Shown here in pieces: positions 1 through 64,000 of a DNA stretch of 64,000 nucleotides. Source of the DNA: an uncultured cyanobacterium. Lineage in GTDB: Bacteria > Cyanobacteriota > Cyanobacteriia > PCC-6307 > Cyanobiaceae. The position numbers and the translations under genes are program-made. Under the pieces are notes generated by a model that worked only from the letters and a program-made list of their open reading frames with translations, made no database searches and was not told the origin of the DNA. The stretch spans positions 62,001 to 126,000 of the forward strand of contig CAIQIA010000026.1 in assembly GCA_903871775.1 (NCBI GenBank), given 5' to 3'. The first letter of the stretch is position 1. Every line of letters starts with the position of its first letter.

Positions 1-352
1 AGAACGCCGCCACCGCTGGCGGCAGCAGCGGCCGGCAGCGGTCATACAGGGCCAGGCGATGGGCGGCCACACCACCGGCACGGATCGACCGGCAGGGCCA
101 GCCCCCCAGGAACTCAAGCAGCTGTCCATGCTCAAGCGCCAGGCAGGCGGCCAGCTTCAGCTGCAGCAGGGCGATCTGGGCCGGGTTGCGGTCGAGCACC
201 AGCAGCCGCGCCGGGCCTTCGGCCAGCAGGGCCAGGCTGTTGTCGCCCCCCGAACCGATCGACAGCACCGTGCGACCGGCCAGCGGCCCCAGGGCCTCCA
301 CCAGCAGGTCGGCGTCCTCCCAGCACTGGCCGTAGGTGAGCCGCTCAGCCAT
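1..352 (-). CDS. DUF3419 family protein (BtaA-like AdoMet transferase), 3' end beyond window
   Basis: The first 117 residues are visible; the C-terminus lies beyond the window edge. The N-terminus carries a Y-x-Q-C-W-E-D motif near residues 7-13 and a glycine-rich nucleotide-binding loop S-I-G-S-G-G-D-N near residues 32-39, followed by L-D-R-N-P-A-Q. This pattern is typical of DUF3419, whose best known member, BtaA, moves a 3-amino-3-carboxypropyl group from S-adenosylmethionine to diacylglycerol in betaine-lipid synthesis. The substrate here is unknown. The ATG overlaps the end of the upstream dikinase gene by 8 nt, so it is the last visible gene of the minus-strand unit that starts near 6359. 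No partner BtaB-type methyltransferase is seen in the window. Confidence 0.8.
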   Translation of the reverse strand, partial: MAERLTYGQCWEDADLLVEALGPLAGRTVLSIGSGGDNSLALLAEGPARLLVLDRNPAQIALLQLKLAACLALEHGQLLEFLGGWPCRSIRAGGVAAHRLALYDRCRPLLPPAVAAF

Positions 353-2864
353 CACCCCCGCGGGCCAGCAGCCGCACCCGGCCGCTGGCGCCATCGATCT
401 CGACCCGGTCGCCATCGGCCAGCCGACCGGCGATGCCCGCCAGTTCGGTGACCATCGGCAGCCCCACCTCCCGCGCAACGATCGCCACGTGCGACAGGGC
501 GCTGCCCCGTTCCACCAGCAGACCGGCGGCATGGGGGAACAGCAGCACCCAGCCCGGATCGGTGGCCTGGGCCACCAGGATCGGCCGCGCCCCCGGGCCC
601 GGCCGCCGCTGCTCGAGCCAGAGCAGCGGATCGCCCACCCGTTCGATCGCCGCCTGCACCCGTCCTGGCGAACAGCCCAGGCCCTGCCAGCCCTCAGGCC
701 CCGGATCCGCAACGGCGGCCTGGGGCAGGTCGAGGTGGGGCAGGCCCTCGGTCACGAACCGCCGCGGCAGGGGCGCCAGCGCCCGCTGCTGCAGCCATTG
801 GCGGCGGCGCAGGGCCACCAGGCCGCCCACGTCGGTGCAGCTGGCGGTGCCCTCCACCAGCCCCAGCAGCTCCTCCACCTCCAGAAACACGGCGTCGTCG
901 CCCCGGTCGAGCAGCCCCAGGTCGGCATAACGGCGGCCGAGGCTCAGCAGCAGCCGCCGGGCCTGGCCGAACACCCGCGTGCGTTCGAAGCGCAGGTTCT
1001 CGCGCTCGGCCAGCAACCGCCGCAGCCGCCGCCGCAGCCAGCCCAGGGGCAATCGCTGCCAGGGGGGACAGGGGCGGGGCAGGGTCGCCGGCGGCGGCGC
1101 ATCCGCAGGGGCCGGGGACCCGGCAGAGGCAGCGGCGGCGGCCAGGCTGCGCAGCAACGGCAGCGGGTCATCCGCCAGGGTGCGCGTCTCGAGCTTCAGC
1201 TCACCGAGGCAGCGATCGCCGAAGGCCTCGAGGTAGGCATCCAGCTCGGCCTGCAGCCACGGATGGTTGGCCACGGCCCGGGCGATGGCGTCGCCATGAC
1301 CAGCCGCCAGCACCGCCACCAGGGCCGGCTCCGGGGCCAGCCGGCGCCCCAGGGCGGCGATGCGCCGGTGCGGTTCGGCGCTGATCACCGCCCCCAGATC
1401 GCTGATCCACGCCTGCAGCACCCGGCCGTCGGGATCCAGGCGCCAGCGCTGCAGCAGCCCCCGCAGCACGCCGTAGACGACCATCGCGAAGAAGTCGTTG
1501 ATCAGCGGTGCATCCCAGTGGCTCAGCAGCTGCCCCTCCAGGCGGCGGTAGTGCTGCACCAGCTGCTGGGGATCGGCCTCCGGCAGGGCCGCCAGGGCCG
1601 CGGGGGGCAGCAGCACCCGGTCGAGCCGCCGGCGAAAGGCCCGACGGCGCCGCTCGAGGCCCACGGCATTGGCGACCATGGCCAGCAGCAACCGCACCAG
1701 CCGCAGCAGATCGGCCAGGGCCACCGTCGACGGCTCCAACCGCAACCGCTCCCGCTCGGCCGCCTCGAGCGGTTGCTGCACCCCCAGCATCTGCTCCAGA
1801 AACGGCGCATTGAGCCGATAGCCGGGCAACAGCGACAGCACCCGGTACCAGCTCTGCAGGTTGTAGTAGATGCGGCCGTTGTGGAAGCCGATCATCGTCG
1901 CCAGCACCCCGCGATGGCGCCGGATCAGCGCTGCCTCCACCCCCATGAAGCGGCAGAAGCCGGCATAGACCTCGGTGTAGGCCTTGCGGGCGAACGAGAA
2001 GGTGAGCGGTGTCGTGACGCCCGAATAGCTCTCGACGATGTTGCTGTTGTCCCAGAGACCGGCGCTGCCACCACCGGTCGACGCCGGCGCCAGGCCGGTG
2101 ATGGGCCGCACCTGCAGCAACCAGAGCCGCCCCTCGCCATCGAGGGCCCACTCCACATCCTGCGGAGCCCCCAGCCGCCGCTCCAGGTCGGCGAGCAGCC
2201 GCTGCAGACGCTGCAGCACAGCGGGCGACATCAGCGGGCGGCCGGGCTCGAGGGTGTGCTGCTCGAGCACACGGCCATCGCCGGCCAGCCGATAACGATC
2301 GCCGCTGCAGCGGCCCGCCAGCAGGTCGGCCGCCACACCGGCCACCGCCTGCACGAGGGTGACGCCCCGGAGACCGCTCACCGGATCCGCCCCGAAGGCC
2401 ACCCCCGCCACCGTCGCCGGCAGCATCGGCTGCAGCAGCAGGGCCGACCGACCGGCCCCCTCCCCCCCGGCCCCCAGCAGCTGCCGGTAGCGGGCCAGGG
2501 CCGGCCCCTCGGCCGCAGCCCACAACTCGGCCACCGTGGCCTCCAGGGCGGCCGTCGGCACCCCCAGCCGGGTGGTGTACTGCCCGGCGAAGCTGTGCAC
2601 CTGGCCGTCTTCGACGATGGCCGACGAGCGCACGGCCCAGCCCGCCGCCATCGCGGGCAGCCCCGCCAGGGCCGCCGCCGGCAACGACCAGCCGCCGGGA
2701 CCCTCAGGCGGCAGCAGCACCACCCCCGGCCAGACCGGATAGCCCAGGGCCGCCAGCCGCCGCAGCGCCCCCGCCTTGCCCCCGAAGCGCTGCAGCAGCG
2801 CCGCCGATGGCGGCTCGCGGCCCAGCAGCGGCAGCACCTCCAGCGGCGGGCGGGGGTCCCTCAT
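345..2864 (-). CDS. Dikinase with N-terminal ATP-binding and C-terminal phospho-histidine domains (rifampicin-phosphotransferase-like)
   Basis: This 839-residue protein begins with a PPDK/PEP-synthase ATP-binding domain: the G-G-K-A-x-x-L signature is near residues 28-34, V-R-S-S-A near 78-82, and F-A-G-Q-Y near 92-96. The phospho-histidine swivelling domain with S-x-x-L-S-H-V-A-I-V-A-R-E is at the very C-terminus, with the histidine near 792. True PEP synthases place this domain in the middle and end with a PEP-binding barrel, which is missing here. The order ATP domain, central helical domain, C-terminal histidine matches rifampicin phosphotransferase, which passes the beta-phosphate of ATP to a substrate held by the central domain. 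The substrate is unknown. The ATG overlaps the upstream prenyltransferase stop as ATGA. Annotation pipelines will often call this PEP synthase. Confidence 0.85.
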   Translation of the reverse strand: MRDPRPPLEVLPLLGREPPSAALLQRFGGKAGALRRLAALGYPVWPGVVLLPPEGPGGWSLPAAALAGLPAMAAGWAVRSSAIVEDGQVHSFAGQYTTRLGVPTAALEATVAELWAAAEGPALARYRQLLGAGGEGAGRSALLLQPMLPATVAGVAFGADPVSGLRGVTLVQAVAGVAADLLAGRCSGDRYRLAGDGRVLEQHTLEPGRPLMSPAVLQRLQRLLADLERRLGAPQDVEWALDGEGRLWLLQVRPITGLAPASTGGGSAGLWDNSNIVESYSGVTTPLTFSFARKAYTEVYAGFCRFMGVEAALIRRHRGVLATMIGFHNGRIYYNLQSWYRVLSLLPGYRLNAPFLEQMLGVQQPLEAAERERLRLEPSTVALADLLRLVRLLLAMVANAVGLERRRRAFRRRLDRVLLPPAALAALPEADPQQLVQHYRRLEGQLLSHWDAPLINDFFAMVVYGVLRGLLQRWRLDPDGRVLQAWISDLGAVISAEPHRRIAALGRRLAPEPALVAVLAAGHGDAIARAVANHPWLQAELDAYLEAFGDRCLGELKLETRTLADDPLPLLRSLAAAAASAGSPAPADAPPPATLPRPCPPWQRLPLGWLRRRLRRLLAERENLRFERTRVFGQARRLLLSLGRRYADLGLLDRGDDAVFLEVEELLGLVEGTASCTDVGGLVALRRRQWLQQRALAPLPRRFVTEGLPHLDLPQAAVADPGPEGWQGLGCSPGRVQAAIERVGDPLLWLEQRRPGPGARPILVAQATDPGWVLLFPHAAGLLVERGSALSHVAIVAREVGLPMVTELAGIAGRLADGDRVEIDGASGRVRLLARGGDG

Positions 2865-3718
2865 GGCGCCCAGCCCAGGGCCAGATACAGCACCACGATC
2901 CAGAGGCTGCTCGGGGTCGCCAGCGGCTGGGTTCCGCGCCCCGCCAGGGCCGCCGCCACGGTCAGCAGCAGCATCGGCGTGAGCAGCCACGGCAGCGACG
3001 GCTGCGGCACCACCACGGCCGCGATGGCCGCACCGGCCAGCGAGATCGCCAGGGCCAGCAGCCACACCGCCACCGCCCGCCGCCAGCCCCAGGCGGCGCT
3101 GTAGCTCTCGACGCCGACGGGGTCGGCCCCGGCCCGCCACGTCTTGCGTCCCACCTCAAAACCCAGGGAGGCGCCGAAGGTGCAGGCCAGAAACGGCAGC
3201 AGGCGCAGCAGCGGCTGGGGCAGGGGCAGCGCCACCGCCATCGCCAGCAGAGCCAGCAGCGGCACGATCAGCAGATGGCTGCAGGCATAGAGCCCCAGCC
3301 GCCGCCGTAGCCCCACGGGGCAGAAAAACTCGGCCGTCATCAGCAGAAACCAGCCCCACACGGCCGCCAGCAGCGGCAGGGCCGCCGGCCGCGCGAGCAG
3401 CACCACCGCCCACTGCAGGGCCGCCGCCACGGCCGCGAGGGCGGCGAGGTCAGCCAGGCTCAGCAGGCCCCGGGGCAGGGGCCGCTGGGGCCGCCAGCGA
3501 CGGTCGGCCTCGAGGTCCTTGACGTCGTCGGCGCAGCGCATCAGCAGAAACTGCAGCAGCACCACCACCGCGGCCGTGACCATCGCGCCGGGGGCCGCCG
3601 GGCGATCCGCCAGCCGAGCGGCATGGGCCACCGCGGCACCCGCGAAGACCAGGATCAGCGGGCCATGGCGCTGCAACGGAAACCGCTCGGCCAGGTACTG
3701 CCCATGGCGGTTCAGCAC
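2861..3718 (-). CDS. UbiA-family prenyltransferase, integral membrane
   Basis: This 285-residue polytopic membrane protein has about eight hydrophobic segments. The first aspartate-rich motif D-D-V-K-D-L-E-A-D is at residues 64-72 and is followed by R-P-Q-R-P-L-P-R-G, the usual Mg-diphosphate-binding loop of UbiA enzymes. The second Asp-rich motif is not visible; its place is taken by F-E-V-G-R-K-T near 187-193 and V-E-S-Y-S near 203-207, suggesting a distinct UbiA subfamily. UbiA enzymes join a prenyl diphosphate to an acceptor at the membrane; here neither is known. The start is a GTG that overlaps the upstream gene by 7 nt, and the stop overlaps the dikinase start as ATGA, so translation is probably coupled on both sides. 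Confidence 0.85.
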   Translation of the reverse strand: MLNRHGQYLAERFPLQRHGPLILVFAGAAVAHAARLADRPAAPGAMVTAAVVVLLQFLLMRCADDVKDLEADRRWRPQRPLPRGLLSLADLAALAAVAAALQWAVVLLARPAALPLLAAVWGWFLLMTAEFFCPVGLRRRLGLYACSHLLIVPLLALLAMAVALPLPQPLLRLLPFLACTFGASLGFEVGRKTWRAGADPVGVESYSAAWGWRRAVAVWLLALAISLAGAAIAAVVVPQPSLPWLLTPMLLLTVAAALAGRGTQPLATPSSLWIVVLYLALGWAP

Positions 3719-4158
3719 GGAGCGTCTCCCCGGCCGGCCGCCAGGGCGGCCTCCACCTCGGCGGCGCTCCAGCCCCCCCGCAGCAGATCGGCGCGGATGT
3801 GGTCGTCATCACCGCCCGCCTGGCGCCGACGCGCGACGTAGGCCTTGATCACCGGGCCGGATGTCACCTGACTGAAGCCATGGCGGGAGGCCCCGGGCCA
3901 GGACCCGCCCAGCAGGCGGATCACCAGACCCACCAGCAGCACGGTCACGGCCCCCAGGATCCAGGCCAGCAGCCCCCAGAAAACGGCTCCCACCCCAAGG
4001 GTGCAGACGATCGACATGGTCAGCGCGGCGCCGGCGTTGTAGAGCGACCCCGTCAGCACCGTCAGCCACACCAGCAGCAACGGCGCCCCCACGAGCACAT
4101 CCCGCAGCAGCGGTGAACCAGACATGCGGCGGGAAGGGTCAACCATGCGGAACGACAT
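3712..4158 (-). CDS. Small membrane protein of unknown function in the UbiA/radical SAM unit
   Basis: This 148-residue protein is not recognised as a named family. Two long hydrophobic segments lie near residues 22-50 and 56-85, followed by a basic stretch and a soluble tail ending with a helical motif (I-R-A-D-L-L-R-G-G-W-S, then A-E-V-E-A-A-L) near 121-140. That tail resembles the short 'I..L...GW....V..A' repeats often seen next to membrane segments, whose role is unclear. It sits 4 nt downstream of the duplicated membrane protein and overlaps the prenyltransferase start by 7 nt, so it is almost certainly co-translated with them. It may be an accessory or scaffold subunit of the membrane enzymes; this is inference. 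Confidence 0.7.
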   Translation of the reverse strand: MSFRMVDPSRRMSGSPLLRDVLVGAPLLLVWLTVLTGSLYNAGAALTMSIVCTLGVGAVFWGLLAWILGAVTVLLVGLVIRLLGGSWPGASRHGFSQVTSGPVIKAYVARRRQAGGDDDHIRADLLRGGWSAAEVEAALAAGRGDAPC

Positions 4159-4162
4159 CGAA

Positions 4163-5176
4163 TCAGAGGCGGTTGTCGAGGGCCAGGTCCCAGTAGCGGA
4201 TGAAGCCGAACATCAGCGCCATGTAGCAGGGAATGGCGAAGGCGATCTCGATCGGCGCCCCCAGCACCGGGAGGGTGAAGCCGCTGAAGTTGGCGATGGC
4301 ACTGGGCCCGTAGACGCGGATGCCGGCCGCCAGCAGGCCGTATTCGATCGGCAGGGCCACAGCGGTGGCGATGGCCACGGCCAGCACAAAGCGCAGGGCC
4401 ACCGACAGGTGCAGGCCGATGCGCGTCACCACCGCCGCCGTGATCGCGATGACCAGCACCCACAGGCCGCTCATCAGCAGCGAGACATCGCGATGCAGGT
4501 AAGACCAGGCCGGCAGGCCACGGTTCGACACCATCGGCTCGACCATCAGCTCGAACAGCAGCACCGCCGCCAGGGTCAGCAGCAGCCCCCGCCCCCAGCG
4601 GATCCGCCGCATCGGGATCAGCAGCGCATCGTCGATCACCAGGCACCAGTAGCGGTAGAACCCCAGCACCAGGGCGGTGAACACCGGCACGTAATACAGA
4701 ACCGCCAGCGGCACCCCGTCGATCCAGCCACCGACGGCGGCCTCGTGCACCTCAGGGGCATAGCTGCGGATGCCCAGCCGCACCACCAGCCATTCCAGCG
4801 GCACCACCAGCACGGTGAGCACCACCACGTTGAGCAGACCACGGCGCCACGCCCGCCAGTGGGGCAGCAGCCGGTCGCCGAGTTCCACCACCAGCAGAAA
4901 CAGCACCGACCAGCCCAGCGTCAGCACCCAGCTCACATCGCGGTAGAGGTAGGCCCAGCGCCCCAGATGGGCGTTGTGCCACATGGGCGCCGTGAACATC
5001 TCGAAGATCAGCACCCCCAGGGCCATCACACCGAAGCGCTGGCCCAGGCGTTCCACCCGCCGCGACAGCAGGGCCAGGCCGGCGGCACTGCCGGCGAGCA
5101 CCCCCAGCTGAAACAGCACCCCCGCCAGGGTGGGGGTGCGATCGACGGCACAGGTGCTGAGGGATGACAGGTCCAT
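4163..5176 (-). CDS. Polytopic membrane protein built from two ~150-residue repeats, function unknown
   Basis: The 337-residue protein has about ten hydrophobic segments and a clear internal duplication. Residues 56-89 match 206-239 (shared F-E-x-x-x-x-P-M, L-x-x-W-x-Y-L-x-R-D-V-S). Residues 125-142 match 275-292 (P-[LI]-E-[WY], G-I-R-x-Y-x-P). Residues 155-179 match 307-331 (G-F-x-R-Y-W-x-L). The offset is 150-152 throughout. Conserved Glu, Arg, Asp and Tyr facing similar positions in both halves look like an active or binding site rather than a plain channel. I do not recognise the family; membrane cyclases such as heterodimeric lycopene cyclases are only a loose comparison. It lies 4 nt from both its neighbours in the unit. 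Confidence 0.75.
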   Translation of the reverse strand: MDLSSLSTCAVDRTPTLAGVLFQLGVLAGSAAGLALLSRRVERLGQRFGVMALGVLIFEMFTAPMWHNAHLGRWAYLYRDVSWVLTLGWSVLFLLVVELGDRLLPHWRAWRRGLLNVVVLTVLVVPLEWLVVRLGIRSYAPEVHEAAVGGWIDGVPLAVLYYVPVFTALVLGFYRYWCLVIDDALLIPMRRIRWGRGLLLTLAAVLLFELMVEPMVSNRGLPAWSYLHRDVSLLMSGLWVLVIAITAAVVTRIGLHLSVALRFVLAVAIATAVALPIEYGLLAAGIRVYGPSAIANFSGFTLPVLGAPIEIAFAIPCYMALMFGFIRYWDLALDNRL

Positions 5177-5180
5177 CGGC

Positions 5181-6359
5181 TCAGACCGAAAGCGGCGGCA
5201 CCGGCCGCGACCGCCCCGGCTGCACGCCGGGACGCTGCAGGCTGCCCGAATCCTTCACCTTGCAGCCCCCCCACTTGGCCTGGGCGAAATCGGGATCACG
5301 GCTCAGCCGTTCCCACACCTGCCACAGGGGCTGCTCGAGCACATTGCCGAAGATGGCGTGGTTGAAATCGCACGACATCACATCGCCATAGGGAGACAGG
5401 TAGAAGTAACTGGTGCCGCAGGCGCAGCCGACGCTGCGATGGCTGGTGATGTACGCCGAGAACACCACCCCGGGATAGCGGGGATCGGCATTCCAGCGGT
5501 CGGCCGAGCGCACCATCGCCTCGACCCAGTCGCCCTGGTCGACCAGGTCATCGCGATGCTGCAGCCGGCCGCTGGGGAGGGCATCGAACACCAGCAGCTC
5601 ATGGGCACCCACCCGACGGGCCAGCTCGACCCGCCGCGCCAGCTCGCCGGCGGCCCAGTCTTCAGGGGTGAGGGTGGTCGAGATGCCCACCGACAGGCCC
5701 TCCCGGCGGGCAGCCTGCAGCCCCTCCAGGGCCCGGTCGAACAACCCTGGAGTGCCGCGGCGCTGGTCATGGCTGCTGGCATCGGCCCCATCGAGGCTCA
5801 CGTAGACGCTGTCGAGGCCGGCCCGCCGCAGCTCGCGGGCCCGCGCGGCCAGATGCCAGCCGTTGGTGAACAGCAGCACGGTCGACAGCGACTTGTCGAC
5901 GGCCGCGATCACCGCGGCCAGATCTGGCCGCAGCAGCGGTTCACCCCCGACCAGGTTGATGATCGACACCCCCAGCTGCTGGGCCTCGCCGATCACCTGC
6001 CGCAGTTGTTCCAGGCTCAGCAACGGCCGCCCCGGCTCTTCGACGGCGTCATAGAAGCTGCAGTGGCCGCAGCGGGCATTGCAGCCGTCCGTGACGGCGA
6101 TGCTCATCAGATTGGGCAGGTTGCGGTTCTGAATGCCGCGGTACAGGGTGCGGGCGATGAAATGGGCGGCGGGGCCGCTGAACAGGGCCGGTGTCGACAG
6201 CGAATAGACCGGATGACCATCACGAACATGGATGATCTTGTTGTGGTTCAGATAGATCCGGTACAGCACATCAACGAAGGTGCAGCTGCTGTCAAGGCCG
6301 CGCCGCAGCAGGAACCAGCGCAACCGCAGGGCCTGGGGCAGGGACCAAGCACGTCTCAT
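5181..6359 (-). CDS. Radical SAM protein with SPASM-like C-terminal region
   Basis: This 392-residue protein carries the radical SAM Cys motif C-N-A-R-C-G-H-C, with cysteines at 93, 97 and 100, then a V-G-G-E-P-L segment and the S-L-D-G-A strand typical of the partial TIM barrel. The C-terminal part has further cysteines (C-A-C-G-T, then S-C-D-F-N and G-G-C-K) separated by Y-L-S-P-Y-G-D, as in SPASM domains that bind extra Fe-S clusters. An unusual N-terminal region of about 85 residues precedes the barrel. It is the first gene of the six-gene unit, 96 nt after the TspO gene. The substrate could be a peptide, a lipid or a small molecule; the membrane-rich context favours a lipid, but this is not shown. 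Confidence 0.85.
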   Translation of the reverse strand: MRRAWSLPQALRLRWFLLRRGLDSSCTFVDVLYRIYLNHNKIIHVRDGHPVYSLSTPALFSGPAAHFIARTLYRGIQNRNLPNLMSIAVTDGCNARCGHCSFYDAVEEPGRPLLSLEQLRQVIGEAQQLGVSIINLVGGEPLLRPDLAAVIAAVDKSLSTVLLFTNGWHLAARARELRRAGLDSVYVSLDGADASSHDQRRGTPGLFDRALEGLQAARREGLSVGISTTLTPEDWAAGELARRVELARRVGAHELLVFDALPSGRLQHRDDLVDQGDWVEAMVRSADRWNADPRYPGVVFSAYITSHRSVGCACGTSYFYLSPYGDVMSCDFNHAIFGNVLEQPLWQVWERLSRDPDFAQAKWGGCKVKDSGSLQRPGVQPGRSRPVPPLSV

Positions 6360-6454
6360 GTGAGAACCGTATTCAGCGCCCGGAGCAGGCCCCCGTTCCG
6401 GGGATTGTCTTCAGCTTCCCCTGGGTGACCCGGCACCTCCGTGGGGCCAGACCC

Positions 6455-6916
6455 TCAGCGGTTGAGCCGCTGCATCTGCCAGGTCACCAGGGTGCCCACC
6501 GGGCTCCAGAGCAGATAGGGCACCAGCAACAGGGCCGCCAGGGGCACCCGCGCCGCCACCACCACCGCCAGGGCCACCCCCCACAGCCAGCCCGCCAGGC
6601 CGATGCCGGTGCCGCTGGCCAGGCGGCGGGTCCGGCAGATGAGCAGCGTGTAGCTCTGCACGAGCAGCAGCAGCCCCAGAAAGCCCACCATCAGCCCCCA
6701 GCTGGCCGTGGCCGTCCAGGTCAGCAGGGCGGCGGCGTAGAAGCACAGGTAGATGAACAGCCAGATCAGCGGGATCAGCTGCTCGAAGGTGAGCCAGTCG
6801 GGCCGGCGCAACCGCAGAAACCAGGCGAACTCCTCGGCCGAGGGCCGCAGCAGCCAGGCCACGGCCAGCAGCACCAGCAGAATCACCAGGGCGGCCACCA
6901 CGGCTGTTCTCCCCAC
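6455..6916 (-). CDS. tspO: TspO/MBR family protein (tryptophan-rich sensory protein)
   Basis: The 153-residue protein has five predicted membrane segments and the TspO/MBR signature, seen as W-L-L-R-P near residues 21-25, then R-R-P-D-W-L-T-F-E and L-I-P-L-I-W-L-F-I-Y. TspO proteins bind tetrapyrroles and sterols and modulate their breakdown or transport. Length fits the family (about 155-165). The start is a GTG. It is on the same strand as the radical SAM unit, 96 nt upstream of it, so it could be the leader gene of that transcript or a separate unit. It is divergent from the DUF427 gene with only 58 nt between. Confidence 0.85.
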   Translation of the reverse strand: MGRTAVVAALVILLVLLAVAWLLRPSAEEFAWFLRLRRPDWLTFEQLIPLIWLFIYLCFYAAALLTWTATASWGLMVGFLGLLLLVQSYTLLICRTRRLASGTGIGLAGWLWGVALAVVVAARVPLAALLLVPYLLWSPVGTLVTWQMQRLNR

Positions 6917-6974
6917 GCGTCCCCAGCCTGCCTGGCCGGCGCGCGATCATGGGGGACCCCCGCCCACAGCACCG

Positions 6975-7259
6975 ATGCAAGCCCGCTGGAACGGCGCCGT
7001 GATCGCCAGCAGTGACGACATCGTCACCGTCGAAGGCAACGCCTATTTCCCCGCCGATGCCCTGCAGGCCGACTGCTTCAGGCCCTCTGACCATCGCTCG
7101 GTCTGCGGCTGGAAAGGCGAAGCCCACTACTACGACGTGGTCGTCGACGGCCAGGTGAACGCCAACGCCGCCTGGTTCTACCCCGACCCCAAGCCCGCCG
7201 CCGCCGAGATCAAGGGGCGGGTGGCCTTCTGGAAAGGGGTCCAGGTCGCCCGCGCCTAG
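6975..7259 (+). CDS. DUF427 domain protein
   Basis: This 94-residue protein shows the DUF427 pattern: V-I-A-S-S-D-D near residues 9-15, E-G-N-A-Y-F-P, the C-x-W-K-G-E-A-H-Y-Y segment near 45-54, and A-A-W-F-Y-P-x-P near the end. The family folds as a small beta-barrel and its biochemical role is not established. It is transcribed divergently from tspO and converges with the cupin gene, the two stop codons overlapping by 4 nt. Confidence 0.85.
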   Translation: MQARWNGAVIASSDDIVTVEGNAYFPADALQADCFRPSDHRSVCGWKGEAHYYDVVVDGQVNANAAWFYPDPKPAAAEIKGRVAFWKGVQVARA

Positions 7260-7705
7260 GGCCGGTCGGCATCGAGATCGAAATCCACAAAATCGAAGCC
7301 GGGCCCCACGCAGCAGCTCACCAGGCTCCAGGCCCCCAGGCTGCGGGCGGCCTGCCACCAGCCGGCGGGCACCACCAACACCGGCTGCAGGTCAGGCTGC
7401 CCGGGGCTGAAGCCCAGGCCATGGCTGGCGGCGGGTTGGTCGTGGTCGGGGCGCAGCCGCAGCTCAAGCGGGGCGCCGGCGATGAAATGCCAGCTCTCAT
7501 CGGCCCCACGCACCCGGTGCCAGCGGCTGGGTCTGTCGGCTTCCAGCAGGAACAGGATCACGGTCAGGGCCGCCCGGCGGGCGCCATCGTCGCGGCTCAC
7601 CTGCTCGCTGCTGCGGTGGATCTCGCGATACCAACCCCCTTCCGGATGGGGCTGCAGGCCGAAGCGGCTGATCAGGGCCTGGCTGGTCTGGTGGGGCTGG
7701 TCCAC
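7256..7705 (-). CDS. Cupin domain protein, DUF985 family
   Basis: The 149-residue protein has the features of DUF985 cupins: H-P-E-G-G-W-Y-R-E near residues 20-28, the paired H-R and D-E-x-W-H-F of the cupin metal or ligand site, V-V-P-A-G-W-W-Q-A, and a C-terminal V-G-P-G-F-D-F-V-D-F-D. These single-barrel proteins resemble sugar epimerase-like cupins, but no reaction is known for the group. It ends convergently over the stop of the DUF427 gene and starts 68 nt from a divergent small membrane protein gene. Confidence 0.85.
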   Translation of the reverse strand: MDQPHQTSQALISRFGLQPHPEGGWYREIHRSSEQVSRDDGARRAALTVILFLLEADRPSRWHRVRGADESWHFIAGAPLELRLRPDHDQPAASHGLGFSPGQPDLQPVLVVPAGWWQAARSLGAWSLVSCCVGPGFDFVDFDLDADRP

Positions 7706-7773
7706 GGGGATCCCGGCCTGAGCCGATAGGGTCGGCGTTCAGATTGCCCCACGCCGCCCCAGGCCCCTCCGCC

Positions 7774-7983
7774 ATGAACCCGACTCTGAAAGGTGTGCTG
7801 TACGTGAGCGTCTGGGTGATGCTGTGGGGCACCGCAGCCTCCCTGGCCGATGCCGTGCTGCTCGATCGCGGCGCCTATGCGGTCGGCACCAGCGGCCAGG
7901 CCGTCACCTTCGTCTCGTACGGCATCGCCGCCGTGGTGCTGGCGGTGAAGCTCTCGGGCCGCTTCCTGCGCACGGATGCCTGA
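7774..7983 (+). CDS. Small two-segment membrane protein, hypothetical
   Basis: This 69-residue protein has two hydrophobic stretches (about residues 7-28 and 43-61) separated by a short polar loop with A-Y-A-V-G-T-S-G-Q. It is the kind of short conserved membrane protein often annotated as hypothetical in picocyanobacteria. The ATG at 7774 was preferred over an in-frame start 30 nt upstream because it places a charged residue just before the first hydrophobic segment. The following hydrolase gene begins 3 nt after its stop, suggesting co-transcription. Confidence 0.65.
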   Translation: MNPTLKGVLYVSVWVMLWGTAASLADAVLLDRGAYAVGTSGQAVTFVSYGIAAVVLAVKLSGRFLRTDA

Positions 7984-7986
7984 GCG

Positions 7987-8622
7987 ATGGGCACGGTGCT
8001 GCTGGCCCACGGGGCCGGTGCCCCCATGGACAGTCCGTTCATGGAGACGATGGCGGCGGGGCTGACCGGCCACGGCTGGCGGGTGCTGCGCTTCGAATTC
8101 CCTTACATGGCCCAGAGCCGCCGCGACGGCCGGCGGCGGCCCCCCGATCGCCTGCCGAAGCTGCTCGATGCCTTCCGCGCCGAGGTGGCGGCCTTGCAGG
8201 GCCAGGGGCCGCTGCTGATCGGCGGCAAGTCGCTGGGGGGGCGGGTGGCCACCCTGCTGGTCGACGAGCTGGCCGCCTCGGCAGCAGTCTGCGGCTGCCT
8301 CTGCCTCGGCTATCCCTTCCATCCCCCGGGCAGGCCCGACCAGCTGCGCACCGCCCACCTGGCCGCCCTCAGCACCCCCACCCTGATCCTGCAGGGCGAA
8401 CGCGACAGCTTCGGCCGCCGCGACGAGGTGGAGGGCTACGCCCTGGCAGCGGCAGTGACGGTCGAGTGGATCCCAGCGGGCGACCACAGCTTTCGCCCGT
8501 TGCGCAGCTCGGGCCGCAGCGAAGCCGACAACCTCGGCCTGGCGATCGACCGGGCCGATCGCTTCGGCCGCCGGTGCCTCTCTCCCGAGCCTTCCGGTCT
8601 CGAGGGCATCAGGCCCGGCTGA
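7987..8622 (+). CDS. Alpha/beta hydrolase, KANL3/Tex30-like
   Basis: The 211-residue protein is a compact alpha/beta hydrolase. It shows an early L-L-A-H-G-A-G-A oxyanion region, R-F-E-F-P-Y-M near residues 35-41, the nucleophile elbow G-G-K-S-L-G-G-R near 78-85, a L-I-L-Q-G-E-R-D acid segment near 136, and a late D-H-S-F histidine near 164. This set matches the KANL3/Tex30 group, whose substrates are unknown. It begins 3 nt after a small membrane protein gene and its end overlaps the convergent DUF3598 gene by 14 nt. Confidence 0.8.
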   Translation: MGTVLLAHGAGAPMDSPFMETMAAGLTGHGWRVLRFEFPYMAQSRRDGRRRPPDRLPKLLDAFRAEVAALQGQGPLLIGGKSLGGRVATLLVDELAASAAVCGCLCLGYPFHPPGRPDQLRTAHLAALSTPTLILQGERDSFGRRDEVEGYALAAAVTVEWIPAGDHSFRPLRSSGRSEADNLGLAIDRADRFGRRCLSPEPSGLEGIRPG

Positions 8623-9340
8623 GCACCTCATGGGTGGCCGAGGTCCAGGCGCCGCTGGCGTCGTAGCGGCGGATCAGCCGCTCCAGCCGATCGGGGGCCA
8701 CCAGCCAACCGGCCTCGACGCTGAACGCCTGCCGATGGCTCACCCGCTCCGGCAGGCGGCAGAAGCCCCCGTCGGGAAGCCAACGCCAGCCGGCGCTGCC
8801 CTCGTCGTCAATGGCGAAGCGGCAGTCGGCCGTGGCGGGCACCCACCAGTCGGCCGAGATCGTCGTCGCCTGCCCCTGCCAGGGGCCGCGCAGCTGCTCG
8901 GCAGTAGCAGGGGGCCGCTCATCGGCGGCGGTACCTTCCCGGTGTTCGCGGATCAGCACCAGCTCGGCCGGCACCCCCTCGCTGTCGGTGAGATGCACGA
9001 GGCGATGGCGGCGGTTGGCGATCACGAAGGCGAACTCACCGCCGAACACCGTCGCCGGCGCCACCTGCAACGACCCCTTGCAGAACGCCCCGCTCTCGAA
9101 GAACACCACCTGGCGCCCCAGGCTCCGGTACTCCTGGCTCATCGAGCGGCTGGGTTCCCCCACCGGGGCATCGGTGGGCCAGCGCTGCAGGCTGAAGGTC
9201 ACCAGCCGGTCGTCGTCGCTGGCCTCGAGGGTGAGCAACGAAGCCGTCGTGTGGCGCAGCTCGCCTGTGGGGCTGAGGCTGGCGAAGCTGCCCCGCCACG
9301 CGCCCAGGTTGCGCAGAAAATTGCGCCACTGGCCGTCCAT
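8609..9340 (-). CDS. DUF3598 family protein
   Basis: A 243-residue protein starting W-R-N-F-L-R-N-L-G-A-W-R-G-S-F shortly after its Met, the typical opening of cyanobacterial DUF3598 proteins. The sequence is rich in short beta strands and includes a second similar W-x-G-x-A block near residues 152-160, consistent with a two-part lipocalin-like barrel; the fold is inferred. No catalytic motif is visible and the role is unknown. The start at 9340 was chosen because upstream in-frame residues are Arg/Gly-rich and look non-coding. It overlaps the convergent hydrolase end by 14 nt. Confidence 0.75.
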   Translation of the reverse strand: MDGQWRNFLRNLGAWRGSFASLSPTGELRHTTASLLTLEASDDDRLVTFSLQRWPTDAPVGEPSRSMSQEYRSLGRQVVFFESGAFCKGSLQVAPATVFGGEFAFVIANRRHRLVHLTDSEGVPAELVLIREHREGTAADERPPATAEQLRGPWQGQATTISADWWVPATADCRFAIDDEGSAGWRWLPDGGFCRLPERVSHRQAFSVEAGWLVAPDRLERLIRRYDASGAWTSATHEVLSRA

Positions 9341-9366
9341 CACCGCGTCACCATCGGTTCGGGATC

Positions 9367-10776
9367 CTATCGGTGGCCGGCGTCGGCCGCGGCGCCGGCG
9401 ATCAGCGCAGCGCTGACGGCGTTGTGGCGGGCGACCACCGCCGGCAGATCGATGGTCGTGAGCTGGCCCCACTCCACGATCACCCGGCCGTGCACGACGG
9501 TGTGCACAGCGGGCTGGGGGGCGCAGAACACCACCGCCGCCACCGGATCGTGCAGGGCACCGGCGTAGGCCACGCTGCCCAGCGACAGGCTGAAGAAATC
9601 AGCGCAGCGCCCCACCGCCAGGCTGCCGATGTCATCGCGGCCCAGCACGGCGGCCCCCCCCAGGGTGGCCAGCTCAAGGGCCTGGCGGGCCGTCATCCAG
9701 GCCGCCTGGGGGGGCGTGCCCAGGGGGCTCTCGAGCCCCAGGCGCAGGCGGGCGAGCAGAAAGGCCTGGCGCACCTCGTGCAGCAGCTGGCCGCTCTCGC
9801 CGCTGGCGGCACCATCGACCCCCAGCCCCACGGGCACCCCCGCCGCCAGCAGCTCCATCACCGGCGCCAGCCCCGAGGCCAGACGCATGTTCGAGCTGGG
9901 GCAATGGGCGATGCCGGCACCGGCCCGGGCCAGCCGGCGGATGTCGTCGCCATCGAGATGCACCCCATGGGCGAACCAGACATCCGAGGCCAGCCACCCC
10001 TGGCGTTCCATGTACGCCAGGGGCCGCAGGCCATGGGTCCCGAGGGTGTAGTGCTCCTCGTCGAGGGTTTCGGCCAGGTGGGTGTGCAGCCGCACCCCCG
10101 GATGGCGGCGGGCCAGGGCGGCCGAGGCCCGCAGCAGTTCGGGGGAGACCGAAAAGGGCGAGCAGGGGGCCAGCACCAGCCGGGTGAGGGCGCCGGAACC
10201 GCCCTGGTGATGGCAGCGGATCGCCCGTTCGCTGTCGTCCAGGATCACCGCCTCGTCTTCCACCAGCCCATCGGGGGGCACACCCCCCTGGGAGCGGCCC
10301 AGGGAGATTGAGCCGCGGCCGGCGTGGAGCCGCACCCCCAGCTCCCGGGCCGCGGCGATGATCCCGTCGATGGCGCAGCCGTTGCGGAACACATACGTGT
10401 GGTCAAAGACCGTCGTGCAGCCCGCGAGGGCCAGCTCGGCGCAACCCACCTGGGTGGCCAGCCCCAGGGCCTCGGGGGTGACGGCTCCCCAGAGGGGGAA
10501 ATGGGGGGTGAGCCAGTCGAACAGGCGAGCCTCCTGGGCGCCGCTGATGTTGCGACCGAGGGTCTGGCTCAGGTGGTGGTGGGTGTTGATCAGCCCGGGC
10601 AGCACGATCTGCCCCGAGAGGTCGAGCACCGTGTCGGCCTCGGCCGGCAGCTGGTCGGCCGGGCCGATGGCCACGATCCAGCCGTCTTCGGCGAACAGCG
10701 ACGCCCGCCGCAGCTCCCGGCGGTCGGCATCCATCGTGACGATCAGCTCGGCGTCGCGGGCCAGCAGGGTGGCCAT
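9367..10776 (-). CDS. 8-oxoguanine deaminase-like amidohydrolase
   Basis: The 469-residue protein is an amidohydrolase of the cytosine deaminase/atrazine chlorohydrolase group. Metal ligands are visible: N-T-H-H-H near residues 64-68, H-T-H-L-A-E-T in the middle, a later F-A-H-G-V, and G-V-D-G-A-A with the catalytic Asp. S-P-F-S-V-S-P-E and C-P-S-S-N-M-R-L-A-S-G match, from memory, the characterised bacterial 8-oxoguanine deaminases that convert 8-oxoguanine to urate. Exact substrate choice cannot be proved here; guanine-like or triazine substrates are alternatives. An ATG 36 nt upstream (10812) is also possible, but the family starts close to the chosen Met. It is divergent from the secreted amidohydrolase gene. 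Confidence 0.85.
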   Translation of the reverse strand: MATLLARDAELIVTMDADRRELRRASLFAEDGWIVAIGPADQLPAEADTVLDLSGQIVLPGLINTHHHLSQTLGRNISGAQEARLFDWLTPHFPLWGAVTPEALGLATQVGCAELALAGCTTVFDHTYVFRNGCAIDGIIAAARELGVRLHAGRGSISLGRSQGGVPPDGLVEDEAVILDDSERAIRCHHQGGSGALTRLVLAPCSPFSVSPELLRASAALARRHPGVRLHTHLAETLDEEHYTLGTHGLRPLAYMERQGWLASDVWFAHGVHLDGDDIRRLARAGAGIAHCPSSNMRLASGLAPVMELLAAGVPVGLGVDGAASGESGQLLHEVRQAFLLARLRLGLESPLGTPPQAAWMTARQALELATLGGAAVLGRDDIGSLAVGRCADFFSLSLGSVAYAGALHDPVAAVVFCAPQPAVHTVVHGRVIVEWGQLTTIDLPAVVARHNAVSAALIAGAAADAGHR

Positions 10777-10884
10777 GGGGGTCGCAGGGGTTAGCAGGGG
10801 GGCCGCGTCCACTGTCGCGTGGCCGCCTGCTGCGGCGCTGCATACCTTTGGCGCTGATCCACTGGCGAAGAACCTGCCTTGCTC

Positions 10885-12819
10885 ATGGCCCGTCGGTTGC
10901 TCCCCCGATCCCTTGCCCGGCTGGTGGCCGTGGCGGCCGCCGTCGGCTGCGGCAGCCTGCCGGGCCGGGCCGTGTCACCGCCGGCCCCGGCGGTGGAGAC
11001 CGTCTACACCGGCGGCACGATCCTCACCATGGCCGGTGCCAGCCCCCAGACGGTCGAGGCCCTGGCCATCGGTGGGGGACGGATCCTGCATGCGGGTCCC
11101 CTCGCCACGGCCCCCCGCACGGCCACGACGCGGATGGTGAATCTGCAGGGACGGACCCTGCTGCCGGGCTTCATCGACACCCACGGCCACTTCATCTACT
11201 TCGGCAAGACCCTGCTCGATGCCGACCTCGTGGGTGCCACCTCGGTGGCCGAGATCGTCCGTCGCCTCAGGGCCCATGCCCCCACTGTCGGGGCCGGCGA
11301 CTGGATCGTGGGCTTCGGCTTCCAGGGCAGTGCCCTGCCCCGCTATCCGAGCGTGGCCGAGCTGGATGCGGTCTCGCTCGACCGGCCGGTGATGGTGGTC
11401 GACAGCTCGGGCCATGCCGGCGCCATGAATTCGGCCGCCTTCCGCGCCGCCGGCGTCACCGCCGCCACCGCCGACCCCGAGGGGGGCAAGTTCGAGCGGG
11501 GGCCCGATGGCCGCAGCCTGGCGGGCAAGGCCGAGGAGACGGCCCTGAACCTGGTGCGGGAGAAGCGCCCGCCCTTCCGCGGCCCCCGGGCCGATGCCGT
11601 CGCCACCGGGGCCGCGGCCCTCTGGGCCAGCTACGGCCAGACCACCGCGCAGGACTGCGGCATCGGCCTCGGCAGCGATGACATCGAGCTGGTGCGCAAC
11701 GCCATCGACAAGCGCCTGCTGCCCCTTGACCTGTACATCTGCGCCAAGGATTCGGTGGTCGAGACCATGGCCGCCGCCGCCGCTCGGGTGGCGGCCGACT
11801 ATGGCCCGCTGACGCCGGGTGGGGGCGGCTTCGAACGGCAGGAGGCGCTGGTGACGGCCGCCGCCGACCGTCCCGGCGACAGCAGCGGTCAGCTGCTGCA
11901 GCTGCGGCCCGACCTTGACCGCCGCTACGTCAACCGGGTGCGGCTGGGGGGCATCAAGTTCTGGCTTGACGGCTCCATCCCCACCGCCTGGATGAGCGAG
12001 CCCTACGCCGTCGACCCACCGGGCACCGAGCCGGGCTTCCGCGGCTATCAGCAGGTGCCCGATGCGGTGCTCGAGGCCGCCTTCCGCCGCTGGTGGCGGA
12101 GCCCGGTGCAGCTCAATCTGCACATGAACGGCGACGCCGCCGCCGAACAGGCCCTGCGGATCATCGAGACGGTGGTGGCCAGCCAGGGGATGGCCGACCA
12201 TCGGCCGGTGTTCATCCATGCCAGCTACCTGCGACCGGATCAGGTCCAGCGGCTGAAGGCGGTGGGCGGCGTGCCCAGCTTCCTGACCACGGGCCTGATC
12301 CCGGGTGGTGAGACGGTGGTGAAGCTCTGGGGTGCCGAACGGGCGGCCCAGGCCATGGCGGCCCACACGATGGAGCGCAATGGCATTCCGTTCACCTTCA
12401 GCCACGACGCCCCCGTCTCCCCCCAGCCCTGGGTGCTGGCCCTGGTGGATGCGGGGGTCAACCGCCGCACCCCTTCCGGGCTGGTGATCGGCCCGGACGA
12501 GCGGGTGAGCCCCTACCAGGCCCTGCGGGCCGTCACCGCCAACGCCGCCTGGCAGATCAAGGAAGAGCGGACGAAGGGCACCCTCGAGGTGGGCAAGCTC
12601 GCCGACCTGGTGATCCTCGAGCGCAACCCGCTGACGGTCGATCCGGCCACGATCAAGGACATCGCCGTGGTCGAGACCATCAAGGAGGGGCGCAGCATCT
12701 ACCGCCGGGCGGCCCACACCGCCCGGCGCCCCGTGGATCTGCTGCCCCCGGGGCGCCCGTGCCTGCACGAGCACGACCATGGCGGCGGCGGTCTGCAGGT
12801 GGTGGGGGCGAACCGTTGA
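10885..12819 (+). CDS. Exported amidohydrolase, YtcJ-like
   Basis: The 644-residue protein starts with a basic, hydrophobic leader of about 30 residues containing A-V-G-C-G, so it is exported and could be a lipoprotein, although the lipobox is imperfect. The rest is a YtcJ-type amidohydrolase (amidohydrolase 3): G-F-I-D-T-H-G-H near residue 95, V-D-S-S-G-H, D-C-G-I-G, K-F-W-L-D-G-S, L-H-M-N-G-D and F-S-H-D-A-P-V. Substrates of the group are mostly unknown. The C-terminus ends in a short His-rich tail (C-L-H-E-H-D-H) that is not part of the domain. The ATG follows an in-frame TTG by 6 nt. Its stop overlaps the start of the SDR gene as TTGA. Confidence 0.85.
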   Translation: MARRLLPRSLARLVAVAAAVGCGSLPGRAVSPPAPAVETVYTGGTILTMAGASPQTVEALAIGGGRILHAGPLATAPRTATTRMVNLQGRTLLPGFIDTHGHFIYFGKTLLDADLVGATSVAEIVRRLRAHAPTVGAGDWIVGFGFQGSALPRYPSVAELDAVSLDRPVMVVDSSGHAGAMNSAAFRAAGVTAATADPEGGKFERGPDGRSLAGKAEETALNLVREKRPPFRGPRADAVATGAAALWASYGQTTAQDCGIGLGSDDIELVRNAIDKRLLPLDLYICAKDSVVETMAAAAARVAADYGPLTPGGGGFERQEALVTAAADRPGDSSGQLLQLRPDLDRRYVNRVRLGGIKFWLDGSIPTAWMSEPYAVDPPGTEPGFRGYQQVPDAVLEAAFRRWWRSPVQLNLHMNGDAAAEQALRIIETVVASQGMADHRPVFIHASYLRPDQVQRLKAVGGVPSFLTTGLIPGGETVVKLWGAERAAQAMAAHTMERNGIPFTFSHDAPVSPQPWVLALVDAGVNRRTPSGLVIGPDERVSPYQALRAVTANAAWQIKEERTKGTLEVGKLADLVILERNPLTVDPATIKDIAVVETIKEGRSIYRRAAHTARRPVDLLPPGRPCLHEHDHGGGGLQVVGANR

Positions 12820-13628
12820 GCCAGCAGAGCGTTCTGGTCACCGGTGCCTCCAGCGGGATCGGTGCCGCCAGCGTGCGGCGGCTGCTGCAGGGCGGCTGGC
12901 GGGTGTTCGCCGCCGCCCGGCGCCTCGAGGCCATGGCTCCCCTGGCGGCCGCGGGCGCCGAGGTGCTGCCCCTCGACATCCGTGCTGCCGACTCCCGCCA
13001 GGCCCTGGCCGCGACCATCGCTGAGCGGGTCGGCGCCCTTGATGGCCTGGTGAACAACGCCGGCTTCGGCGAGGTGGGGCCGCTGGAGACGATGGAGCTG
13101 GAGCGGGCCCGGGCGATCTTCGAGGTCAACGTCTTCGGCCTGATGGGCCTCACCCAGCTGCTGCTGCCCGCCATGCGCGAACGCGGCCGCGGGCGGCTGG
13201 TGCAGGTGTCATCGATCGCCGGCCAGTGGGTCACCCCGGGGTCGGGCTGGTACGGCGCCAGCAAGTTCGCCCTCGAAGCCCTCAGCGACGGCCTGCGGCT
13301 GGAGCTGGCGGCCTTCGGCCTGCAGGTGGTGGTGGTGGAGCCGGGCCTGATCGCCACCGATTTCGCCACAGTGGCGGCCCCGTCGATCGAACGGGCCCGG
13401 GCCTGCCCGGTCTACGGCGCCATGATGCAGCGCGTGCGCCAGGGCTGGGATGCGGTCTACCGCGGAGCTTCCCCGCCCGAGGTGGTGGCCAGCGCGATCG
13501 AGCGGGCCCTGACGGCGGCCGCGCCACCGGAGCGGATCCTCTGCGGCCACCGGGCCGGATCGGTGATCGCCCGGCGGTGGCTGCCGACCCGGCTGTGGGA
13601 CCGGATCATCCGCAGCCAGATGACCTGA
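12816..13628 (+). CDS. Short-chain dehydrogenase/reductase (SDR)
   Basis: The 270-residue protein is a classical SDR: the nucleotide-binding T-G-A-S-S-G-I-G is near residues 9-16, N-N-A-G near 80, the catalytic S-S-I-A about 130 and Y-G-A-S-K near 146-150. It probably oxidises or reduces a small alcohol or ketone with NAD(P). The TTG start is chosen because it overlaps the upstream stop (TTGA) and the Rossmann strand begins a few residues later; longer starts would run into the upstream coding sequence. The context suggests it works on the same compound as the exported amidohydrolase or is simply co-transcribed. Confidence 0.8.
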   Translation: MSQQSVLVTGASSGIGAASVRRLLQGGWRVFAAARRLEAMAPLAAAGAEVLPLDIRAADSRQALAATIAERVGALDGLVNNAGFGEVGPLETMELERARAIFEVNVFGLMGLTQLLLPAMRERGRGRLVQVSSIAGQWVTPGSGWYGASKFALEALSDGLRLELAAFGLQVVVVEPGLIATDFATVAAPSIERARACPVYGAMMQRVRQGWDAVYRGASPPEVVASAIERALTAAAPPERILCGHRAGSVIARRWLPTRLWDRIIRSQMT

Positions 13629-14110
13629 GGGCGCAGCCGCCGGACCGCGTCCGTGAAGCGCCCTTCATGTACACAGATCTCGGGCGGTGAAGACTGATGG
13701 CGACGGGGGCCCGGGCCGTTGCCAGGGACAGGGGGCGATGCAATCGTTGGATCAACGGGATTCGGAGGCTCCATCGATGGAAGACACCCCCCCTCAGCAC
13801 CAGCCAGGAGCGCGCTGACGATCCGGCCCCTGCTCCAACAGTCTGTTCCGAGATCTGGTTTCCAGGCCGCCACGGCCGACCCCGATGCGCCGTTCCAGGT
13901 GCCCCCGGGCTGACGGAAACCCCACTGGATCGCAAGGCCCCAGGTGCCTGCGCCAGCAGCTCCGCCCCACAACCGATCGCCAACGGTCACGCAGCGCCGT
14001 GACCTTTCACCATCCACTCCACCGCACGGGTCCCTCGGAGCACCCGTGCGGCCCCTTCAGCGCCCCGGGGCCCACCCCGGGGCCCACCCCGGGGCGCTGT
14101 GCTGTGCGAA
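13629..14110. other. 482-bp intergenic region without a convincing gene
   Basis: No reading frame here shows a recognisable family, a consistent start or coding-like composition; the frames that stay open are Arg/Pro/Ser-rich and differ in nothing from antisense noise in this GC-rich genome. The SDR gene ends at its left edge and the minus-strand ABC ATPase gene ends at its right edge. A strong palindrome lies at 14058-14099, 11 nt from the ATPase stop. Confidence 0.6.
14058..14099. terminator. Nested GC-rich palindrome, possible bidirectional terminator
   Basis: Perfect 13-bp arms (14058-14070 and 14087-14099) enclose a 16-nt centre that itself contains the 8-bp palindrome CCCCGGGG, so the block holds three copies of CCCCGGGG. 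It is placed 11 nt past the stop of the minus-strand ABC ATPase gene and 429 nt past the SDR stop. No T-run follows on either strand, so factor-independent termination is uncertain. Confidence 0.5.
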
Positions 14111-14935
14111 TCAGGCCGGCAGCACCTGCCGGTAACCGCCGGCCTCCACCACCCGCAGGGGGGTGTCGAACAGGGCACTGAGGGGCCCGTCGCGCAGCAC
14201 CTCGCCGGGGGGACCGACCGTCGCCACCTCGCCCTGGCGCAGCAGCACACAGCAGCGGATCTCGGGCACCACCGCTTCGATCTGATGGGTCACCAGCAGC
14301 AACGTGGTGCCCGCCGCCGCCGAGCGCCGCAGCTGGTCGAGCAGCTGATGGCGGGCCCGCAGGTCAAGCCCGTTGAGCGGTTCATCGAGCACCAGCACCT
14401 CCGGGCGCCGCACAAGGGCGCGGGCCAGCAGCACCCGTCGCCGCTGGCCGTCGGAGAGCTGGCCGCAACGCCGATCCGCCAGCGCCTCCAGGCCGTGGTC
14501 CGCCAGCACCTCGGCGACGCGGTCGGCCTGGTCGGGGCTGAGCCGGTGGTCGCGCCCCAGGCCCACCGAACCGAACCAGCCCGATCCAACCACCTCCTGC
14601 ACCGGCAGGGCGGGATGGAAGCGCTGCTCAAGGGCCGGCGACACCAGCCCGAGGCGACGCTGCAGCGCCCTGAGCACGATGCGCTCCTGCCCGAAGAGGC
14701 GCAGGTGGGAGCCCGGACGCACCACGGGATGAATCTCGCGGCTGATCAATCGCAGCAGGGTGCTCTTGCCGGCCCCGTTGGGCCCGAGCACCACGGCATG
14801 GTGGCCGTGGGCAAGGGTGAGGGTCAGGTTGCCAAAGACCCGCCGGTCGCCGAGCCAGGCCTCGACGGCCTGCAGGTCAAGCCAGGGAGGCGGAACCGGC
14901 ATCGGCTCCGGGGATTGCAGAGAACCTTCGGACAT
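14111..14935 (-). CDS. Orphan ABC transporter ATP-binding protein
   Basis: The 274-residue protein has a full ABC cassette: Walker A G-P-N-G-A-G-K-S-T at residues 51-59, the signature L-S-D-G-Q-R-R-R, Walker B V-L-V-L-D-E-P and the switch histidine in V-T-H-Q. No permease or binding protein lies next to it, so the transported substrate is not indicated; the domain resembles the ModF/metal-type cytosolic cassettes. The ATG at 14935 is preferred to one 21 nt upstream. The gene is divergent from a 61-residue protein, with 55 nt between. Confidence 0.8.
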   Translation of the reverse strand: MSEGSLQSPEPMPVPPPWLDLQAVEAWLGDRRVFGNLTLTLAHGHHAVVLGPNGAGKSTLLRLISREIHPVVRPGSHLRLFGQERIVLRALQRRLGLVSPALEQRFHPALPVQEVVGSGWFGSVGLGRDHRLSPDQADRVAEVLADHGLEALADRRCGQLSDGQRRRVLLARALVRRPEVLVLDEPLNGLDLRARHQLLDQLRRSAAAGTTLLLVTHQIEAVVPEIRCCVLLRQGEVATVGPPGEVLRDGPLSALFDTPLRVVEAGGYRQVLPA

Positions 14936-14990
14936 CCACCCACCACCAACCGTCAAGGCTTCTTAGCGTTTCTTCAACAGTCCGACGTCC

Positions 14991-15176
14991 ATGGCCTCCG
15001 ACCTCTCCCTCAGCCGCCAGTTCGCCCTCGAGGCCCAGACCCGCGCCATCGATGCCTGCAACGACATCGACGAACTGCGGCGCATGACGAAGTCGCTGCT
15101 GGCCGCCTGGCACATGCAATCGGAATTCAGCCGCCGCTGGGGCGCCGAAGCCCTGGGGCTGCCCCCGGTCAGCTGA
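14991..15176 (+). CDS. Small helical protein, 61 residues, hypothetical
   Basis: A short all-helical, soluble protein: S-R-Q-F-A-L-E-A-Q near residues 8-16, a middle D-E-L-R-R-M-T-K-S-L-L and a C-terminal W-H-M-Q-S-E-F-S-R-R-W-G. The length and layout (L-x-x-[QR]-F-x-L opening, two helices, a late R-x-W-G) loosely recall NblA phycobilisome-degradation adaptors, but the match is weak and was made by eye. It has its own short divergent promoter region (55 nt shared with the ABC ATPase gene). Confidence 0.65.
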   Translation: MASDLSLSRQFALEAQTRAIDACNDIDELRRMTKSLLAAWHMQSEFSRRWGAEALGLPPVS

Positions 15177-15191
15177 ACGGCAGCCGGAGCC

Positions 15192-15428
15192 TCAGGGCTT
15201 GACCGCTCTGGCCCCCTGGCAGCGGGCGTTCTTCTGGATGCCCGGCTCGTTGTTGGACCGGCAGATGTACTGAACCTTGCTGCCATTGGTCACCTTCTGC
15301 CAGTAGAGGCCACCGGGGGATGCCGGTCCGTCGGTGACGTTGCCGGCCCGCACGGGCAGGGTCGACACCATCAGCGCCGGGGCGAGCAGGGCAGGGATCA
15401 GCAGGGCGGTGGGGAGAATCCGGGGCAT
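15192..15428 (-). CDS. Small secreted protein, hypothetical
   Basis: The 78-residue protein begins with a basic residue and a long hydrophobic leader ending near V-R-A, a good Sec signal peptide with cleavage expected around residue 28. The mature part of about 50 residues has two cysteines (Y-I-C-R and A-R-C-Q) that could form a disulfide, and the segment G-L-Y-W-Q-K-V-T. I do not recognise the family. The start at 15428 places the leader right after Met; a longer frame upstream is Pro/Ala-rich and unlikely. Confidence 0.65.
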   Translation of the reverse strand: MPRILPTALLIPALLAPALMVSTLPVRAGNVTDGPASPGGLYWQKVTNGSKVQYICRSNNEPGIQKNARCQGARAVKP

Positions 15429-15595
15429 GGGCCTGGCTGGAGGTGACTTCCAGGATGGCGCCGGTGCCGTTGACGCCGCCACTGGACCCTGCTAGTACTG
15501 ATGTACTGGCAGCACCTCGATGGCCGTCGCCTCCCCCTACGCGATCTTCCGCGCCTCCGATCTGGGCTGGTGGGCGGAGGGTTCCGGTCCCTCTG

Positions 15596-15730
15596 TCTCC
15601 CCACGCGCTATCTCCCCGCGCACCTTTTCCCCGCGCACCGTCTCTGCACGAACGATCTCAGCGCGCACCGTCTCTTCTCGCACCGGTTCTCAGCCCTCGG
15701 TTTCTCCGGTCGCTCGTTCTCTGCCCGCAG
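15596..15730. repeat. Nine degenerate 15-bp tandem repeats
   Basis: Consecutive 15-bp units start at 15596, 15611, 15626, 15641, 15656, 15671, 15686, 15701 and 15716. Most begin [TG]TCTC or TTTCC and the first six end with a CGCGCACC-like core; the last three are more diverged. A 15-bp period encodes five-residue repeats in all three plus-strand frames, for example S-P-R-T-[FV] in one and L-[SF]-x-H-R in another. The phase of Ala and Leu does not fit the classic pentapeptide A-[DN]-L-x-x pattern. Confidence 0.8.
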
Positions 15731-15839
15731 GTCCAACGGGGGCAGCCCCCAATAGATCGGACCCTCTGGTGGACACCAATCCCGGAATGGGTGCTGCCCC
15801 TGGAGCAAGACCCCGTCCGACCAAGCGAGGGCCATTGCC

Positions 15840-15879
15840 CCCCCTGCAGGGGGATCTGCCTCCCCTGCAAGGGGATCTG
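15840..15879. repeat. Twin GC-rich palindromes downstream of the exporter operon
   Basis: A perfect 14-bp palindrome with core TGCA (15840-15853) is followed by a near copy with one extra base (15862-15874); both are followed by GATCTG, so the unit of about 18 nt is present twice. They lie 32-70 nt past the stop of the minus-strand ABC-2 permease gene and may act as a terminator or an RNA-stabilising hairpin pair. There is no clear T-run. Confidence 0.5.
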
Positions 15880-15910
15880 TTCGCCTGGGCCCCAGTCCGC
15901 GCCAGGCGGC

Positions 15911-16708
15911 CTAGCTCGACGCGGAGGTGTAAAACCGCAGGGCGTGGCGCCAGAACAGACGGCTGGCGGTGAACAGCCCCGCCGCCACCAGCAGGGCCAG
16001 GGGCAGGGGGTGGCTGCCGGCACGGGCCAGCAGCGCCTCCGCCGGCACCGTCGTCAGGAAGGCCACCGGCAGCACCAGGGTCAGCAGGCTGCGCACCCCG
16101 GAGGGGTAGGCACTGATGGGATACCGGCCAGCCACCAGCACGTTGCGCAGCACCTCGGTGGCGTTCCAGATCTTGGTGAACCAGATGCTGGTGGCGGCCA
16201 CCAGGAACCAGAGGCTGTACAGGCTCACCGAGGCCGCCAGCAGCAGCACGGTGGTGCTGGCCAGGGCCAGGGGCGATGGCGCTGCACCGGCCCGGGCGGC
16301 GGCCCAGAGCATCAGGCCGGCGCCGAGGGCGATCTGGGGCAGCCCCACGGGGGCGATCAGGCGGGTCGACAGCCAGAACTGGCTGTCGATGGGTTTCAGC
16401 AGCACGAAGTCAAGGCTGCCGTTCTGCACCAGGGTCACGATGGCATTGAGGTTCGGCCGCAGGAGGGTGGTGGCCACCCCGTCCAGCAGGGTGTAAGCCC
16501 CCAGCACCACCAGGGCCTCCTCCCAGCGCCAGCCCCCCAGCTGCTGCCCATGGCGGAAGAACAGCGACAGCACGAACCAGCTGCCCGCCAGATTGCCGGC
16601 CATCGCCAGCAGCTCGACGCTGAAGTTGAACAGGTACTCCGTCTGGCTGGCGAGGGCCGTGCTCCAGAAGCGCAGCAGCACCCGGCCATGGCGCGGCAGC
16701 CACCCCAT
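15911..16708 (-). CDS. ABC-2 type transporter permease
   Basis: The 265-residue protein has six hydrophobic segments and belongs to the ABC-2 permease group with R-P-N-L-N-A-I-V and L-L-K-P-I-D-S-Q-F-W in the first cytosolic loop, a region shared with its neighbour (L-L-Q-P-L-Q-P-L-W). Such permeases pair as heterodimers with one ATPase to export lipids, polysaccharides or drugs. It is the last gene of a three-gene operon, 3 nt after the second permease. Confidence 0.8.
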   Translation of the reverse strand: MGWLPRHGRVLLRFWSTALASQTEYLFNFSVELLAMAGNLAGSWFVLSLFFRHGQQLGGWRWEEALVVLGAYTLLDGVATTLLRPNLNAIVTLVQNGSLDFVLLKPIDSQFWLSTRLIAPVGLPQIALGAGLMLWAAARAGAAPSPLALASTTVLLLAASVSLYSLWFLVAATSIWFTKIWNATEVLRNVLVAGRYPISAYPSGVRSLLTLVLPVAFLTTVPAEALLARAGSHPLPLALLVAAGLFTASRLFWRHALRFYTSASS

Positions 16709-16711
16709 GGC

Positions 16712-17524
16712 TCAGGCCCCCATGGCGCCGTAACGCCGCACACCCAGACGCCAGAGCCCGAGCACCAGGGGCAGCAGCAGCGCCGCCCAGCCCAGCAGCG
16801 CCCCGAAGCCCCCCAGCAGGTCCACCGACTCACCGGCCAGCACCCGGGCCGGGAAGTGCAGCAGGTAGGGGAACGGTGTCGCCAGGGCCAACCGACGGAC
16901 GCCCTCGGGGAAGGTCTCGAGGGGGGCGCTGATGCCGGACAGGAACAGGTACGGAATGAACAGCAGCCGGTCGAGGGCGCTCGCCCGCTCGGTCCAGAAG
17001 CACCCCATGGTGATGACGCTCTGCAGCAGGAAATTGACGGCGAAGGCCAGCCAGGTGGCCAGCACCCCCAGCAGCAGCCGCTCCGGCGACGGGAGCCACA
17101 GGGCCGCTGGATGCACCAGGGCGATCACGCCCACGAACAGCAGCACGAAGGGCAGCCGGGTGGCCTGCTCGGCCACGTGGGCCGCCACATAGCGCCAGAG
17201 GGGTTGCAGGGGCTGCAGCAGCCAGGGCGACAGGCGACCGTGCAGCTGGTCTTCCTCAAAGCTGTAGGTCACCCACACCACCGTGAACTGCCGCACCAGA
17301 AAGGCCGCCACGAAATAGCGGTCCAGCTGGCCCGCATCGAGGCCATCGGCCGCCGTCACGCCGGCCTGGCTCCAGACCGCCAGCATGATCAGCGGTAGCA
17401 CCCCCGAGAGGGCCCACAGGGCGATCTCGGCGCGGTACTCGAGCATGGTGGCGTACTGGCTGCCCAGCAGGGCCCTGGCCAGCCGCAGGCCATGGCGGGG
17501 CCCGCGCAGGCGGCGACGGCTCAT
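16712..17524 (-). CDS. ABC-2 type transporter permease (second subunit)
   Basis: The 270-residue protein has six predicted membrane segments and is a distant paralogue of the downstream permease. The conserved F-E-E-D-Q-L-H-G-R-L and Q-P-L-Q-P-L-W stretch lies near residues 89-111, and F-L-S-G-I-S-A-P-L-E-T-F-P near 195-207 is the usual ABC-2 motif before the last segments. Its start overlaps the ATPase stop (ATGA), so the two are translationally coupled. The substrate is not indicated by context. Confidence 0.8.
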   Translation of the reverse strand: MSRRRLRGPRHGLRLARALLGSQYATMLEYRAEIALWALSGVLPLIMLAVWSQAGVTAADGLDAGQLDRYFVAAFLVRQFTVVWVTYSFEEDQLHGRLSPWLLQPLQPLWRYVAAHVAEQATRLPFVLLFVGVIALVHPAALWLPSPERLLLGVLATWLAFAVNFLLQSVITMGCFWTERASALDRLLFIPYLFLSGISAPLETFPEGVRRLALATPFPYLLHFPARVLAGESVDLLGGFGALLGWAALLLPLVLGLWRLGVRRYGAMGA

Positions 17525-18540
17525 GGGCGTCCCCCCTGGCGGAACAGCCCACCGATCAGCTCCTCGATCGGTGGATCGCTGACCTCCAGGTCCAGCACAT
17601 CAAAATGGGCCAGCAGCCCCGCGACGGCCTCGGTCAACCGCTCCCGCGGAATCAGCAGCCGCACCTCCCGACCGTCCATCTGTTCCACCGTGCCAAAGGG
17701 CGTGATGGCATCGGCAGGCACGGGCTCACGCAGGTCCAGGCGCACGGCCCGGCAGGGCGCCAGCCGGCTGGTGAGGTCCGCAAGGCCGCCGTCGTGCACC
17801 AGCTGGCCGCCGTGGATCAGCAGCACCCGCGGGCACAGCGCCGTGATGTCTCCCATGTAGTGGCTGGTGAGCAGCACCGTGGCCCCGGTGCGCCGGTTGT
17901 AGTCGGCCAGAAACTGCCGCACCCGTGCCTGGGCGTTCACATCCAGCCCAAGGGTGGGCTCATCGAGGAACAGCACCTCCGGCCGATGCAGCAGCGCCGC
18001 CAGCAGCTCGGCCTTCATCCGCTGCCCCAGCGACAGCTTCCGCACCGGTCGCGTCAGGGCCTCCCCGAGCTCGAGCATCTCGGCCAGTTCGCCGATGCGA
18101 CGCCGGCTGTCAGCCTCGTCGAGCCCATAGACGGCGGCATTCACCCGCAGCGAATCGAGGGGAGGCAGATCCCAGATCAGCTGCTGCTTCTGCCCCATCA
18201 CCAGGGTGATGGCCTGCAGAAAGGACCGCTGGCGCCGCTGGGGCACATGGCCGGCCACCCGCACCGTGCCGGTGCTCGGATGGATCAGGCCGCTCAGCAT
18301 CTTCAGGGTGGTGGTCTTGCCGGCACCGTTGGGTCCGAGGAAGCCGACCATCTCGCCGGCTTCGATGCTGAACGACACGTCCCTGACGGCGACCACATCC
18401 CGCAGGCGCCGTCGCAGCAGATGCCGCATGGTGCCCCCCAGGCCGGGCAGCTTGTCGGCCACCCGGTAGGTCTTGCCAAGCCCCTGCACCTGGATGCTCC
18501 CGGCACCGGCAGCCATCGGCGCATCCCCGTTGGTGCCCAT
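17521..18540 (-). CDS. ABC-2 exporter ATP-binding protein
   Basis: The 339-residue ATPase carries Walker A G-P-N-G-A-G-K-T-T near residues 69-77, the Q-loop within V-M-G-Q-K-Q-Q-L, the signature L-S-L-G-Q-R-M, Walker B V-L-F-L-D-E-P and the switch H in T-S-H-Y-M. After the cassette comes a ~100-residue C-terminal domain similar to those of DrrA/NatA-type exporters. The M-G-Q-K-x-Q-L-x-W-D motif is typical of ATPases that pair with the DUF990-like permeases found downstream. First gene of the exporter operon; recQ lies upstream on the same strand, 29 nt away. Confidence 0.85.
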   Translation of the reverse strand: MGTNGDAPMAAGAGSIQVQGLGKTYRVADKLPGLGGTMRHLLRRRLRDVVAVRDVSFSIEAGEMVGFLGPNGAGKTTTLKMLSGLIHPSTGTVRVAGHVPQRRQRSFLQAITLVMGQKQQLIWDLPPLDSLRVNAAVYGLDEADSRRRIGELAEMLELGEALTRPVRKLSLGQRMKAELLAALLHRPEVLFLDEPTLGLDVNAQARVRQFLADYNRRTGATVLLTSHYMGDITALCPRVLLIHGGQLVHDGGLADLTSRLAPCRAVRLDLREPVPADAITPFGTVEQMDGREVRLLIPRERLTEAVAGLLAHFDVLDLEVSDPPIEELIGGLFRQGGRP

Positions 18541-18569
18541 TGTGATGCGTCCCGGGGTCAGTCCTGAGG

Positions 18570-20408
18570 TCAGTCACGGGTGGCATCCCGCAGGACCATC
18601 AGCAAGGCCTCGCCGTAACGCTCCAGCTTGGCGCGACCCACCCCCGGCACCCGGGCGAGGGCCTGAAGATCAGCCGGGGGATCGGCCGCCAGATCCAGCA
18701 GGGTGCGGTCGTGGAAGACCACATAGGGCGGCACACCCTGGCCCTGGGCTTCCTGGCGCCGCCAGGCCCGCAGGATCTCGAAGCGGTCGCGGGCCTCGCC
18801 CTCGAGCACCGGGGCCCCGCGGTCGGTGGTCGACCCCGCCGCCGTCGAACGGCGCCGTTCGGCGGCCGGTGGGGGCAGGCGCAGGGTCAGGGTCGTCTCG
18901 CCCCGCAGCAACGGCCGCACCCGCTCCGGATCCCCCAGCACAAGGCCGCCGCCACCGCCGGGATCGCTGCCCAGCAGCCCCTCGCTCTGCAGCTGACGAA
19001 AGAGGCTGCGCCACTGGCCCCGGTCCAGCTCGTGGCCGATGCCGTAGACACTCAGCTGGTCATGCCCCCGTTCCCGCACCCTGGCGGTGTCGGAACCCAG
19101 CAGCACATCGATGAGATGCACGGCCCCGAAGCGGGCCCCCGTGCGAACGACCGTCGAGAGGGCCTTGCGGGCAACCAGGGTCACATCGGTGCCCTCTGCC
19201 GCCGGTTCCAGGCAGAGGTCGCAGTTGCCGCAGGGTTCGGGCAGCACCTCGTCGAAGGCGGCCAGCAGACGCCGCCGCCGGCAGTCACGGGCTTCGGTGA
19301 AGGCCAGCAGGGCCTCGAGCTTGCTGCGCTCGATCCGCTTCTGATCCTCCGGGGCCTGGGATTGCTCGATGAAACGTCGCAGCTGGGGCACGTCGCCGGG
19401 GCCATGCACCATCCAGACCACCGCCGGCAGCCCGTCGCGGCCGGCACGGCCGGTCTCCTGGTAGTAGGCCTCGAGGCTGCGCGGCAGATCCACATGGGCC
19501 ACAAACCGCACATCGGGCTTGTCGATGCCCATCCCGAAGGCGATGGTGGCCACCACGATCAGGTCGGCCTCCCGCCGGAACCGCTGCAGCACCCTCCGGC
19601 GGCGGGCGGGATCGAGGCCGGCGTGGTAGACCTCGGCGGGGTGACCGGCGCCCTGCAGCAGGGCGGCAAGGCCTTCGACCCGATCCCGGGAGCGGGCGTA
19701 GACGATGCCCGCTTCGCCCTTGTGTTCCTCGAGAAAGGCCAGCAGCTGGCGCCGCGCATCCTGCTTCTCGCGCACGAGGTACCGCAGGTTCGGGCGATCG
19801 AAGCTGACATGGAACACCGCCCCGGCGGGCAGCCGCAGGCGCTCGATGATGTCGCCCTGGGTGCGCCGGTCGGCGGTGGCGGTCAGGGCCAGCCGCGGCA
19901 CCTCGGGCCAGCGCTCGGCCAGCACGTTCAGCTGGCGGTACTCAGGCCTGAAATCGTGGCCCCACTGCGAGACGCAATGGGCTTCGTCGATGGCGAACAG
20001 GGCCAGGGGCAGGCGGCCCAGCAGGGCCAGCAGTTCACCGGCGAGCAGGCGCTCGGGCGAGATGTAGAGCAGGTCAAGCCCCCCCTCCTGCAACCGTCGC
20101 CAGGCCTCGCCGCCATCGGGCCGCCCCGAATGGAGGGCTGCCGCCCGCACCCCCAGCTGGGCCAGGGCCTCCACCTGGTCATCCATCAGGGCGATCAGCG
20201 GCGAGATCACCACTGCAGTGCCGCTGCGGCAGAGGGCCGGCACCTGGTAGCAGAGGGATTTGCCACCGCCGGTGGGCATCAGCACCAGCCCCGAGCCGCC
20301 GCCCAGCACATGGCTGACCACCGCCTCCTGGGGGCCGCGGAAGCCGGCGTAGCCGAACACCTCGGCCAGCACCCGGCGGGCGTCGTCGAGGGTGGGTGGA
20401 GGAGACAC
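18570..20408 (-). CDS. recQ: ATP-dependent DNA helicase RecQ
   Basis: The 612-residue protein (starting at a GTG) has all RecQ parts in order: Walker A P-T-G-G-G-K-S near residues 45-51, the DEAH box I-D-E-A-H-C-V-S-Q-W-G-H-D-F near 140-153, helicase C-terminal motifs ending G-R-A-G-R-D-G, a zinc-binding stretch with C-R-R-R-R and C-G-N-C-D-L-C, a winged-helix RQC region and a C-terminal HRDC domain (V-P-G-V-G-R-A-K-L-E-R-Y-G). It unwinds branched DNA in repair and fork restart. The GTG at 20408 gives the usual length; a frame extension to 20531 would overlap a divergent gene. Size matches E. coli RecQ. Confidence 0.92.
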   Translation of the reverse strand: MSPPPTLDDARRVLAEVFGYAGFRGPQEAVVSHVLGGGSGLVLMPTGGGKSLCYQVPALCRSGTAVVISPLIALMDDQVEALAQLGVRAAALHSGRPDGGEAWRRLQEGGLDLLYISPERLLAGELLALLGRLPLALFAIDEAHCVSQWGHDFRPEYRQLNVLAERWPEVPRLALTATADRRTQGDIIERLRLPAGAVFHVSFDRPNLRYLVREKQDARRQLLAFLEEHKGEAGIVYARSRDRVEGLAALLQGAGHPAEVYHAGLDPARRRRVLQRFRREADLIVVATIAFGMGIDKPDVRFVAHVDLPRSLEAYYQETGRAGRDGLPAVVWMVHGPGDVPQLRRFIEQSQAPEDQKRIERSKLEALLAFTEARDCRRRRLLAAFDEVLPEPCGNCDLCLEPAAEGTDVTLVARKALSTVVRTGARFGAVHLIDVLLGSDTARVRERGHDQLSVYGIGHELDRGQWRSLFRQLQSEGLLGSDPGGGGGLVLGDPERVRPLLRGETTLTLRLPPPAAERRRSTAAGSTTDRGAPVLEGEARDRFEILRAWRRQEAQGQGVPPYVVFHDRTLLDLAADPPADLQALARVPGVGRAKLERYGEALLMVLRDATRD

Positions 20409-20457
20409 GGGCAGCCGTCGACGCTGACCCAGAATGCCCCGATCAGCCGCCGAGCCG

Positions 20458-20643
20458 ATGAGCACCCCCCAGCCGACGGAACACCCCCACGACTTCGACG
20501 TCCAGAAGGAGGTGCACCGCCAGATCCGCAACGATCCCGACTACGACGACTGGGAGTACGGCACCGAACCGCTGCCCCATGAGGCCTGGGTGCCACCGAC
20601 CCCCGACGAGAAGGCTGCGGAGGGAGCGGCTCAGGAGCCGTAG
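20458..20643 (+). CDS. Small acidic protein, hypothetical
   Basis: This 61-residue, Pro/Glu/Asp-rich protein contains H-D-F-D-V-Q-K-E-V-H-R-Q-I-R-N-D-P-D-Y-D and D-W-E-Y-G-T-E-P-L, then a disordered C-terminus. It is soluble, lacks cysteines and is not part of a family I can name. Its ATG is 49 nt from the divergent recQ start, and its stop converges with the next minus-strand gene with a 13-nt overlap. Confidence 0.65.
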   Translation: MSTPQPTEHPHDFDVQKEVHRQIRNDPDYDDWEYGTEPLPHEAWVPPTPDEKAAEGAAQEP

Positions 20644-20969
20644 ATCCCCGGATCGAGCAACCCGAGCCCCTTGGCGTACACCTGCCACTGGCGGGCGTGG
20701 GCCAACACCTCCACCATCAGGATGTCGGCGAGCAGAAACCGGAACGGAAAACGCACCGTGACCCGCTGACCATCCCGGAGCTCTCCCTCGCCATCGAGCA
20801 CCTCCACGGGCCGCTGGCCCCGGTTGCCCAGGTCGCTGGGGCGTCCCACCACGCCGGTGGCCAGGGACGGCGTCCGCAGGCGCACCCGGGAAATGCGCTG
20901 CAGCTGCTCGTCATCCCAGGCCACGACGCGGGCGTAATCGGGGCGGCGGCTGGGGGGACGGGGAATCAC
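20631..20969 (-). CDS. Conserved hypothetical protein, 112 residues
   Basis: A soluble protein with alternating charged and hydrophobic stretches: R-P-D-Y-A-R-V-V-A-W-D-D near residues 9-20, a V-T-V-R-F-P-F-R-F-L-L strand near 70-80 and a final V-Y-A-K-G-L-G-L-L-D-P-G. The arrangement suggests a small beta-barrel-like domain, but I do not recognise it. It is in the same direction as the MFS gene, from which it is separated by a hairpin at 20977-21005. Confidence 0.65.
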   Translation of the reverse strand: MIPRPPSRRPDYARVVAWDDEQLQRISRVRLRTPSLATGVVGRPSDLGNRGQRPVEVLDGEGELRDGQRVTVRFPFRFLLADILMVEVLAHARQWQVYAKGLGLLDPGIYGS

Positions 20970-20976
20970 CGGCGCT

Positions 20977-21005
20977 GCGCGTGAGACTCCACTGTCTCAC
21001 GGCGC
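20977..21005 (-). terminator. Hairpin immediately after the MFS gene
   Basis: On the minus strand the stop of the MFS gene is followed directly by arms of 7 bp (20994-21000 with 20981-20987) around a 6-nt loop, extended by a 4-bp GCGC/GCGC pairing with one bulged base. No T-run follows, so this may be a 3' stabilising or Rho-independent-like hairpin rather than a canonical terminator. Confidence 0.5.
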
Positions 21006-22214
21006 TTAAGGATGTCTTAACTCCGCGGGTGTGAGGGCGATGGCAGCCAGCGCCAGCAGCGCCAGCAGCGACCACAGCCCCAGCCCATGGCCCAGCTGGC
21101 GCAGGGTCCAGCCGGCCAGGGGCGGAAACAGCAGGCCGCTCACCGCCCAGGTCTGGGAGTACAGCCCCAGGGCCAGACCCCGGTGGTCTTCGGCCACCGC
21201 CTCCACCACCGCCTCGGTGATCGTGGGCAGAAACGCGGCCGAACCCAGGGCCAGCAGCGCCATCGCCGGCAGCAGCAGCCACATCCCCCGGCCCGTCAGG
21301 GCCGAGAGGGCCACCAGCCCGCAACCGGCGGCAAAGGACACCAGCGACAGCCGCAGCCCCACCCCCACCGGCCGCCGGGCCAGCCAGCGACCCACCGGCC
21401 ACTGCAGCAGCACCAGCAGCCCGAGCTGGAGCGCCAGCACCCCACCCCCCGCCGCCGCCGGCAGCGGCGGCCGGGCCAGCCCCCCTCGGACCATGTCGAG
21501 GGGCAGCGCACTCTGCTGCAAGGTGATGATGCCGGTGCCCAGCAGGGCGAGCAGCAGCAGCGGCAGCAGCGGCCGCCACCAGCGGCGATGGGGCCGCAGC
21601 ACCGCGTGGGGGCCCATGGGGGCCCCGGCGGCCCGCAGCTGCGGCAGCAACCCCAGAACGGTCAGCATCATCAGCAGGTCAACGGCGTAGATCAGCCGCA
21701 GCCCGTCGCCGCTGGCCAGGGTCGCCAGCCCCGAACCCAGGGCGGCACCGACGGCGATCCCGACGGCATCGGCGGTGCGCACGAGGGCGAAACCGCGGGC
21801 GGTGGGCAGGGGCTCACTGGAGCGGGCGGCGGCCAGCTCGGCGGCGGGCCAGTACAACCCCATCGCCACACCGATCAGCCCCTCCCCCAGCAGCACCACC
21901 GGCAGCCCCAGGGGCAGCAGCAACACCAGCAGCAGGTCTGCGGTGATCGACAGCACGGCTGCCAGCGCCATGGGCAGGGGCGGCGCCACCCCGCGATCCA
22001 GCCACCAGCCGCTCAGGCCGCGGGCCAGCAGCCCCAGGGCACTCGACATCCCCAGGGTGAGGCCGATCTGCAGGCTGTCGAGACCGGCATGATGGAACGC
22101 CAGCGGGCCCAGAAACAGGATCCCGCCGGCCCCCACCGCGGCCCAGCCGCGCACCAGGGCCGTGAGCCGCAGGGCCCGCGGAAAGCCCACCCACCACAGG
22201 GACAACGCCGCCAT
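21006..22214 (-). CDS. Major facilitator superfamily transporter
   Basis: The 402-residue protein has about twelve membrane segments with the MFS loop-2 pattern G-L-L-A-R-G-L-S-G-W-W-L-D-R-G near residues 60-75 and a second half opening with W-W-R-P-L-L-P-L-L-L. Topology and length fit a drug or sugar efflux-type transporter; the substrate cannot be read. The ATG at 22214 is preferred to a GTG 9 nt upstream. The start codon sits in the same bases as the TTG start of the divergent hydrolase, so there is no separate intergenic promoter. Confidence 0.8.
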   Translation of the reverse strand: MAALSLWWVGFPRALRLTALVRGWAAVGAGGILFLGPLAFHHAGLDSLQIGLTLGMSSALGLLARGLSGWWLDRGVAPPLPMALAAVLSITADLLLVLLLPLGLPVVLLGEGLIGVAMGLYWPAAELAAARSSEPLPTARGFALVRTADAVGIAVGAALGSGLATLASGDGLRLIYAVDLLMMLTVLGLLPQLRAAGAPMGPHAVLRPHRRWWRPLLPLLLLALLGTGIITLQQSALPLDMVRGGLARPPLPAAAGGGVLALQLGLLVLLQWPVGRWLARRPVGVGLRLSLVSFAAGCGLVALSALTGRGMWLLLPAMALLALGSAAFLPTITEAVVEAVAEDHRGLALGLYSQTWAVSGLLFPPLAGWTLRQLGHGLGLWSLLALLALAAIALTPAELRHP

Positions 22215-23773
22215 TGCCTCCACGCTCCCTCCGGCCGCCGACTCTGCCTCAGCCCCTGGGGGGGCTGGTGCTGGCGGCCGCGCTGCTGCTCTGGCCGGGG
22301 CCTGCGGCGGCCGTTGAGCGCCTGGTCGTGCAGGTGGGGGGGCTGGCGCTGCCGCTGGAGCTGTCGCAGCTGGAGGACTGGCTGCGCAACCCCTCGGGCC
22401 GCTCGGAACTGGAACCCTGGTTCAACCTGCTCGACCCGGCCACCCGCCGCGACCTGGCCACCTTGCTGCGCCGGCCATTCCCCGTGCGCGGCGACCAGGC
22501 GGCGCCCCTGCTCGACAGCTGGGCCGGCCGCCAGCTGCTGCAGCAACTGGGGCGGGTGCTGCGACCGCCCGAGGGGGAAGCCGCGCCGCTGCTGCTGGAC
22601 CTTTTCCGCCGGGCGGACGGCCGCCAGACCCCCACCCAGCTGCTGCGGGAAAGCCCGGGGAGCAGCCTGCAGCTGGACCTCGACGCGCTGCTGGACCTGG
22701 GGGAACAGCTGCAGCGCCAGCTGATCGCCCAGCGACGGCTGGTGCAGCAGCTGCAGGCCCTCGATCTGCCCCCCCTGCCCCCCCTGCCGCCGTCGCGGCA
22801 GACCCTGCTGCGCAGCGACGAACGCCTGGCGGTTGACCACCGCCTGGCGCCTCTGCCCCTGTCGCTGGTCTGGCCCGCCGGCGGCCCCCTGCGCAGCCGC
22901 TGGGTGCTGCTCAGCCATGGTCTCGGTGGCAGCCGCGCCCAGCTCCTCTGGCTGGCCGATGGGCTGGCCAGCCGCGGCTGGCCCGTGGTCGTGGTGCAGC
23001 ACCCCGGCAGCGACGACGCGGCGGTCCGTGACCTGCTGGCGGGCCAGCGCTCCCTGCCGGGGGTCGAGACCCTCCCCGAACGCATCCAGGACCTGCAGAC
23101 GGTGCACCGCGCCATGACCGAGGGCCGCCTGCGCTTCGGGGACCGCCCGACCCCCGCGGCGATGGTGCTGAGCGGCCATTCCCTCGGCGGTCTCGCCGAC
23201 CTGCTCTGGGCCGGCGCCCGACCCGGCCGCGACCTGGCGGCCCGCTGCCAGCGGGCCCTGGGTGCGATCCCGGTGCTCAACAGCTCGCTGCTGCTCCAGT
23301 GCCAGCTCAGCGGCACCGACCTGCCCGCCCTTGATCCACCGCCGGATCTCAGCGGTGTGGTGACCCTGAACGGCTTCGGCAGCCTGCTCTGGGGCCGCGA
23401 CGGCCTCGGACGGCTGGACCAGCCGGCGCTGACGGTGGGGGGCTCCCTCGACCTGATCACCCCTCCCCTGGCGGAACAGATCGGACCGTTCCGGCAGCTG
23501 AAGGATCCCCGCAGCCGCCTGGTGCTGGTGGAGGGGGCCAGCCACTTCTCCCCCGTGCGGCTGGAGCGGGAGACGCCGCTGCTGCAGCTCGGCGATGACC
23601 TGGTGGGCAAAGATCCGCGCCAGGTTCAGGAGGTGCTGCTCGAGGTCCACAGCCTGTTCCTGCAGGGCCTCGAACCCGGCGCCTCACCGGCCGTGGGCGT
23701 GCTGCGGCAAGGCAGGGTGAAGGCCTGGATCCTGGACCGGGCCGCCGCTGACCGCCTGCGGCTCAGAAACTGA
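22214..23773 (+). CDS. Exported alpha/beta hydrolase with N-terminal DUF1400-like region
   Basis: The 519-residue protein begins with a signal peptide (hydrophobic stretch near residues 16-28, A-A-A cut site) and a ~180-residue N-terminal domain of the DUF1400 type found before cyanobacterial hydrolases. The catalytic domain follows: L-L-S-H-G-L-G-G oxyanion region near 235-242, nucleophile elbow S-G-H-S-L-G-G near 320-326, and a late G-A-S-H-F histidine near 441. It is probably a periplasmic lipase or esterase; the substrate is unknown. The TTG start is deduced from the leader, since no ATG or GTG fits. It converges with the ABC permease gene, overlapping by 11 nt. Confidence 0.8.
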   Translation: MPPRSLRPPTLPQPLGGLVLAAALLLWPGPAAAVERLVVQVGGLALPLELSQLEDWLRNPSGRSELEPWFNLLDPATRRDLATLLRRPFPVRGDQAAPLLDSWAGRQLLQQLGRVLRPPEGEAAPLLLDLFRRADGRQTPTQLLRESPGSSLQLDLDALLDLGEQLQRQLIAQRRLVQQLQALDLPPLPPLPPSRQTLLRSDERLAVDHRLAPLPLSLVWPAGGPLRSRWVLLSHGLGGSRAQLLWLADGLASRGWPVVVVQHPGSDDAAVRDLLAGQRSLPGVETLPERIQDLQTVHRAMTEGRLRFGDRPTPAAMVLSGHSLGGLADLLWAGARPGRDLAARCQRALGAIPVLNSSLLLQCQLSGTDLPALDPPPDLSGVVTLNGFGSLLWGRDGLGRLDQPALTVGGSLDLITPPLAEQIGPFRQLKDPRSRLVLVEGASHFSPVRLERETPLLQLGDDLVGKDPRQVQEVLLEVHSLFLQGLEPGASPAVGVLRQGRVKAWILDRAAADRLRLRN

Positions 23774-24782
23774 GCCGCGGATCGAGCAGGGCCACCAGCA
23801 CATCCACCACCAGGGTCACGAGCACCACCAGGGCCGCCACCACCACCACGATCCCCTGCACCAGAGGGTAATCCCGCTGGTTGATCGCCTCCTGCAGTTT
23901 CAGGGCGATGCCCGGCCACGAGAAGATGTTCTCGATCAGCAGCGCACCGCCGATCAGCGACGCCACCGTGATGCCGGCGATCGTCAGCACCGGCAGCAGG
24001 GCATTGGGCAGGGCGTGGCGCAGCACCACCCGGACCTCCCCCAGACCACGGCTGCGGGCGGCCTCGACGTAGTCCGACCGCAGGGCCCGGCGCAGGTTGA
24101 GCCGCAGGGCGTTATCGAAGATGCCGCTCAGCAGCAGGCCAAGGGTGACGGCCGGCAGGGTGAGGTGATGCAACGCCGCCGTCACCGTTGACCAGCTGCC
24201 CGCCAGCAGGCCATCGAGCAGATAGAACCCGCTGCCGCTGGGGGGCACCCGGGTGGGGGGGAAGCGTCCCCCCACCGGGAACCACCCCAGACCGACGGCG
24301 AAGATGAGCTGCAGCACCATCGCCGCCCAGAAACTCGGCAGGGCATAGGTGGCAATGCCGTACAGCCGGCCAGCCAGGTCGAGGCGGCCCTCGGGGCGGG
24401 CGATGCCGCTGAATCCGGCCGCCAGCCCCAGCACAAGGGCCACCAGCAGGGCCGCCAGCCCCAGCTCGAGGCTCGCCGGCAGCACCTCGCGCACGATCTG
24501 CGTCACCGGGCGGGCACTGACCAGCGACTGGCCCAGATCGGCATGCACCAGCCCCTGCAGAAACTCGACGTACTGCACCGGCAGGCTGCGGTCGAGACCC
24601 AGCTGCTGGCGCAGGGCGTCGCGGGCGGCGGCACTGGCGCGGGTGCCCAGCAGCGCATCGACCGGATCGCCGGGGGCCACCCGCAGCAGCAGAAACACCA
24701 GGGTGGCGATCAGCCAGAGCATGACCGGTGCCAGCAGGGCACGGCCGGCGAGGTAACGGGCGAGGCGACCGCGGCGGCTCAT
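23763..24782 (-). CDS. Peptide-type ABC transporter permease (DppB/OppB family)
   Basis: The 339-residue protein has six membrane segments, the N-terminal R-V-A-P-G-D-P-V-D near residues 34-42 that marks DppB/OppB, and the coupling helix motif E-A-A-R-S-R-G-L-G near 241-249. It would form half of the channel for peptides, nickel or a glutathione-like substrate. A DppC-type partner and the ATPases are not in the window. It is coupled to the binding-protein gene through an ATGA overlap. Confidence 0.88.
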   Translation of the reverse strand: MSRRGRLARYLAGRALLAPVMLWLIATLVFLLLRVAPGDPVDALLGTRASAAARDALRQQLGLDRSLPVQYVEFLQGLVHADLGQSLVSARPVTQIVREVLPASLELGLAALLVALVLGLAAGFSGIARPEGRLDLAGRLYGIATYALPSFWAAMVLQLIFAVGLGWFPVGGRFPPTRVPPSGSGFYLLDGLLAGSWSTVTAALHHLTLPAVTLGLLLSGIFDNALRLNLRRALRSDYVEAARSRGLGEVRVVLRHALPNALLPVLTIAGITVASLIGGALLIENIFSWPGIALKLQEAINQRDYPLVQGIVVVVAALVVLVTLVVDVLVALLDPRLSF

Positions 24783-26377
24783 CGCTGGGCCTCCCGGCTC
24801 AGCTGGGCCAGCAGCAGCCTGCCGGAGCCGTCGAACCGGGGCTGGCTGATGCCCGGGCGGGCCCAGGCCCGGGGCTGCACCGACCAGACCGGGATGTAGG
24901 GGCTGGCGGCGGCCACCCGTTGCTGCACCTGCTCCAGCACCAGCAGCCGTTCCGGACCGGTGAGGGTCTCGGTGCGAACCAGCTGCTGCTGCAGCCCCGG
25001 TGCCGTCCAGAAGCTGCCGCTGGAGGCACTCGCCCCCCTGAGGCAGCGCTCACCCTCGGCGCGGTCACACGACAGCAGGGGCATCAGGTAGTTGTCGGCA
25101 TCCGGGAAGTCTCCGATCCAGTCGAGCAGGATCAGCTGGAAGGCGCCATCCCCCAGCTGGCGGTAGGCCGTGGTCGATTCCATGCCGGTGAGCGACAGCT
25201 GCAGGCAGTCCGGCAGATCCCGCCGCAGGGCCTCCTGCCAGGTGAGGGCGAACAGGCGGTCGCTGGGAACGTTGGAGCGGTAGGTGAGCGACAGCGGCAG
25301 GGGTCGGGCGCCGCACCAGCCGGCCTGCCGCAGCAGCCGGCGGGCGGCGGCCACGTCGTGGGAGGGCCACGACGCCTGGGCCCCGGGGAGGCTGGGGGGC
25401 ACGAGGCCCCGCAGGGGTGGCCGCAGGCCGTCGCTCACCCGCCCCGTGAGCAGCGGCCGGTCGATGGTCAGGGCCAGGGCCCGCCGCAGGCGCGGATCCT
25501 GCAGCGGTGGCCTGTCGCTGAGCAGGGTCAGGTAGCCGATCTCGAGGGCCGGCCCGCTGCCCTCCCGCAGGAGGCCCGCCGCGGCCTGGCGATGCAGCGC
25601 CCGCTGGTGGTCAGGCTGCAGGCTCGGCGAGAGCAGCACGTCCATCTGGCCGCTGCGCAGGGCCCCCAGCAGACCGCTCGAGGTGGTGAGGCTGGCCAGG
25701 GACAGGCCGTCGTTGCGGGGCCGCGGGCCCCAGTAGCCGGCGAAGGGCTCGAGCCGCTGCAGCTGCGAGCTGGTGAAGCCGAGCCGGTAGGGCCCGGTGC
25801 CGACGAAGGCATCGGGCAGGAAGCGGTCGCGGTGGCGCCGATAGGCCCGTGGGGAGACAGGGGTGAGGTTGGCCGACGACAGCAGCTGCGGCAGGGCGCC
25901 GTAGGGGCGGCTCAGCACCAGCTCGAGGCGGTGGGGGTCGAGCACGCGCACGCTGCGGATGCGATCCCCGACCACATAGCTGAGCTTGCCGATGGCCAGA
26001 AAACGGCGCAGGCTGAAGGCCATCGCCTCGGCATCGAAGGGGGTGCCGTCGTGGAAGCGCACCCCCTGCCGCAGGGGAATCACGGCCCGCAGGCCATCGC
26101 CGCTGACGATCGGCAGATCCGCGGCGAGGCGAGGTTCCAGCGCTCCGTCAGAGCGGATCGCATACAGCGGATCGCCGATGGCGCTCAGGAGCTGCAGGGC
26201 GCCGACCGTGGTGGCCTGGGCCGGGTCGACCGTGTCGATCGTGCCCTGAAAGCCCACCACGAGCTGCTGGGGGCTGGCTCCGGGCAGGGAACCCTTGCAG
26301 CCGGTCAACTCCAGGGCCAGGCCGATGAAGACGGCCAGCAGCGGTGGTCGCGGCAGGGGCAGAAGCTGACGGGCCAC
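24779..26377 (-). CDS. Extracellular solute-binding lipoprotein, family 5
   Basis: The 532-residue protein has an N-terminal leader with lipobox L-T-G-C, cysteine near residue 27, so it should be anchored to the membrane outer face. The mature part has the family 5 pattern: the signature region V-D-P-A-Q-A-T near 49-55, R-Q-G-V-R-F-H-D-G-T-P-F-D-A near 102-115, G-T-G-P-Y-R-L and the C-terminal D-W-I-G-D-F-P-D-A-D-N-Y. It captures peptides or similar solutes for the coupled DppB-type permease. The start is a GTG. Ligand class cannot be told from sequence. Confidence 0.88.
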   Translation of the reverse strand: MARQLLPLPRPPLLAVFIGLALELTGCKGSLPGASPQQLVVGFQGTIDTVDPAQATTVGALQLLSAIGDPLYAIRSDGALEPRLAADLPIVSGDGLRAVIPLRQGVRFHDGTPFDAEAMAFSLRRFLAIGKLSYVVGDRIRSVRVLDPHRLELVLSRPYGALPQLLSSANLTPVSPRAYRRHRDRFLPDAFVGTGPYRLGFTSSQLQRLEPFAGYWGPRPRNDGLSLASLTTSSGLLGALRSGQMDVLLSPSLQPDHQRALHRQAAAGLLREGSGPALEIGYLTLLSDRPPLQDPRLRRALALTIDRPLLTGRVSDGLRPPLRGLVPPSLPGAQASWPSHDVAAARRLLRQAGWCGARPLPLSLTYRSNVPSDRLFALTWQEALRRDLPDCLQLSLTGMESTTAYRQLGDGAFQLILLDWIGDFPDADNYLMPLLSCDRAEGERCLRGASASSGSFWTAPGLQQQLVRTETLTGPERLLVLEQVQQRVAAASPYIPVWSVQPRAWARPGISQPRFDGSGRLLLAQLSREAQR

Positions 26378-26401
26378 CGGTGGGGCTGGACTGGGGTGAC
26401 C

Positions 26402-26590
26402 CTATGGCGTCGGCGCAACCTCGGGGCTGGCTTCCACCACCTGCAGGGACACCTCGAAGACCGGTGAACCCTGGCGCTCGAGGGGCCAGCGGCGGACCCA
26501 GCAGCGGTCGTGGCGGTCGTCGACGGCGATCACCTGATAGGTGTCGGGATCGGCGGGAAGGTGGATGCGATCACCCTGATGCAGGGTCAT
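26402..26590 (-). CDS. Small conserved protein, hypothetical
   Basis: This 62-residue protein contains G-D-R-I-H-L-P-A-D-P-D-T-Y-Q-V-I-A-V-D and R-C-W-V-R-R-W-P-L, then F-E-V-S-L. It is rich in beta strands and soluble. No named family comes to mind. An ATG at 26626 would add 12 residues; the inner ATG is favoured because the preserved block starts there. It lies between the solute-binding protein and homoserine dehydrogenase on the same strand. Confidence 0.6.
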   Translation of the reverse strand: MTLHQGDRIHLPADPDTYQVIAVDDRHDRCWVRRWPLERQGSPVFEVSLQVVEASPEVAPTP

Positions 26591-26719
26591 GCGGGTCACT
26601 CTGACAGCGTCGTCGGACAGGGGCATGGTTCCTCAGCCGGCGCGTTCGGCAAGGTTCGCGCTGGACGGGTTCCTGACCATGTGTGGGGAACCGGACGTCA
26701 CCCTAGGGCTCGGCCCCCT

Positions 26720-28018
26720 TCAGAGGGTGCGCAGACAGGCCTGCACCGCCTCGACCTCGGGGCGGGCGGTGATGGCCGCCAGGGCCCTGCGGAAGCGGCC
26801 TTCCTCGACGGCATGGGTGACGACGACAATCTCGGCCCCGGGCCCCTCCGACTCGTGCTGCACGATCGACTGCAGGCTGACGCCCTCGGCCCCGAAGCAG
26901 CTGCCGATGTGACCGATCACCCCGGGCCGGTCGGCGGCCTGGAAGCGCACATAGTTGCGATGGCAGGTGCGATCGGCCTCCACCAGCCGGCAGCGCCGCC
27001 AGCTGCCGGCGGCCAGCAGCGGATCCAGAGCCCCGGCCCCCAGCCCCCGGATCGCGGCGATGTTGAGGATGTCGGCGACAACGGCGCTGGCGGTGGGGCC
27101 GGCACCGGCACCGGGGCCATAGAACATCACCCGCCCCACCGGATCCCCCTCGACGAGGATGGCGTTGTTGACCCCGTTGACCCCCGCGAGGGGATGGTCC
27201 CGGGGCAGCAGCGTGGGATGCACCCGCACATCCAGCACTTCGGTGCCGTCGGGGTCGCTGCCATGGCGTTGGGCCACCGCCAGCAGCTTGACCACGAAAC
27301 CGAGGTTGCCCGCGTAGTCGATGTCCCGGGCCTGCAGCCTGTCGATGCCTTCGACCGGGATCGCCGGCCGGTCCACGAGGCCGCCGTAGGCAAGGCCCGC
27401 CAGGATCGCGATCTTGTCGGCGGCATCGGCCCCCTGCACGTCGGCGGCGGGATCGGCCTCGGCGTAGCCGAGGGCCTGGGCATCGGCCAGAACGGCGGCG
27501 TAGTCGGCCCCCTCGGCCGCCATGCGGCTGAGGATGTAGTTGGTGGTGCCGTTGATGATGCCGCTCACCCGCTCGATGCGGTTGGCCCCCAGCGACTGCT
27601 TCAGGGGCTCGATGATCGGGATCCCTCCCCCCACGGCCGCCTCCATCAGCACGTAGACACCGCGCTCGGCGGCGGCGGCGGCGATCTCGGCCCCGTGGCG
27701 GGCGATCACCGCCTTGTTGGCCGTGACGACGGGCTTGCCGGCGGCGATGGCCGCCAGGATCAGCGAACGGGCCGGCTCGAGCCCACCCATGACCTCGACG
27801 ACGATGTCGACCGTCGGATCGGCCACCACGGCCGCCGGATCGTCTCCGATGATCTCGGGCGCCAGGCTCACGGGACGGGGGCGCTGCAGATCGCGGACCG
27901 CCACCCGACGCAGGCTGAGCGCACCCACCAGGGGATGGCGCCCCTCGGGGGAGGCCAGGATCTGCGCCACCCCCGCCCCCACGGTGCCCAGGCCGAGCAG
28001 GCCGATGCCGATGGTCAT
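26720..28018 (-). CDS. hom: Homoserine dehydrogenase
   Basis: The 432-residue enzyme reduces aspartate semialdehyde to homoserine with NAD(P)H on the way to threonine, methionine and isoleucine. The Rossmann motif G-L-G-T-V-G is at residues 9-14, T-A-N-K near 103-106, the substrate region I-N-G-T-T-N-Y near 160-166 with catalytic Asp/Lys positions around A-D-P-A-A-D-V-Q-G-x-D-A-A-D-K, and an ACT regulatory domain occupies the last 80 residues. Length and domains are those of monofunctional bacterial enzymes with feedback control by threonine. SufE follows upstream on the same strand. Confidence 0.95.
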   Translation of the reverse strand: MTIGIGLLGLGTVGAGVAQILASPEGRHPLVGALSLRRVAVRDLQRPRPVSLAPEIIGDDPAAVVADPTVDIVVEVMGGLEPARSLILAAIAAGKPVVTANKAVIARHGAEIAAAAAERGVYVLMEAAVGGGIPIIEPLKQSLGANRIERVSGIINGTTNYILSRMAAEGADYAAVLADAQALGYAEADPAADVQGADAADKIAILAGLAYGGLVDRPAIPVEGIDRLQARDIDYAGNLGFVVKLLAVAQRHGSDPDGTEVLDVRVHPTLLPRDHPLAGVNGVNNAILVEGDPVGRVMFYGPGAGAGPTASAVVADILNIAAIRGLGAGALDPLLAAGSWRRCRLVEADRTCHRNYVRFQAADRPGVIGHIGSCFGAEGVSLQSIVQHESEGPGAEIVVVTHAVEEGRFRRALAAITARPEVEAVQACLRTL

Positions 28019-28052
28019 CCCGTCTGATCCGTCAGAGGGTGAATCCTAGAAA

Positions 28053-28475
28053 TCACCCGGCGGCCAGGCCCGCCGCCTGGGCCTGCATGTGCCGCAGGAT
28101 GCTCAGAAACCCGTTGGCCCGCGAGGGGGTGAGGCTGGCCTGCAACCCCGTTTCGGCGATGAATGCCGGATCAATGGCGACCACCGCCTCGGGGGTGAGA
28201 CCATCGAGCCCCTGAATCAGCAGGGCCAGCAGACCGCGGGTGATCAGCGCATCGGAATGGCCCTGCCAATGCAGGACCCCGTCCTCGAGCGTCGGCGCCA
28301 CGTAGACCCTCGAGGCACAACCACAGACACGGTTGGCCTCCTGCTGCTGCAGCTCCTCGGGGGCTGGCGGCAGCTTCTTGGCCAGCCAGAGCACGTAGTC
28401 ATACCGACGCCGTGGATCGCTGCAGTCTCTGAGCCTGGCGACGATCGCATCAAGGGCGGCGCTGCCGCTGGCCAT
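28053..28475 (-). CDS. sufE: SufE family sulfur-acceptor protein
   Basis: The 140-residue protein has the SufE core: R-Y-D-Y-V-L-W-L-A-K-K-L near residues 24-35, the sulfur-accepting cysteine in V-C-G-C-A-S-R-V near 50-57 (Cys53 corresponds to the usual catalytic one, Cys51 is an extra one) and a helix-rich C-terminus. It takes persulfide sulfur from a SufS-type cysteine desulfurase for Fe-S cluster building. The ATG at 28475 lies 26 nt inside the end of the upstream gene and is preferred to a longer start at 28523. No SufS gene is in the window. Confidence 0.9.
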   Translation of the reverse strand: MASGSAALDAIVARLRDCSDPRRRYDYVLWLAKKLPPAPEELQQQEANRVCGCASRVYVAPTLEDGVLHWQGHSDALITRGLLALLIQGLDGLTPEAVVAIDPAFIAETGLQASLTPSRANGFLSILRHMQAQAAGLAAG

Positions 28476-28917
28476 GGCGAAGGAGTCCGAACAGGGCCAG
28501 TGTGGCGCCAAGACCCCCTCCACCGACGACCCCGGGCCAGGCCGGATGGTGGAGCAGGGCTCTGGGGCCGGCCGGTGTCAGCTCCAGGTAATCGCGGTGG
28601 CCCGGCCCGCCGTCAACGACCAGCTCCCACTGGCGCTGGGCCCCCCGGGGCAGACGCCCCTGGAAACGCCCGTCGCCATCGGTGCGTCCCAGGGCCAGGG
28701 TCTGATGGCCGTCGGGCGACTGGAGCCGCACTTCGGCATTCGCCAGGGGCTCGCCGGTCGAGAAGCTGGTCTGCAGCCGCAGCAGCCCTGAAGCCTCCAG
28801 GCCGCTGAAGCTCGTCTCGACGCCGTGGGCCCTCACCGGACGGGCGGCCCCCAGGGCCAGGCCCAGGCCAAGACCCAGGGCCACGGCAGTGCAGCGACGC
28901 GTCAGCAGCTCACCCAT
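28450..28917 (-). CDS. Exported protein with transthyretin-like domain and C-terminal membrane anchor
   Basis: A 155-residue protein with a signal peptide (R-R-C, long hydrophobic stretch ending A-R-P-V-R-A-H) and a mature domain resembling carboxypeptidase-regulatory or CbiL-like modules: S-F-S-T-G-E-P-L-A-N-A-E-V-R near 51-64 and G-R-T-D-G-D-G-R-F near 77-85. A hydrophobic segment near the C-terminus (P-G-V-V-G-G-G-G-L-G-A-T-L-A-L-F) anchors it to the membrane. The role is unclear; similar proteins occur with metal (Co/Ni) uptake systems. It overlaps the SufE gene by 26 nt. Confidence 0.75.
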   Translation of the reverse strand: MGELLTRRCTAVALGLGLGLALGAARPVRAHGVETSFSGLEASGLLRLQTSFSTGEPLANAEVRLQSPDGHQTLALGRTDGDGRFQGRLPRGAQRQWELVVDGGPGHRDYLELTPAGPRALLHHPAWPGVVGGGGLGATLALFGLLRHGQRQRRP

Positions 28918-28953
28918 GGGAACGACCGATCGGGAGGCTCAGCGTAGGGAGAA

Positions 28954-29172
28954 TCAGGCGACGGTCCAGTCGCCGGCGGCCAGGTCGGCGCGTCCGGCCT
29001 GCACCATGCCGACGAGGGAACCGAGCATCAGGTGCTGGGCCTGCTGGGGGCGGTGCTGCAGCTGGGCCTGGCGGGACGAAGCGGGCAGGGGCTGGCGGGG
29101 GCTGGACACCGGAACAGGCGAAACGGAACCTGCGCCCACTCTTGCAGTGCGCCGCGGCGGGCGGTGAGCCAT
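28954..29172 (-). CDS. Possible small protein, 72 residues
   Basis: An open frame with an Arg/Pro-rich N-terminus and a more ordered C-terminus (H-L-M-L-G-S-L-V-G-M-V-Q-A-G-R-A-D and G-D-W-T-V-A). The end resembles the conserved tail of short picocyanobacterial proteins, so a real gene is likely, but the N-terminal composition is low-complexity. It lies in line between the transthyretin-like gene and the cyclo-ligase gene on the same strand. Confidence 0.45.
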   Translation of the reverse strand: MAHRPPRRTARVGAGSVSPVPVSSPRQPLPASSRQAQLQHRPQQAQHLMLGSLVGMVQAGRADLAAGDWTVA

Positions 29173-29183
29173 CGGCACAGGCG

Positions 29184-29765
29184 TTAACAGTTGCCTGCCG
29201 CGGGCACCAGCCCCCGTTCGCTGATCCAGCCGCTGAAGGGCACATCCCAGGGCTCCTGGTCCAGTCGGTCAACAACGCAGCCATGGGGGACGACCACCAG
29301 GGCCGGCACCGCCGCCCAGGCCGGATCGGCCCGCAACCGGTCGTACCAGCCGCCGCCGTAGCCCAGGCGCACGCCCCGGCGGTCGACCGCCAGGGCCGGC
29401 ACCAGCAGCAGAGCCAGGGCCGCCGGATCCAGGGGCCGGCCGGTCGATGGGGCGGGGATGCCGCAGCCATCGGGCTCCAGGGGCTGCCCCGGGGCCCAGG
29501 GGTGGTACTCGAGCCGCCCCGCCGGAGCAGGGGCGGTCACCGCCGGCAGGGCCAGACCCCCGGTCCAGGGCGGCGGCGGCAGCAGCAGCCCCGGCTCCCC
29601 GGCCAGGGGCCAGAAGAGCCCCAGGCGGCCGGTCCGCGGCCAGTCGGCCAGGGCGCCCTCCACCGCCTGCCGCAGGCCGTCCGCCGCCGCCGGCAGCAGC
29701 AGCCGGCGCCGCTCCCGCCAGTGGCGCCGCAGGGCATCCCGCGGTCTTGGGTCCGGCGGCGCCAT
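29184..29765 (-). CDS. 5-formyltetrahydrofolate cyclo-ligase
   Basis: The 193-residue enzyme converts 5-formyl-THF to 5,10-methenyl-THF using ATP. The signature G-Y-G-G-G-W-Y-D-R is near residues 135-143, preceded by V-P-A-L-A-V-D-R-R-G-V-R-L; the N-terminal helix R-R-H-W-R-E-R-R fits the family. Residues near V-V-V-P-H-G and W-D-V-P-F match the C-terminal part of the active site. The ATG at 29765 is preferred because it lies just 1 nt past the stop of ruvC. Size fits (about 190). Confidence 0.88.
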   Translation of the reverse strand: MAPPDPRPRDALRRHWRERRRLLLPAAADGLRQAVEGALADWPRTGRLGLFWPLAGEPGLLLPPPPWTGGLALPAVTAPAPAGRLEYHPWAPGQPLEPDGCGIPAPSTGRPLDPAALALLLVPALAVDRRGVRLGYGGGWYDRLRADPAWAAVPALVVVPHGCVVDRLDQEPWDVPFSGWISERGLVPAAGNC

Positions 29766-29766
29766 C

Positions 29767-30255
29767 TCAGCGCTGGAACCAGGCCGTGAGGGCGGCGGCG
29801 AGGGCATCGGCGGCATCATCGGGCCGGGGCGGATCGCTGAGCTGCAGCTCACGCATCACCGCCACCAGCACCTCCCCCTTGTCGGCATGACCTGAGCCGG
29901 CAAGGGCGAGCTTGATGCGCATGGGGGCCAGCTCGACCACGGGGATGCCGAAGCGGGCGAGGGTCATGACCAGCACCCCCCGGGCTTGAACAACGCTGAT
30001 GGTGGTGCTGGAGCGGTGAAAGAAAAACGTTTCGACGGCCGCCAGCTGGGGCCGCCAGCGGCGGATCAGCTGGCGCAGATCAGCGGCGATCTCCACCAGC
30101 CGCTCCCCGTCGCTGCGGCCGGGGTCCGTGCGCAGGATGCCGCAATCGAGCAGCGAGGGGCGAGGACCACCGGTGTCGATCAGGCCATAGCCCACCCGGG
30201 CCAGGCCGGGATCGATGCCGATGATGCGGGTGGGGGGCGCGGTGGCGGCGGTCAC
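29767..30255 (-). CDS. ruvC: Crossover junction endodeoxyribonuclease RuvC
   Basis: The 162-residue enzyme cuts Holliday junctions with RuvAB. Catalytic acids are visible: Asp15 in I-G-I-D-P-G-L, Glu75 in A-A-V-E-T-F-F-F, and the Asp pair and late Asp in P-D-D-A-A-D-A-L (146, 147, 150). The basic G-H-A-D-K-G-E-V-L contacts DNA. The start is a GTG whose last bases form GTGA with the sulfotransferase stop. RuvA and RuvB are not in the window. It is a dimer by family knowledge. Confidence 0.95.
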
Positions 30256-31175
30256 TCCTGCAGGTAAGCCTCGAACGCGGAGGGGGGCAGGATGTCGTGG
30301 CAGGCGGCGGCCAGCTCTTCGAGATTGAGGATGCTGTCCCGCAGGGGGATGGTGCGCAACTTGCGGGTGGTGGGGGCGATGGAGCGGCGGTCCAGACCCA
30401 AAAAATCGAACACCCGGTCAAGCTGCTGCTGGCGCTGCCCCACCAGCTCTTCATAGGTGAGGGTGAGCCGTGGATGGTCGGCGAACCAGGTCTCGATCTC
30501 GGCCTCAAAGCGTTGCTGCTGCTGCAGCGCATGGCGCAGGTGCCCGGGCTCGATCCGCACCCGGATGTCATCCGAGGATCGATAGCCCCCCGAGGCCTGG
30601 TCGCCCCAGGAGGCCGTGCGCTGGGCGGTCTGGCTCGAGACCATCGACGCCAGGATGTTGCGGCGGATCAGGTGGACGATGCGCACCTCACGGTCGTCGC
30701 GCAGGGCCTGCCAGAGGTCATGGTCGCGGTCGCCATAGAGCGGCGGAATGCCACAGGCGTGCCACATGCCGGCGAACTCCCCCTCATGCCACCAGCTGTC
30801 CTGACGGGCCTGGGCGTAATGCAGCTTGAAACCCACTGCCCGGACGCCCGCCCGATGCACCGGGGCCCAGATGTAGCGCTGCAGAAACGCCCACGGATCC
30901 CGCCGCCGCAGGTCGAGGGCGGCCGGACGGGTGGCCAGCAGGTCGTAGCCCTCCTTGGCGAAGGGAATCGCGTCAGGGTGGATGTGGAACAGCTCGTAGA
31001 AGCATTCAGCTCCGGGATGGGCATCGATCAGGTCGACGAGCATCGTCGAGCCGCTGCGGATCGTGCTGATGACCACGAAGCGGGTGGCGGGTGCCTGCCC
31101 CCGCCACCAGCCCTGGATGTGAAGCTGCCGCCACAGATGCGACCGCAGGCTCGAGCCCCTGCGGCGGATCTTCAT
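30252..31175 (-). CDS. Sulfotransferase-family protein
   Basis: The 307-residue protein has the PAPS-binding motifs of sulfotransferases: the 5'-phosphosulfate loop [10 protein letters not shown] near residues 37-46 and the 3'-phosphate helix [12 protein letters not shown] near 168-179. A basic N-terminal segment of about 25 residues precedes the fold. It should move a sulfo group from PAPS to a carbohydrate or lipid hydroxyl; the acceptor is unknown. It is co-transcribed with ruvC (4-nt overlap), a pairing with no clear functional logic. Similar family members (Stf0-like) sulfate glycolipids. Confidence 0.82.
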
Positions 31176-31182
31176 GAACAGG

Positions 31183-31752
31183 TCAGACGGGCGGTTCAGG
31201 GAGGAGATGGGAATGGCCGCAACCGGGCTCTGGGGGCGGATCGTAGGGCTGGGAACCGGCGGGAGGGCACCGGCGTCGCCATTGCCCCAGGGCGCGGTCG
31301 AGAACCTCGCGGCAATCGCCGGCCATCAGCAGCCCGGCGCCGCCCCAGATCAGCCGTTGGGGCAGATCGCCGGGGCGGGCCCCCAGCTCCCGCAGCGGTC
31401 GGAAGCCGAGGCGGTGGAAATAACGCACCAGGCGCGCGTGCTGGCGGTCGTCATCGCGGATGGCGAGGAGCCGGGCCCGGCGGCAGGGGGACGCCTCCAG
31501 CGCCCAGGCCATGGTGGCGGCCCAGATCAGGGCCCCCACGCCCCCCTGGCCATCGGTCACCCGCAGGGTGTCGAGGTGCAGGCCGGCCGGGGTGGGCAGC
31601 ATCCAGCCGCGCAGGTCACCCGCCAGCGTCAGGGTCGGGCCCTGCCGGCGGGCGACAGCCACCTGCAGACCCCGCCAGGGCAGGGCAGGGCCGCTGCGCA
31701 GCCGCAGCACCAGGCCGGCGCCGGCAGCCTCCCGTTCGAGACCATCAAGCAC
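31183..31752 (-). CDS. GNAT-like acyltransferase
   Basis: The 189-residue protein is rich in beta strands and includes a pattern like the GNAT acetyl-CoA site: [12 protein letters not shown] near residues 65-76, then [12 protein letters not shown] near 90-101 and the [10 protein letters not shown] of the last helix-strand unit near 110-119. The C-terminal 40 residues are Pro/Gly-rich and look disordered. Assignment is tentative because the usual R-G-x-G-x-[GA] loop is degenerate. It overlaps bioB by 8 nt. Confidence 0.65.
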
Positions 31753-32734
31753 GCCCGGCCGCCAGGGGGTCGGCGGCCAGAACCTCGAGGGGCACCCCCG
31801 CGGCCTGCAGCAGCTGCCGGTCGGCCTGGACCGACGGGTTGGAGGTGGTCAAGAGGGTGTCGCCGTAGAAGATCGAGTCGGCCCCGGCCAGCAGACAGAG
31901 CACCTGCGCCTCCTGGCTCAGCTGTTCGCGGCCGGCACTGAGTCGCACCCGGCTGGTCGGCATGAGGATGCGCGCCGTCGCCACCATCCGCACCAGCTCG
32001 AGGGGATCCACCGGGGGCTGGCCTTCGAGCGGGGTGCCGGGCACGGCCACCAGGGCGTTGATCGGCACGCTCTCGGGATGGGGGTCGAGGCAGGCGAGCA
32101 CCTGCAGCAGCGCCGCCCGGTCCCGCAGGCTCTCGCCCATGCCGATGATGCCGCCGCAGCAGAGGCCCAGCCCCGCCCGGCGGGCCCGCTGCAGGGTCTC
32201 GAGCCGCTCCTCGTACCGGCGGGTGCTGACGATGGCGCCGTAGTGGTCCGGGCCGGTGTCGAGGTTGTGGTTGTAGGCGGTGAGACCGGCGTCGGCCAGC
32301 CGCCGGGCCTGGTCATCGCTCAGCATGCCGGCGGTGACGCAGGCCTCCAGCCCCAGCTCCCGCACCCCCCGCACCATGGCGAGCATCGCCTCGAAGGCGG
32401 CGCCATCGCGGATCTCGCGCCAGGCCCAGCCCATGCAGAAGCGTTCTGCCCCGGCGGCGAGGGCGGCACGGGCCCGGTCGAGCACCCCCTGCACATCCAG
32501 CTGCAGGTCGGCACGGCCCGTCACATCGCTGCCGTGGTGGATCGACTGGGGACAGTAGGCACAGTCCTCCTCGCAGCCGCCGGTGCGGACGCTGAGCAGG
32601 GACGCCAGCTGCACCCGATGGTCGGGGTTGTGGGTGCGGCCCACCGCCTGGGCCTCCCAGAGCAGGTCGAGCAGGGGGCGCTGCAGCAGCGCCTCGATCT
32701 CTTCGAGGCCCCAGTCGTGGCGCTGGTCAGGCAT
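31745..32734 (-). CDS. bioB: Biotin synthase
   Basis: The 329-residue enzyme inserts sulfur into dethiobiotin. Its radical SAM motif C-E-E-D-C-A-Y-C has cysteines at 54, 58 and 61, followed by P-Q-S near 62-64 and a mid-protein Y-N-H-N-L-D-T block plus G-M-G-E-S. A later R-L-S-A-G-R-E carries the arginine known to touch the [2Fe-2S] cluster. The last segment ends L-T-T-S-N-P. Length is normal. It lies between uppS and the GNAT-like gene in a run of minus-strand genes. Confidence 0.95.
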
Positions 32735-32760
32735 CGGCGGCAGGGGCGGCTGGGAAGGAT

Positions 32761-33537
32761 CTAGCTCAGCACCGGCTCGACGCCGCCGAAACGGCGCTGG
32801 CGGCGCTGGTAGTCCCGCAGGGCCTCGGCCAGGGCCTCCGGGCCGAAATCGGGCCAGAGCACATCGGTGATGTGCAGTTCGGCATAGGCCAGCTGCCAGA
32901 GCAGAAAGTTGCTGAGGCGGTACTCGCCGCTGGTGCGGATCAAGAGGTCAGGGTCGGGCTCACCGGCCGTGTGCAGGGCCTCGGCGAAGCGGGTTTCATC
33001 GATGGCGTCGGGGCTGAGGAGGCCCTGCTGCACCTGGCGGGCCAGCTCGCGGGCCGCATGGACCAGCTCCCGGCGGCCGCCGTAGTTGGTGCACACGTTG
33101 AAGCGGATGCCCTCGTTGGCGGCCGTCCGGGCCGTGGCCTGGGCGATCAGCGTCTGCAGGCCCTCGGGCAGGGCCTCGAGATCGCCGAGAAAACGGATGC
33201 GAACCCCCTCCCGGTCGAGCCCCTCGAGCTCCCGGGCCAGCACCCGTTCGAACAGGGCCATCAGAAAGGCCACCTCATCCCCCGGACGGCTCCAGTTCTC
33301 GGTCGAGAACGCATAGGCCGTCAGGGCGGCGATGCCCCAGTCGCTGCAGCGCCGCAGGGTCGCCTTGAGGGTCTCGACCCCCCGGCGGTGCCCCATGACC
33401 CGCGGCAGCCCCCGCTGGCGGGCCCAGCGGCCGTTGCCATCCATGATCACGGCCACATGCGCAGGCAGCCGCTGCGGATCAAGGTCCGATGGCAAGGCCA
33501 CGTCGGCGACCTGTCCAGCCAGCTGAGGCCGCCTCAT
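32761..33537 (-). CDS. uppS: Isoprenyl (undecaprenyl) diphosphate synthase
   Basis: The 258-residue cis-prenyltransferase has the [14 protein letters not shown] region (catalytic Asp near residue 33), G-H-R-R-G-V-E-T-L near 49-57, A-F-S-T-E-N-W near 76-82, and the C-terminal [15 protein letters not shown] that binds diphosphate. It makes the C55 carrier for peptidoglycan and other glycans. It overlaps the CdaA gene as ATGA, so cyclic-di-AMP synthesis and carrier synthesis are translationally coupled. Confidence 0.95.
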
Positions 33538-34379
33538 GGGCGTGGGGGAGGGGTCGGTTCGGCGGCGCCTTCGCCGGCCAGGGATCGAGGCAGCGTACGC
33601 GCCGGACGCCGGCGGCGGTCAGGGGTGGCCTGGATCAGGGCGTCGTTGAGCAGTTCGCGCAGCCGCTGGTTGGTGATCGGTTTCTCGAGGCGGCCCTGGC
33701 GGGCCAGGGAGATGGTGCCCGTCTCTTCCGACACCACCACCGCGAGGCAGTGCTCGAAGCGTTCGGTGAGTCCGAGGGCGGCCAGGTGGCGGGTGCCGTG
33801 GCGGGTCGAGCTCTGGCGCGACAGGGGAAGGATCACACCGGCGGCGGCGATGCGGTTGGCCTGGATCAGCACCGCCCCGTCATGGAGCGGCGTTTCCGAC
33901 GAGAAGAGGTTCAGCAGCAGATCCACCGACAGCAGCGCATCGATGCGCACGCCGGGGTTGAGAAAGTCCTCGGGGCGCAGGTCACTGCCCAGGTCCAGCA
34001 CGATCAGACCGCCGCAGCGGCGTTTGGAGAGCTGCCCGGCGGTGTCGGCCAGAATCTCGACCGTGCCGGCATCCTGCCGGTCGTGGCGACGGCTGGCCAG
34101 CAGCACATCGAACCGTCCGGTGCCGAGCAGTTCCATCAGCCGCCGCAGCTCCCCCTGCAGCAGGATCGCCAGGGCCAGACCGCAGACCAGCACCAGCGCA
34201 TCCAGCAGCTTGCTGGTGAGGGGCAGGTCGACGTACCGCTGCACCATCCAGGCGGTGGCCACCAGCAGCAGGTAGCCCCGCAGCAGCCAGAGGATGCGGG
34301 GTTCGCTGACGCGGCCGAGAAGCAGAACACCGAAGCCGGCGGCACAGGCGAGGTCAAGCAGCAGCCTCAGCCAGAACAA
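33534..34379 (-). CDS. cdaA: Diadenylate cyclase CdaA
   Basis: The 281-residue protein has three N-terminal membrane segments and a C-terminal DAC domain: the D-G-A motif in [10 protein letters not shown] and the R-H-x-A-A-L-G-L-T-E motif, both present in the order expected for CdaA. It makes the second messenger cyclic-di-AMP, which controls potassium and osmotic balance and, in cyanobacteria, day/night metabolism. The start is a TTG. Its stop overlaps the uppS start, and lysA lies 27 nt upstream, so the three should be expressed together. A C-terminal Pro/Arg tail of about 30 residues is outside the domain. Confidence 0.9.
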
Positions 34380-34406
34380 CGCCCCACCCCCTGCACCGCC
34401 GTCCCG

Positions 34407-35798
34407 TCACCCTACCGATCGCAGCCGCTCGGGAAGAACGTCGTAGCGCAGCAGCTCGTCCGGACGCTGGCGCCGCTGCACGAGCTCGCTGCGGCCGTCG
34501 TGGACCATCACCGTCGCCGGCCGGGGGATGCGGTTGTAGTTCGAGGCCATGGATGCGTTGTAGGCACCGGTGGCGAACACCACCAGCACATCGCCGGGGC
34601 GGCTCTCGGGCAGGGGCAGGTCCCGCAGCAGCACATCCCCCGACTCGCAGTGCTTGCCGGCCAGGGTCACCCGCTCCACCGGCGCTGCATCGGGCCGGTC
34701 GGCCAGCACCGCCGTGTACAGCGACCCGTAGGTGATCGGCCGCGGGTTGTCGCTCATGCCCCCGTCCACCGACACGTACGTGCTGTAGCCGGGAACGGGC
34801 TTGCGGCTGCCGATCTGATAAAGCGTCACACCGGCGGTGCCGATCAGCGAGCGGCCGGGCTCGCACAGCAACCGCGGCAACGCGAGACCGCGGGAACGGC
34901 AGGCCTCGACCATCGCCGTCGCCACGGCCGCGACCCAGGTGTCGATGCTCGGGGGATCGTCGGCGATGGTGTAGCGGATGCCCAGGCCGCCGCCGACATT
35001 GAGGTCGCCGCAGGGGTGGCCGAGGTCCCGGGCCAGGGCCAGGGCATCGGCCAGCACCCCCGCCAGGTCGCGGTGGGGTTCGATCTCGAAGATCTGGGAA
35101 CCGATGTGGGCATGCAGCCCCTGCAGGCTGGCCCAGCGGCAGCCCGCCAGGTGCTTCAGCACCGGCTCGAGCTGGTCGGGGTCAAAGCCGAACTTGCTGT
35201 CGAGATGGCCGGTGCGGATGTACTCGTGGGTGTGGCATTCGATCCCGGGGGTGAAGCGCAGCATGAGCGGCACCGCCTCGGTGCGACCGCGGCACAGCTC
35301 CGCCAGCAGCTCCAGGTCCCTCCAGTTGTCGACCACCACCGTCACCCCGTGCTGCAGGGCCAGGGCGATCTCCTCGGCACTCTTGTTGTTGCCGTGCAGA
35401 ACGATGCGCTCCGGCGGCATGCCCCCCTCGAGGGCCGTCAGCAGCTCGCCGGCCGAGACCGCATCCAGCCCGAGGCCCTCCTCGGCCACAACGGCGCTGA
35501 TCGCCAGGCTGCTGTTGGCCTTGGAGGCATAGAGCGCCAGGGAGGGTGCGGGGTAATGGCGCTCGAGGGCCCCCCGGTAGGCACGGCAGGTCGCCCGCAG
35601 GGTGGCCTCATCGAGCACATACAACGGGGTGCCGAAGCGCCGGGCCAGATCGGAGAGGCCACAGCCGGCCAGCCTCAGACGTCCTTCGGGATCCTGATCC
35701 AGGCTGATGGGCACCAGGTTGCGGTTCGGGCTGGTCCGATCCAGGCCCTCCCCGTTCCAGGTCTGAGGATCCGCATCCACTGCCGGCGAGGAGGTCAT
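34407..35798 (-). CDS. lysA: Diaminopimelate decarboxylase
   Basis: The 463-residue PLP enzyme makes lysine from meso-diaminopimelate. The PLP-lysine is Lys93 in Y-A-S-K-A-N, and further signatures are H-G-N-N-K, H-I-G-S-Q-I, N-V-G-G-G-L-G-I near residue 265, and the late G-K-H-C-E-S-G-D-V and F-A-T-G-A-Y with catalytic Cys and Tyr. The N-terminal 40 residues are an extension before the usual domain. The ATG overlaps the ATG of a divergent acetyltransferase within the same CATG tetranucleotide. It leads into cdaA and uppS. Confidence 0.95.
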   Translation of the reverse strand: MTSSPAVDADPQTWNGEGLDRTSPNRNLVPISLDQDPEGRLRLAGCGLSDLARRFGTPLYVLDEATLRATCRAYRGALERHYPAPSLALYASKANSSLAISAVVAEEGLGLDAVSAGELLTALEGGMPPERIVLHGNNKSAEEIALALQHGVTVVVDNWRDLELLAELCRGRTEAVPLMLRFTPGIECHTHEYIRTGHLDSKFGFDPDQLEPVLKHLAGCRWASLQGLHAHIGSQIFEIEPHRDLAGVLADALALARDLGHPCGDLNVGGGLGIRYTIADDPPSIDTWVAAVATAMVEACRSRGLALPRLLCEPGRSLIGTAGVTLYQIGSRKPVPGYSTYVSVDGGMSDNPRPITYGSLYTAVLADRPDAAPVERVTLAGKHCESGDVLLRDLPLPESRPGDVLVVFATGAYNASMASNYNRIPRPATVMVHDGRSELVQRRQRPDELLRYDVLPERLRSVG

Positions 35799-36312
35799 GG
35801 GCGAAGCTGATGCCGCGAGGGTGACCCACCATCCTTTCAGGCTTCCGCCGCTGCGTCCGCTCGTGGCTGACGACTGGGGGGCGGCCCTGGCCCTCGACCA
35901 ACGCAGCCTCGGAGGCTTCTGGAGCGACACCCTCTGGCGCGGCGAGCTGGGCCGTCCGGGGGCCCTCGCCTTCGGCCATGACGACGGCGGACGGCTGCTG
36001 AGCATCGCCTGCGGCTGGGTGGTGGTCGACGAACTGCACATCACCGTGCTGGCCACCGACCCCGACTGGCGCCGCCGGGGGCTGGGCCGGGCGGTGCTGC
36101 AGGCCCTGGCGGCCGCCGCCGTTCCCCGGGGCTGCACCCGGGCCACCCTGGAGGTGGCCAGCGGCAACGGGCCGGCCCTGGCCCTGTACGCGTCCGCAGG
36201 CTTCCGGACGGCAGGCCGTCGTCGCGGTTACTACACCAACGGCGACGATGCTCTGATCCAATGGAGATCACTCCAGGGAGCCGGTGACGGCCTGTGTCCG
36301 CCCGCCCTCTGA
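35797..36312 (+). CDS. RimI-like ribosomal alanine N-acetyltransferase (GNAT)
   Basis: The 171-residue GNAT protein has V-V-D-E-L-H-I-T-V-L-A-T-D near residues 76-88, then R-R-R-G-L-G-R-A-V-L (acetyl-CoA loop) near 92-101, and L-E-V-A-S-G-N-G-P-A-L-A-L-Y near 117-130, closely following the RimI pattern. It probably acetylates an N-terminal alanine of S18 or another protein. Its ATG shares bases with the ATG of lysA, running in the opposite direction; a later start would be possible but would remove little of the domain. Confidence 0.8.
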   Translation: MGEADAARVTHHPFRLPPLRPLVADDWGAALALDQRSLGGFWSDTLWRGELGRPGALAFGHDDGGRLLSIACGWVVVDELHITVLATDPDWRRRGLGRAVLQALAAAAVPRGCTRATLEVASGNGPALALYASAGFRTAGRRRGYYTNGDDALIQWRSLQGAGDGLCPPAL

Positions 36313-36541
36313 AGTACAGCGGAGATGGGCGGATCACCGCACCATTGCCATCAGTTTCCGCCCAGGCACGCCGCACGCTTTTTGGCCTTGACCACCGCTG
36401 CCCCGCAAGGCATCTGAGGCTTTGAAGCTGTTTCCATCCAGGCCTGATTAAGCGGCGGTCGGCGCATCGGTTCGGCCCGGGATCGCACCGACCCTGCCGA
36501 TCCTGATAACTTGGACCCATCTGCAGGCAGGCACCGCACCC

Positions 36542-39052
36542 ATGTTTGAGCGGTTTACCGAGAAAGCCATCAAGGTGATCATGCTGGCCCAGGAGGAGGC
36601 CCGTCGGCTCGGCCACAACTTCGTGGGCACCGAGCAGATTCTGCTCGGTCTGATCGGCGAGGGCACCGGCGTGGCCGCCAAGGTGCTCAAGTCCATGGGC
36701 GTCAACCTGAAGGACGCCCGCGTCGAGGTGGAGAAGATCATCGGCCGCGGCTCGGGCTTCGTCGCCGTCGAGATCCCCTTCACCCCCCGGGCGAAACGGG
36801 TGCTCGAGCTGTCCCTCGAGGAGGCCCGACAGCTGGGGCACAACTACATCGGCACCGAACACCTGCTGCTCGGCCTGATCCGCGAAGGCGAGGGCGTCGC
36901 CGCCCGGGTCCTCGAGAACCTCGGCGTTGACCTGGCCAAGGTGCGCACCCAGGTGATCCGCATGCTCGGCGAGACCGCCGAGGTGGCCGCCGGTGGCGGC
37001 AGCAAGGGCAGCACCAAGACCCCCACCCTCGACGAGTTCGGCAGCAACCTGACCCAGCTCGCCGCTGACGGCAAGCTCGATCCGGTCGTGGGCCGCCAGA
37101 ACGAGATCGACCGCGTCATCCAGATCCTGGGTCGTCGCACCAAGAACAACCCTGTGCTGATCGGCGAACCCGGCGTGGGCAAGACGGCCATCGCCGAAGG
37201 CCTGGCCCAGCGCATCACCCAGGGTGAGATCCCCGACATCCTCGAGGACAAGCGGGTGCTCACCCTCGACATCGGTTTGCTGGTGGCCGGCACCAAATAC
37301 AGAGGCGAGTTCGAGGAACGCCTGAAGAAGATCATGGAGGAGATCCGCGGCGCCGGGAACGTGATCCTGGTGATCGACGAGGTCCACACCCTCATCGGTG
37401 CCGGTGCCGCCGAAGGTGCCATCGACGCGGCGAACATCCTTAAGCCGGCCCTCGCCCGGGGCGAACTGCAGTGCATCGGTGCCACGACCCTCGATGAGTA
37501 CCGCAAGCACATCGAACGGGATGCGGCCCTTGAGCGCCGCTTCCAGCCGGTGATGGTCGGCGAACCCTCCGTCACCGACACCATCGAGATCCTGCAGGGC
37601 CTGCGGGAGCGCTACGAGCAGCACCACCGGTTGCGCATCACCGACGAAGCCCTTGTGGCGGCGGCGACCCTCGGTGACCGCTACATCTCCGACCGCTTTC
37701 TGCCCGACAAGGCCATCGACCTGATCGATGAGGCCGGCAGCCGCGTGCGTCTGCTCAATTCCAAGCTGCCGCCGGCCGCCAAAGACCTCGACAAACAGCT
37801 GCGGGAGGTGCAGAAGCAGAAGGAACAGGCCGTGCGCGAGCAGGACTTCACCAAGGCAGGGGACCTGAGGGACCAGGAAGTGGAGCTGCGCAACCAGATC
37901 CGCACCATCACCCAGGGCAGCCGCGCCGACATCGAGGCCGCCACGCCGGCCGGAACCGTCCCTGCCTCCGACGAGAGCGTCCCTGTGGTCGGGGAAGAGG
38001 ACATCGCCCAGATCGTGGCCTCCTGGACCGGGGTGCCGGTGCAGAAGCTCACCGAAAGCGAATCGGCCAAGCTGCTGAACATGGAAGAGACGCTGCACCA
38101 GCGCCTCATCGGTCAGGACGAAGCTGTCAAGGCCGTGTCCAAGGCGATCCGCAGGGCCCGGGTGGGCCTCAAGAACCCCAACCGCCCGATCGCCAGCTTC
38201 ATCTTCTCGGGCCCCACGGGTGTGGGCAAGACCGAGCTCACCAAGGCGCTGGCGGCGTATTTCTTCGGCAGCGAAGATGCCATGATCCGGCTCGACATGT
38301 CGGAGTTCATGGAGCGGCACACCGTCAGCAAGTTGATCGGTTCCCCTCCGGGCTACGTGGGCTTCAACGAAGGTGGCCAGCTCACCGAAGCCGTCCGTCG
38401 GCGGCCCTACACGGTGGTGCTGTTCGACGAGATCGAGAAAGCCCACCCCGATGTGTTCAATCTGCTGCTGCAGCTGCTTGAAGATGGTCGCCTGACCGAT
38501 TCAAAGGGCCGCACGGTCGACTTCAAGAACACCCTGATCATCATGACGTCGAACATCGGTTCGAAGGTGATCGAGAAGGGCGGTGGCGGCCTTGGTTTCG
38601 AGTTCGGTGGTGGCGACGCCGAGGAGAACCAGTACAACCGCATTCGTTCCCTGGTGAACGAAGAGCTTAAGCAGTACTTCAGGCCTGAGTTTCTCAACCG
38701 CCTCGACGAGATCATCGTCTTCAGGCAGTTGAGCCGTGATGAGGTGAAGCACATCGCCGAAATCATGTTGCGCGAGGTCTTCGCCCGCATGAAAGAGAAA
38801 GGCATTCACCTCTCGGTGACCGAAGCGTTCAAGGAACGTCTGGTGGAAGAGGGGTACAACCCCAGTTACGGCGCCCGCCCCCTGCGCCGGGCCGTGATGC
38901 GGCTGCTGGAAGATTCCCTGGCCGAGGAATTCCTCTCGGGTCGCCTCAAGGACGGTGATTCCGCGCTGGTGGATGTCAACGACGACAAGCAGGTGGTCAT
39001 CCGCCAGGCCACCCTGCCGCCCCAGCCCGAGCTGGCCGGCAGCAGCGCCTGA
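36542..39052 (+). CDS. clpC: ATP-dependent Clp protease ATP-binding subunit ClpC
   Basis: The 836-residue AAA+ unfoldase has two N-terminal Clp repeats (residues 1-145), D1 with Walker A E-P-G-V-G-K-T at 209-215 and Walker B I-D-E-V-H, a UVR domain near residues 415-450 ([16 protein letters not shown]), and D2 with Walker A P-T-G-V-G-K-T near 557-563 and F-D-E-I-E-K-A-H. It unfolds proteins for a ClpP/ClpR core; ClpC is essential in cyanobacteria. A 229-nt upstream gap separates it from rimI. Codon use is less GC-extreme than in neighbours, as usual for a highly expressed gene. Confidence 0.97.
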
Positions 39053-39066
39053 TTCAGCGGCATGCC

Positions 39067-40182
39067 ATGGAGCCCTTGACGGCCTGCCACGCCATCGCGC
39101 CGGCCCGCGTTCTGCGGGGACCCGGCAGCTGGTCCAGCGCAGATTCCCTGGTCACCGGCCTCGGCCGCCGACCGCTGTTGCTCGGCCGCAGCGGAGCCAC
39201 GGCAGCCCTGCGCCGGCGCCTGGCCACCGACCTCGACGGCCTTGGCTGCAGCCCCCAGGCCGCTGAGTTGCGCTGGGACTGCTGCCCTGAAGACCTCGCC
39301 ACCCTGGAAGACAAAGCCCGCAGGGGACGGGCCGATCTGGTGATTGCCGCCGGTGGCGGCAAGGTGCTCGATGCCGGCAAACTGCTGGGCCATCGGCTTG
39401 ATCTGCCGGTGGTGACCGTGCCCACCAGCGCGGCCACCTGCGCCGGCTGGACGGCCCTGAGCAATCTCTACAGCCCCCAGGGGGCCTTCCAGGGCGATGT
39501 GGCCCTGGATCGCTGCCCCGACCTGCTGATCTTTGACCACGATCTGCTCGTCGCCGCCCCCCCCCGGACCCTGGCCAGCGGCATCGCCGATGCCATGGCC
39601 AAGTGGTATGAGGCCTCGGTCAGCAGCGGCTCCAGCGACGACGGCCTGATCCAGCAGGCGGTCCAGCAGGCGAGGGTGCTGCGGGATCAGCTGCTGCTCG
39701 ACGGCGCCGCCGCCGTGAACCAGCCCGGCTCCGCCGCCTGGGTGCGGGTGGCCGAAGCCTGCGGCCTCACCGCCGGCCTGATCGGTGGCCTGGGGGGAGC
39801 TCGCTGCCGGACGGTGGCCGCCCACGCCGTGCACAACGGCCTGACCCAGCTGCCAGCCTGCCACGGCAGCCTGCACGGCGAGAAGGTGGGCTTCGGCGTC
39901 CTCGTTCAGCTGCGGCTGGAGGAAACCCTCGGCGGCAACGGCCTGGCGGCCCAGGCCCGCCGCCAGCTGCTGCCCTTTCTGCAGCAGCTGGGCCTGCCGG
40001 TCACCCTCCACGACCTGGGGCTGGCCCGGGCCCCCCTGGCCGATCTGCAGGAGGTGTGCGCCTTCGCCTGCCGCCCCGGCTCGGATCTGCACCATCTGCC
40101 CTTCCCGGTGTCGGCTGATGATCTGCTCGCCGCCCTGGTCACCACCACCCAAGGGGTCGCCGTGCCCAGGGAGGCCCCCTGA
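39067..40182 (+). CDS. Iron-containing alcohol/glycerol dehydrogenase-like protein
   Basis: The 371-residue protein belongs to the GldA-type metal-dependent dehydrogenase group: nucleotide loop G-G-G-K-V-L-D-A-G-K near residues 97-106, then T-V-P-T-S-A-A-T-C near 118-126, metal ligands in I-A-D-A-M-A-K-W, A-H-A-V-H-N-G-L and L-H-G-E-K-V-G-F. This set matches enzymes that oxidise glycerol or related polyols with NAD. The substrate is not certain; glycerol-1-phosphate dehydrogenases are a related alternative. The gene begins 14 nt after clpC and is followed by a hydrolase, so the three may form one unit. Confidence 0.82.
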   Translation: MEPLTACHAIAPARVLRGPGSWSSADSLVTGLGRRPLLLGRSGATAALRRRLATDLDGLGCSPQAAELRWDCCPEDLATLEDKARRGRADLVIAAGGGKVLDAGKLLGHRLDLPVVTVPTSAATCAGWTALSNLYSPQGAFQGDVALDRCPDLLIFDHDLLVAAPPRTLASGIADAMAKWYEASVSSGSSDDGLIQQAVQQARVLRDQLLLDGAAAVNQPGSAAWVRVAEACGLTAGLIGGLGGARCRTVAAHAVHNGLTQLPACHGSLHGEKVGFGVLVQLRLEETLGGNGLAAQARRQLLPFLQQLGLPVTLHDLGLARAPLADLQEVCAFACRPGSDLHHLPFPVSADDLLAALVTTTQGVAVPREAP

Positions 40183-40277
40183 CCACCAGCACCGCCCCCC
40201 GGGTCCCTGGGCCGGATCTGCTGCTCTGGGCGGCCGGCCAGCTGCTCGATCCCCAGGCCCGTGATCTGGTCAGCAGC

Positions 40278-41099
40278 GTGCGCTGGATCCCCTGCCCGGT
40301 GCCGGGCCACCCTGATCTTGTGGGTCCATGGCCCGTGGCGGTACTGGGCAGCGGTCCGCCGCTGCTCCTGCTGCACGGCTTCGACAGCTCGTTCCTGGAG
40401 TTCCGGCGGCTGGCCCCCCTGCTGATCGCTGACCATCAGCTCTGGATCCCCGACCTCTGCGGCTTCGGCTTCACCCCCCGCCCCCCCGGCCAGGCCTGGG
40501 GTCCCGAGCTCGTGCTCCAGCACCTGGAGGCCCTGCTGCCGGTGCTCCAGGGGGATGGCGCACCGGCAAGTGGCATCATCGCCGCGTCGATGGGTGCTGC
40601 GGTGGCCCTGCACCTGACCCGCCGCCTGGAAGCAAGCAGCCGTCCTGCCCCCGAAAGGCTGCTGCTGCTGGCCCCGGCCGGTCTCGGTGGCAAGCCGCAA
40701 CCGGTGCCGCCGCCCCTGCACCGCCTGGGGGCCGCCCTGCTCGGACTGCCCGCCGTGAGACGGAACCTCTGCCGCACGGCATTCGCCGATCCGGACGCCA
40801 GCGTGGGGCCTGCTGAAGAACAGATCGCCTCGCTGCATCTGGCGGTGCCGGGCTGGGCCGAGGCCCTGGCGGGCTTTGCCCGCAGCGGCGGCTTCGCGGG
40901 GGCCGGCGCTCCCCTGCCGGCGGCGGCGGTGCGGGTGCTGTGGGGCAGCAATGACCGCATCCTCCGGCAGCCGGAACGGACGCACGCCGCAGACCTCCTC
41001 GGCGAACGCCTGGAGCTGGTGCCCCAGTGCGGCCATCTGCCCCACCTCGACCTGCCGTCCCTGGTGGCCCGCCGCTGGAGGGAACCCTGGGAACACTGA
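40278..41099 (+). CDS. Alpha/beta hydrolase, possibly with a longer N-terminus
   Basis: The 273-residue protein is an alpha/beta hydrolase: L-L-L-H-G-F-D-S-S near residues 32-40, nucleophile elbow A-S-M-G-A-A near 103-108, late G-S-N-D acid and G-H-L-P histidine. The GTG start at 40278 is the only standard one, but the frame is open and protein-like further upstream (L-L-L-W-A-A-G-Q-L-L-D-P), and a CTG at 40179 would overlap the previous stop as CTGA. The true N-terminus may therefore be 33 residues longer. The function is unknown; esterase or proline iminopeptidase-like roles are possible. Confidence 0.75.
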   Translation: MRWIPCPVPGHPDLVGPWPVAVLGSGPPLLLLHGFDSSFLEFRRLAPLLIADHQLWIPDLCGFGFTPRPPGQAWGPELVLQHLEALLPVLQGDGAPASGIIAASMGAAVALHLTRRLEASSRPAPERLLLLAPAGLGGKPQPVPPPLHRLGAALLGLPAVRRNLCRTAFADPDASVGPAEEQIASLHLAVPGWAEALAGFARSGGFAGAGAPLPAAAVRVLWGSNDRILRQPERTHAADLLGERLELVPQCGHLPHLDLPSLVARRWREPWEH

Positions 41100-41689
41100 A
41101 CCTGATCAGCGGCGCCATCGGCCTCTGGCTGAAGCACCTCTGCAGCCGCCTCGACCATCTCGACCTCGAGCTGATCGGCACCGGTCGGTCCCTGCTGGCG
41201 GGGCACCTCGACGGCGTGCGGCTGGAGGCCCGGGGGGTGGTGATCGAAGGCATCGCCCTCAACCGCGTGCAGCTGCGCAGCGACCCGATCCGCCTGGACC
41301 TGGGGCCGCTGCTGCGGGGCCGGCCGCTGCAGCTGCGGGAACGCTTCGTGGTGACCGGATCGGTGTGCCTCGATGGCGAGGGCCTGACCCAGTCCCTCGC
41401 CCATCCCGCCTGGCGGCACTTCTCCGACACCCTGGCGCTGGCCCTGCTCGATCGGCCGGGCCTGGATCGCTACGAGCTCGACGGGGATCAGCTCACCGTG
41501 GTGGCTGACGATGGCCGCCGGGCACCATGCCGCCTGGTGGTGCACGGCGGCGGTCTGAGCACCGTGCCGGGCGGCCTGGTGGTGCCCCTGGACCCGGCGA
41601 TGCAGATCGACGAGGTCGTCTGCCGCGACGGACGGATCGAGCTCAGCGGCCGGTCGATCGTCAGCGCAGCAGGGGCAGCGCCAGGATGA
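41096..41689 (+). CDS. DUF2993 domain protein
   Basis: This protein of about 197 residues carries the DUF2993 pattern with L-L-A-G-H-L-D-G-V-R-L-E-A-R-G near residues 32-46 and L-R-S-D-P-I-R-L near 61-68. DUF2993 proteins belong to a lipid-binding-like family in actinobacteria and cyanobacteria; no activity is known. A GTG at 41027 exists upstream, but its first 23 residues are Pro-rich and read as the other frame of the hydrolase; the CTG at 41096, overlapping the hydrolase stop as CTGA, gives a natural N-terminus. The start is therefore uncertain. It converges with cdsA, overlapping by 29 nt. Confidence 0.75.
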   Translation: MNLISGAIGLWLKHLCSRLDHLDLELIGTGRSLLAGHLDGVRLEARGVVIEGIALNRVQLRSDPIRLDLGPLLRGRPLQLRERFVVTGSVCLDGEGLTQSLAHPAWRHFSDTLALALLDRPGLDRYELDGDQLTVVADDGRRAPCRLVVHGGGLSTVPGGLVVPLDPAMQIDEVVCRDGRIELSGRSIVSAAGAAPG

Positions 41690-42497
41690 GGGCGTGCACC
41701 ACTGCCGCCGGCGTGAACAGGTAACTGTCGACCCGGTCGAGGATTCCGCCGTGCCCCGGGATCAGCTCGCCGGAATCCTTGACCCCGGCATCCCGCTTCA
41801 GCATTGATTCCGTCAGGTCGCCCACCAGGGCCATCAAGGCGACCAGCGCCCCCATCAGGGCCCCCGCCGCCACCCCCAGGGACACCGGCCAGCCGACGAA
41901 CGGCAGCCCCGCAGCCCCCACCAGCACCGCCCCCAGCAGCCCCGCCAGGGCCCCCTCGACAGTTTTTCTGGGAGAGACAACACTCAGGGGAGTGCGGCCA
42001 TAGCGGCTGCCCCACAGGTACGACGCACAGTCGGCGGCCCAGATCATCAGAAAGGTGAGCAGCGTCAGCGCCAGGCCGCTGCGGTCGGGCCAGCGCGGCG
42101 ACAACAGGGGTTCGGCCAGCGCGCGCAGGCGCACCCAGTGGCTGGGGAGGTACCCGAGATAGAACAGCCCGAAGATCGACGCCGCCACATCGGCGATGGT
42201 GCCCCCCCCCGGCTGCAGCAGCAGCCAGCCGCAGATCACCGAGCCGGCGATGGGGAGCACCGCCGCAGCCCACGGCCCGGCGGGGTCCAGCTGGGTGATG
42301 AGCAGCAGCAGCGGACAGACGACCAGCACCGTCTTGGTGGCCGGTCGGATGCCCTTGAAGCGCGCCAGACGAAAGTACTCGAGCAGGGCCAGGTCGACGA
42401 TCACGGCCAGGGCGCTGCTGAACCACCAGCCCCCGAGCGCCACGATGAGCAGGGCGAAAGCGGCAGCCGCCAGACCGCTGGCCAGACGTCGCCCCAT
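41661..42497 (-). CDS. cdsA: Phosphatidate cytidylyltransferase
   Basis: The 278-residue membrane enzyme makes CDP-diacylglycerol from phosphatidate and CTP. It has about seven membrane segments and the CdsA C-terminal motif D-A-G-V-K-D-S-G-E-L-I-P-G-H-G-G-I-L-D-R-V-D near residues 238-259, split here by its key Asp, Lys, His and Arg. Upstream S-P-R-K-T-V-E-G also matches the family. The ATG at 42497 shares one base with the cbiT stop; an in-frame TTG three nt upstream is less likely. Confidence 0.93.
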   Translation of the reverse strand: MGRRLASGLAAAAFALLIVALGGWWFSSALAVIVDLALLEYFRLARFKGIRPATKTVLVVCPLLLLITQLDPAGPWAAAVLPIAGSVICGWLLLQPGGGTIADVAASIFGLFYLGYLPSHWVRLRALAEPLLSPRWPDRSGLALTLLTFLMIWAADCASYLWGSRYGRTPLSVVSPRKTVEGALAGLLGAVLVGAAGLPFVGWPVSLGVAAGALMGALVALMALVGDLTESMLKRDAGVKDSGELIPGHGGILDRVDSYLFTPAAVVHALILALPLLR

Positions 42498-43123
42498 CAA
42501 GGCCGTTCCGCCGCGATCAGGAACAGCGGTTCGGCGGCCGCCAGCCGGGTCTGGTCACCCCGCCGCTGCATGCGGTGCACCGTGGCCTGCACGACCTGCA
42601 GATCCCCGGCCTGCAGCTGGCCGAGCTGGTCGATGGCATCCACCAACCCCTCGAGGCTGGCCGTGCTGATCACCAGCCGCCCCCCCGCTGCCAGGCCGCT
42701 CCAGACCAGACCGAGCACATCAGCCTGGGGGCGACCGACTTCGAGCAGCACCCGGTCGGGATGGGGCGACAGGCGGTCGAGGTCATCGGGCGCCTGACCC
42801 TGGTGGATCTGCAGATTGGTGATGCCGAAACGCCGACGGTTGTGCTCCAGCAGCTCGAGGGCCTCGGGGTCGCGCTCGAGGGCCTGAACCCGGCCGCGGG
42901 GCAGAAGCCTGGCGATTTCGAGGGCCAGGGCGCCGGTGCCACCGCCCACATCCCACACCAGCGAATCCGGTCGGGGGCGCAGGTGGGCCAGCAGCATGAC
43001 CCGCTGCTCCAGCGGGGTGGGGCTGAACCCCGGGGCCGCCGCAAAGGCGGCGTCGGGCAGACCGGGGGTGACGAAATCCCAGCGGAAGGGCCCCGCCTCG
43101 GAATCCGGAAATGCACGCACCAT
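42497..43123 (-). CDS. cbiT: Precorrin-6Y/cobalt-precorrin C15-methyltransferase (CbiT-like)
   Basis: The 208-residue SAM enzyme has T-P-G-L-P-D-A-A-F near residues 19-27, T-P-L-E-Q-R near 36-41, and the SAM loop D-V-G-G-G-T-G-A near 58-65, which together match CbiT, the decarboxylating methyltransferase of cobalamin (or pseudocobalamin) synthesis. It is separate from a CbiE domain here. Its neighbours (cdsA, a PLP decarboxylase) do not belong to the pathway, as is common for scattered cob genes in picocyanobacteria. An in-frame TTG three nt upstream is an alternative start. Confidence 0.88.
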   Translation of the reverse strand: MVRAFPDSEAGPFRWDFVTPGLPDAAFAAAPGFSPTPLEQRVMLLAHLRPRPDSLVWDVGGGTGALALEIARLLPRGRVQALERDPEALELLEHNRRRFGITNLQIHQGQAPDDLDRLSPHPDRVLLEVGRPQADVLGLVWSGLAAGGRLVISTASLEGLVDAIDQLGQLQAGDLQVVQATVHRMQRRGDQTRLAAAEPLFLIAAERP

Positions 43124-43148
43124 CAACGCCGCTGCCGGGCCAGGGAAC

Positions 43149-44567
43149 TCAGGCCAGAACCCTCACCGTATCAGCGATCTGCCCATGCCAGCGACGCTGC
43201 AGATCCTGCAGCCAGGCCACGGTCGCCCCACCGATCCGTTCCCCCGGCAGCAGCAACGGAATCCCGGGGGGGTAGGGGCAGAGGGGCTCGGCCACCACCT
43301 CCCCCTCGGCCTCGGCCAGGGGCAGCGGGCGGCTGGGGGCCCGCCAGGCCAGGCCGGGGGCCAGCTCGGGCTCGGCCAGATCCGGATGGGGCAATGGCGC
43401 CAGGGCCGGTGGTGCCGCTCCACCGGCCATCGCCAGGGCCGCCAGGGCCCGCCCCAGGGGTCGCGCCAGCCCCCGCACCGGCCCCAGGCCGAGGCAGAAG
43501 GTGAGCGAGAGCACCTCAGGACACTCGGCGATCACCCCCCGCTCCAGCAGCCAGGCATCGGCGGCCGGTCCGTCCCAGCCCAGGGGGGCGGTGGCCAGCA
43601 CCAGACGCAGGGGATCATCGCTGGGGAGCAGCGGCAGCCCCCGATCGCGCAGAGCTGTCGCCAGCCGGCCGGCCTGCCCCAGGCGGCGGCCGAGCCGCCG
43701 ACGGCCGGCAGCCCCCCAGGCCCAGGCGATGCTGCGTTCTGCCGCCAGCAGCAACGGCAGGCTGGGGCTGCTGGTCTGCAGCCAGCCCAGGGACCGCTCC
43801 ACCGCCTCGACGGCGATGCGCGCGCCCTGGTGATGCAGCACGGCGGTCTGGGCCAGGGAACCCAGGCTCTTGGCCAGCGACTGCACCACCAGGTCGGCCC
43901 CCGACGCCAGGGCCGCCGGCGGCAGGTCGGCGGCCAGGTCGAAATGGCCGCCATGGGCCTCGTCGACCAGCACCGGCACCGAGGCTGCATGGGCCAGGGC
44001 CACCAGATCGGCCAGGGCTGCCGCCCGTCCCTGGTAGGTGGGGGAGAGCAGCACCAGCAGATCGAGGGGCCCCGAGGCCAGCACCCGGGGCAACCAGGCC
44101 TCCAGCTGCGCCGCCGTCGGCGGCAGCCAGAGGCCGGTGGCGGTGTCGAACGGGGGGCTGTACAGCACCGGACGCAGCTGCCCGAGCACACAGCCATGCA
44201 GCAGGCTGCGGTGGAGGTTGCGCGGCAGCAGCACCCTCCCGCCGGGGGGCACCGCCGCCAGCAGGGCGGCCTGCAGCAGACCGCTGGCTCCGTTGACGCC
44301 GTACCAGCTGTGGGCTGCCCCGACGCAGGCGGCCAGCCGCCGCTGGGAGGCCGCCACGGCGCCGTCGGCCTCGAGGGGACCACCGATGGCCGGCAACTCC
44401 GGCAGGTCGAGGTGCCAGGGAAGCCCCCGGGGATCACCGCCGGGGGCCCCGCGGCCGCGACGGTGGGCCGGCAGGTGCAGCGCCAGCCGATCCTGCCCCC
44501 GGCCGGTCAGGGCCGGCAGGCTGCGGGCAAGGGGCCACAGGGGTTCGGAGGAAGCGGCGGGCGGCAT
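43149..44567 (-). CDS. Orn/Lys/Arg decarboxylase-family PLP enzyme
   Basis: The 472-residue protein has a large PLP domain: N-G-A-S-G-L-L-Q-A near residues 77-85 binds the cofactor phosphate, D-E-A-H-G-G-H-F near 190-197 holds the Asp and His, and S-L-A-K-S-L-G-S-L is the Schiff-base lysine region near 215-223. A C-terminal domain with Y-P-P-G-I-P-L-L-L-P-G-E is the typical end of Orn/Lys/Arg decarboxylases. It lacks the N-terminal wing domain of the enterobacterial enzymes, as is usual for cyanobacterial forms. The substrate is uncertain (lysine, ornithine or arginine). It is divergent from an ABC1 kinase. Confidence 0.82.
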   Translation of the reverse strand: MPPAASSEPLWPLARSLPALTGRGQDRLALHLPAHRRGRGAPGGDPRGLPWHLDLPELPAIGGPLEADGAVAASQRRLAACVGAAHSWYGVNGASGLLQAALLAAVPPGGRVLLPRNLHRSLLHGCVLGQLRPVLYSPPFDTATGLWLPPTAAQLEAWLPRVLASGPLDLLVLLSPTYQGRAAALADLVALAHAASVPVLVDEAHGGHFDLAADLPPAALASGADLVVQSLAKSLGSLAQTAVLHHQGARIAVEAVERSLGWLQTSSPSLPLLLAAERSIAWAWGAAGRRRLGRRLGQAGRLATALRDRGLPLLPSDDPLRLVLATAPLGWDGPAADAWLLERGVIAECPEVLSLTFCLGLGPVRGLARPLGRALAALAMAGGAAPPALAPLPHPDLAEPELAPGLAWRAPSRPLPLAEAEGEVVAEPLCPYPPGIPLLLPGERIGGATVAWLQDLQRRWHGQIADTVRVLA

Positions 44568-44669
44568 CGTCAACCCAGGGCGACGCTTTCTAGAGTCGCG
44601 CCAACCGGCCCGGCCACCATCAGACCCCCCGCCCCCGTCCCCCTGCATCAGCTGGTCGGCCGCCTGATC

Positions 44670-46229
44670 GTGGTGGTGTGGCAGCTGCTGAGCCTGACCC
44701 TCACGCTCATGGTCCAGGGGGGCAGCCGTGACCCCGAGGTGCAGCGCCGGCTGGGGGCTCGCCTGCTGGCAACCCTCACCGCCCTGGGCCCCTGCTTCAT
44801 CAAGCTGGGCCAGGCCCTCTCCACCCGCCCCGACCTGGTGCGGCGCGACTGGCTCGATCAGCTGACCCGGCTGCAGGACGATCTGCCGCCCTTCGACCAC
44901 GCCATTGCCCTGACGACGATCGAGGCAGACCTGGGGGCACCGGCGGCGACGCTCTTCGGCAGCTTCCCCGACCGGCCGGTGGCGGCCGCCAGCCTGGGCC
45001 AGGTGTACAGGGCCCTGCTGCACGACGGCCGACCGGTGGCGGTCAAGGTGCAGCGACCGCATCTGCATGAACGGCTCGAGCTCGACCTGGCGGTGATCCG
45101 GGTGCTCGCCCGCTGGGCCGGTCCCTTCTTGCCCCTGAACCTGGGGGATGACCTCAGCGCCATCGTCGAGGAGTTCGGCACGACCCTGTTCCGCGAGATC
45201 GATTACGGCCTCGAGGCCGACAACGCCGAGCGCTTCGCCGACCTCTTCGCCGACGACCCCTCGGTGGTGGTGCCGGCGGTCGAGCGGGCCTACAGCAGCC
45301 GCCGCGTGCTCACCACCACCTGGCTCGAGGGTTGCAAGCTCCAGAACCGCTCAGACCTCGAACGCCTCGGTCTCGACCCAACCGCCCTCGTCAGGATCGG
45401 AGTGATCTCGGGCCTGCGGCAGCTGCTCGAATTCGGCTACTTCCATGCCGATCCCCACCCGGGCAACCTCTTTGCCCTGGCCGGCGGCCCCGACGACGAC
45501 GGCTGCCTCGGCTACGTCGACTTCGGCATGATGGACATGCTGAGCAACGACGACCGGCTCACCCTCACCGATGCGGTCGTTCATCTCATCAACCGCGATT
45601 TCGCGGCCCTGGCCCACGATTTCGTGCGGCTTGGGTTCCTCCATCCCGACACCGACCTGTCACCGATCCTGCCGGCACTGGAAGAGGTGCTCGGAGGTCA
45701 GCTGGGCGAATCGGTGGGCAGCTTCAACTTCCGCACGATCACCGACCGGTTTTCGGAGCTGATGTTCGACTACCCATTCCGGGTGCCGGCCCGCTTCGCC
45801 CTGATCATCCGCGCCGTGGTGAGCCAGGAGGGCCTGGCCCTGCGCCTCGATCCCGACTTCAGCATCATCCGGGTGGCCTATCCGTACGTGGCCCGGCGGC
45901 TGCTCTCGGCCGACACCGACGAGATGCGTCGCAAGCTCCTCGACATCCTCTTTGACCGCTCCGGACGGCTGCAGCTGCAACGGCTCGAGAATCTGCTTGA
46001 TGTGGTGGCCAGGGATGCTCCCCCCGTGGCGTTGCTGCCGGTGGCCGGCGCCGGTGTGCGCCTGCTGCTCGGCCGCCGCGGCCACGATCTGCGCCAGCGG
46101 CTGTTGCTGACCCTCGTGCGCGACGGCCGCCTGCACCTCGACGACCTGCAGGCCCTGGCGGGGCTGCTGCGGCGGCAGCTCGATCCCGGTCGCCTGGCGG
46201 GCCAGCTGCTGCAGGGTCTCACCGCTTAG
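44670..46229 (+). CDS. ABC1/UbiB-family protein kinase-like protein
   Basis: The protein (519 residues from the GTG) belongs to the ABC1/AarF group: K-L-G-Q-A-L-S-T-R-P-D-L (the ABC1 KxGQ motif) near residues 45-56, A-A-A-S-L-G-Q-V-Y-R-A, V-A-V-K-V-Q-R-P, and H-A-D-P-H-P-G-N-L with D-F-G-M-M. These atypical kinases support quinone synthesis and thylakoid lipid balance. The frame stays open upstream and reads like coding sequence for at least 17 residues before the GTG (H-Q-L-V-G-R-L-I), with an ATC at 44619 as a possible non-standard start. The C-terminal 150 residues are helical and variable. Confidence 0.85.
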   Translation: MVVWQLLSLTLTLMVQGGSRDPEVQRRLGARLLATLTALGPCFIKLGQALSTRPDLVRRDWLDQLTRLQDDLPPFDHAIALTTIEADLGAPAATLFGSFPDRPVAAASLGQVYRALLHDGRPVAVKVQRPHLHERLELDLAVIRVLARWAGPFLPLNLGDDLSAIVEEFGTTLFREIDYGLEADNAERFADLFADDPSVVVPAVERAYSSRRVLTTTWLEGCKLQNRSDLERLGLDPTALVRIGVISGLRQLLEFGYFHADPHPGNLFALAGGPDDDGCLGYVDFGMMDMLSNDDRLTLTDAVVHLINRDFAALAHDFVRLGFLHPDTDLSPILPALEEVLGGQLGESVGSFNFRTITDRFSELMFDYPFRVPARFALIIRAVVSQEGLALRLDPDFSIIRVAYPYVARRLLSADTDEMRRKLLDILFDRSGRLQLQRLENLLDVVARDAPPVALLPVAGAGVRLLLGRRGHDLRQRLLLTLVRDGRLHLDDLQALAGLLRRQLDPGRLAGQLLQGLTA

Positions 46230-46255
46230 CCTGCAGCTCCTTTCGGCCAGATCCG

Positions 46256-46669
46256 GTGGAGCCTTCGGACCTCTTCGACCCGTACGACCTCCCCGAGGTG
46301 GTGCTGAGCCAGCCGCCTTACCTGCTCAGCGCCCTCGGCCTGGCGATCGGCGTGGCCTGTGGTCTCACCCTCGGCCGGCTGGTGCAGGACCGGCTCGACG
46401 GCTGGAAGCAGGAGCGGCTGCCGCTGCTGCCCCTGGGCCGGGCGGAGTTCAGCCTCGCCTACACCGGCACCCTGATCGGCATCACCCTGTTCATCGGCGG
46501 AGCGCTGCAGGTGTTCGGCTTCGGCGCCGGCACGGCGCTGCTGGTGGCCCTGATCCTGGCGCTGCTCACCGGGGGGGCCCTGTGGGTGCAGCTGGAACGG
46601 CTGATGGCGCAGGTGGAGCAGGGACGTTTTCGTGCGGTCGACTTCGACAACTTCGACGAGTTCTTCTGA
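46256..46669 (+). CDS. Small membrane protein, hypothetical
   Basis: A 137-residue protein with a short acidic N-terminus (P-S-D-L-F-D-P-Y-D-L-P), one hydrophobic segment near residues 24-42, a second pair near 70-110, and an acidic C-terminus ending F-D-N-F-D-E-F-F. The start is GTG. It belongs to no family I recognise; similar small membrane proteins are common in picocyanobacteria. It follows the ABC1 kinase after 26 nt and could be co-transcribed with it. Confidence 0.7.
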   Translation: MEPSDLFDPYDLPEVVLSQPPYLLSALGLAIGVACGLTLGRLVQDRLDGWKQERLPLLPLGRAEFSLAYTGTLIGITLFIGGALQVFGFGAGTALLVALILALLTGGALWVQLERLMAQVEQGRFRAVDFDNFDEFF

Positions 46670-46743
46670 CTCCGGCCAGCCATTGCCGGTTCAGCCCCGG
46701 CGATGGGACCTAGATTGCCGCCAGAGCTTTCACCCCGCGCCTG

Positions 46744-47469
46744 ATGGCCGCGACCCCTCCCCCCCAGGCGCAGCCTGCCCGCCTGCTGGTGGTCGAGGAC
46801 GACGACACGATCCGCGAGACCCTCACCGAGGTGCTGCAGCGGGAGAGCTTTGATGTCGACCCCGTGGCCACCGGCACCGCCGCCCTGGATCGCTTCAAGG
46901 GCTCTCCTGACCGGGACCCGGTCGATCTGGTGCTGCTCGATCTGATGCTGCCGGGGGTGAGCGGCCTAGACGTCTGCCGCTACATCCGACGCCGGGGCTT
47001 TGCCACACCGATTCTGGTGCTGAGCGCCCGCGATTCGGAAACCGACCGGGTGGTGGGGCTCGAGGTGGGCGCCGACGACTACCTGGGCAAGCCCTTTGGC
47101 ATGCGCGAGCTGGTGGCCCGCTGCCGGGCGCTGCTGCGTCGCCGCAGCCGCAACGGCACCGAAACCGGCAAGGAGGCCCTGCGCTTCGATGGCATCACCC
47201 TCTACCCCGACGAATGCCGGGTGACCCGTGACGGTCGCGAGATCAACCTGTCCCCCAAGGAATACAGGCTGCTGGAAGTGTTTCTGCAGAGCCCCCGCAG
47301 GGTCTGGAGCCGCGACAAGCTGCTGGAACGGGTGTGGGGGATTGACTTCATGGGCGACAGCAAGACCGTCGACGTGCACATCCGCTGGCTGCGCGAAAAG
47401 CTCGAAACCAACCCCAGCGCCCCTGAGTACATCACCACGGTGCGTGGCTTCGGCTACCGCTTCGGATGA
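46744..47469 (+). CDS. OmpR/PhoB-family response regulator
   Basis: The 241-residue regulator has a receiver domain with acidic pocket V-V-E-D-D-D near residues 16-21, phospho-acceptor Asp66 in V-L-L-D-L-M-L-P, and Lys116 in Y-L-G-K-P-F, followed by a winged-helix DNA-binding domain ending T-V-R-G-F-G-Y-R. It is encoded with a histidine kinase through an ATGA overlap. The pair resembles cyanobacterial SphR-SphS (phosphate starvation), but no Pho box was found, so the name is left open. Confidence 0.9.
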   Translation: MAATPPPQAQPARLLVVEDDDTIRETLTEVLQRESFDVDPVATGTAALDRFKGSPDRDPVDLVLLDLMLPGVSGLDVCRYIRRRGFATPILVLSARDSETDRVVGLEVGADDYLGKPFGMRELVARCRALLRRRSRNGTETGKEALRFDGITLYPDECRVTRDGREINLSPKEYRLLEVFLQSPRRVWSRDKLLERVWGIDFMGDSKTVDVHIRWLREKLETNPSAPEYITTVRGFGYRFG

Positions 47470-48581
47470 GCCGCTGGTGGCAGGCCCTGCGCCGCCTGCT
47501 GGTGGGCCCCCGACCCGACCTGAGGGGTCTGGACACCGATCTGCTGCTGACCTGGCTGGATGGTTCCTCCCTGGGGCTGCTGGTGGTGGACCGCTGGAAC
47601 CGGATCCAGCACCTCAGCCCCAGGGCCCGCAGCCTGCTGCACACCGCCTCCGAACGGGCGGTGCAGCAGCGCTATCTGATTGAAGTGGTGCGCTGCCATC
47701 AGCTGGAACAGGCCGTCCGCCACGCCCGCGACCACCGCACCCCTCAGCAGGTCGAATGGACCTACACGGCAGTGAGCCCCTCCCCCCTCGAGCCGGAACC
47801 GATCCAGAACGAACCCCTTGAGGCGCTGGCACTGCCCGGCCGGAACGGCTGGGTGGGGGTGCTGCTGCAGAGCCGCCAGTCTGTCGAGGCCCTGCGAGAA
47901 CAGCAGAACCGCTGGATCAGCGATGTGGCCCACGAACTGCGCACACCCCTCACGGCCCTGGCCCTGGTGAGCGAAAGCCTGGCCCTGGCGGGAGAACCCG
48001 GTCAGCAGGTGCTGCTGGACCGGCTGCAGCGGGAGCTGGACCGGCTGCAGCAACTGGTCGCCGACCTGCTCGAACTCAACCGCCTCGAGAGCGATGAGCT
48101 GCCGGGCAGCCTCGGGGATCTGAACCCGGTGGACCTGCCGGCCCTGGTGCTCAAGGCCTGGCAGAGCCTCAACCCGCTGGCGGAACCGCGGGGTGTGTGG
48201 ATCGAGATCGATTCCCCCTCGGGGGCCGCGGTGCGGGGGGAGGAATCGCGGCTGCACCGCGCCCTGCTGAACCTGCTCGACAACGCCCTGCGCTATTCCC
48301 CCGACCAGCACCCCGTCGAGGTGCGCATCCACCGTGACAGCCGCTGGCTGCGGGTCGAGGTGCGGGACCATGGAGCCGGCTTCAGCGACGAGGACCTGCG
48401 GCACATGTTCGAGCGCTTCTACCGGGGTGATCCGTCCAGGGCGCGGGGACGGCAGGTGGGCAGCGGCCTTGGCCTAGCCATCGTCGAGCGCATTGCCCTG
48501 GCCCATGGGGGCATGGTTCGGGCGGGCAACCATCCGGCCGGTGGGGGGCAGCTGCGGCTCAGCCTGCCGGCGGCCGACTGA
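47466..48581 (+). CDS. Sensor histidine kinase (PAS plus HisKA-HATPase), possibly SphS/PhoR-like
   Basis: The 371-residue kinase lacks obvious membrane segments. An N-terminal PAS-like domain (V-V-D-R-W-N-R-I near residues 40-47) is followed by His156 in [10 protein letters not shown], then N-A-L-R-Y-S, D-H-G-A-G-F and S-G-L-G-L-A-I-V-E-R of the ATPase domain. Without transmembrane helices it would sense a cytosolic or membrane-associated signal, as in SphS. It is coupled to the upstream response regulator (ATGA) and is followed by a pseudouridine synthase gene 6 nt later. Confidence 0.88.
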   Translation: MSRWWQALRRLLVGPRPDLRGLDTDLLLTWLDGSSLGLLVVDRWNRIQHLSPRARSLLHTASERAVQQRYLIEVVRCHQLEQAVRHARDHRTPQQVEWTYTAVSPSPLEPEPIQNEPLEALALPGRNGWVGVLLQSRQSVEALREQQNRWISDVAHELRTPLTALALVSESLALAGEPGQQVLLDRLQRELDRLQQLVADLLELNRLESDELPGSLGDLNPVDLPALVLKAWQSLNPLAEPRGVWIEIDSPSGAAVRGEESRLHRALLNLLDNALRYSPDQHPVEVRIHRDSRWLRVEVRDHGAGFSDEDLRHMFERFYRGDPSRARGRQVGSGLGLAIVERIALAHGGMVRAGNHPAGGGQLRLSLPAAD

Positions 48582-48587
48582 GCGGCG

Positions 48588-49349
48588 ATGGCGGCCGAGC
48601 GCCTGCAGAAGCTGCTGGCCGCCGCGGGGCTCTGCTCACGGCGCCAGGCCGAGGAGCTGCTGCGCAGCGGCCGCGTGCTGGTCAACGGCCGACCGGCGCA
48701 GCTGGGGGACCGGGCCGATCCGCACCGCGATGAGCTGCGGGTCGACGGCCGTCGCCTGCCGGGGGCAGCGGCGCCGCTGACGCTGCTGCTGCACAAGCCC
48801 CTTGGGGTGCACAGCACCTGCCACGACCCCGCCGGTCGCCCCACGGTGCTGGACCTGCTGCCGCCCGCGATGGCGAGGGGCCAGGGGCTCCATCCCGTGG
48901 GTCGCCTTGATGCCGACAGCCATGGCGCCCTGCTGCTGAGCAACGAAGGTCAGCTCACCCTGGCCCTCACCCACCCCCGGTTCAGCCATCCCCGCACCTA
49001 CCGGGTGTGGGTGGCCGGCCATCCTGACGGGGCCGCCCTGGAGGCCTGGCGCCGCGGGGTGCCCCTCGACGATCGACCGAGCCGGCCGGTGCAGCTGCGC
49101 TGGCTGCGGCAGCAGCAGGACCGCACCCTGCTCGAGCTGGTGCTGCGGGAGGGCCGCAACCGGCAGATCCGACGGACGGCGGCCCTGCTGGGCCACCCGG
49201 TGCTGGACCTGATGCGCCTGGCGGTGGGACCGGTGCGGCTGGGGGATCTGGCCCCCGGCGCCTGGAGACCCCTCAACCCGCAGGAACAAACCGCTCTCAG
49301 GCAGCTGCTGGGAGCCGCGACAGGTCCCAGACTGGCGGCGGATCCCTGA
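48588..49349 (+). CDS. Pseudouridine synthase of the RsuA/RluB group
   Basis: The 253-residue enzyme has an N-terminal S4 RNA-binding domain (L-Q-K-L-L-A-A-A-G-L-C-S-R-R near residues 5-18) and a catalytic domain with the Asp in G-R-L-D-A-D-S-H-G near 105-113 and E-G-R-N-R-Q-I-R near 184-191. It converts uridine to pseudouridine in 23S or 16S rRNA; RluB-like activity is most likely from the motif set. It begins 6 nt after the kinase gene. Confidence 0.9.
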   Translation: MAAERLQKLLAAAGLCSRRQAEELLRSGRVLVNGRPAQLGDRADPHRDELRVDGRRLPGAAAPLTLLLHKPLGVHSTCHDPAGRPTVLDLLPPAMARGQGLHPVGRLDADSHGALLLSNEGQLTLALTHPRFSHPRTYRVWVAGHPDGAALEAWRRGVPLDDRPSRPVQLRWLRQQQDRTLLELVLREGRNRQIRRTAALLGHPVLDLMRLAVGPVRLGDLAPGAWRPLNPQEQTALRQLLGAATGPRLAADP

Positions 49350-49353
49350 GCCC

Positions 49354-50205
49354 ATGCCCGCCCCCCGCTTCCCCCTGCCCGAGGGTCTGCAACGGACCGT
49401 GGGGAGGGTCTTCAGCCGCCGGACCGACGAAGCACCGGCGGCCCCGCCGGTCGCCGTGCCCGCCGCCGCCGCGGATGTGGCCCTGAAGGACCTGGGGGAG
49501 CGGCTGCAGAAGGCCCGCGAAGCCCGGGGCCTGAGCCGCCGGCAGCTGGCCCTGGAAACACGGATCAGCACCGCCGTGCTCGAGGCCCTGGAACGGGGCT
49601 GGACCGAGCGGCTGCCGGAACCCGCCTTCCTGGGCACGATCCTGGCGAAGCTGGCCCAGAAGCTTGACCTTCCGGCCGAAGACCTGCAGGCCTCCCTGCG
49701 GGCGGCGGCCACGGCCCGCCGCAGGGGCCTCAGCCAGGACCCGACCATCGATCGGTTCACCCTCAGTTCGATCAACCTGTTCACCACCTGGCAGGGGACC
49801 ATCGCCTACCTGCTGCTGCTGGCGGCGGGCCTCTACCTGCTCAACCTGCAACGGCAGCAGCTCGTGGCCAGCAACGGCCTCAGCCTGCGGCCCATCCCGG
49901 CCGCGGCACCGCCCCGCAGCGGCCCCAGGGCCACCGGCACCGACCAGCGGCCGGTGCAGCAGCAGCTGCTGGCCCTCTATCCCGAGCTGCGGCCCCTGGA
50001 GGCCCCGCCGCCGTCCCCCCTCGAGCGGCTGGAGCAGGACTGGAACGCCGACCGGTCCGGCAGCCCCGTCCGCCGCCCGGACACCCTCACCCTCCGCCTT
50101 CCGGAGGGAGTGAGCGCCGATCAGGTGGAGGCGCGCTGGAACGGCCAGCCGCTGCAGCCGGACCCCGGCAGACCCGGCACCTACCGCCTGATGCCGCGGC
50201 CGTAG
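49354..50205 (+). CDS. RodZ-like helix-turn-helix membrane protein
   Basis: The 283-residue protein has a helix-turn-helix domain near residues 45-110 (L-Q-K-A-R-E-A-R-G-L-S-R-R-Q-L-A), as in RodZ/HTH_25, and a single membrane segment near 146-166 (I-A-Y-L-L-L-L-A-A-G-L-Y-L-L-N). A short C-terminal periplasmic part, about 115 residues, contains L-R-L-P-E-G-V. RodZ links MreB with the cell-wall machinery; whether this protein does so here is not shown. A Pro/Ala-rich stretch of 45 residues precedes the HTH. It converges with malQ, overlapping by 25 nt. Confidence 0.75.
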   Translation: MPAPRFPLPEGLQRTVGRVFSRRTDEAPAAPPVAVPAAAADVALKDLGERLQKAREARGLSRRQLALETRISTAVLEALERGWTERLPEPAFLGTILAKLAQKLDLPAEDLQASLRAAATARRRGLSQDPTIDRFTLSSINLFTTWQGTIAYLLLLAAGLYLLNLQRQQLVASNGLSLRPIPAAAPPRSGPRATGTDQRPVQQQLLALYPELRPLEAPPPSPLERLEQDWNADRSGSPVRRPDTLTLRLPEGVSADQVEARWNGQPLQPDPGRPGTYRLMPRP

Positions 50206-51584
50206 CGGGCCGCCAGGGCCGCCAGACCGTCGAGGTGGCCGGCCAGGTCGGTCAGGGGCCCCTCAAGACGCCAGCTCCAGTTGCCACTGGCGGTGCCAGG
50301 GGTGTTGAAGCGGGCCCGGTCGTCGAGGCTCATCAGATCCTGGAGCGGCACCACCGCCAGGTCGGCGGTGGAGGCCAGGGCCAGCCGCAGCAGCTCCCAC
50401 GGGGGCGACTGCACCGGATGCCCCAGCAGGTCTTCCACCTGGGTCCGCGCCTCGGCCGGCAGGGCCGACCACCAGCCCAGGGCGGTGGCGTTGTCGTGGG
50501 TGCCGGTGTAGACGACCCACGATCCACCACCGTAGTTGTGGGGCAGGTAGGCATTGCCGGGGTCGCCGTCGAAGGCGAACTGCAGCACCTTCATCCCCGG
50601 CAGGCCGAAGCGATCGCGCAGGGCCTCCACGGGGGGGGTGATCACCCCCAGGTCTTCGGCCACCAGGGGCAGGGGCGAGCCACGCCGCCGCCGCAGGGCC
50701 GCCAGCAGCGCGTCACCCGGTGACGGCTGCCAGCGGCCGTTCTCGGCCGTGCGATCCCCACCGGGCACGCTCCAGTAGGCCTCCAGGGCCCGGAAGTGGT
50801 CCAGCCGCAGCAGGTCGAAGCAGTCGAGCTGGCGTTCGAGACGCCGCAGCCACCAGCGGAAACCGGTGAGCCGATGGCGGCTCCAGCGGTAGACCGGGGT
50901 CGACCAGAGCTGGCCGGTGGCGGCGAAGTAGTCGGGAGGCACACCGCTCTGCTCGCTGAGGCTCCCGTCGGGGCGCACGCTGAACAGGCTCGGACGGCTC
51001 CAGACGTCGGCACTGTCGTGGGCGACGTAGAACGGCAGATCACCCAGCAGCTGCACCCCCCGGGAGCGGGCATGGCGGCGCAGCTGCTGCCATTGCTGCT
51101 CCAGCCACCACTGGCGTTCGGCCTCCCGTTGCAGGGCCCCCGCCTCCTCCCGGTCCAGCTCGGCGAGGGCCCCGCGGGAGCGGCGACGCAGGGGTTCGGG
51201 CCACTCCCACCAGGGCTGGCCGTCAAACCGCTGACGCAGCACCAGAAAGCGGGCATGGTCAGGCAGCCAGTCGTCCTGGGCGGCGCACCAGCGGCGACAG
51301 GCCTGCCGCTGCTCAGGGGTCCACGCCGGCTCGGGCTGGTCGGGATCCACGAAGGCCGGGTTGAGGGCAAAGCTGCTGGGGGAGCTGTAGGGCGACCCGG
51401 TGCCGTCGGTGGGGGCCAGGGGCAGCACCTGCCAGACGCCGATCCCGCGGTCCCCGAGCAGATCGATCCAGGCGCGGGCCCCAGCCCCGAACCCCCCGCA
51501 GGGGCCAGGTCCCGGCAGGGCGGTGAGGTGAAGCAGCACCCCGGTCTGGCGCTGACCGCCCAGCAGCTGGCGAAGGGCCGTCAT
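50181..51584 (-). CDS. malQ: 4-alpha-glucanotransferase
   Basis: The 467-residue GH77 enzyme moves 1,4-glucan chains between maltodextrins and is part of glycogen and maltose turnover. Visible motifs: T-D-G-T-G-S-P-Y near residues 59-66, D-L-P-F-Y-V near 152-157 and F-D-L-L-R-L-D-H-F-R with the nucleophile Asp near 275, E-D-L-G near 318 for the acid/base Glu, and T-G-T-H-D-N near 366-371. Length (about 500) is normal. Its stop overlaps the convergent RodZ-like gene by 25 nt and its ATG overlaps the bciB stop as ATGA. Confidence 0.92.
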   Translation of the reverse strand: MTALRQLLGGQRQTGVLLHLTALPGPGPCGGFGAGARAWIDLLGDRGIGVWQVLPLAPTDGTGSPYSSPSSFALNPAFVDPDQPEPAWTPEQRQACRRWCAAQDDWLPDHARFLVLRQRFDGQPWWEWPEPLRRRSRGALAELDREEAGALQREAERQWWLEQQWQQLRRHARSRGVQLLGDLPFYVAHDSADVWSRPSLFSVRPDGSLSEQSGVPPDYFAATGQLWSTPVYRWSRHRLTGFRWWLRRLERQLDCFDLLRLDHFRALEAYWSVPGGDRTAENGRWQPSPGDALLAALRRRRGSPLPLVAEDLGVITPPVEALRDRFGLPGMKVLQFAFDGDPGNAYLPHNYGGGSWVVYTGTHDNATALGWWSALPAEARTQVEDLLGHPVQSPPWELLRLALASTADLAVVPLQDLMSLDDRARFNTPGTASGNWSWRLEGPLTDLAGHLDGLAALAARYGRGIRR

Positions 51585-52774
51585 TCGGTGGGCAGCCGGT
51601 ACTGACCGACGATGCGGCGGGCGAAGGCCGGCAGATGGTCCTCCACCCGGTCAGGGTGATGGCGCCGCAACCAGAGGGCGTTGCGGGTGAAGTGGGAATC
51701 GATCGAGAAGCGGGCGTACTCGAGGCCGGTGGGACCGAACCGCTGGACGAACCAGCCCACCACCTCCGCCAGCCAGAGGGGCAGCCGCAGGGCCCGGTCA
51801 TAGGCCTCGATGCCCTGCTGCACCGCCTGGCGGCGATCGCCGGTGCTCTGCACCGGCCGGGTGGTGAGCAGCTCCTCGACCAGGGACAGCAGCCGCTCCC
51901 CGCGGTCGTTGCGCACGACGATCCACTGCCAGCCGAAGGGGGCGCCCATGTACCCCACCACGAGATCGGCGCCGGCATTGACGTAGTCGAAGCAGCTGAG
52001 GCAGCTGGGGGCGAAGACATCCTTGAGCCGCGGGGTGTCGAGGCCGAAGAAGGGAACGGTCTCGCCGTGGCCGTCCGCATGGCGGAAATGGATGCGGAAG
52101 TCCTGCATGAACTCGTAATGCACGACCGTCTCGGGGGAGCGGCTGGTGCTGTCGAGAAAGGTCTGCAGCCCCTCGCGGCTCACGTTGTCGACGCAGGGCA
52201 GGCCGAGCACGTACAGCTCCTCGAGGCCGAGGCTGTCCTGCACCGCACGCAGGGCCTGGATCTGGCAGCCGACACCGATGGCCAGCAGCCGGCGGATGCC
52301 GCTGCCGGGCAGCTGCTCCAGCACCGAGAGGTTGTTGGAAAGCGTCGGCTTGTTGACCCGGGCCGCCAGCACCTCGGCGGGGGTGCGGGCCAGCACCGGC
52401 TCGGGGGTGAAGCGGTCATCGGCGCTCTGGCGCACGCACAGCACCGCATCCACCAGGCCCTGCTCAAGGGCCCTCGCCCCGAGGGTGCTGACGATGCCGG
52501 TCCACTGCGCCCCGTCGAGGGCGGGCTCCAGCCGGGCCGCCAGCATGCGGCGGAACACACCGAAATACAGCTCGTCGGGCTGCTCCAGGTCACGGCTGCG
52601 GCCGTGGACCTCGGCCTCCATCCGCTCGAAGCGCTGATGCAGAAAGGCGCAGGCCCGGCGGACGTAGGCCACCCAGCGGCTGTCGCACAGACCGCAGTCG
52701 CTGCACAGATCCCGGGCCGGTCGCACCGTGCCGCGGGGCATCGGCCGCGCGCGCTGGTGGGGGGCGAGGGTCAC
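51581..52774 (-). CDS. bciB: Ferredoxin-dependent divinyl (proto)chlorophyllide 8-vinyl reductase (BciB)
   Basis: The 397-residue iron-sulfur flavoprotein reduces the C8 vinyl group in chlorophyll synthesis. The N-terminal C-S-D-C-G-L-C gives cysteines at 24, 27 and 30; later S-C-L-S-C-F-D-Y with V-G-Y-M-G-A-P-F-G-W-Q matches the FrhB-type BciB fold. Y-A-R-F-S-I-D-S-H near the C-terminus is strongly typical of cyanobacterial forms. The start at GTG 52774 is preferred over an inner ATG at 52741; both keep the cysteine cluster. Some marine Synechococcus use the unrelated BciA instead, so BciB is lineage-informative. It is coupled to malQ by ATGA. Confidence 0.93.
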   Translation of the reverse strand: MTLAPHQRARPMPRGTVRPARDLCSDCGLCDSRWVAYVRRACAFLHQRFERMEAEVHGRSRDLEQPDELYFGVFRRMLAARLEPALDGAQWTGIVSTLGARALEQGLVDAVLCVRQSADDRFTPEPVLARTPAEVLAARVNKPTLSNNLSVLEQLPGSGIRRLLAIGVGCQIQALRAVQDSLGLEELYVLGLPCVDNVSREGLQTFLDSTSRSPETVVHYEFMQDFRIHFRHADGHGETVPFFGLDTPRLKDVFAPSCLSCFDYVNAGADLVVGYMGAPFGWQWIVVRNDRGERLLSLVEELLTTRPVQSTGDRRQAVQQGIEAYDRALRLPLWLAEVVGWFVQRFGPTGLEYARFSIDSHFTRNALWLRRHHPDRVEDHLPAFARRIVGQYRLPTE

Positions 52775-52856
52775 GGGGTCGCCGGAGAGGCTGCCCCAAC
52801 CTATCGGGCCCGACGGCCGAGCCTGGGCCACACTGGCGCGATCTCCGCAACCCGCC

Positions 52857-54083
52857 ATGGACGCCAGCCGGCGCTGGTCGCGTCGCCTGCGCATCGCCTG
52901 GAGGCTCGGAGCCGCGGCCATCGGTGTGGGCCTGGGACTGCAGCTGGGTCACTGGCTGGTGCCCCAGCGGCGCCTGGCGGCCCCGGAGGATCGGCGCTCC
53001 CCCCTGGCCCGCCTGGCCGATCCCCCCGGCAGGCCCCTTTCGGTGCTGATGCTCGGCGTCGATGGTGAGCGCCGCGATGACCGTCGGGCGGGCCATCCCG
53101 CCGGTGGCGACACCCAGGTGCTGCTGCTGGCCCGGGTGGCACCCCAGGGGGGCCTCGATCTGCTGCAGCTGCCGGTCGAACTGACGGTGACCCTGCCGGG
53201 CCAGCGCACGCCGGTGCCCCTGGCGGACCTGCGCCGCCTCGGTGGGGTGGCCCTCACCGCCGATGTGATCGGGCAGCTGCTCGGCGGCGAAGGCACCCCC
53301 CTGACTCCAGACCGCTACCTGGTGCTTCCCCGGCGGGCCCTGCGGGAACTGGTGGATGGCCTCGGGGGCGTGCCGCTGGACCTCGAAACAACAATGAAAT
53401 ACCGCGACAAAGCCGGTGGGCTGACGATCGACCTGCAGGCCGGTCGTCAGTCGCTTGACGGGCGACAAGTGGAGCACCTCCTGCGCTTCCGTGGCCCTGA
53501 CAAGGGGGAGGGAGGACGTCGCCTGCACCAGCAGCTGCTGGTGCAGCCCGTGGCCGAGCGGCTGGGCGACGCGGGGCTGGTGAGCCGCCTGCCCGGCTTG
53601 CTGGACCGGCTGCAGCGGCAGGTCGACACCAACCTCAGCGCCGCCGAGATGCTGAGCCTGGTGGCGGCGGGCCTCGGGGACCCCCAGCGATTGCGGATCG
53701 ACCGCCTGCCCCTCGAGGCCGGCCCGGGTGCCCGTCCCCTGGACACCCAGCGGGCGGAGGCCCTGCTCGACCACTGGCGCCGGCCGGAGGGAAGCGGGGG
53801 GCGGCGCCTGGGGCTGGTGGCGGTCGACGGCACCGACGCCGAAGCCGTCGATGCGGCGGTGCAGCGGCTTGAAGTGGCCGGCCTGCAGACGGTGGTGCTG
53901 CCGCCGGCGGAGACCGCCCCCGCCGCCACGGTGATCCTGCACGGGTCTGACAACCGCGTGGCGGCGGCCGTGCGCCAGGCCCTGGGGCAGGGGGGCCTGC
54001 AGGCCGGCCCCGGCAGCGCCGACGCCGAGGTGGTGGTGCACCTGGGCCGCAGCTGGCGCCCCCCCGTCAACCAGAGGCCATGA
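52857..54083 (+). CDS. LytR/CpsA/Psr (LCP) family protein
   Basis: The 408-residue protein has a basic N-terminus, one membrane segment near residues 14-31 and an LCP catalytic domain: V-L-M-L-G-V-D-G near residues 62-69, D-T-Q-V-L-L-L-A-R near 84-92, R-Y-L-V-L-P and L-L-R-F-R-G-P-D-K near 203-211. A C-terminal domain resembling LytR_C (V-D-G-T-D, G-S-D-N-R) fills residues 320-400. LCP proteins attach glycan polymers from lipid carriers to peptidoglycan. It is divergent from bciB with 82 nt between, and overlaps a convergent hypothetical gene by 17 nt. Confidence 0.88.
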   Translation: MDASRRWSRRLRIAWRLGAAAIGVGLGLQLGHWLVPQRRLAAPEDRRSPLARLADPPGRPLSVLMLGVDGERRDDRRAGHPAGGDTQVLLLARVAPQGGLDLLQLPVELTVTLPGQRTPVPLADLRRLGGVALTADVIGQLLGGEGTPLTPDRYLVLPRRALRELVDGLGGVPLDLETTMKYRDKAGGLTIDLQAGRQSLDGRQVEHLLRFRGPDKGEGGRRLHQQLLVQPVAERLGDAGLVSRLPGLLDRLQRQVDTNLSAAEMLSLVAAGLGDPQRLRIDRLPLEAGPGARPLDTQRAEALLDHWRRPEGSGGRRLGLVAVDGTDAEAVDAAVQRLEVAGLQTVVLPPAETAPAATVILHGSDNRVAAAVRQALGQGGLQAGPGSADAEVVVHLGRSWRPPVNQRP

Positions 54084-54519
54084 AGGCGTGATGGAGGCCG
54101 CGGCGGCGGACCTCCAGCAGCGCCAGGACCGCGTGGGGATCATCGGCGGGGTCGGCCAGGGGGGGGAACCAGGGCAGCCCGTCCCGGCGGCGGGCGACGG
54201 GATCCCAGCCACCGCCCACCTGCAGCAGGCCAAGGATCGGCACACGATGCTGCCGCAGCAGGGCATGGTGCAGCGCCCCCTGGCTGGCCGGACGGTCGGC
54301 ACCGTCGAGGATCAGCAGAGTGGGCTGGCGCCAGGCCCCGAGCTCCTGGGCCCAGTCGACGGGGTCATGGCCGGCCACCGGAGCCAGCAGATCGACGCCG
54401 TCCTGCACGTCGGCCAGGTCAGCCGGTGCCGCGAGTCGCACGAACCGCCGTCCCAGGGCGATCAGCAGCGGCTCGAGCAGGGCGGAGCCATGGGGAGCAA
54501 GAATCAGCGGGGGGCGCAT
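54067..54519 (-). CDS. Conserved hypothetical protein, 150 residues
   Basis: A soluble protein with P-L-I-L-A-P-H-G-S-A-L-L-E-P near the start and alternating strands and helices, including V-P-I-L-G-L-L-Q-V-G-G-G-W-D near residues 93-106. It is compatible with a small Rossmann-like fold but I do not recognise a family. It converges with the LCP gene (17-nt overlap) and is divergent from prs, sharing a promoter region of 59 nt. An in-frame ATG three codons upstream (54528) is an alternative start. Confidence 0.6.
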   Translation of the reverse strand: MRPPLILAPHGSALLEPLLIALGRRFVRLAAPADLADVQDGVDLLAPVAGHDPVDWAQELGAWRQPTLLILDGADRPASQGALHHALLRQHRVPILGLLQVGGGWDPVARRRDGLPWFPPLADPADDPHAVLALLEVRRRGLHHAFMASG

Positions 54520-54578
54520 GGCGGCCACGGGGCTGCGACGCTTCTACCATCGGAGGTCGAAACACCGACCGTCCCGCC

Positions 54579-55571
54579 GTGACGAGTTTCGTGGCCACTG
54601 AACGCCTGACCCACGGATCGAGCGGCGAAACGAACCGGCTGCGGCTGTTCAGCGGCAGCGCCAACCCCGCCCTGGCCCGCGAGGTGGCCGCCTATCTCGG
54701 CATCCCCGATGGCCCCCGGGTGAGCAAGCGCTTCGCCGACGGCGAGCTCTACATCCAGATCCAGGAGTCGATCCGGGGCTGCGACGTCTTCCTGGTGCAG
54801 CCCACCTGCGCTCCGGTCAATGACCACCTGATGGAGCTGCTGATCATGGTCGACGCCTGCCGGCGGGCCTCCGCCCGGCAGATCACCGCCGTGATCCCGT
54901 ACTACGGCTACGCCCGTGCCGACCGCAAGACGGCGGGCCGGGAATCGATCACCGCCAAGCTCGTGGCCAACCTGCTGGTGCAGTCGGGGGTGAAGCGGGT
55001 GCTGGCGATGGATCTGCACTCGGCCCAGATCCAGGGCTACTTCGACATCCCCTGCGATCACATCTACGGTTCGCCGGTGCTGGTCGATTACCTCTCGACC
55101 CGCGATCTGGGGGAGATGGTGGTCGTGTCGCCCGATGTGGGGGGCGTCGCCCGGGCCCGGTCGTTCGCCAAGCGCCTCAACGACGCGCCGCTGGCCATCA
55201 TCGACAAGCGGCGTTCGGCCCATAACGTGGCCGAGAGCCTGACGGTGATCGGCGAGGTGGCCGGTCGCACCGCGGTGCTGGTCGACGACATGATTGACAC
55301 CGGCGGCACGATCTGCCAGGGGGCAAGGCTGCTGCGCCAGCGGGGGGCCGAACGGGTCATCGCCTGCGCCACCCATCCGGTGTTCTCGCCGCCGGCGATC
55401 GAGCGCCTCTCCGAACCGGGTCTGTTCGAGGAGGTGGTGGTCACCAACAGCATCCCCGTGGCCGCCGATGCCGTCTTCCCGCAGCTGCGGGTGCTGTCGG
55501 TGGCCAACATGCTCGGGGAGGCGATCTGGCGCATCCACGAGGAGAGTTCCGTCAGCTCGATGTTCCGCTGA
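54579..55571 (+). CDS. prs: Ribose-phosphate pyrophosphokinase
   Basis: The 330-residue enzyme makes PRPP from ribose-5-phosphate and ATP. The ATP flexible loop is seen as I-P-Y-Y-G-Y-A-R-A-D-R-K near residues 105-116, the pyrophosphate region as D-L-H-S-A-Q-I-Q-G near 146-154, and the PRPP loop as V-D-D-M-I-D-T-G-G-T near 233-242. Start at GTG 54579 gives the expected length and an N-terminal extension of about 20 residues before L-R-L-F-S-G-S-A-N. Divergent from a hypothetical gene; followed by a glycosidase-like gene 3 nt away. Confidence 0.95.
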   Translation: MTSFVATERLTHGSSGETNRLRLFSGSANPALAREVAAYLGIPDGPRVSKRFADGELYIQIQESIRGCDVFLVQPTCAPVNDHLMELLIMVDACRRASARQITAVIPYYGYARADRKTAGRESITAKLVANLLVQSGVKRVLAMDLHSAQIQGYFDIPCDHIYGSPVLVDYLSTRDLGEMVVVSPDVGGVARARSFAKRLNDAPLAIIDKRRSAHNVAESLTVIGEVAGRTAVLVDDMIDTGGTICQGARLLRQRGAERVIACATHPVFSPPAIERLSEPGLFEEVVVTNSIPVAADAVFPQLRVLSVANMLGEAIWRIHEESSVSSMFR

Positions 55572-55574
55572 CCC

Positions 55575-56777
55575 ATGGGCCTCTCCTCCCGCCGCCGTCG
55601 GCGGAGCCTGCCGCTGCTGCTGTCCGCCGTGGTCGGCGCCCTGGCCCCGGCCATGGCCTGGGCGGCCCCCAACCGGGTGGGGGTCTGGCTCACCAACAGT
55701 CCCAGCCCCCTCTACTACGACGCCGGCCGCATCGAACGGGCGGTGAGGGAGCTCGCCGATGCCGGCTTCACGACCCTTTACCCCAACGTGTGGAGCCGTG
55801 GAGCCACCTTCCACCGCTCCCGCTGGGCGCCGATGGAACCCGCCCTGGCGGAGCGGGCCCCCGACCTCGACCCCATCTGCCGGATGACGGCCGCCGCCCA
55901 GCGGCGGGGGCTGCAGGTCATCCCCTGGTTCGAATACGGGCTGATGGAGCCCGCCGACGCCGACGTGGTCCGCCGGAACCCCGACTGGGTGCTCGCCAAG
56001 CCCGATGGCTCGACCCTCTACGCCATGCATGGGGCCGACCTGAAGACCTCGCCACTGAAGGATCTGCGGGTGTGGCTCAATCCGGCCCATCCGGGGGTGC
56101 GCCGCCGTTTCATCGGCCTGATCACCGAGATCGTCGAGCGCTGCAAGGTTGACGGGGTGCAGCTCGACGACCATTTCGCCTGGCCGGTCGACCTGGGCTA
56201 CGACCCCTACACCCGTGAGCTGTACCGCAGCGAGACCGGTTACGACCTGCCGGCCGACTACACCAACCGGGCCTTCATGACCTGGCGACGCCAGAAGCTC
56301 ACCGCCCTGCTGGTGGAGCTGCGGGACGCCCTGCGACGGGGCAATGGCAGCGGTCGCATCAGCCTTTCGCCGGGTCCCTTCCGCTTCGCCTACAACCAGT
56401 GGCTGCAGGACTGGGAGATCTGGTCAATCCGCCGGCTGGTGGATGAACTCGTGATCCAGAACTACGCCTATTCGGTGCCGGGGTTCGAGCGCGACCTCGA
56501 CCAGCCGGCCCTGCGCCAGGCCCGCAGCTGGGGCATTCCGATCAACATCGGCATCCTCTCGGGCTTCGGCGGCCGCACCACCCCGGCGGCGGTGGTGGCC
56601 CAGAAAGTGCAGCTCAGTGCCGCCCGGGGCTTCGGGGTCATCTACTTCTATTGGGAAGGCCTCTGGGGGCAGTTCGCCGGCCCCGAGGGGGGGGAGCGGC
56701 GCCGGTCGGTGTTCGGCCAGCTGCACCGGCAGCTGTATCCCGACCCCTACCCCAGCTCGGGCACCCTCAACCGCTGA
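55575..56777 (+). CDS. Exported GH10-like family (GHL10/DUF187) protein
   Basis: The 400-residue protein has an Arg-rich, hydrophobic leader (signal peptide, cut near residue 30) and a TIM-barrel like that of GHL10 proteins: V-G-V-W-L-T-N near residues 34-40, Y-P-N-V-W-S-R-G near 69-76, P-W-F-E-Y-G-L near 115-121, D-G-V-Q-L-D-D-H near 192-199 with likely catalytic Asp residues, and Q-N-Y-A-Y. Related proteins act on cell-surface or exopolysaccharides. The substrate is unknown. It overlaps the end of convergent pepN by 11 nt. Confidence 0.85.
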   Translation: MGLSSRRRRRSLPLLLSAVVGALAPAMAWAAPNRVGVWLTNSPSPLYYDAGRIERAVRELADAGFTTLYPNVWSRGATFHRSRWAPMEPALAERAPDLDPICRMTAAAQRRGLQVIPWFEYGLMEPADADVVRRNPDWVLAKPDGSTLYAMHGADLKTSPLKDLRVWLNPAHPGVRRRFIGLITEIVERCKVDGVQLDDHFAWPVDLGYDPYTRELYRSETGYDLPADYTNRAFMTWRRQKLTALLVELRDALRRGNGSGRISLSPGPFRFAYNQWLQDWEIWSIRRLVDELVIQNYAYSVPGFERDLDQPALRQARSWGIPINIGILSGFGGRTTPAAVVAQKVQLSAARGFGVIYFYWEGLWGQFAGPEGGERRRSVFGQLHRQLYPDPYPSSGTLNR

Positions 56778-59391
56778 GATCCGCCGCCGACGGATCGGCG
56801 AGACAGCCCCGCACCACCTCCTGGCTGTTGGGCGAGGGCAACCTGGTGAGCAGCCACTCCAGGCTTGCGCGCATCTGGGCCTGGCGCCCAGGGGCATAGC
56901 GGTGCCAGCCGCTGAACAGCTTCAGCAGGCGCGAGGCGGCGATGGGATTGCGGCTGTCGAGGTTGAGCAGCCGGTCGGCGAGCCAGCGGTATCCACGGCC
57001 GTCGGGATGGTGGAAGGCCGCGGCCGAGCGACCGAAGCCCCCCAGCACCGCCCGCACGCTGTTGGGGGCCTGGGGATCGAAGCAGGGGTGCTCGAGCAGT
57101 GCGTCGGCCCGGGCGATGGCATCCCCGAAGGGTGTCGACGCCTCCAGGGCGAACCAGGCATCGAGCACCACCGGTCGCCCCTGCCAGCGGCGCTGGAAGT
57201 CGTCCAGGGCCTTCCCCCGTTCGGCGCAGTCCCAGGGCTGCAGCGCCGCCAGTCCGGCCCGGGCCAGGGTCATCGAAGGGCCGGCGACCGCCGCCGCCGC
57301 CGACGCACGGGCCTCCCCGTCGCCGACGGCGGCCAGCACCGACCAGGCCAGCCCCTGCAGCTGGCGTTCGCCGACACCGTCGGGCCAGGGCCGGTCCTGT
57401 CGGCCGCGCCCCGCCAGGGCCAGGCGGTGCAGGTCGGCGCCGAGCCGCTCCCCCAGCCAGCGGCGCTGATCGAGCAAAGCCTGCGCAAGGGCCGGCGGGT
57501 CAGGCACCAGGCCAAGGGCCGGACAGGCGGCCTCCAGATCTTCCATGGCGGGGGGCTGCAGCAGGGCCACCAGCAGGCGGTGGTCATCGAGGGCCAGCAA
57601 CCGCCGGCAGGCCCGCTCCAGCAAGTCTTCAAGGCCTGGCTCCGGGGCCAGCAACCAGCGGCTCCAGAGCTGCTGGGCCGCATCCCAGCGGTTGACCGGA
57701 TCGGGCTCGGCCCCCATGAGCACCTCCAGCTCGCCAAGGGAGGAGTCGGCCTCGAGGCGCACGGGCGCCGAGAGACCACGCAGCAACGACGGGATCGGCG
57801 CCGCACCGGGTGGCAGTCCGTCGTAGCGCCAGCAGGCCTCAGGGCCCTCCAGCACCCGCAGATCCTCCAGCAACAGGCAGCCATCGGCGGCGAACAGGGC
57901 CAGGGAGACGGGGATCGGCAGGGGCTGCTTGTCGGGCTGGCCGGGGGAGGGGTCGTGGTGCTGGCTCAGCAGCAGCTCCAGGCAGCCCCGGTGCTCATCC
58001 CAGCGGCGCTGGAGGCGCAACCGCGGGGTGCCGGCCTGGTGGTACCAGCCCCGGAAGGCGCCCAGATCGACGCCGGAGGCATCCTCCAGGGCCCGCACGA
58101 ACTGCTCACAGGTGGCGGCTTCGCCGTCGTGGCGCTGCAGATACAGGGCGACGCCCCGCCGAAAGGCGGAGTCCCCCAGCAGCGTCCGCTGCATGCGGAT
58201 CAGTTCGGCCCCCTTCTCATAGATGGTCGTGGTGTAGAAGTTGTCGATGGCGAGGTAGTGATCAGGCTGCACGGGGTGGGCCGTGGGGCCCTCATCCTCC
58301 GGAAACTGGTGGGCCCGCAGCAGGGCGACATCGGCGATGCGCTTGAGACCGGCCCCGTGCAGATCGGCCGTGAAGTCCTGATCGCGAAACACCGTGAGCC
58401 CCTCCTTGAGGGACAACTGAAACCAGTCACGACAGGTGACCCGGTTGCCGGTCCAGTTGTGAAAGTATTCGTGGGCAATCACACTTTCAATGCGCTCCAG
58501 CTCTGCATCCGTGGCGGTTTCGGCATCCGCCAGCACAAGCTTGGAGTTGAAGATGTTGAGACTCTTGTTCTCCATGGCGCCCATGTTGAAGTGGCGCACG
58601 GCAACGATGTTGAACTCGTCGAGGTCGTATTCCAGCCCGTAGACGGCTTCGTCCCAGGCCATGCAGCGCCTGAGGCTGGCCATGGCATGGGCACAGAGGC
58701 CCCCATCGCCGGGCTCAACATGCAGCCGCAGCTGCACCTCACGGCCTGAGGCCGTGACAAAACGGTCGCGCACCTCGACCAGACGACCGGCCACCAGGGC
58801 AAACAGGTAGCAGGGCTTGGGAAACGGGTCGTCCCACTCGGCGAAATGGCGGCCGTCGGGCAGATCCCCCCAGGCCGTGCCGTTGCCGTTGCTCAGCAGC
58901 ACCGGGGCGCTTTGGCGATCGGCCTCGATCCGGACCCGGTAACGGCTCAGCACGTCCGGCCGGTCGAGGAAGGGGGTGATGCGCCGGAAGCCCTCGGCTT
59001 CGCACTGGGTGGTGAACAGCCCACCGCTCACGTACAGCCCCTCCAGGGCCGTGTTGGTGTGGGGCTCGAGCCTGACGACGGTCTCGAGGCAGAAGGGCTG
59101 GGGCGGCGGGTTGTGCACCTGCAGCCGCCCGTCGTTGAGGGACCAGTCGTGGTCGCCGAGCCCATGGCCATCGAGACGCAGCTCCAGCAGCTGCAGGGCG
59201 ACGGCATCGAGCACCAGGGGTTCCGGCCCGCCCTGGGCCGGAACCCCTGGTTCGATCGTCAGCCGGCTGTGGACGATGGCATGGTCATCGAACAGCTGCA
59301 CGGTGAGAGCGACCCGGGGCAGCCGCCACGCCGGGGGCCGGTAATCGGCCCGGCGGACCACAGCGGCGGGGGCATCGGCGCGGTCGGCCAT
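56767..59391 (-). CDS. pepN: Aminopeptidase N (M1 family)
   Basis: The 874-residue zinc peptidase has the exopeptidase motif G-A-M-E-N at residues 271-275 and H-E-Y-F-H-N-W at 307-313 with the third zinc ligand Glu in L-K-E-G near 330, in the order of M1 enzymes. The C-terminal part is a long helical superhelix with the family's W-Q-G-R-P and R-A-V-L-G-G-F-G segments. It removes N-terminal residues from peptides in the cytosol. Size is typical for cyanobacterial PepN. It ends over the glycosidase gene and starts near a small secreted protein gene on the same strand. Confidence 0.96.
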   Translation of the reverse strand: MADRADAPAAVVRRADYRPPAWRLPRVALTVQLFDDHAIVHSRLTIEPGVPAQGGPEPLVLDAVALQLLELRLDGHGLGDHDWSLNDGRLQVHNPPPQPFCLETVVRLEPHTNTALEGLYVSGGLFTTQCEAEGFRRITPFLDRPDVLSRYRVRIEADRQSAPVLLSNGNGTAWGDLPDGRHFAEWDDPFPKPCYLFALVAGRLVEVRDRFVTASGREVQLRLHVEPGDGGLCAHAMASLRRCMAWDEAVYGLEYDLDEFNIVAVRHFNMGAMENKSLNIFNSKLVLADAETATDAELERIESVIAHEYFHNWTGNRVTCRDWFQLSLKEGLTVFRDQDFTADLHGAGLKRIADVALLRAHQFPEDEGPTAHPVQPDHYLAIDNFYTTTIYEKGAELIRMQRTLLGDSAFRRGVALYLQRHDGEAATCEQFVRALEDASGVDLGAFRGWYHQAGTPRLRLQRRWDEHRGCLELLLSQHHDPSPGQPDKQPLPIPVSLALFAADGCLLLEDLRVLEGPEACWRYDGLPPGAAPIPSLLRGLSAPVRLEADSSLGELEVLMGAEPDPVNRWDAAQQLWSRWLLAPEPGLEDLLERACRRLLALDDHRLLVALLQPPAMEDLEAACPALGLVPDPPALAQALLDQRRWLGERLGADLHRLALAGRGRQDRPWPDGVGERQLQGLAWSVLAAVGDGEARASAAAAVAGPSMTLARAGLAALQPWDCAERGKALDDFQRRWQGRPVVLDAWFALEASTPFGDAIARADALLEHPCFDPQAPNSVRAVLGGFGRSAAAFHHPDGRGYRWLADRLLNLDSRNPIAASRLLKLFSGWHRYAPGRQAQMRASLEWLLTRLPSPNSQEVVRGCLADPSAADLSG

Positions 59392-59447
59392 GGGAGGAGA
59401 TCACCAGAGACCCACTCTGCCGCTGCCGGCCGCGCCGCTGCCGGGCG

Positions 59448-59909
59448 TCACTGGGCCTTGCCCGGCTTGGGAGCCCCCTTGGCGCCGCCGCCAGCCGCCC
59501 CCTTGACGGCCTTCTGGACCTGATCCCGCACATCGGCCGGCATCGAATCGGGGCACATCTGGGAAATGCCGATCAGCACCGAGTTCACCGAGCCCTTGCG
59601 CAGGTCTTCCACGGGCAGGGGCTTGGGGCCCAGGGGCTGGATGATGCCGCCATGCTGGCCCTGCAGCACCTGGGTGACGGTCTCCGACGCGATGCCCACG
59701 GCCTTGTTGAAGTCCACGCCGTTCGACGCCGCGATGCAGGCATTGACCGCACCGATGCGGGTGTAGAGCCCCATGTCGGCATCGGTGGCCGGGCGGGGGG
59801 CCGCCCCCTGGGCCCTGACCGCAGGCATGGAAGCCGCGCCGCAGAGCAGCAGGGCGGAGAGAACGGACAGCCGACGCAGGGTCACAGGCAGAGAGGCAAC
59901 GGCGCCCAT
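59448..59909 (-). CDS. Small exported protein, hypothetical
   Basis: The 153-residue protein has a signal peptide (R-R-L-S-V-L-S-A-L-L-L near residues 12-22, cut near A-V-R-A) and a mature domain with Y-T-R-I-G-A-V-N-A-C-I near 49-59, V-D-F-N-K-A-V-G near 65-72 and a second cysteine in Q-M-C-P-D. Similar picocyanobacterial proteins are sometimes labelled cAMP phosphodiesterase, but no catalytic motif of such enzymes is visible, so that name is not used. The C-terminus is Gly/Lys-rich. Confidence 0.7.
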   Translation of the reverse strand: MGAVASLPVTLRRLSVLSALLLCGAASMPAVRAQGAAPRPATDADMGLYTRIGAVNACIAASNGVDFNKAVGIASETVTQVLQGQHGGIIQPLGPKPLPVEDLRKGSVNSVLIGISQMCPDSMPADVRDQVQKAVKGAAGGGAKGAPKPGKAQ

Positions 59910-59952
59910 GTTGCAGCAGCAGCCCGGACCTGCACCGTTCAGACCGATCCGG

Positions 59953-60525
59953 TCATCCCTCGGTCAGGGAGGCACCGGCCCCTTCGACACGGATCTCGTG
60001 GTGAGTCTCGGCCAGTTCCAGCTCGCCGTCGAACCACGAATAGATCGACCGGGAGCGGTAGCGGTCCTGGTCCACCAGCCGGATGTGCTCGATGATGTCC
60101 CACTGCTGATAGTGGGATTCGAACACCATCTCGTGTTCGTCCACCTGCCGGATCTGGCTGCGGGTGGGGGATCCGCAGAGGTAGCCGCGGCTGCGGCGCA
60201 GCTGGTGGCCGCACAGGTAAGCCTCCATGCGCCCGTCCCGCACATAGCGGGGCTTCTGGTCAAAGAAGCCGTATTCCTTTTCGGGCCACCAGGTGAAGCG
60301 ATAGGCCGCTTCGCCTTCAACAGGTTCGCTGAACGACTCCACCCGCAGCATCATGTCGACCCGCAGACATTCGTCATCGGCGAAGAAATACTGCCGCCGT
60401 GACCGCCAGAGGCCGAGGTTGCGCGAAAACCAGCGGCGCACCCCCGTGTCCATCTGGATGCGGGGGGGGGTCGGACGCAGCCGTTCCCCCAGGGGAGTGG
60501 TCAACAGGGCGGGGTGGGTGTCCAT
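59953..60525 (-). CDS. CpcS/CpeS-like lipocalin-fold protein
   Basis: The 190-residue protein has features of the CpcS-type phycobiliprotein lyase superfamily: F-S-R-N-L-G-L-W-R-S-R-R-Q-Y near residues 33-46, an alternating beta-strand pattern, S-R-G-Y-L-C-G-S near 114-121, and E-S-H-Y with R-Y-R-S-R-S-I-Y-S-W near 156-165. Such proteins attach bilins to phycobiliproteins, but chaperone or unknown roles also occur in the group. No phycobilisome gene is adjacent, so a lyase function is unproven. It follows the secreted protein on the minus strand. Confidence 0.65.
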   Translation of the reverse strand: MDTHPALLTTPLGERLRPTPPRIQMDTGVRRWFSRNLGLWRSRRQYFFADDECLRVDMMLRVESFSEPVEGEAAYRFTWWPEKEYGFFDQKPRYVRDGRMEAYLCGHQLRRSRGYLCGSPTRSQIRQVDEHEMVFESHYQQWDIIEHIRLVDQDRYRSRSIYSWFDGELELAETHHEIRVEGAGASLTEG

Positions 60526-60628
60526 CGGACCGGCTCCGGCACCGCTGGCTTGCGGGGCCTGTGTCCGTCTTAGCCAGGCCTGAAGGGAAAACCGAGGGGG
60601 TGATTGTGAAGCTTTGCCGGCGGCTGGG

Positions 60629-62203
60629 TCAGCTCCCCGGGCGCTGCAGCACCACCACACCGTCCTCGCTGGCCCGCCGCTGCCAGCCCCGGGCCTCGAG
60701 GGTCTGCACCCACAGGGGCAGGGCCCGGGCCTGGCGGGCATCGGTGGCGAAGGCCGCCGCCCGCAGGGCGGGCAGCCGCAGATCGGCAGCCACCCAGTCG
60801 ACGGGTTGCCCCTGTCCATCGGGCCCGCGCCAGGCCAGGGCGCCAGGAAACCGCAGCAGCTGCCGCCGCTGGGCCAGCAGCGGCACCAGGGGGGTGGTGG
60901 CACTGACGCTGGCCCCGGGGGGAATCACCGCCAGGGCCCGGCGGGCGGCCAGGCCATGGCGGGCCTGCTCGGCGAAGGACAGGTGCACCCAGGGCCGCAG
61001 GCTGTCGGGCACCAGGAACGACAGGCTGCGGTTGGGGTTGCTGCCGAGGGTGAGCAGCAGCGACAGGATCAGGCAGCCCTTCCAGACGGCCCGCAGGCGC
61101 GGACGGGCAAAGAGATCGCCGTGGCGCCGCCACCAGAACACCGCCCCGGCGAAGAAGCCAGGCGCCACCAGCAGGGCGTAGCGGATCGTGATCGCCAGCG
61201 GATCGTTGTGGCCCTGGGCCAGCAGCAGGCCGCTCAGGGGCAGACCCGCCAGCAGCCAGGCGTCGATGCTCAGGGCCGGCACCCCCATCAGCGGCAGCCA
61301 CTGGGCCAGCAGGTAGCCCACGGTGCGGTCGGGGGGGCTCACCAGCTCCCGCAGCAGCCGCAGGGGCTGCCCCAGCAGCCGGGCCAGCACCTCGAGGCTG
61401 CCGGCCTCGCGGGCGCCACCGGTGTACTGGCCGAAGTTCTCGACCATGAAGCGGCGGCTCACGTCATCACTCACCGCCGGCATCAGCACCGCTGTCACCA
61501 GCACCGTCCAGCCCGCACCCCAGAGCGCCAGCACAACGGCCAGCCAGCGGGGTGCCCCCCCCCGCAGGCCGAGCCAGAGGGCGATGCCGAACAGAACCAC
61601 ACCGGTGTCCTCGCGCACCAGTGGCAGCAGCAGCGCCGCCGTCAGCAGCAGCCACCACCGCCGCTCCTGCCAGCCCAGCAGCAGGGCGAACACCAGCAGG
61701 GGCAGCTGGCAGAGGTCGTGAAAATTGGACCAGGTGGGCCCGATCACCGCCTGGGCGGCGTACCAGCTGCAGGCCACGGCGGCCGCCAGGCCCGCCGGCA
61801 GCAGTCCCCGGGCCAGGCGGTGCAGCACGAGGCCGGCGGCGGTCATCAGTCCCACCTGCACCACCGGCAGGCTCCAGGCGCCCAGCAGCGGCAGCAACGG
61901 CACCCACAGCAGCAGGGCCGGCGTGAAGTGCTGCCCGAGGCGGCGGTAGGAGGGATCGGGCAGGGCGCCCTGGTGCAGAACGCTGCTCGAGAGCTGCGAC
62001 GAGAGGCTGCTCTCGAACGGATGGCCGTGCCAGCTGTTCCAGAGCACCTGCAGAAAGATGCCCTGGTCATAGGAGGCGGTGAGGGACCAGAGACGCCAGG
62101 CCTGCACCAGCAGCCCCAGAACGGCGAACAGCAGAGCCGCCACCATCACCCAGCGCCCCGGATCCGGGCCACGGCGGGTCGGGGGAGGCAGCGGATCGTC
62201 CAT
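60629..62203 (-). CDS. DUF2079 integral membrane protein
   Basis: The 524-residue protein has about ten membrane segments. The first extramembrane loop contains Y-D-Q-G-I-F-L-Q-V-L-W-N-S near residues 45-57 and G-Q-H-F-T-P near 90-95, the signature of the DUF2079 family, which is related to membrane glycosyltransferases of the GT-C type. A short, Pro-rich cytosolic N-terminus precedes it, and a soluble C-terminal part of about 100 residues follows. Role and substrate are unknown. Its start is 55 nt from the divergent sasA start. Confidence 0.8.
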   Translation of the reverse strand: MDDPLPPPTRRGPDPGRWVMVAALLFAVLGLLVQAWRLWSLTASYDQGIFLQVLWNSWHGHPFESSLSSQLSSSVLHQGALPDPSYRRLGQHFTPALLLWVPLLPLLGAWSLPVVQVGLMTAAGLVLHRLARGLLPAGLAAAVACSWYAAQAVIGPTWSNFHDLCQLPLLVFALLLGWQERRWWLLLTAALLLPLVREDTGVVLFGIALWLGLRGGAPRWLAVVLALWGAGWTVLVTAVLMPAVSDDVSRRFMVENFGQYTGGAREAGSLEVLARLLGQPLRLLRELVSPPDRTVGYLLAQWLPLMGVPALSIDAWLLAGLPLSGLLLAQGHNDPLAITIRYALLVAPGFFAGAVFWWRRHGDLFARPRLRAVWKGCLILSLLLTLGSNPNRSLSFLVPDSLRPWVHLSFAEQARHGLAARRALAVIPPGASVSATTPLVPLLAQRRQLLRFPGALAWRGPDGQGQPVDWVAADLRLPALRAAAFATDARQARALPLWVQTLEARGWQRRASEDGVVVLQRPGS

Positions 62204-62258
62204 CAAGGCAGGCCAGGCCAAAAAAGGTCTTTAGCGTGGGGACGCCCTCGAGTGCGCA

Positions 62259-63371
62259 GTGAACAGCCCGGTCGACGCCCAGTCCCGCCAGAGCCTGAGG
62301 CTCCTCCTGGTCGCAGGGCCCCATCACCTGGCGGGGCAGGATCTGCGCGGGTTGATGGAGTTCCTGCAGGACCAGCGGTCCCAGTTCGACCTCAGCCTGT
62401 CGATCGCCGACCCGCAGAAGCAGCCCGAACTGCTGGAGCTGCACCGGCTCGTGGCCACGCCGGCCCTGGTGAAGCTCGAGCCGCCGCCGAAGCAGATCTT
62501 CGCCGGCAACGCCATCCTCAAGCAGCTGCAGAGCTGGCTGCCCCGCTGGCGGCAGCTGGGCATGGTGAGCGGCCTGGGGGTGGGCCTGCGGGCCGTCGAG
62601 CCGAGCGGTGGCCCCAGCGAACGGGAGCTGCAGCTGGAGGACCAGCTGCTGGTGCTGCGCCAGGAGAACGAGACCCTCACCTCGCGGCTGGGGGTCCAGG
62701 AGCGGCTGCTGCGCATGGTGGCCCACGAACTGCGCACCCCGCTCACGGCCGCCAACCTGGCGCTGCAGAGCTACCGGCTGGCGCAGATCGACCGGGACCG
62801 GTTCTTCGATGTGGTCGATCGCCGTCTGGAGGACATCGCCCAGCTCTCCCACGATCTGCTCGAGGTGGGCAGCACCCGCTGGGAGGCCCTGTTCAACCCC
62901 CAGAGGCTCGGCCTGGCGCCGATCGCCGCCGAGGCCATCCTCGAACTCGAGAAGCTCTGGGTGAACCGCAGGCTGGAGCTGATCACCGACGTCCCCAGTG
63001 ATCTGCCTGATGTCTACGCCGACCAGCGGCGCATGCGCCAGGTGCTGTTGAACCTGATGGAGAACGCGCTCAAGTTCACCCCCGACGGCGGCCGCGTCAG
63101 CCTCACCCTGCTGCACCGCACCAGCCAGTGGGTGCAGGTGAGCGTCTGCGACTCGGGGCCCGGCATCCCCACCGAAGAGCAGCAGCGCATCTTCCAGGAC
63201 CGGGTGCGTCTGCCCCAGACGGCGGCCCAGGCCCCGGGGTTCGGTGTGGGCCTGTCGGTCTGCCGACGCATCGTCGAGGTGCACGGCGGACGGATCTGGG
63301 TCGTGAGCGAACCCGGCGAAGGCGCCTGCTTCCACTTCACCGTCCCGGTCTGGAGCGGCCAGAGCGGCTGA
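62259..63371 (+). CDS. sasA: Circadian clock output histidine kinase SasA
   Basis: The 370-residue kinase opens with a KaiB-like thioredoxin-fold domain of about 95 residues (L-R-L-L-L-V-A-G near 13-20, A-T-P-A-L-V-K near 66-72), a coiled linker, His156 in [16 protein letters not shown] and D-S-G-P-G-I of the ATPase domain. SasA binds KaiC and phosphorylates RpaA to control rhythmic transcription. The kai genes are not in the window. The start is GTG. tRNA-Glu follows downstream after a short gap with a candidate promoter. Confidence 0.95.
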
Positions 63372-63383
63372 GCCCACGGACGG

Positions 63384-63413
63384 TTGCCCGAGGGAGGGTC
63401 AGGGCGGTATGTT
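63384..63413 (+). promoter_or_regulatory. Candidate promoter for tRNA-Glu
   Basis: A TTGCCC box (63384-63389) and a TATGTT box (63408-63413) are separated by 18 nt, resembling a sigma-70-type promoter; the tRNA starts 29 nt after the -10-like box. The boxes are imperfect, so this is tentative. Confidence 0.4.
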
Positions 63414-63441
63414 GAGCCTTCGCCGGTGAACGGCGGGCCTC

Positions 63442-63514
63442 GCCCCCATCGTCTAGAGGCCTAGGACACCTCCCTTTCACGGAGGCGACAGGGGTTCGAA
63501 TCCCCTTGGGGGTA
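63442..63514 (+). tRNA. trnE: tRNA-Glu (UUC)
   Basis: A full cloverleaf of 73 nt: acceptor arm 63442-63448 pairs with 63507-63513 (first pair G-U), a C-T-A-G-A-G-G D-arm region, anticodon stem C-C-T-C-C/G-G-A-G-G with anticodon TTC at 63476-63478, and a T-arm containing GGTTCGAATCC. The CCA end is not encoded. In cyanobacteria tRNA-Glu also feeds 5-aminolevulinate and thus chlorophyll and bilin synthesis, which may fit the near-exclusive single copy, although other copies outside the window cannot be excluded. Confidence 0.95.
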
Positions 63515-63556
63515 TGCGCACAGGAGTGCCATCATTCCGTGCCGTCCCAGAGCTGC

Positions 63557-63590
63557 GGTCCACTGGTCCGGTGGACGTTTTCCAGTGGAC
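63557..63590 (+). terminator. Hairpin and short T-run downstream of tRNA-Glu
   Basis: Arms 63558-63563 and 63571-63576 form a 6-bp stem followed by G and TTTT (63578-63581), a terminator-like layout 43 nt after the tRNA. The same left arm, extended to 63558-63566, also pairs perfectly over 9 bp with 63582-63590 just after the T-run, so two exclusive hairpins are possible. Confidence 0.5.
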
Positions 63591-63635
63591 ATTCAGGTGG
63601 AACGGCGTCGCCCATGCCAACACAGGCTCTGGGTT

Positions 63636-64000
63636 TCAGACGGTCGGTGCAGCGGCCATGGGGCGATCCGGATGGAGGGCCCCGCGGCGCAGGGCTTCGA
63701 GGGCCACGGCCCTCAGGTTGCTGGCCAGATCCTCCTGGAGGCGCTGCTCGATCAGGCCGATGGGCATGCCGACGCAGGCTTGAACCGTGAGTTCGTAACG
63801 CAGGCGAACACCCTTCTCGCTGTCGCCCTGCACGGTCCAGGTGCCCTGGAAACGGCGAAAGTCGCCCGCCAGCATCTCGAAATCCAGAACACCCTGCTCC
63901 CGCCGTTCCTGCAGCTGCAGACGCACCGAGGCCGTGAAGCGCAGACCCACGAAACGCTGGCTGCCCACCTGTTCGAGCACCACCACGTCGCCGCGGCGCT
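63636..64000 (-). CDS. SRPBCC (polyketide cyclase/START-like) protein, 5' end beyond window
   Basis: The last ~121 residues are visible; the start lies past 64000. The sequence V-V-L-E-Q-V-G-S-Q near the edge, then L-A-G-D-F-R-R-F-Q-G-T-W, and L-T-V-Q-A-C-V-G-M-P-I-G-L-I-E-Q-R-L near residue 85 of the visible part, match cyclase_dehydrase-type SRPBCC proteins, which bind hydrophobic ligands such as quinones, carotenoids or lipids. The ligand is unknown. It converges with tRNA-Glu. Confidence 0.8.
   Translation of the reverse strand, partial: RRGDVVVLEQVGSQRFVGLRFTASVRLQLQERREQGVLDFEMLAGDFRRFQGTWTVQGDSEKGVRLRYELTVQACVGMPIGLIEQRLQEDLASNLRAVALEALRRGALHPDRPMAAAPTV

Follow-up and report, generated by a model that had tools for sequence, protein, structure and literature searches.

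What might be made by a gene set that places a radical SAM enzyme, a UbiA-type protein, a phospho-histidine dikinase and a DUF3419 transferase beside membrane proteins of no known family? Such a set lies at the left edge of the window analyzed here, a 64,000-nt stretch (G000:C26:62001–126000) of a 2.57 Mb cyanobacterial genome. An earlier note had read it as one transcript for an unusual prenylated or lipid-linked compound that fits no nameable pathway. Our analysis leads us to view the unit as a candidate operon whose product would be a modified membrane lipid not described so far, and as the cyanobacterial 'type II' of a gene cluster found across phyla, a reading to which we assign a probability of roughly 40%. 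Its lipid theme is well supported, given the UbiA, BtaA-family, lipid-kinase-like and MMPL partners described below; the exact chemistry is what we infer.

Organization of the six-gene unit

The ORF list places six minus-strand genes, termed A to F, from position 6359 to beyond the left edge of the window:

A: 6359–5181, minus strand, 392 aa, radical SAM/SPASM enzyme
B: 5176–4163, minus strand, 337 aa, membrane protein with eight transmembrane segments and no known family
C: 4158–3712, minus strand, 148 aa, small transmembrane protein
D: 3718–2861, minus strand, 285 aa, predicted divergent UbiA-fold prenyltransferase
E: 2864–345, minus strand, 839 aa, rifampin-phosphotransferase-type dikinase
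F, 5′ part: 352–1 in the window, minus strand, DUF3419 (BtaA-family) domain followed by a GNAT domain

The reading frame of F starts at position 352 (ATGGCTGAG) and exits the window at its left edge. Completed from the left flank (L009:10352–8337), F encodes 671 aa and has its far end at G000:C26:60337 (corresponding to L009:8337). Adjacent genes are either separated by 4 nt (A/B and B/C) or overlap by 7 nt (C/D), 4 nt (D/E, as ATGA) and 8 nt (E/F). The coordinates thus agree with the packing described previously (–8 to +4 nt), and junctions of this kind predict that the six genes form a single operon, in keeping with the proposed common transcript. The nearest named relatives of the unit's genes belong to Synechococcus strains, which places the source among cyanobacteria of this type.

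A gene for a TspO/MBR protein (6455–6916) is encoded on the same strand as A and ends 95 nt upstream of it; the interval contains a terminator-like hairpin on the plus strand (6379–6402). Neither TspO nor the DUF985 gene upstream of it found a match in the 80 related loci searched with them.

Enzymes encoded by D, E and F

E contains a PPDK_N domain (1.9e-26) and, at its C-terminus, a PEP-utilizers domain (2.6e-19), resulting in an architecture of ATP-grasp, central acceptor and C-terminal phospho-His domains. Its nearest solved chains are those of rifampin phosphotransferase (RPH; 5hv1–5hv3/5fbs, with 5hv2 at 4.5e-27). K30, R79 and R621-E622 were found in all 73 homologues and H792 in 72 of 73, and these residues correspond to K22, R117, R666-E667 and H825 of RPH-Lm, where R79, the R-E pair and the histidine were equated by alignment and K30 by the position of the GGK motif. 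Mutation of these RPH residues abolishes resistance (PMC4844700). E hence shares with Listeria RPH both the three-part architecture and the essential residues, but its central acceptor domain has strongly diverged, and while the Listeria enzyme is a stand-alone resistance gene, E adjoins D and F. The rifampin phosphotransferase equivalog model NF041857 scored E at 143.6 bits, against a cut-off of 999. E is predicted to work like an RPH, though we do not call it one. Assignment as a PEP synthase was ruled out by the C-terminal His domain and by the nearest solved chains being those of RPH.

For D, assignment to the UbiA family stands on fold and falls short on profile score. The Pfam model (PF01040) reached 18.3 bits, below its gathering score of 34.2, whereas the AF2 model of D resembled ApUbiA (4od4; E 1.4e-4, probability 1.00, TM 0.70) and digeranylgeranylglyceryl phosphate synthase (7bpu; TM 0.61), and a profile of D retrieved solved UbiA-family chains at 1.3e-5. 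As in other members of the superfamily, including chlorophyll synthase, the first aspartate motif is present (D64xxxD68xxxD72) and was kept in 66/66 homologues. In contrast to these members, the second aspartate motif is replaced by E188xxR191K192...E/D199, with the motif residues overall invariant in 65–66 of the 66 homologues. As this second motif is altered, the donor or acceptor of D may differ from those of known UbiA enzymes. On the strength of its structural model, D is a UbiA-fold protein assigned to no named UbiA subfamily. Neither the viral contigs scanned nor the plasmids searched with D contained a match.

F carries an essentially full-length DUF3419 domain (1.4e-46, profile positions 9–382 of 385), as expected of the DUF3419 transferase proposed before. 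The earlier description had missed that the same protein continues into a C-terminal GNAT domain (Acetyltransf_1, 9.6e-6). In most other genomes GNAT is a separate downstream gene, and its fusion to F in the window and in two further loci (L017 and L118) suggests that the DUF3419 and GNAT steps are linked. BtaA, which shares the full DUF3419 domain, makes diacylglycerol-O-homoserine from diacylglycerol, to which it transfers the aminocarboxypropyl group of S-adenosylmethionine (PMC10685587). Whereas DGTS synthesis pairs BtaA with BtaB (or joins both in Bta1), here a fused or adjacent GNAT takes this place, with a UbiA-fold protein and a dikinase alongside. No methyltransferase family that could stand for a BtaB-type N-methyltransferase recurs in the cluster neighborhoods. 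A PDB sequence search with F returned no match.

A radical SAM enzyme tied to a new membrane protein family

A matched the Pfam models Radical_SAM (1.3e-25) and SPASM (7e-6) above cut-off. Its CX3CX2C core (C93, C97, C100) is invariant across 13 genomes, as are four C-terminal cysteines (C312, C314, C330 and C366). The radical SAM core and Cys-rich C-terminus are common to AhbD-, NirJ- and MoaA-like enzymes, but A scored far below the AhbD, NirJ2 and MoaA equivalog cut-offs and forms a clade tied to B. Of the NCBIfam equivalogs none was passed, the best being AhbD (125.7 vs. 500 bits), and the best-scoring models overall were haem and cofactor enzymes, all below cut-off.

B consists of two tandem four-helix units of ~140 aa, the halves being 31% identical and aligned at 99.8% probability, and it carries conserved acidic residues. 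Its AF2 model (pLDDT 85, pTM 0.86) found nothing below E 0.24 among PDB folds and no significant match in a viral fold search; likewise, comparison of the 13 B proteins with Pfam and NCBIfam gave no E-value under 0.08. B thus probably belongs to a membrane protein family that is new, built of tandem four-helix units and matching no known family or solved fold. A weak resemblance of two of the 13 B proteins to the CBO0543 family (E 0.095) was also noted, and this family could be a single-unit relative.

C, a fast-evolving protein with a soluble helical segment at its C-terminus, had no significant match in the family search. Its position is kept in nearly all A-B loci, at an identity of just 24–43%. 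For neither B nor C were relatives of known function found.

Conservation of the unit in cyanobacteria

A occurs together with B in 13 genomes; D comes next in 12 of these, and the contig of the remaining one (L018) ends after B. Named carriers of A-B followed by D comprise Calothrix PCC 7716, Calothrix NIES-4105, Dulcicalothrix desertica PCC 7102, Microseira wollei, Scytonematopsis contorta and Synechococcus CS-1328. In several relatives the complete order A-B-C-D-E-F is kept, down to 45% identity in B. The distribution is sparse: B was present in 5/200 genomes of the order and in 2/292 of the phylum sample, and A in 2/386 phylum genomes, both of which also have B and D-E-F. Within the family, A and B are much better conserved (75–83% and 67–73% identity, respectively) than C to F (e.g. 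42–50% for D).

The earlier note had named scattered homologues lacking a common neighborhood as an outcome that would speak against its reading. This outcome was not observed, as the six-gene order recurs in cyanobacteria and D-E-F in tens of other genomes.

A D-E-F cluster shared across phyla

A scan with D of 84,980 species genomes yielded 264 relatives. The best 80 of these 264 were read, and in nearly all of their sufficiently long loci D was followed by E and then F. Unsupervised grouping of neighbors over 98 loci recovered E (89), D (83), F (78) and GNAT (59), and in addition HMG-CoA reductase (54), a protein resembling phytol/dolichol kinases (52) and an AMP ligase (50). These counts are rough, as a few genomes were entered twice and many contigs are cut. 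The resulting order, HMG-CoA reductase-D-E-F-kinase-GNAT-AMP ligase, lies nearly always on one strand and was seen in Verrucomicrobia, Planctomycetes, Proteobacteria, Acidobacteria, Nitrospirae, Chloroflexi and others. One genome titled Bacillales (L067) has the full cluster and may be a mislabeled metagenome bin or a case of transfer. Examples of the additional genes are:

L096:8700–9992, HMG-CoA reductase
L084:8682–9986, HMG-CoA reductase
L084:14662–16035, kinase-like membrane protein (the proteins of this type being ~440–460 aa long)
L108:14389–15708, kinase-like membrane protein

The reductase has a true HMG-CoA_red domain (1.5e-109), with the catalytic residues of the family conserved. 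HMG-CoA synthase was found in only one of 14 genomes tested, two of the 14 being A-B genomes without reductase, and the reductase may therefore not use HMG-CoA from that enzyme. In the kinase-like protein, motifs resembling those of phytol/dolichol kinases are confined to the first ~220 residues, and the other half has no assigned family; no Pfam model matches the protein, nor does NCBIfam provide a meaningful match. From these motifs, and from its resemblance to a cyanobacterial protein of 239 aa that we take to be phytol-kinase-like, it is probably a lipid kinase-like enzyme. The AMP ligase is OleC-like, being nearest to a fatty acid CoA ligase family and to olefin beta-lactone synthetases. 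In two proteobacterial loci (L105 and L107), MMPL/sterol-sensing exporters are encoded between E and F.

D, E and F show strongly correlated pairwise distances (r 0.81–0.90, a level reached by 0/200 permutations), indicating that the cluster is inherited as a unit, and the mixing of phyla in the E tree points to horizontal transfer. At the level of sequence, D-E-F-GNAT is thus shown to be a conserved core, inherited together and with intact catalytic residues.

Exchange of the entry genes in cyanobacteria

The window unit and the cross-phylum cluster have in common the D-E-F-GNAT core, in the same order and on the same strand. They differ in that the window unit contains A-B-C but no reductase, cluster-type kinase or ligase; it is the absence of reductase and cluster-type kinase that led us to call the unit a variant of the cluster. 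More generally, HMG-CoA reductase was found in 0/10 A-B genomes and in 3/3 other cyanobacterial D-E-F genomes, even when far from D, and the phylum sample returned the same three cyanobacteria. The cluster-type kinase, too, was restricted to those cyanobacterial D-E-F genomes that lack A-B. The source genome itself has no reductase, and the nearest it comes to the kinase is a short kinase-like protein with 36% identity across ~200 aa. The small Synechococcus-type genomes lack the AMP ligase, which most larger ones have.

A-B-C is thus a cyanobacterial module standing in place of HMG-CoA reductase and kinase. Both cyanobacterial types are neighbors in the E tree and one switch suffices to explain them; since the exchange is a single evolutionary event, the reductase and kinase counts are not independent trials. 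Moreover, a family within the phylum whose genomes are low in GC and ~2 Mb in size (f31; L050 and L053–L056) carries D-E-F-kinase-GNAT-ligase with neither reductase nor A-B-C, and neither entry module is therefore universal. The replacement may also mean that two different products are made, rather than one product by two routes. The earlier note, correct in that the genes fit no known pathway, had missed both the cross-phylum D-E-F core and this exchange of modules.

Proposed pathway and competing explanations

In the pathway that we propose, whose sequence of steps is a guess, A-B-C would make or modify a membrane-bound acceptor, A contributing radical chemistry and B acting as the membrane partner that holds the substrate. 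At this stage, other bacteria would use a reduction of the HMG-CoA reductase type, yielding an alcohol, before the lipid kinase acts. D would prenylate the acceptor from a prenyl diphosphate, or take a polyprenyl phosphate as acceptor, and E would phosphorylate the intermediate at a hydroxyl, passing on the beta-phosphate of ATP via His792. F could then, through its DUF3419 domain, place the 3-amino-3-carboxypropyl group of S-adenosylmethionine on a hydroxyl; the resulting homoserine-ether head would parallel the one that BtaA builds on diacylglycerol. GNAT might acylate the new amino group, with the acyl donor supplied by the AMP ligase where that gene exists. The end result would be a prenylated aminolipid, perhaps bound for the outer membrane. 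The prenyl and lipid theme of the earlier note is retained, and that the product itself is prenylated or lipid-linked is our conjecture. A broader proposal is that D-E-F-GNAT makes an undescribed class of bacterial lipids, prenylated, phosphorylated and homoserine-headed, in many phyla, and that in cyanobacteria the reductase-plus-kinase entry gave way to a radical SAM enzyme working with a new tandem four-helix family; this we put forward tentatively, considering it somewhat doubtful in its entirety.

The same genes could be read differently. A-B-C and D-E-F-GNAT might be two pathways on one transcript, co-regulated and with separate products, of which the latter would be the aminolipid. The far better conservation of A and B than of C to F, as if constrained differently, would suit this arrangement, but A-type proteins were found only with B and D-E-F, and A-B-C sits where the absent reductase and kinase genes would be, which makes such a division unlikely. 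Alternatively, the product might be a specialized soluble metabolite, with E serving as a PigC/RedH-like ATP-dependent ligase that joins prenylated and aminocarboxypropyl intermediates. The RedH (2.5e-56) and PigC (7.1e-46) models indeed match E and share its architecture, and the patchy spread of the unit, with B so rare even within the order, is typical of secondary metabolism. Yet E keeps the R-E pair and the histidine needed in RPH for phosphoryl transfer to a hydroxyl, and it is accompanied by membrane proteins, by sterol-sensing MMPL exporters and by a protein resembling lipid kinases, so that we regard a soluble product as rather improbable.

UbiA is also the family of the C50 elongases. 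A carotenoid-like pathway modeled on C50 carotenoid operons, with D in the role of lycopene elongase and B in that of a cyclase made of tandem four-helix units, could accommodate the duplicated four-helix unit of B with its conserved acidic residues. It would leave DUF3419, dikinase and GNAT without a role, however; in addition, 0/13 B proteins match lycopene cyclase or any other known model, and no carotenoid gene family recurs in the neighborhoods, all of which renders this assignment highly implausible. We give equally little credence to maturation of a ribosomal peptide by the SPASM enzyme A and accessory membrane proteins. Although many SPASM proteins mature peptides and A scores against several such models, its best models are the sub-threshold haem and cofactor enzymes, no precursor gene would fit into the tight junctions within the unit, and among ORFs of at least 90 aa no further conserved one recurs beside it.

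Relation to described systems and outlook

Returning to the membrane lipid as the preferred reading, we found no description of this gene combination in the open-access papers searched; the earlier statement that no pathway matches is in agreement with this. By title and abstract, none of the open-access DUF3419 papers found is about this cluster, and the passages available from the Lipocone paper (PMC12419801), on UbiA and HMG-CoA reductase neighborhoods, describe other neighborhoods. What appears new is the B family and the variant arrangement; a lipid or isoprenoid operon built from known enzyme classes is the known part.

The cluster is conserved, widely spread and catalytically intact in its predicted residues, and has no assigned product. 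If a lipid is made, it would represent an overlooked class in the membranes of Verrucomicrobia, Planctomycetes, roseobacters, Melainabacteria and cyanobacteria. That a radical SAM enzyme and a new family of membrane proteins stand in for reductase and kinase also offers a direct handle on the role of the reductase in bacteria in which HMG-CoA synthase was not found (13/14 tested). As cultured carriers exist (Calothrix PCC 7716, Dulcicalothrix PCC 7102 and Synechococcus CS-1328, as well as Ruegeria, Methylomonas and Haloferula), the question can be tested now.
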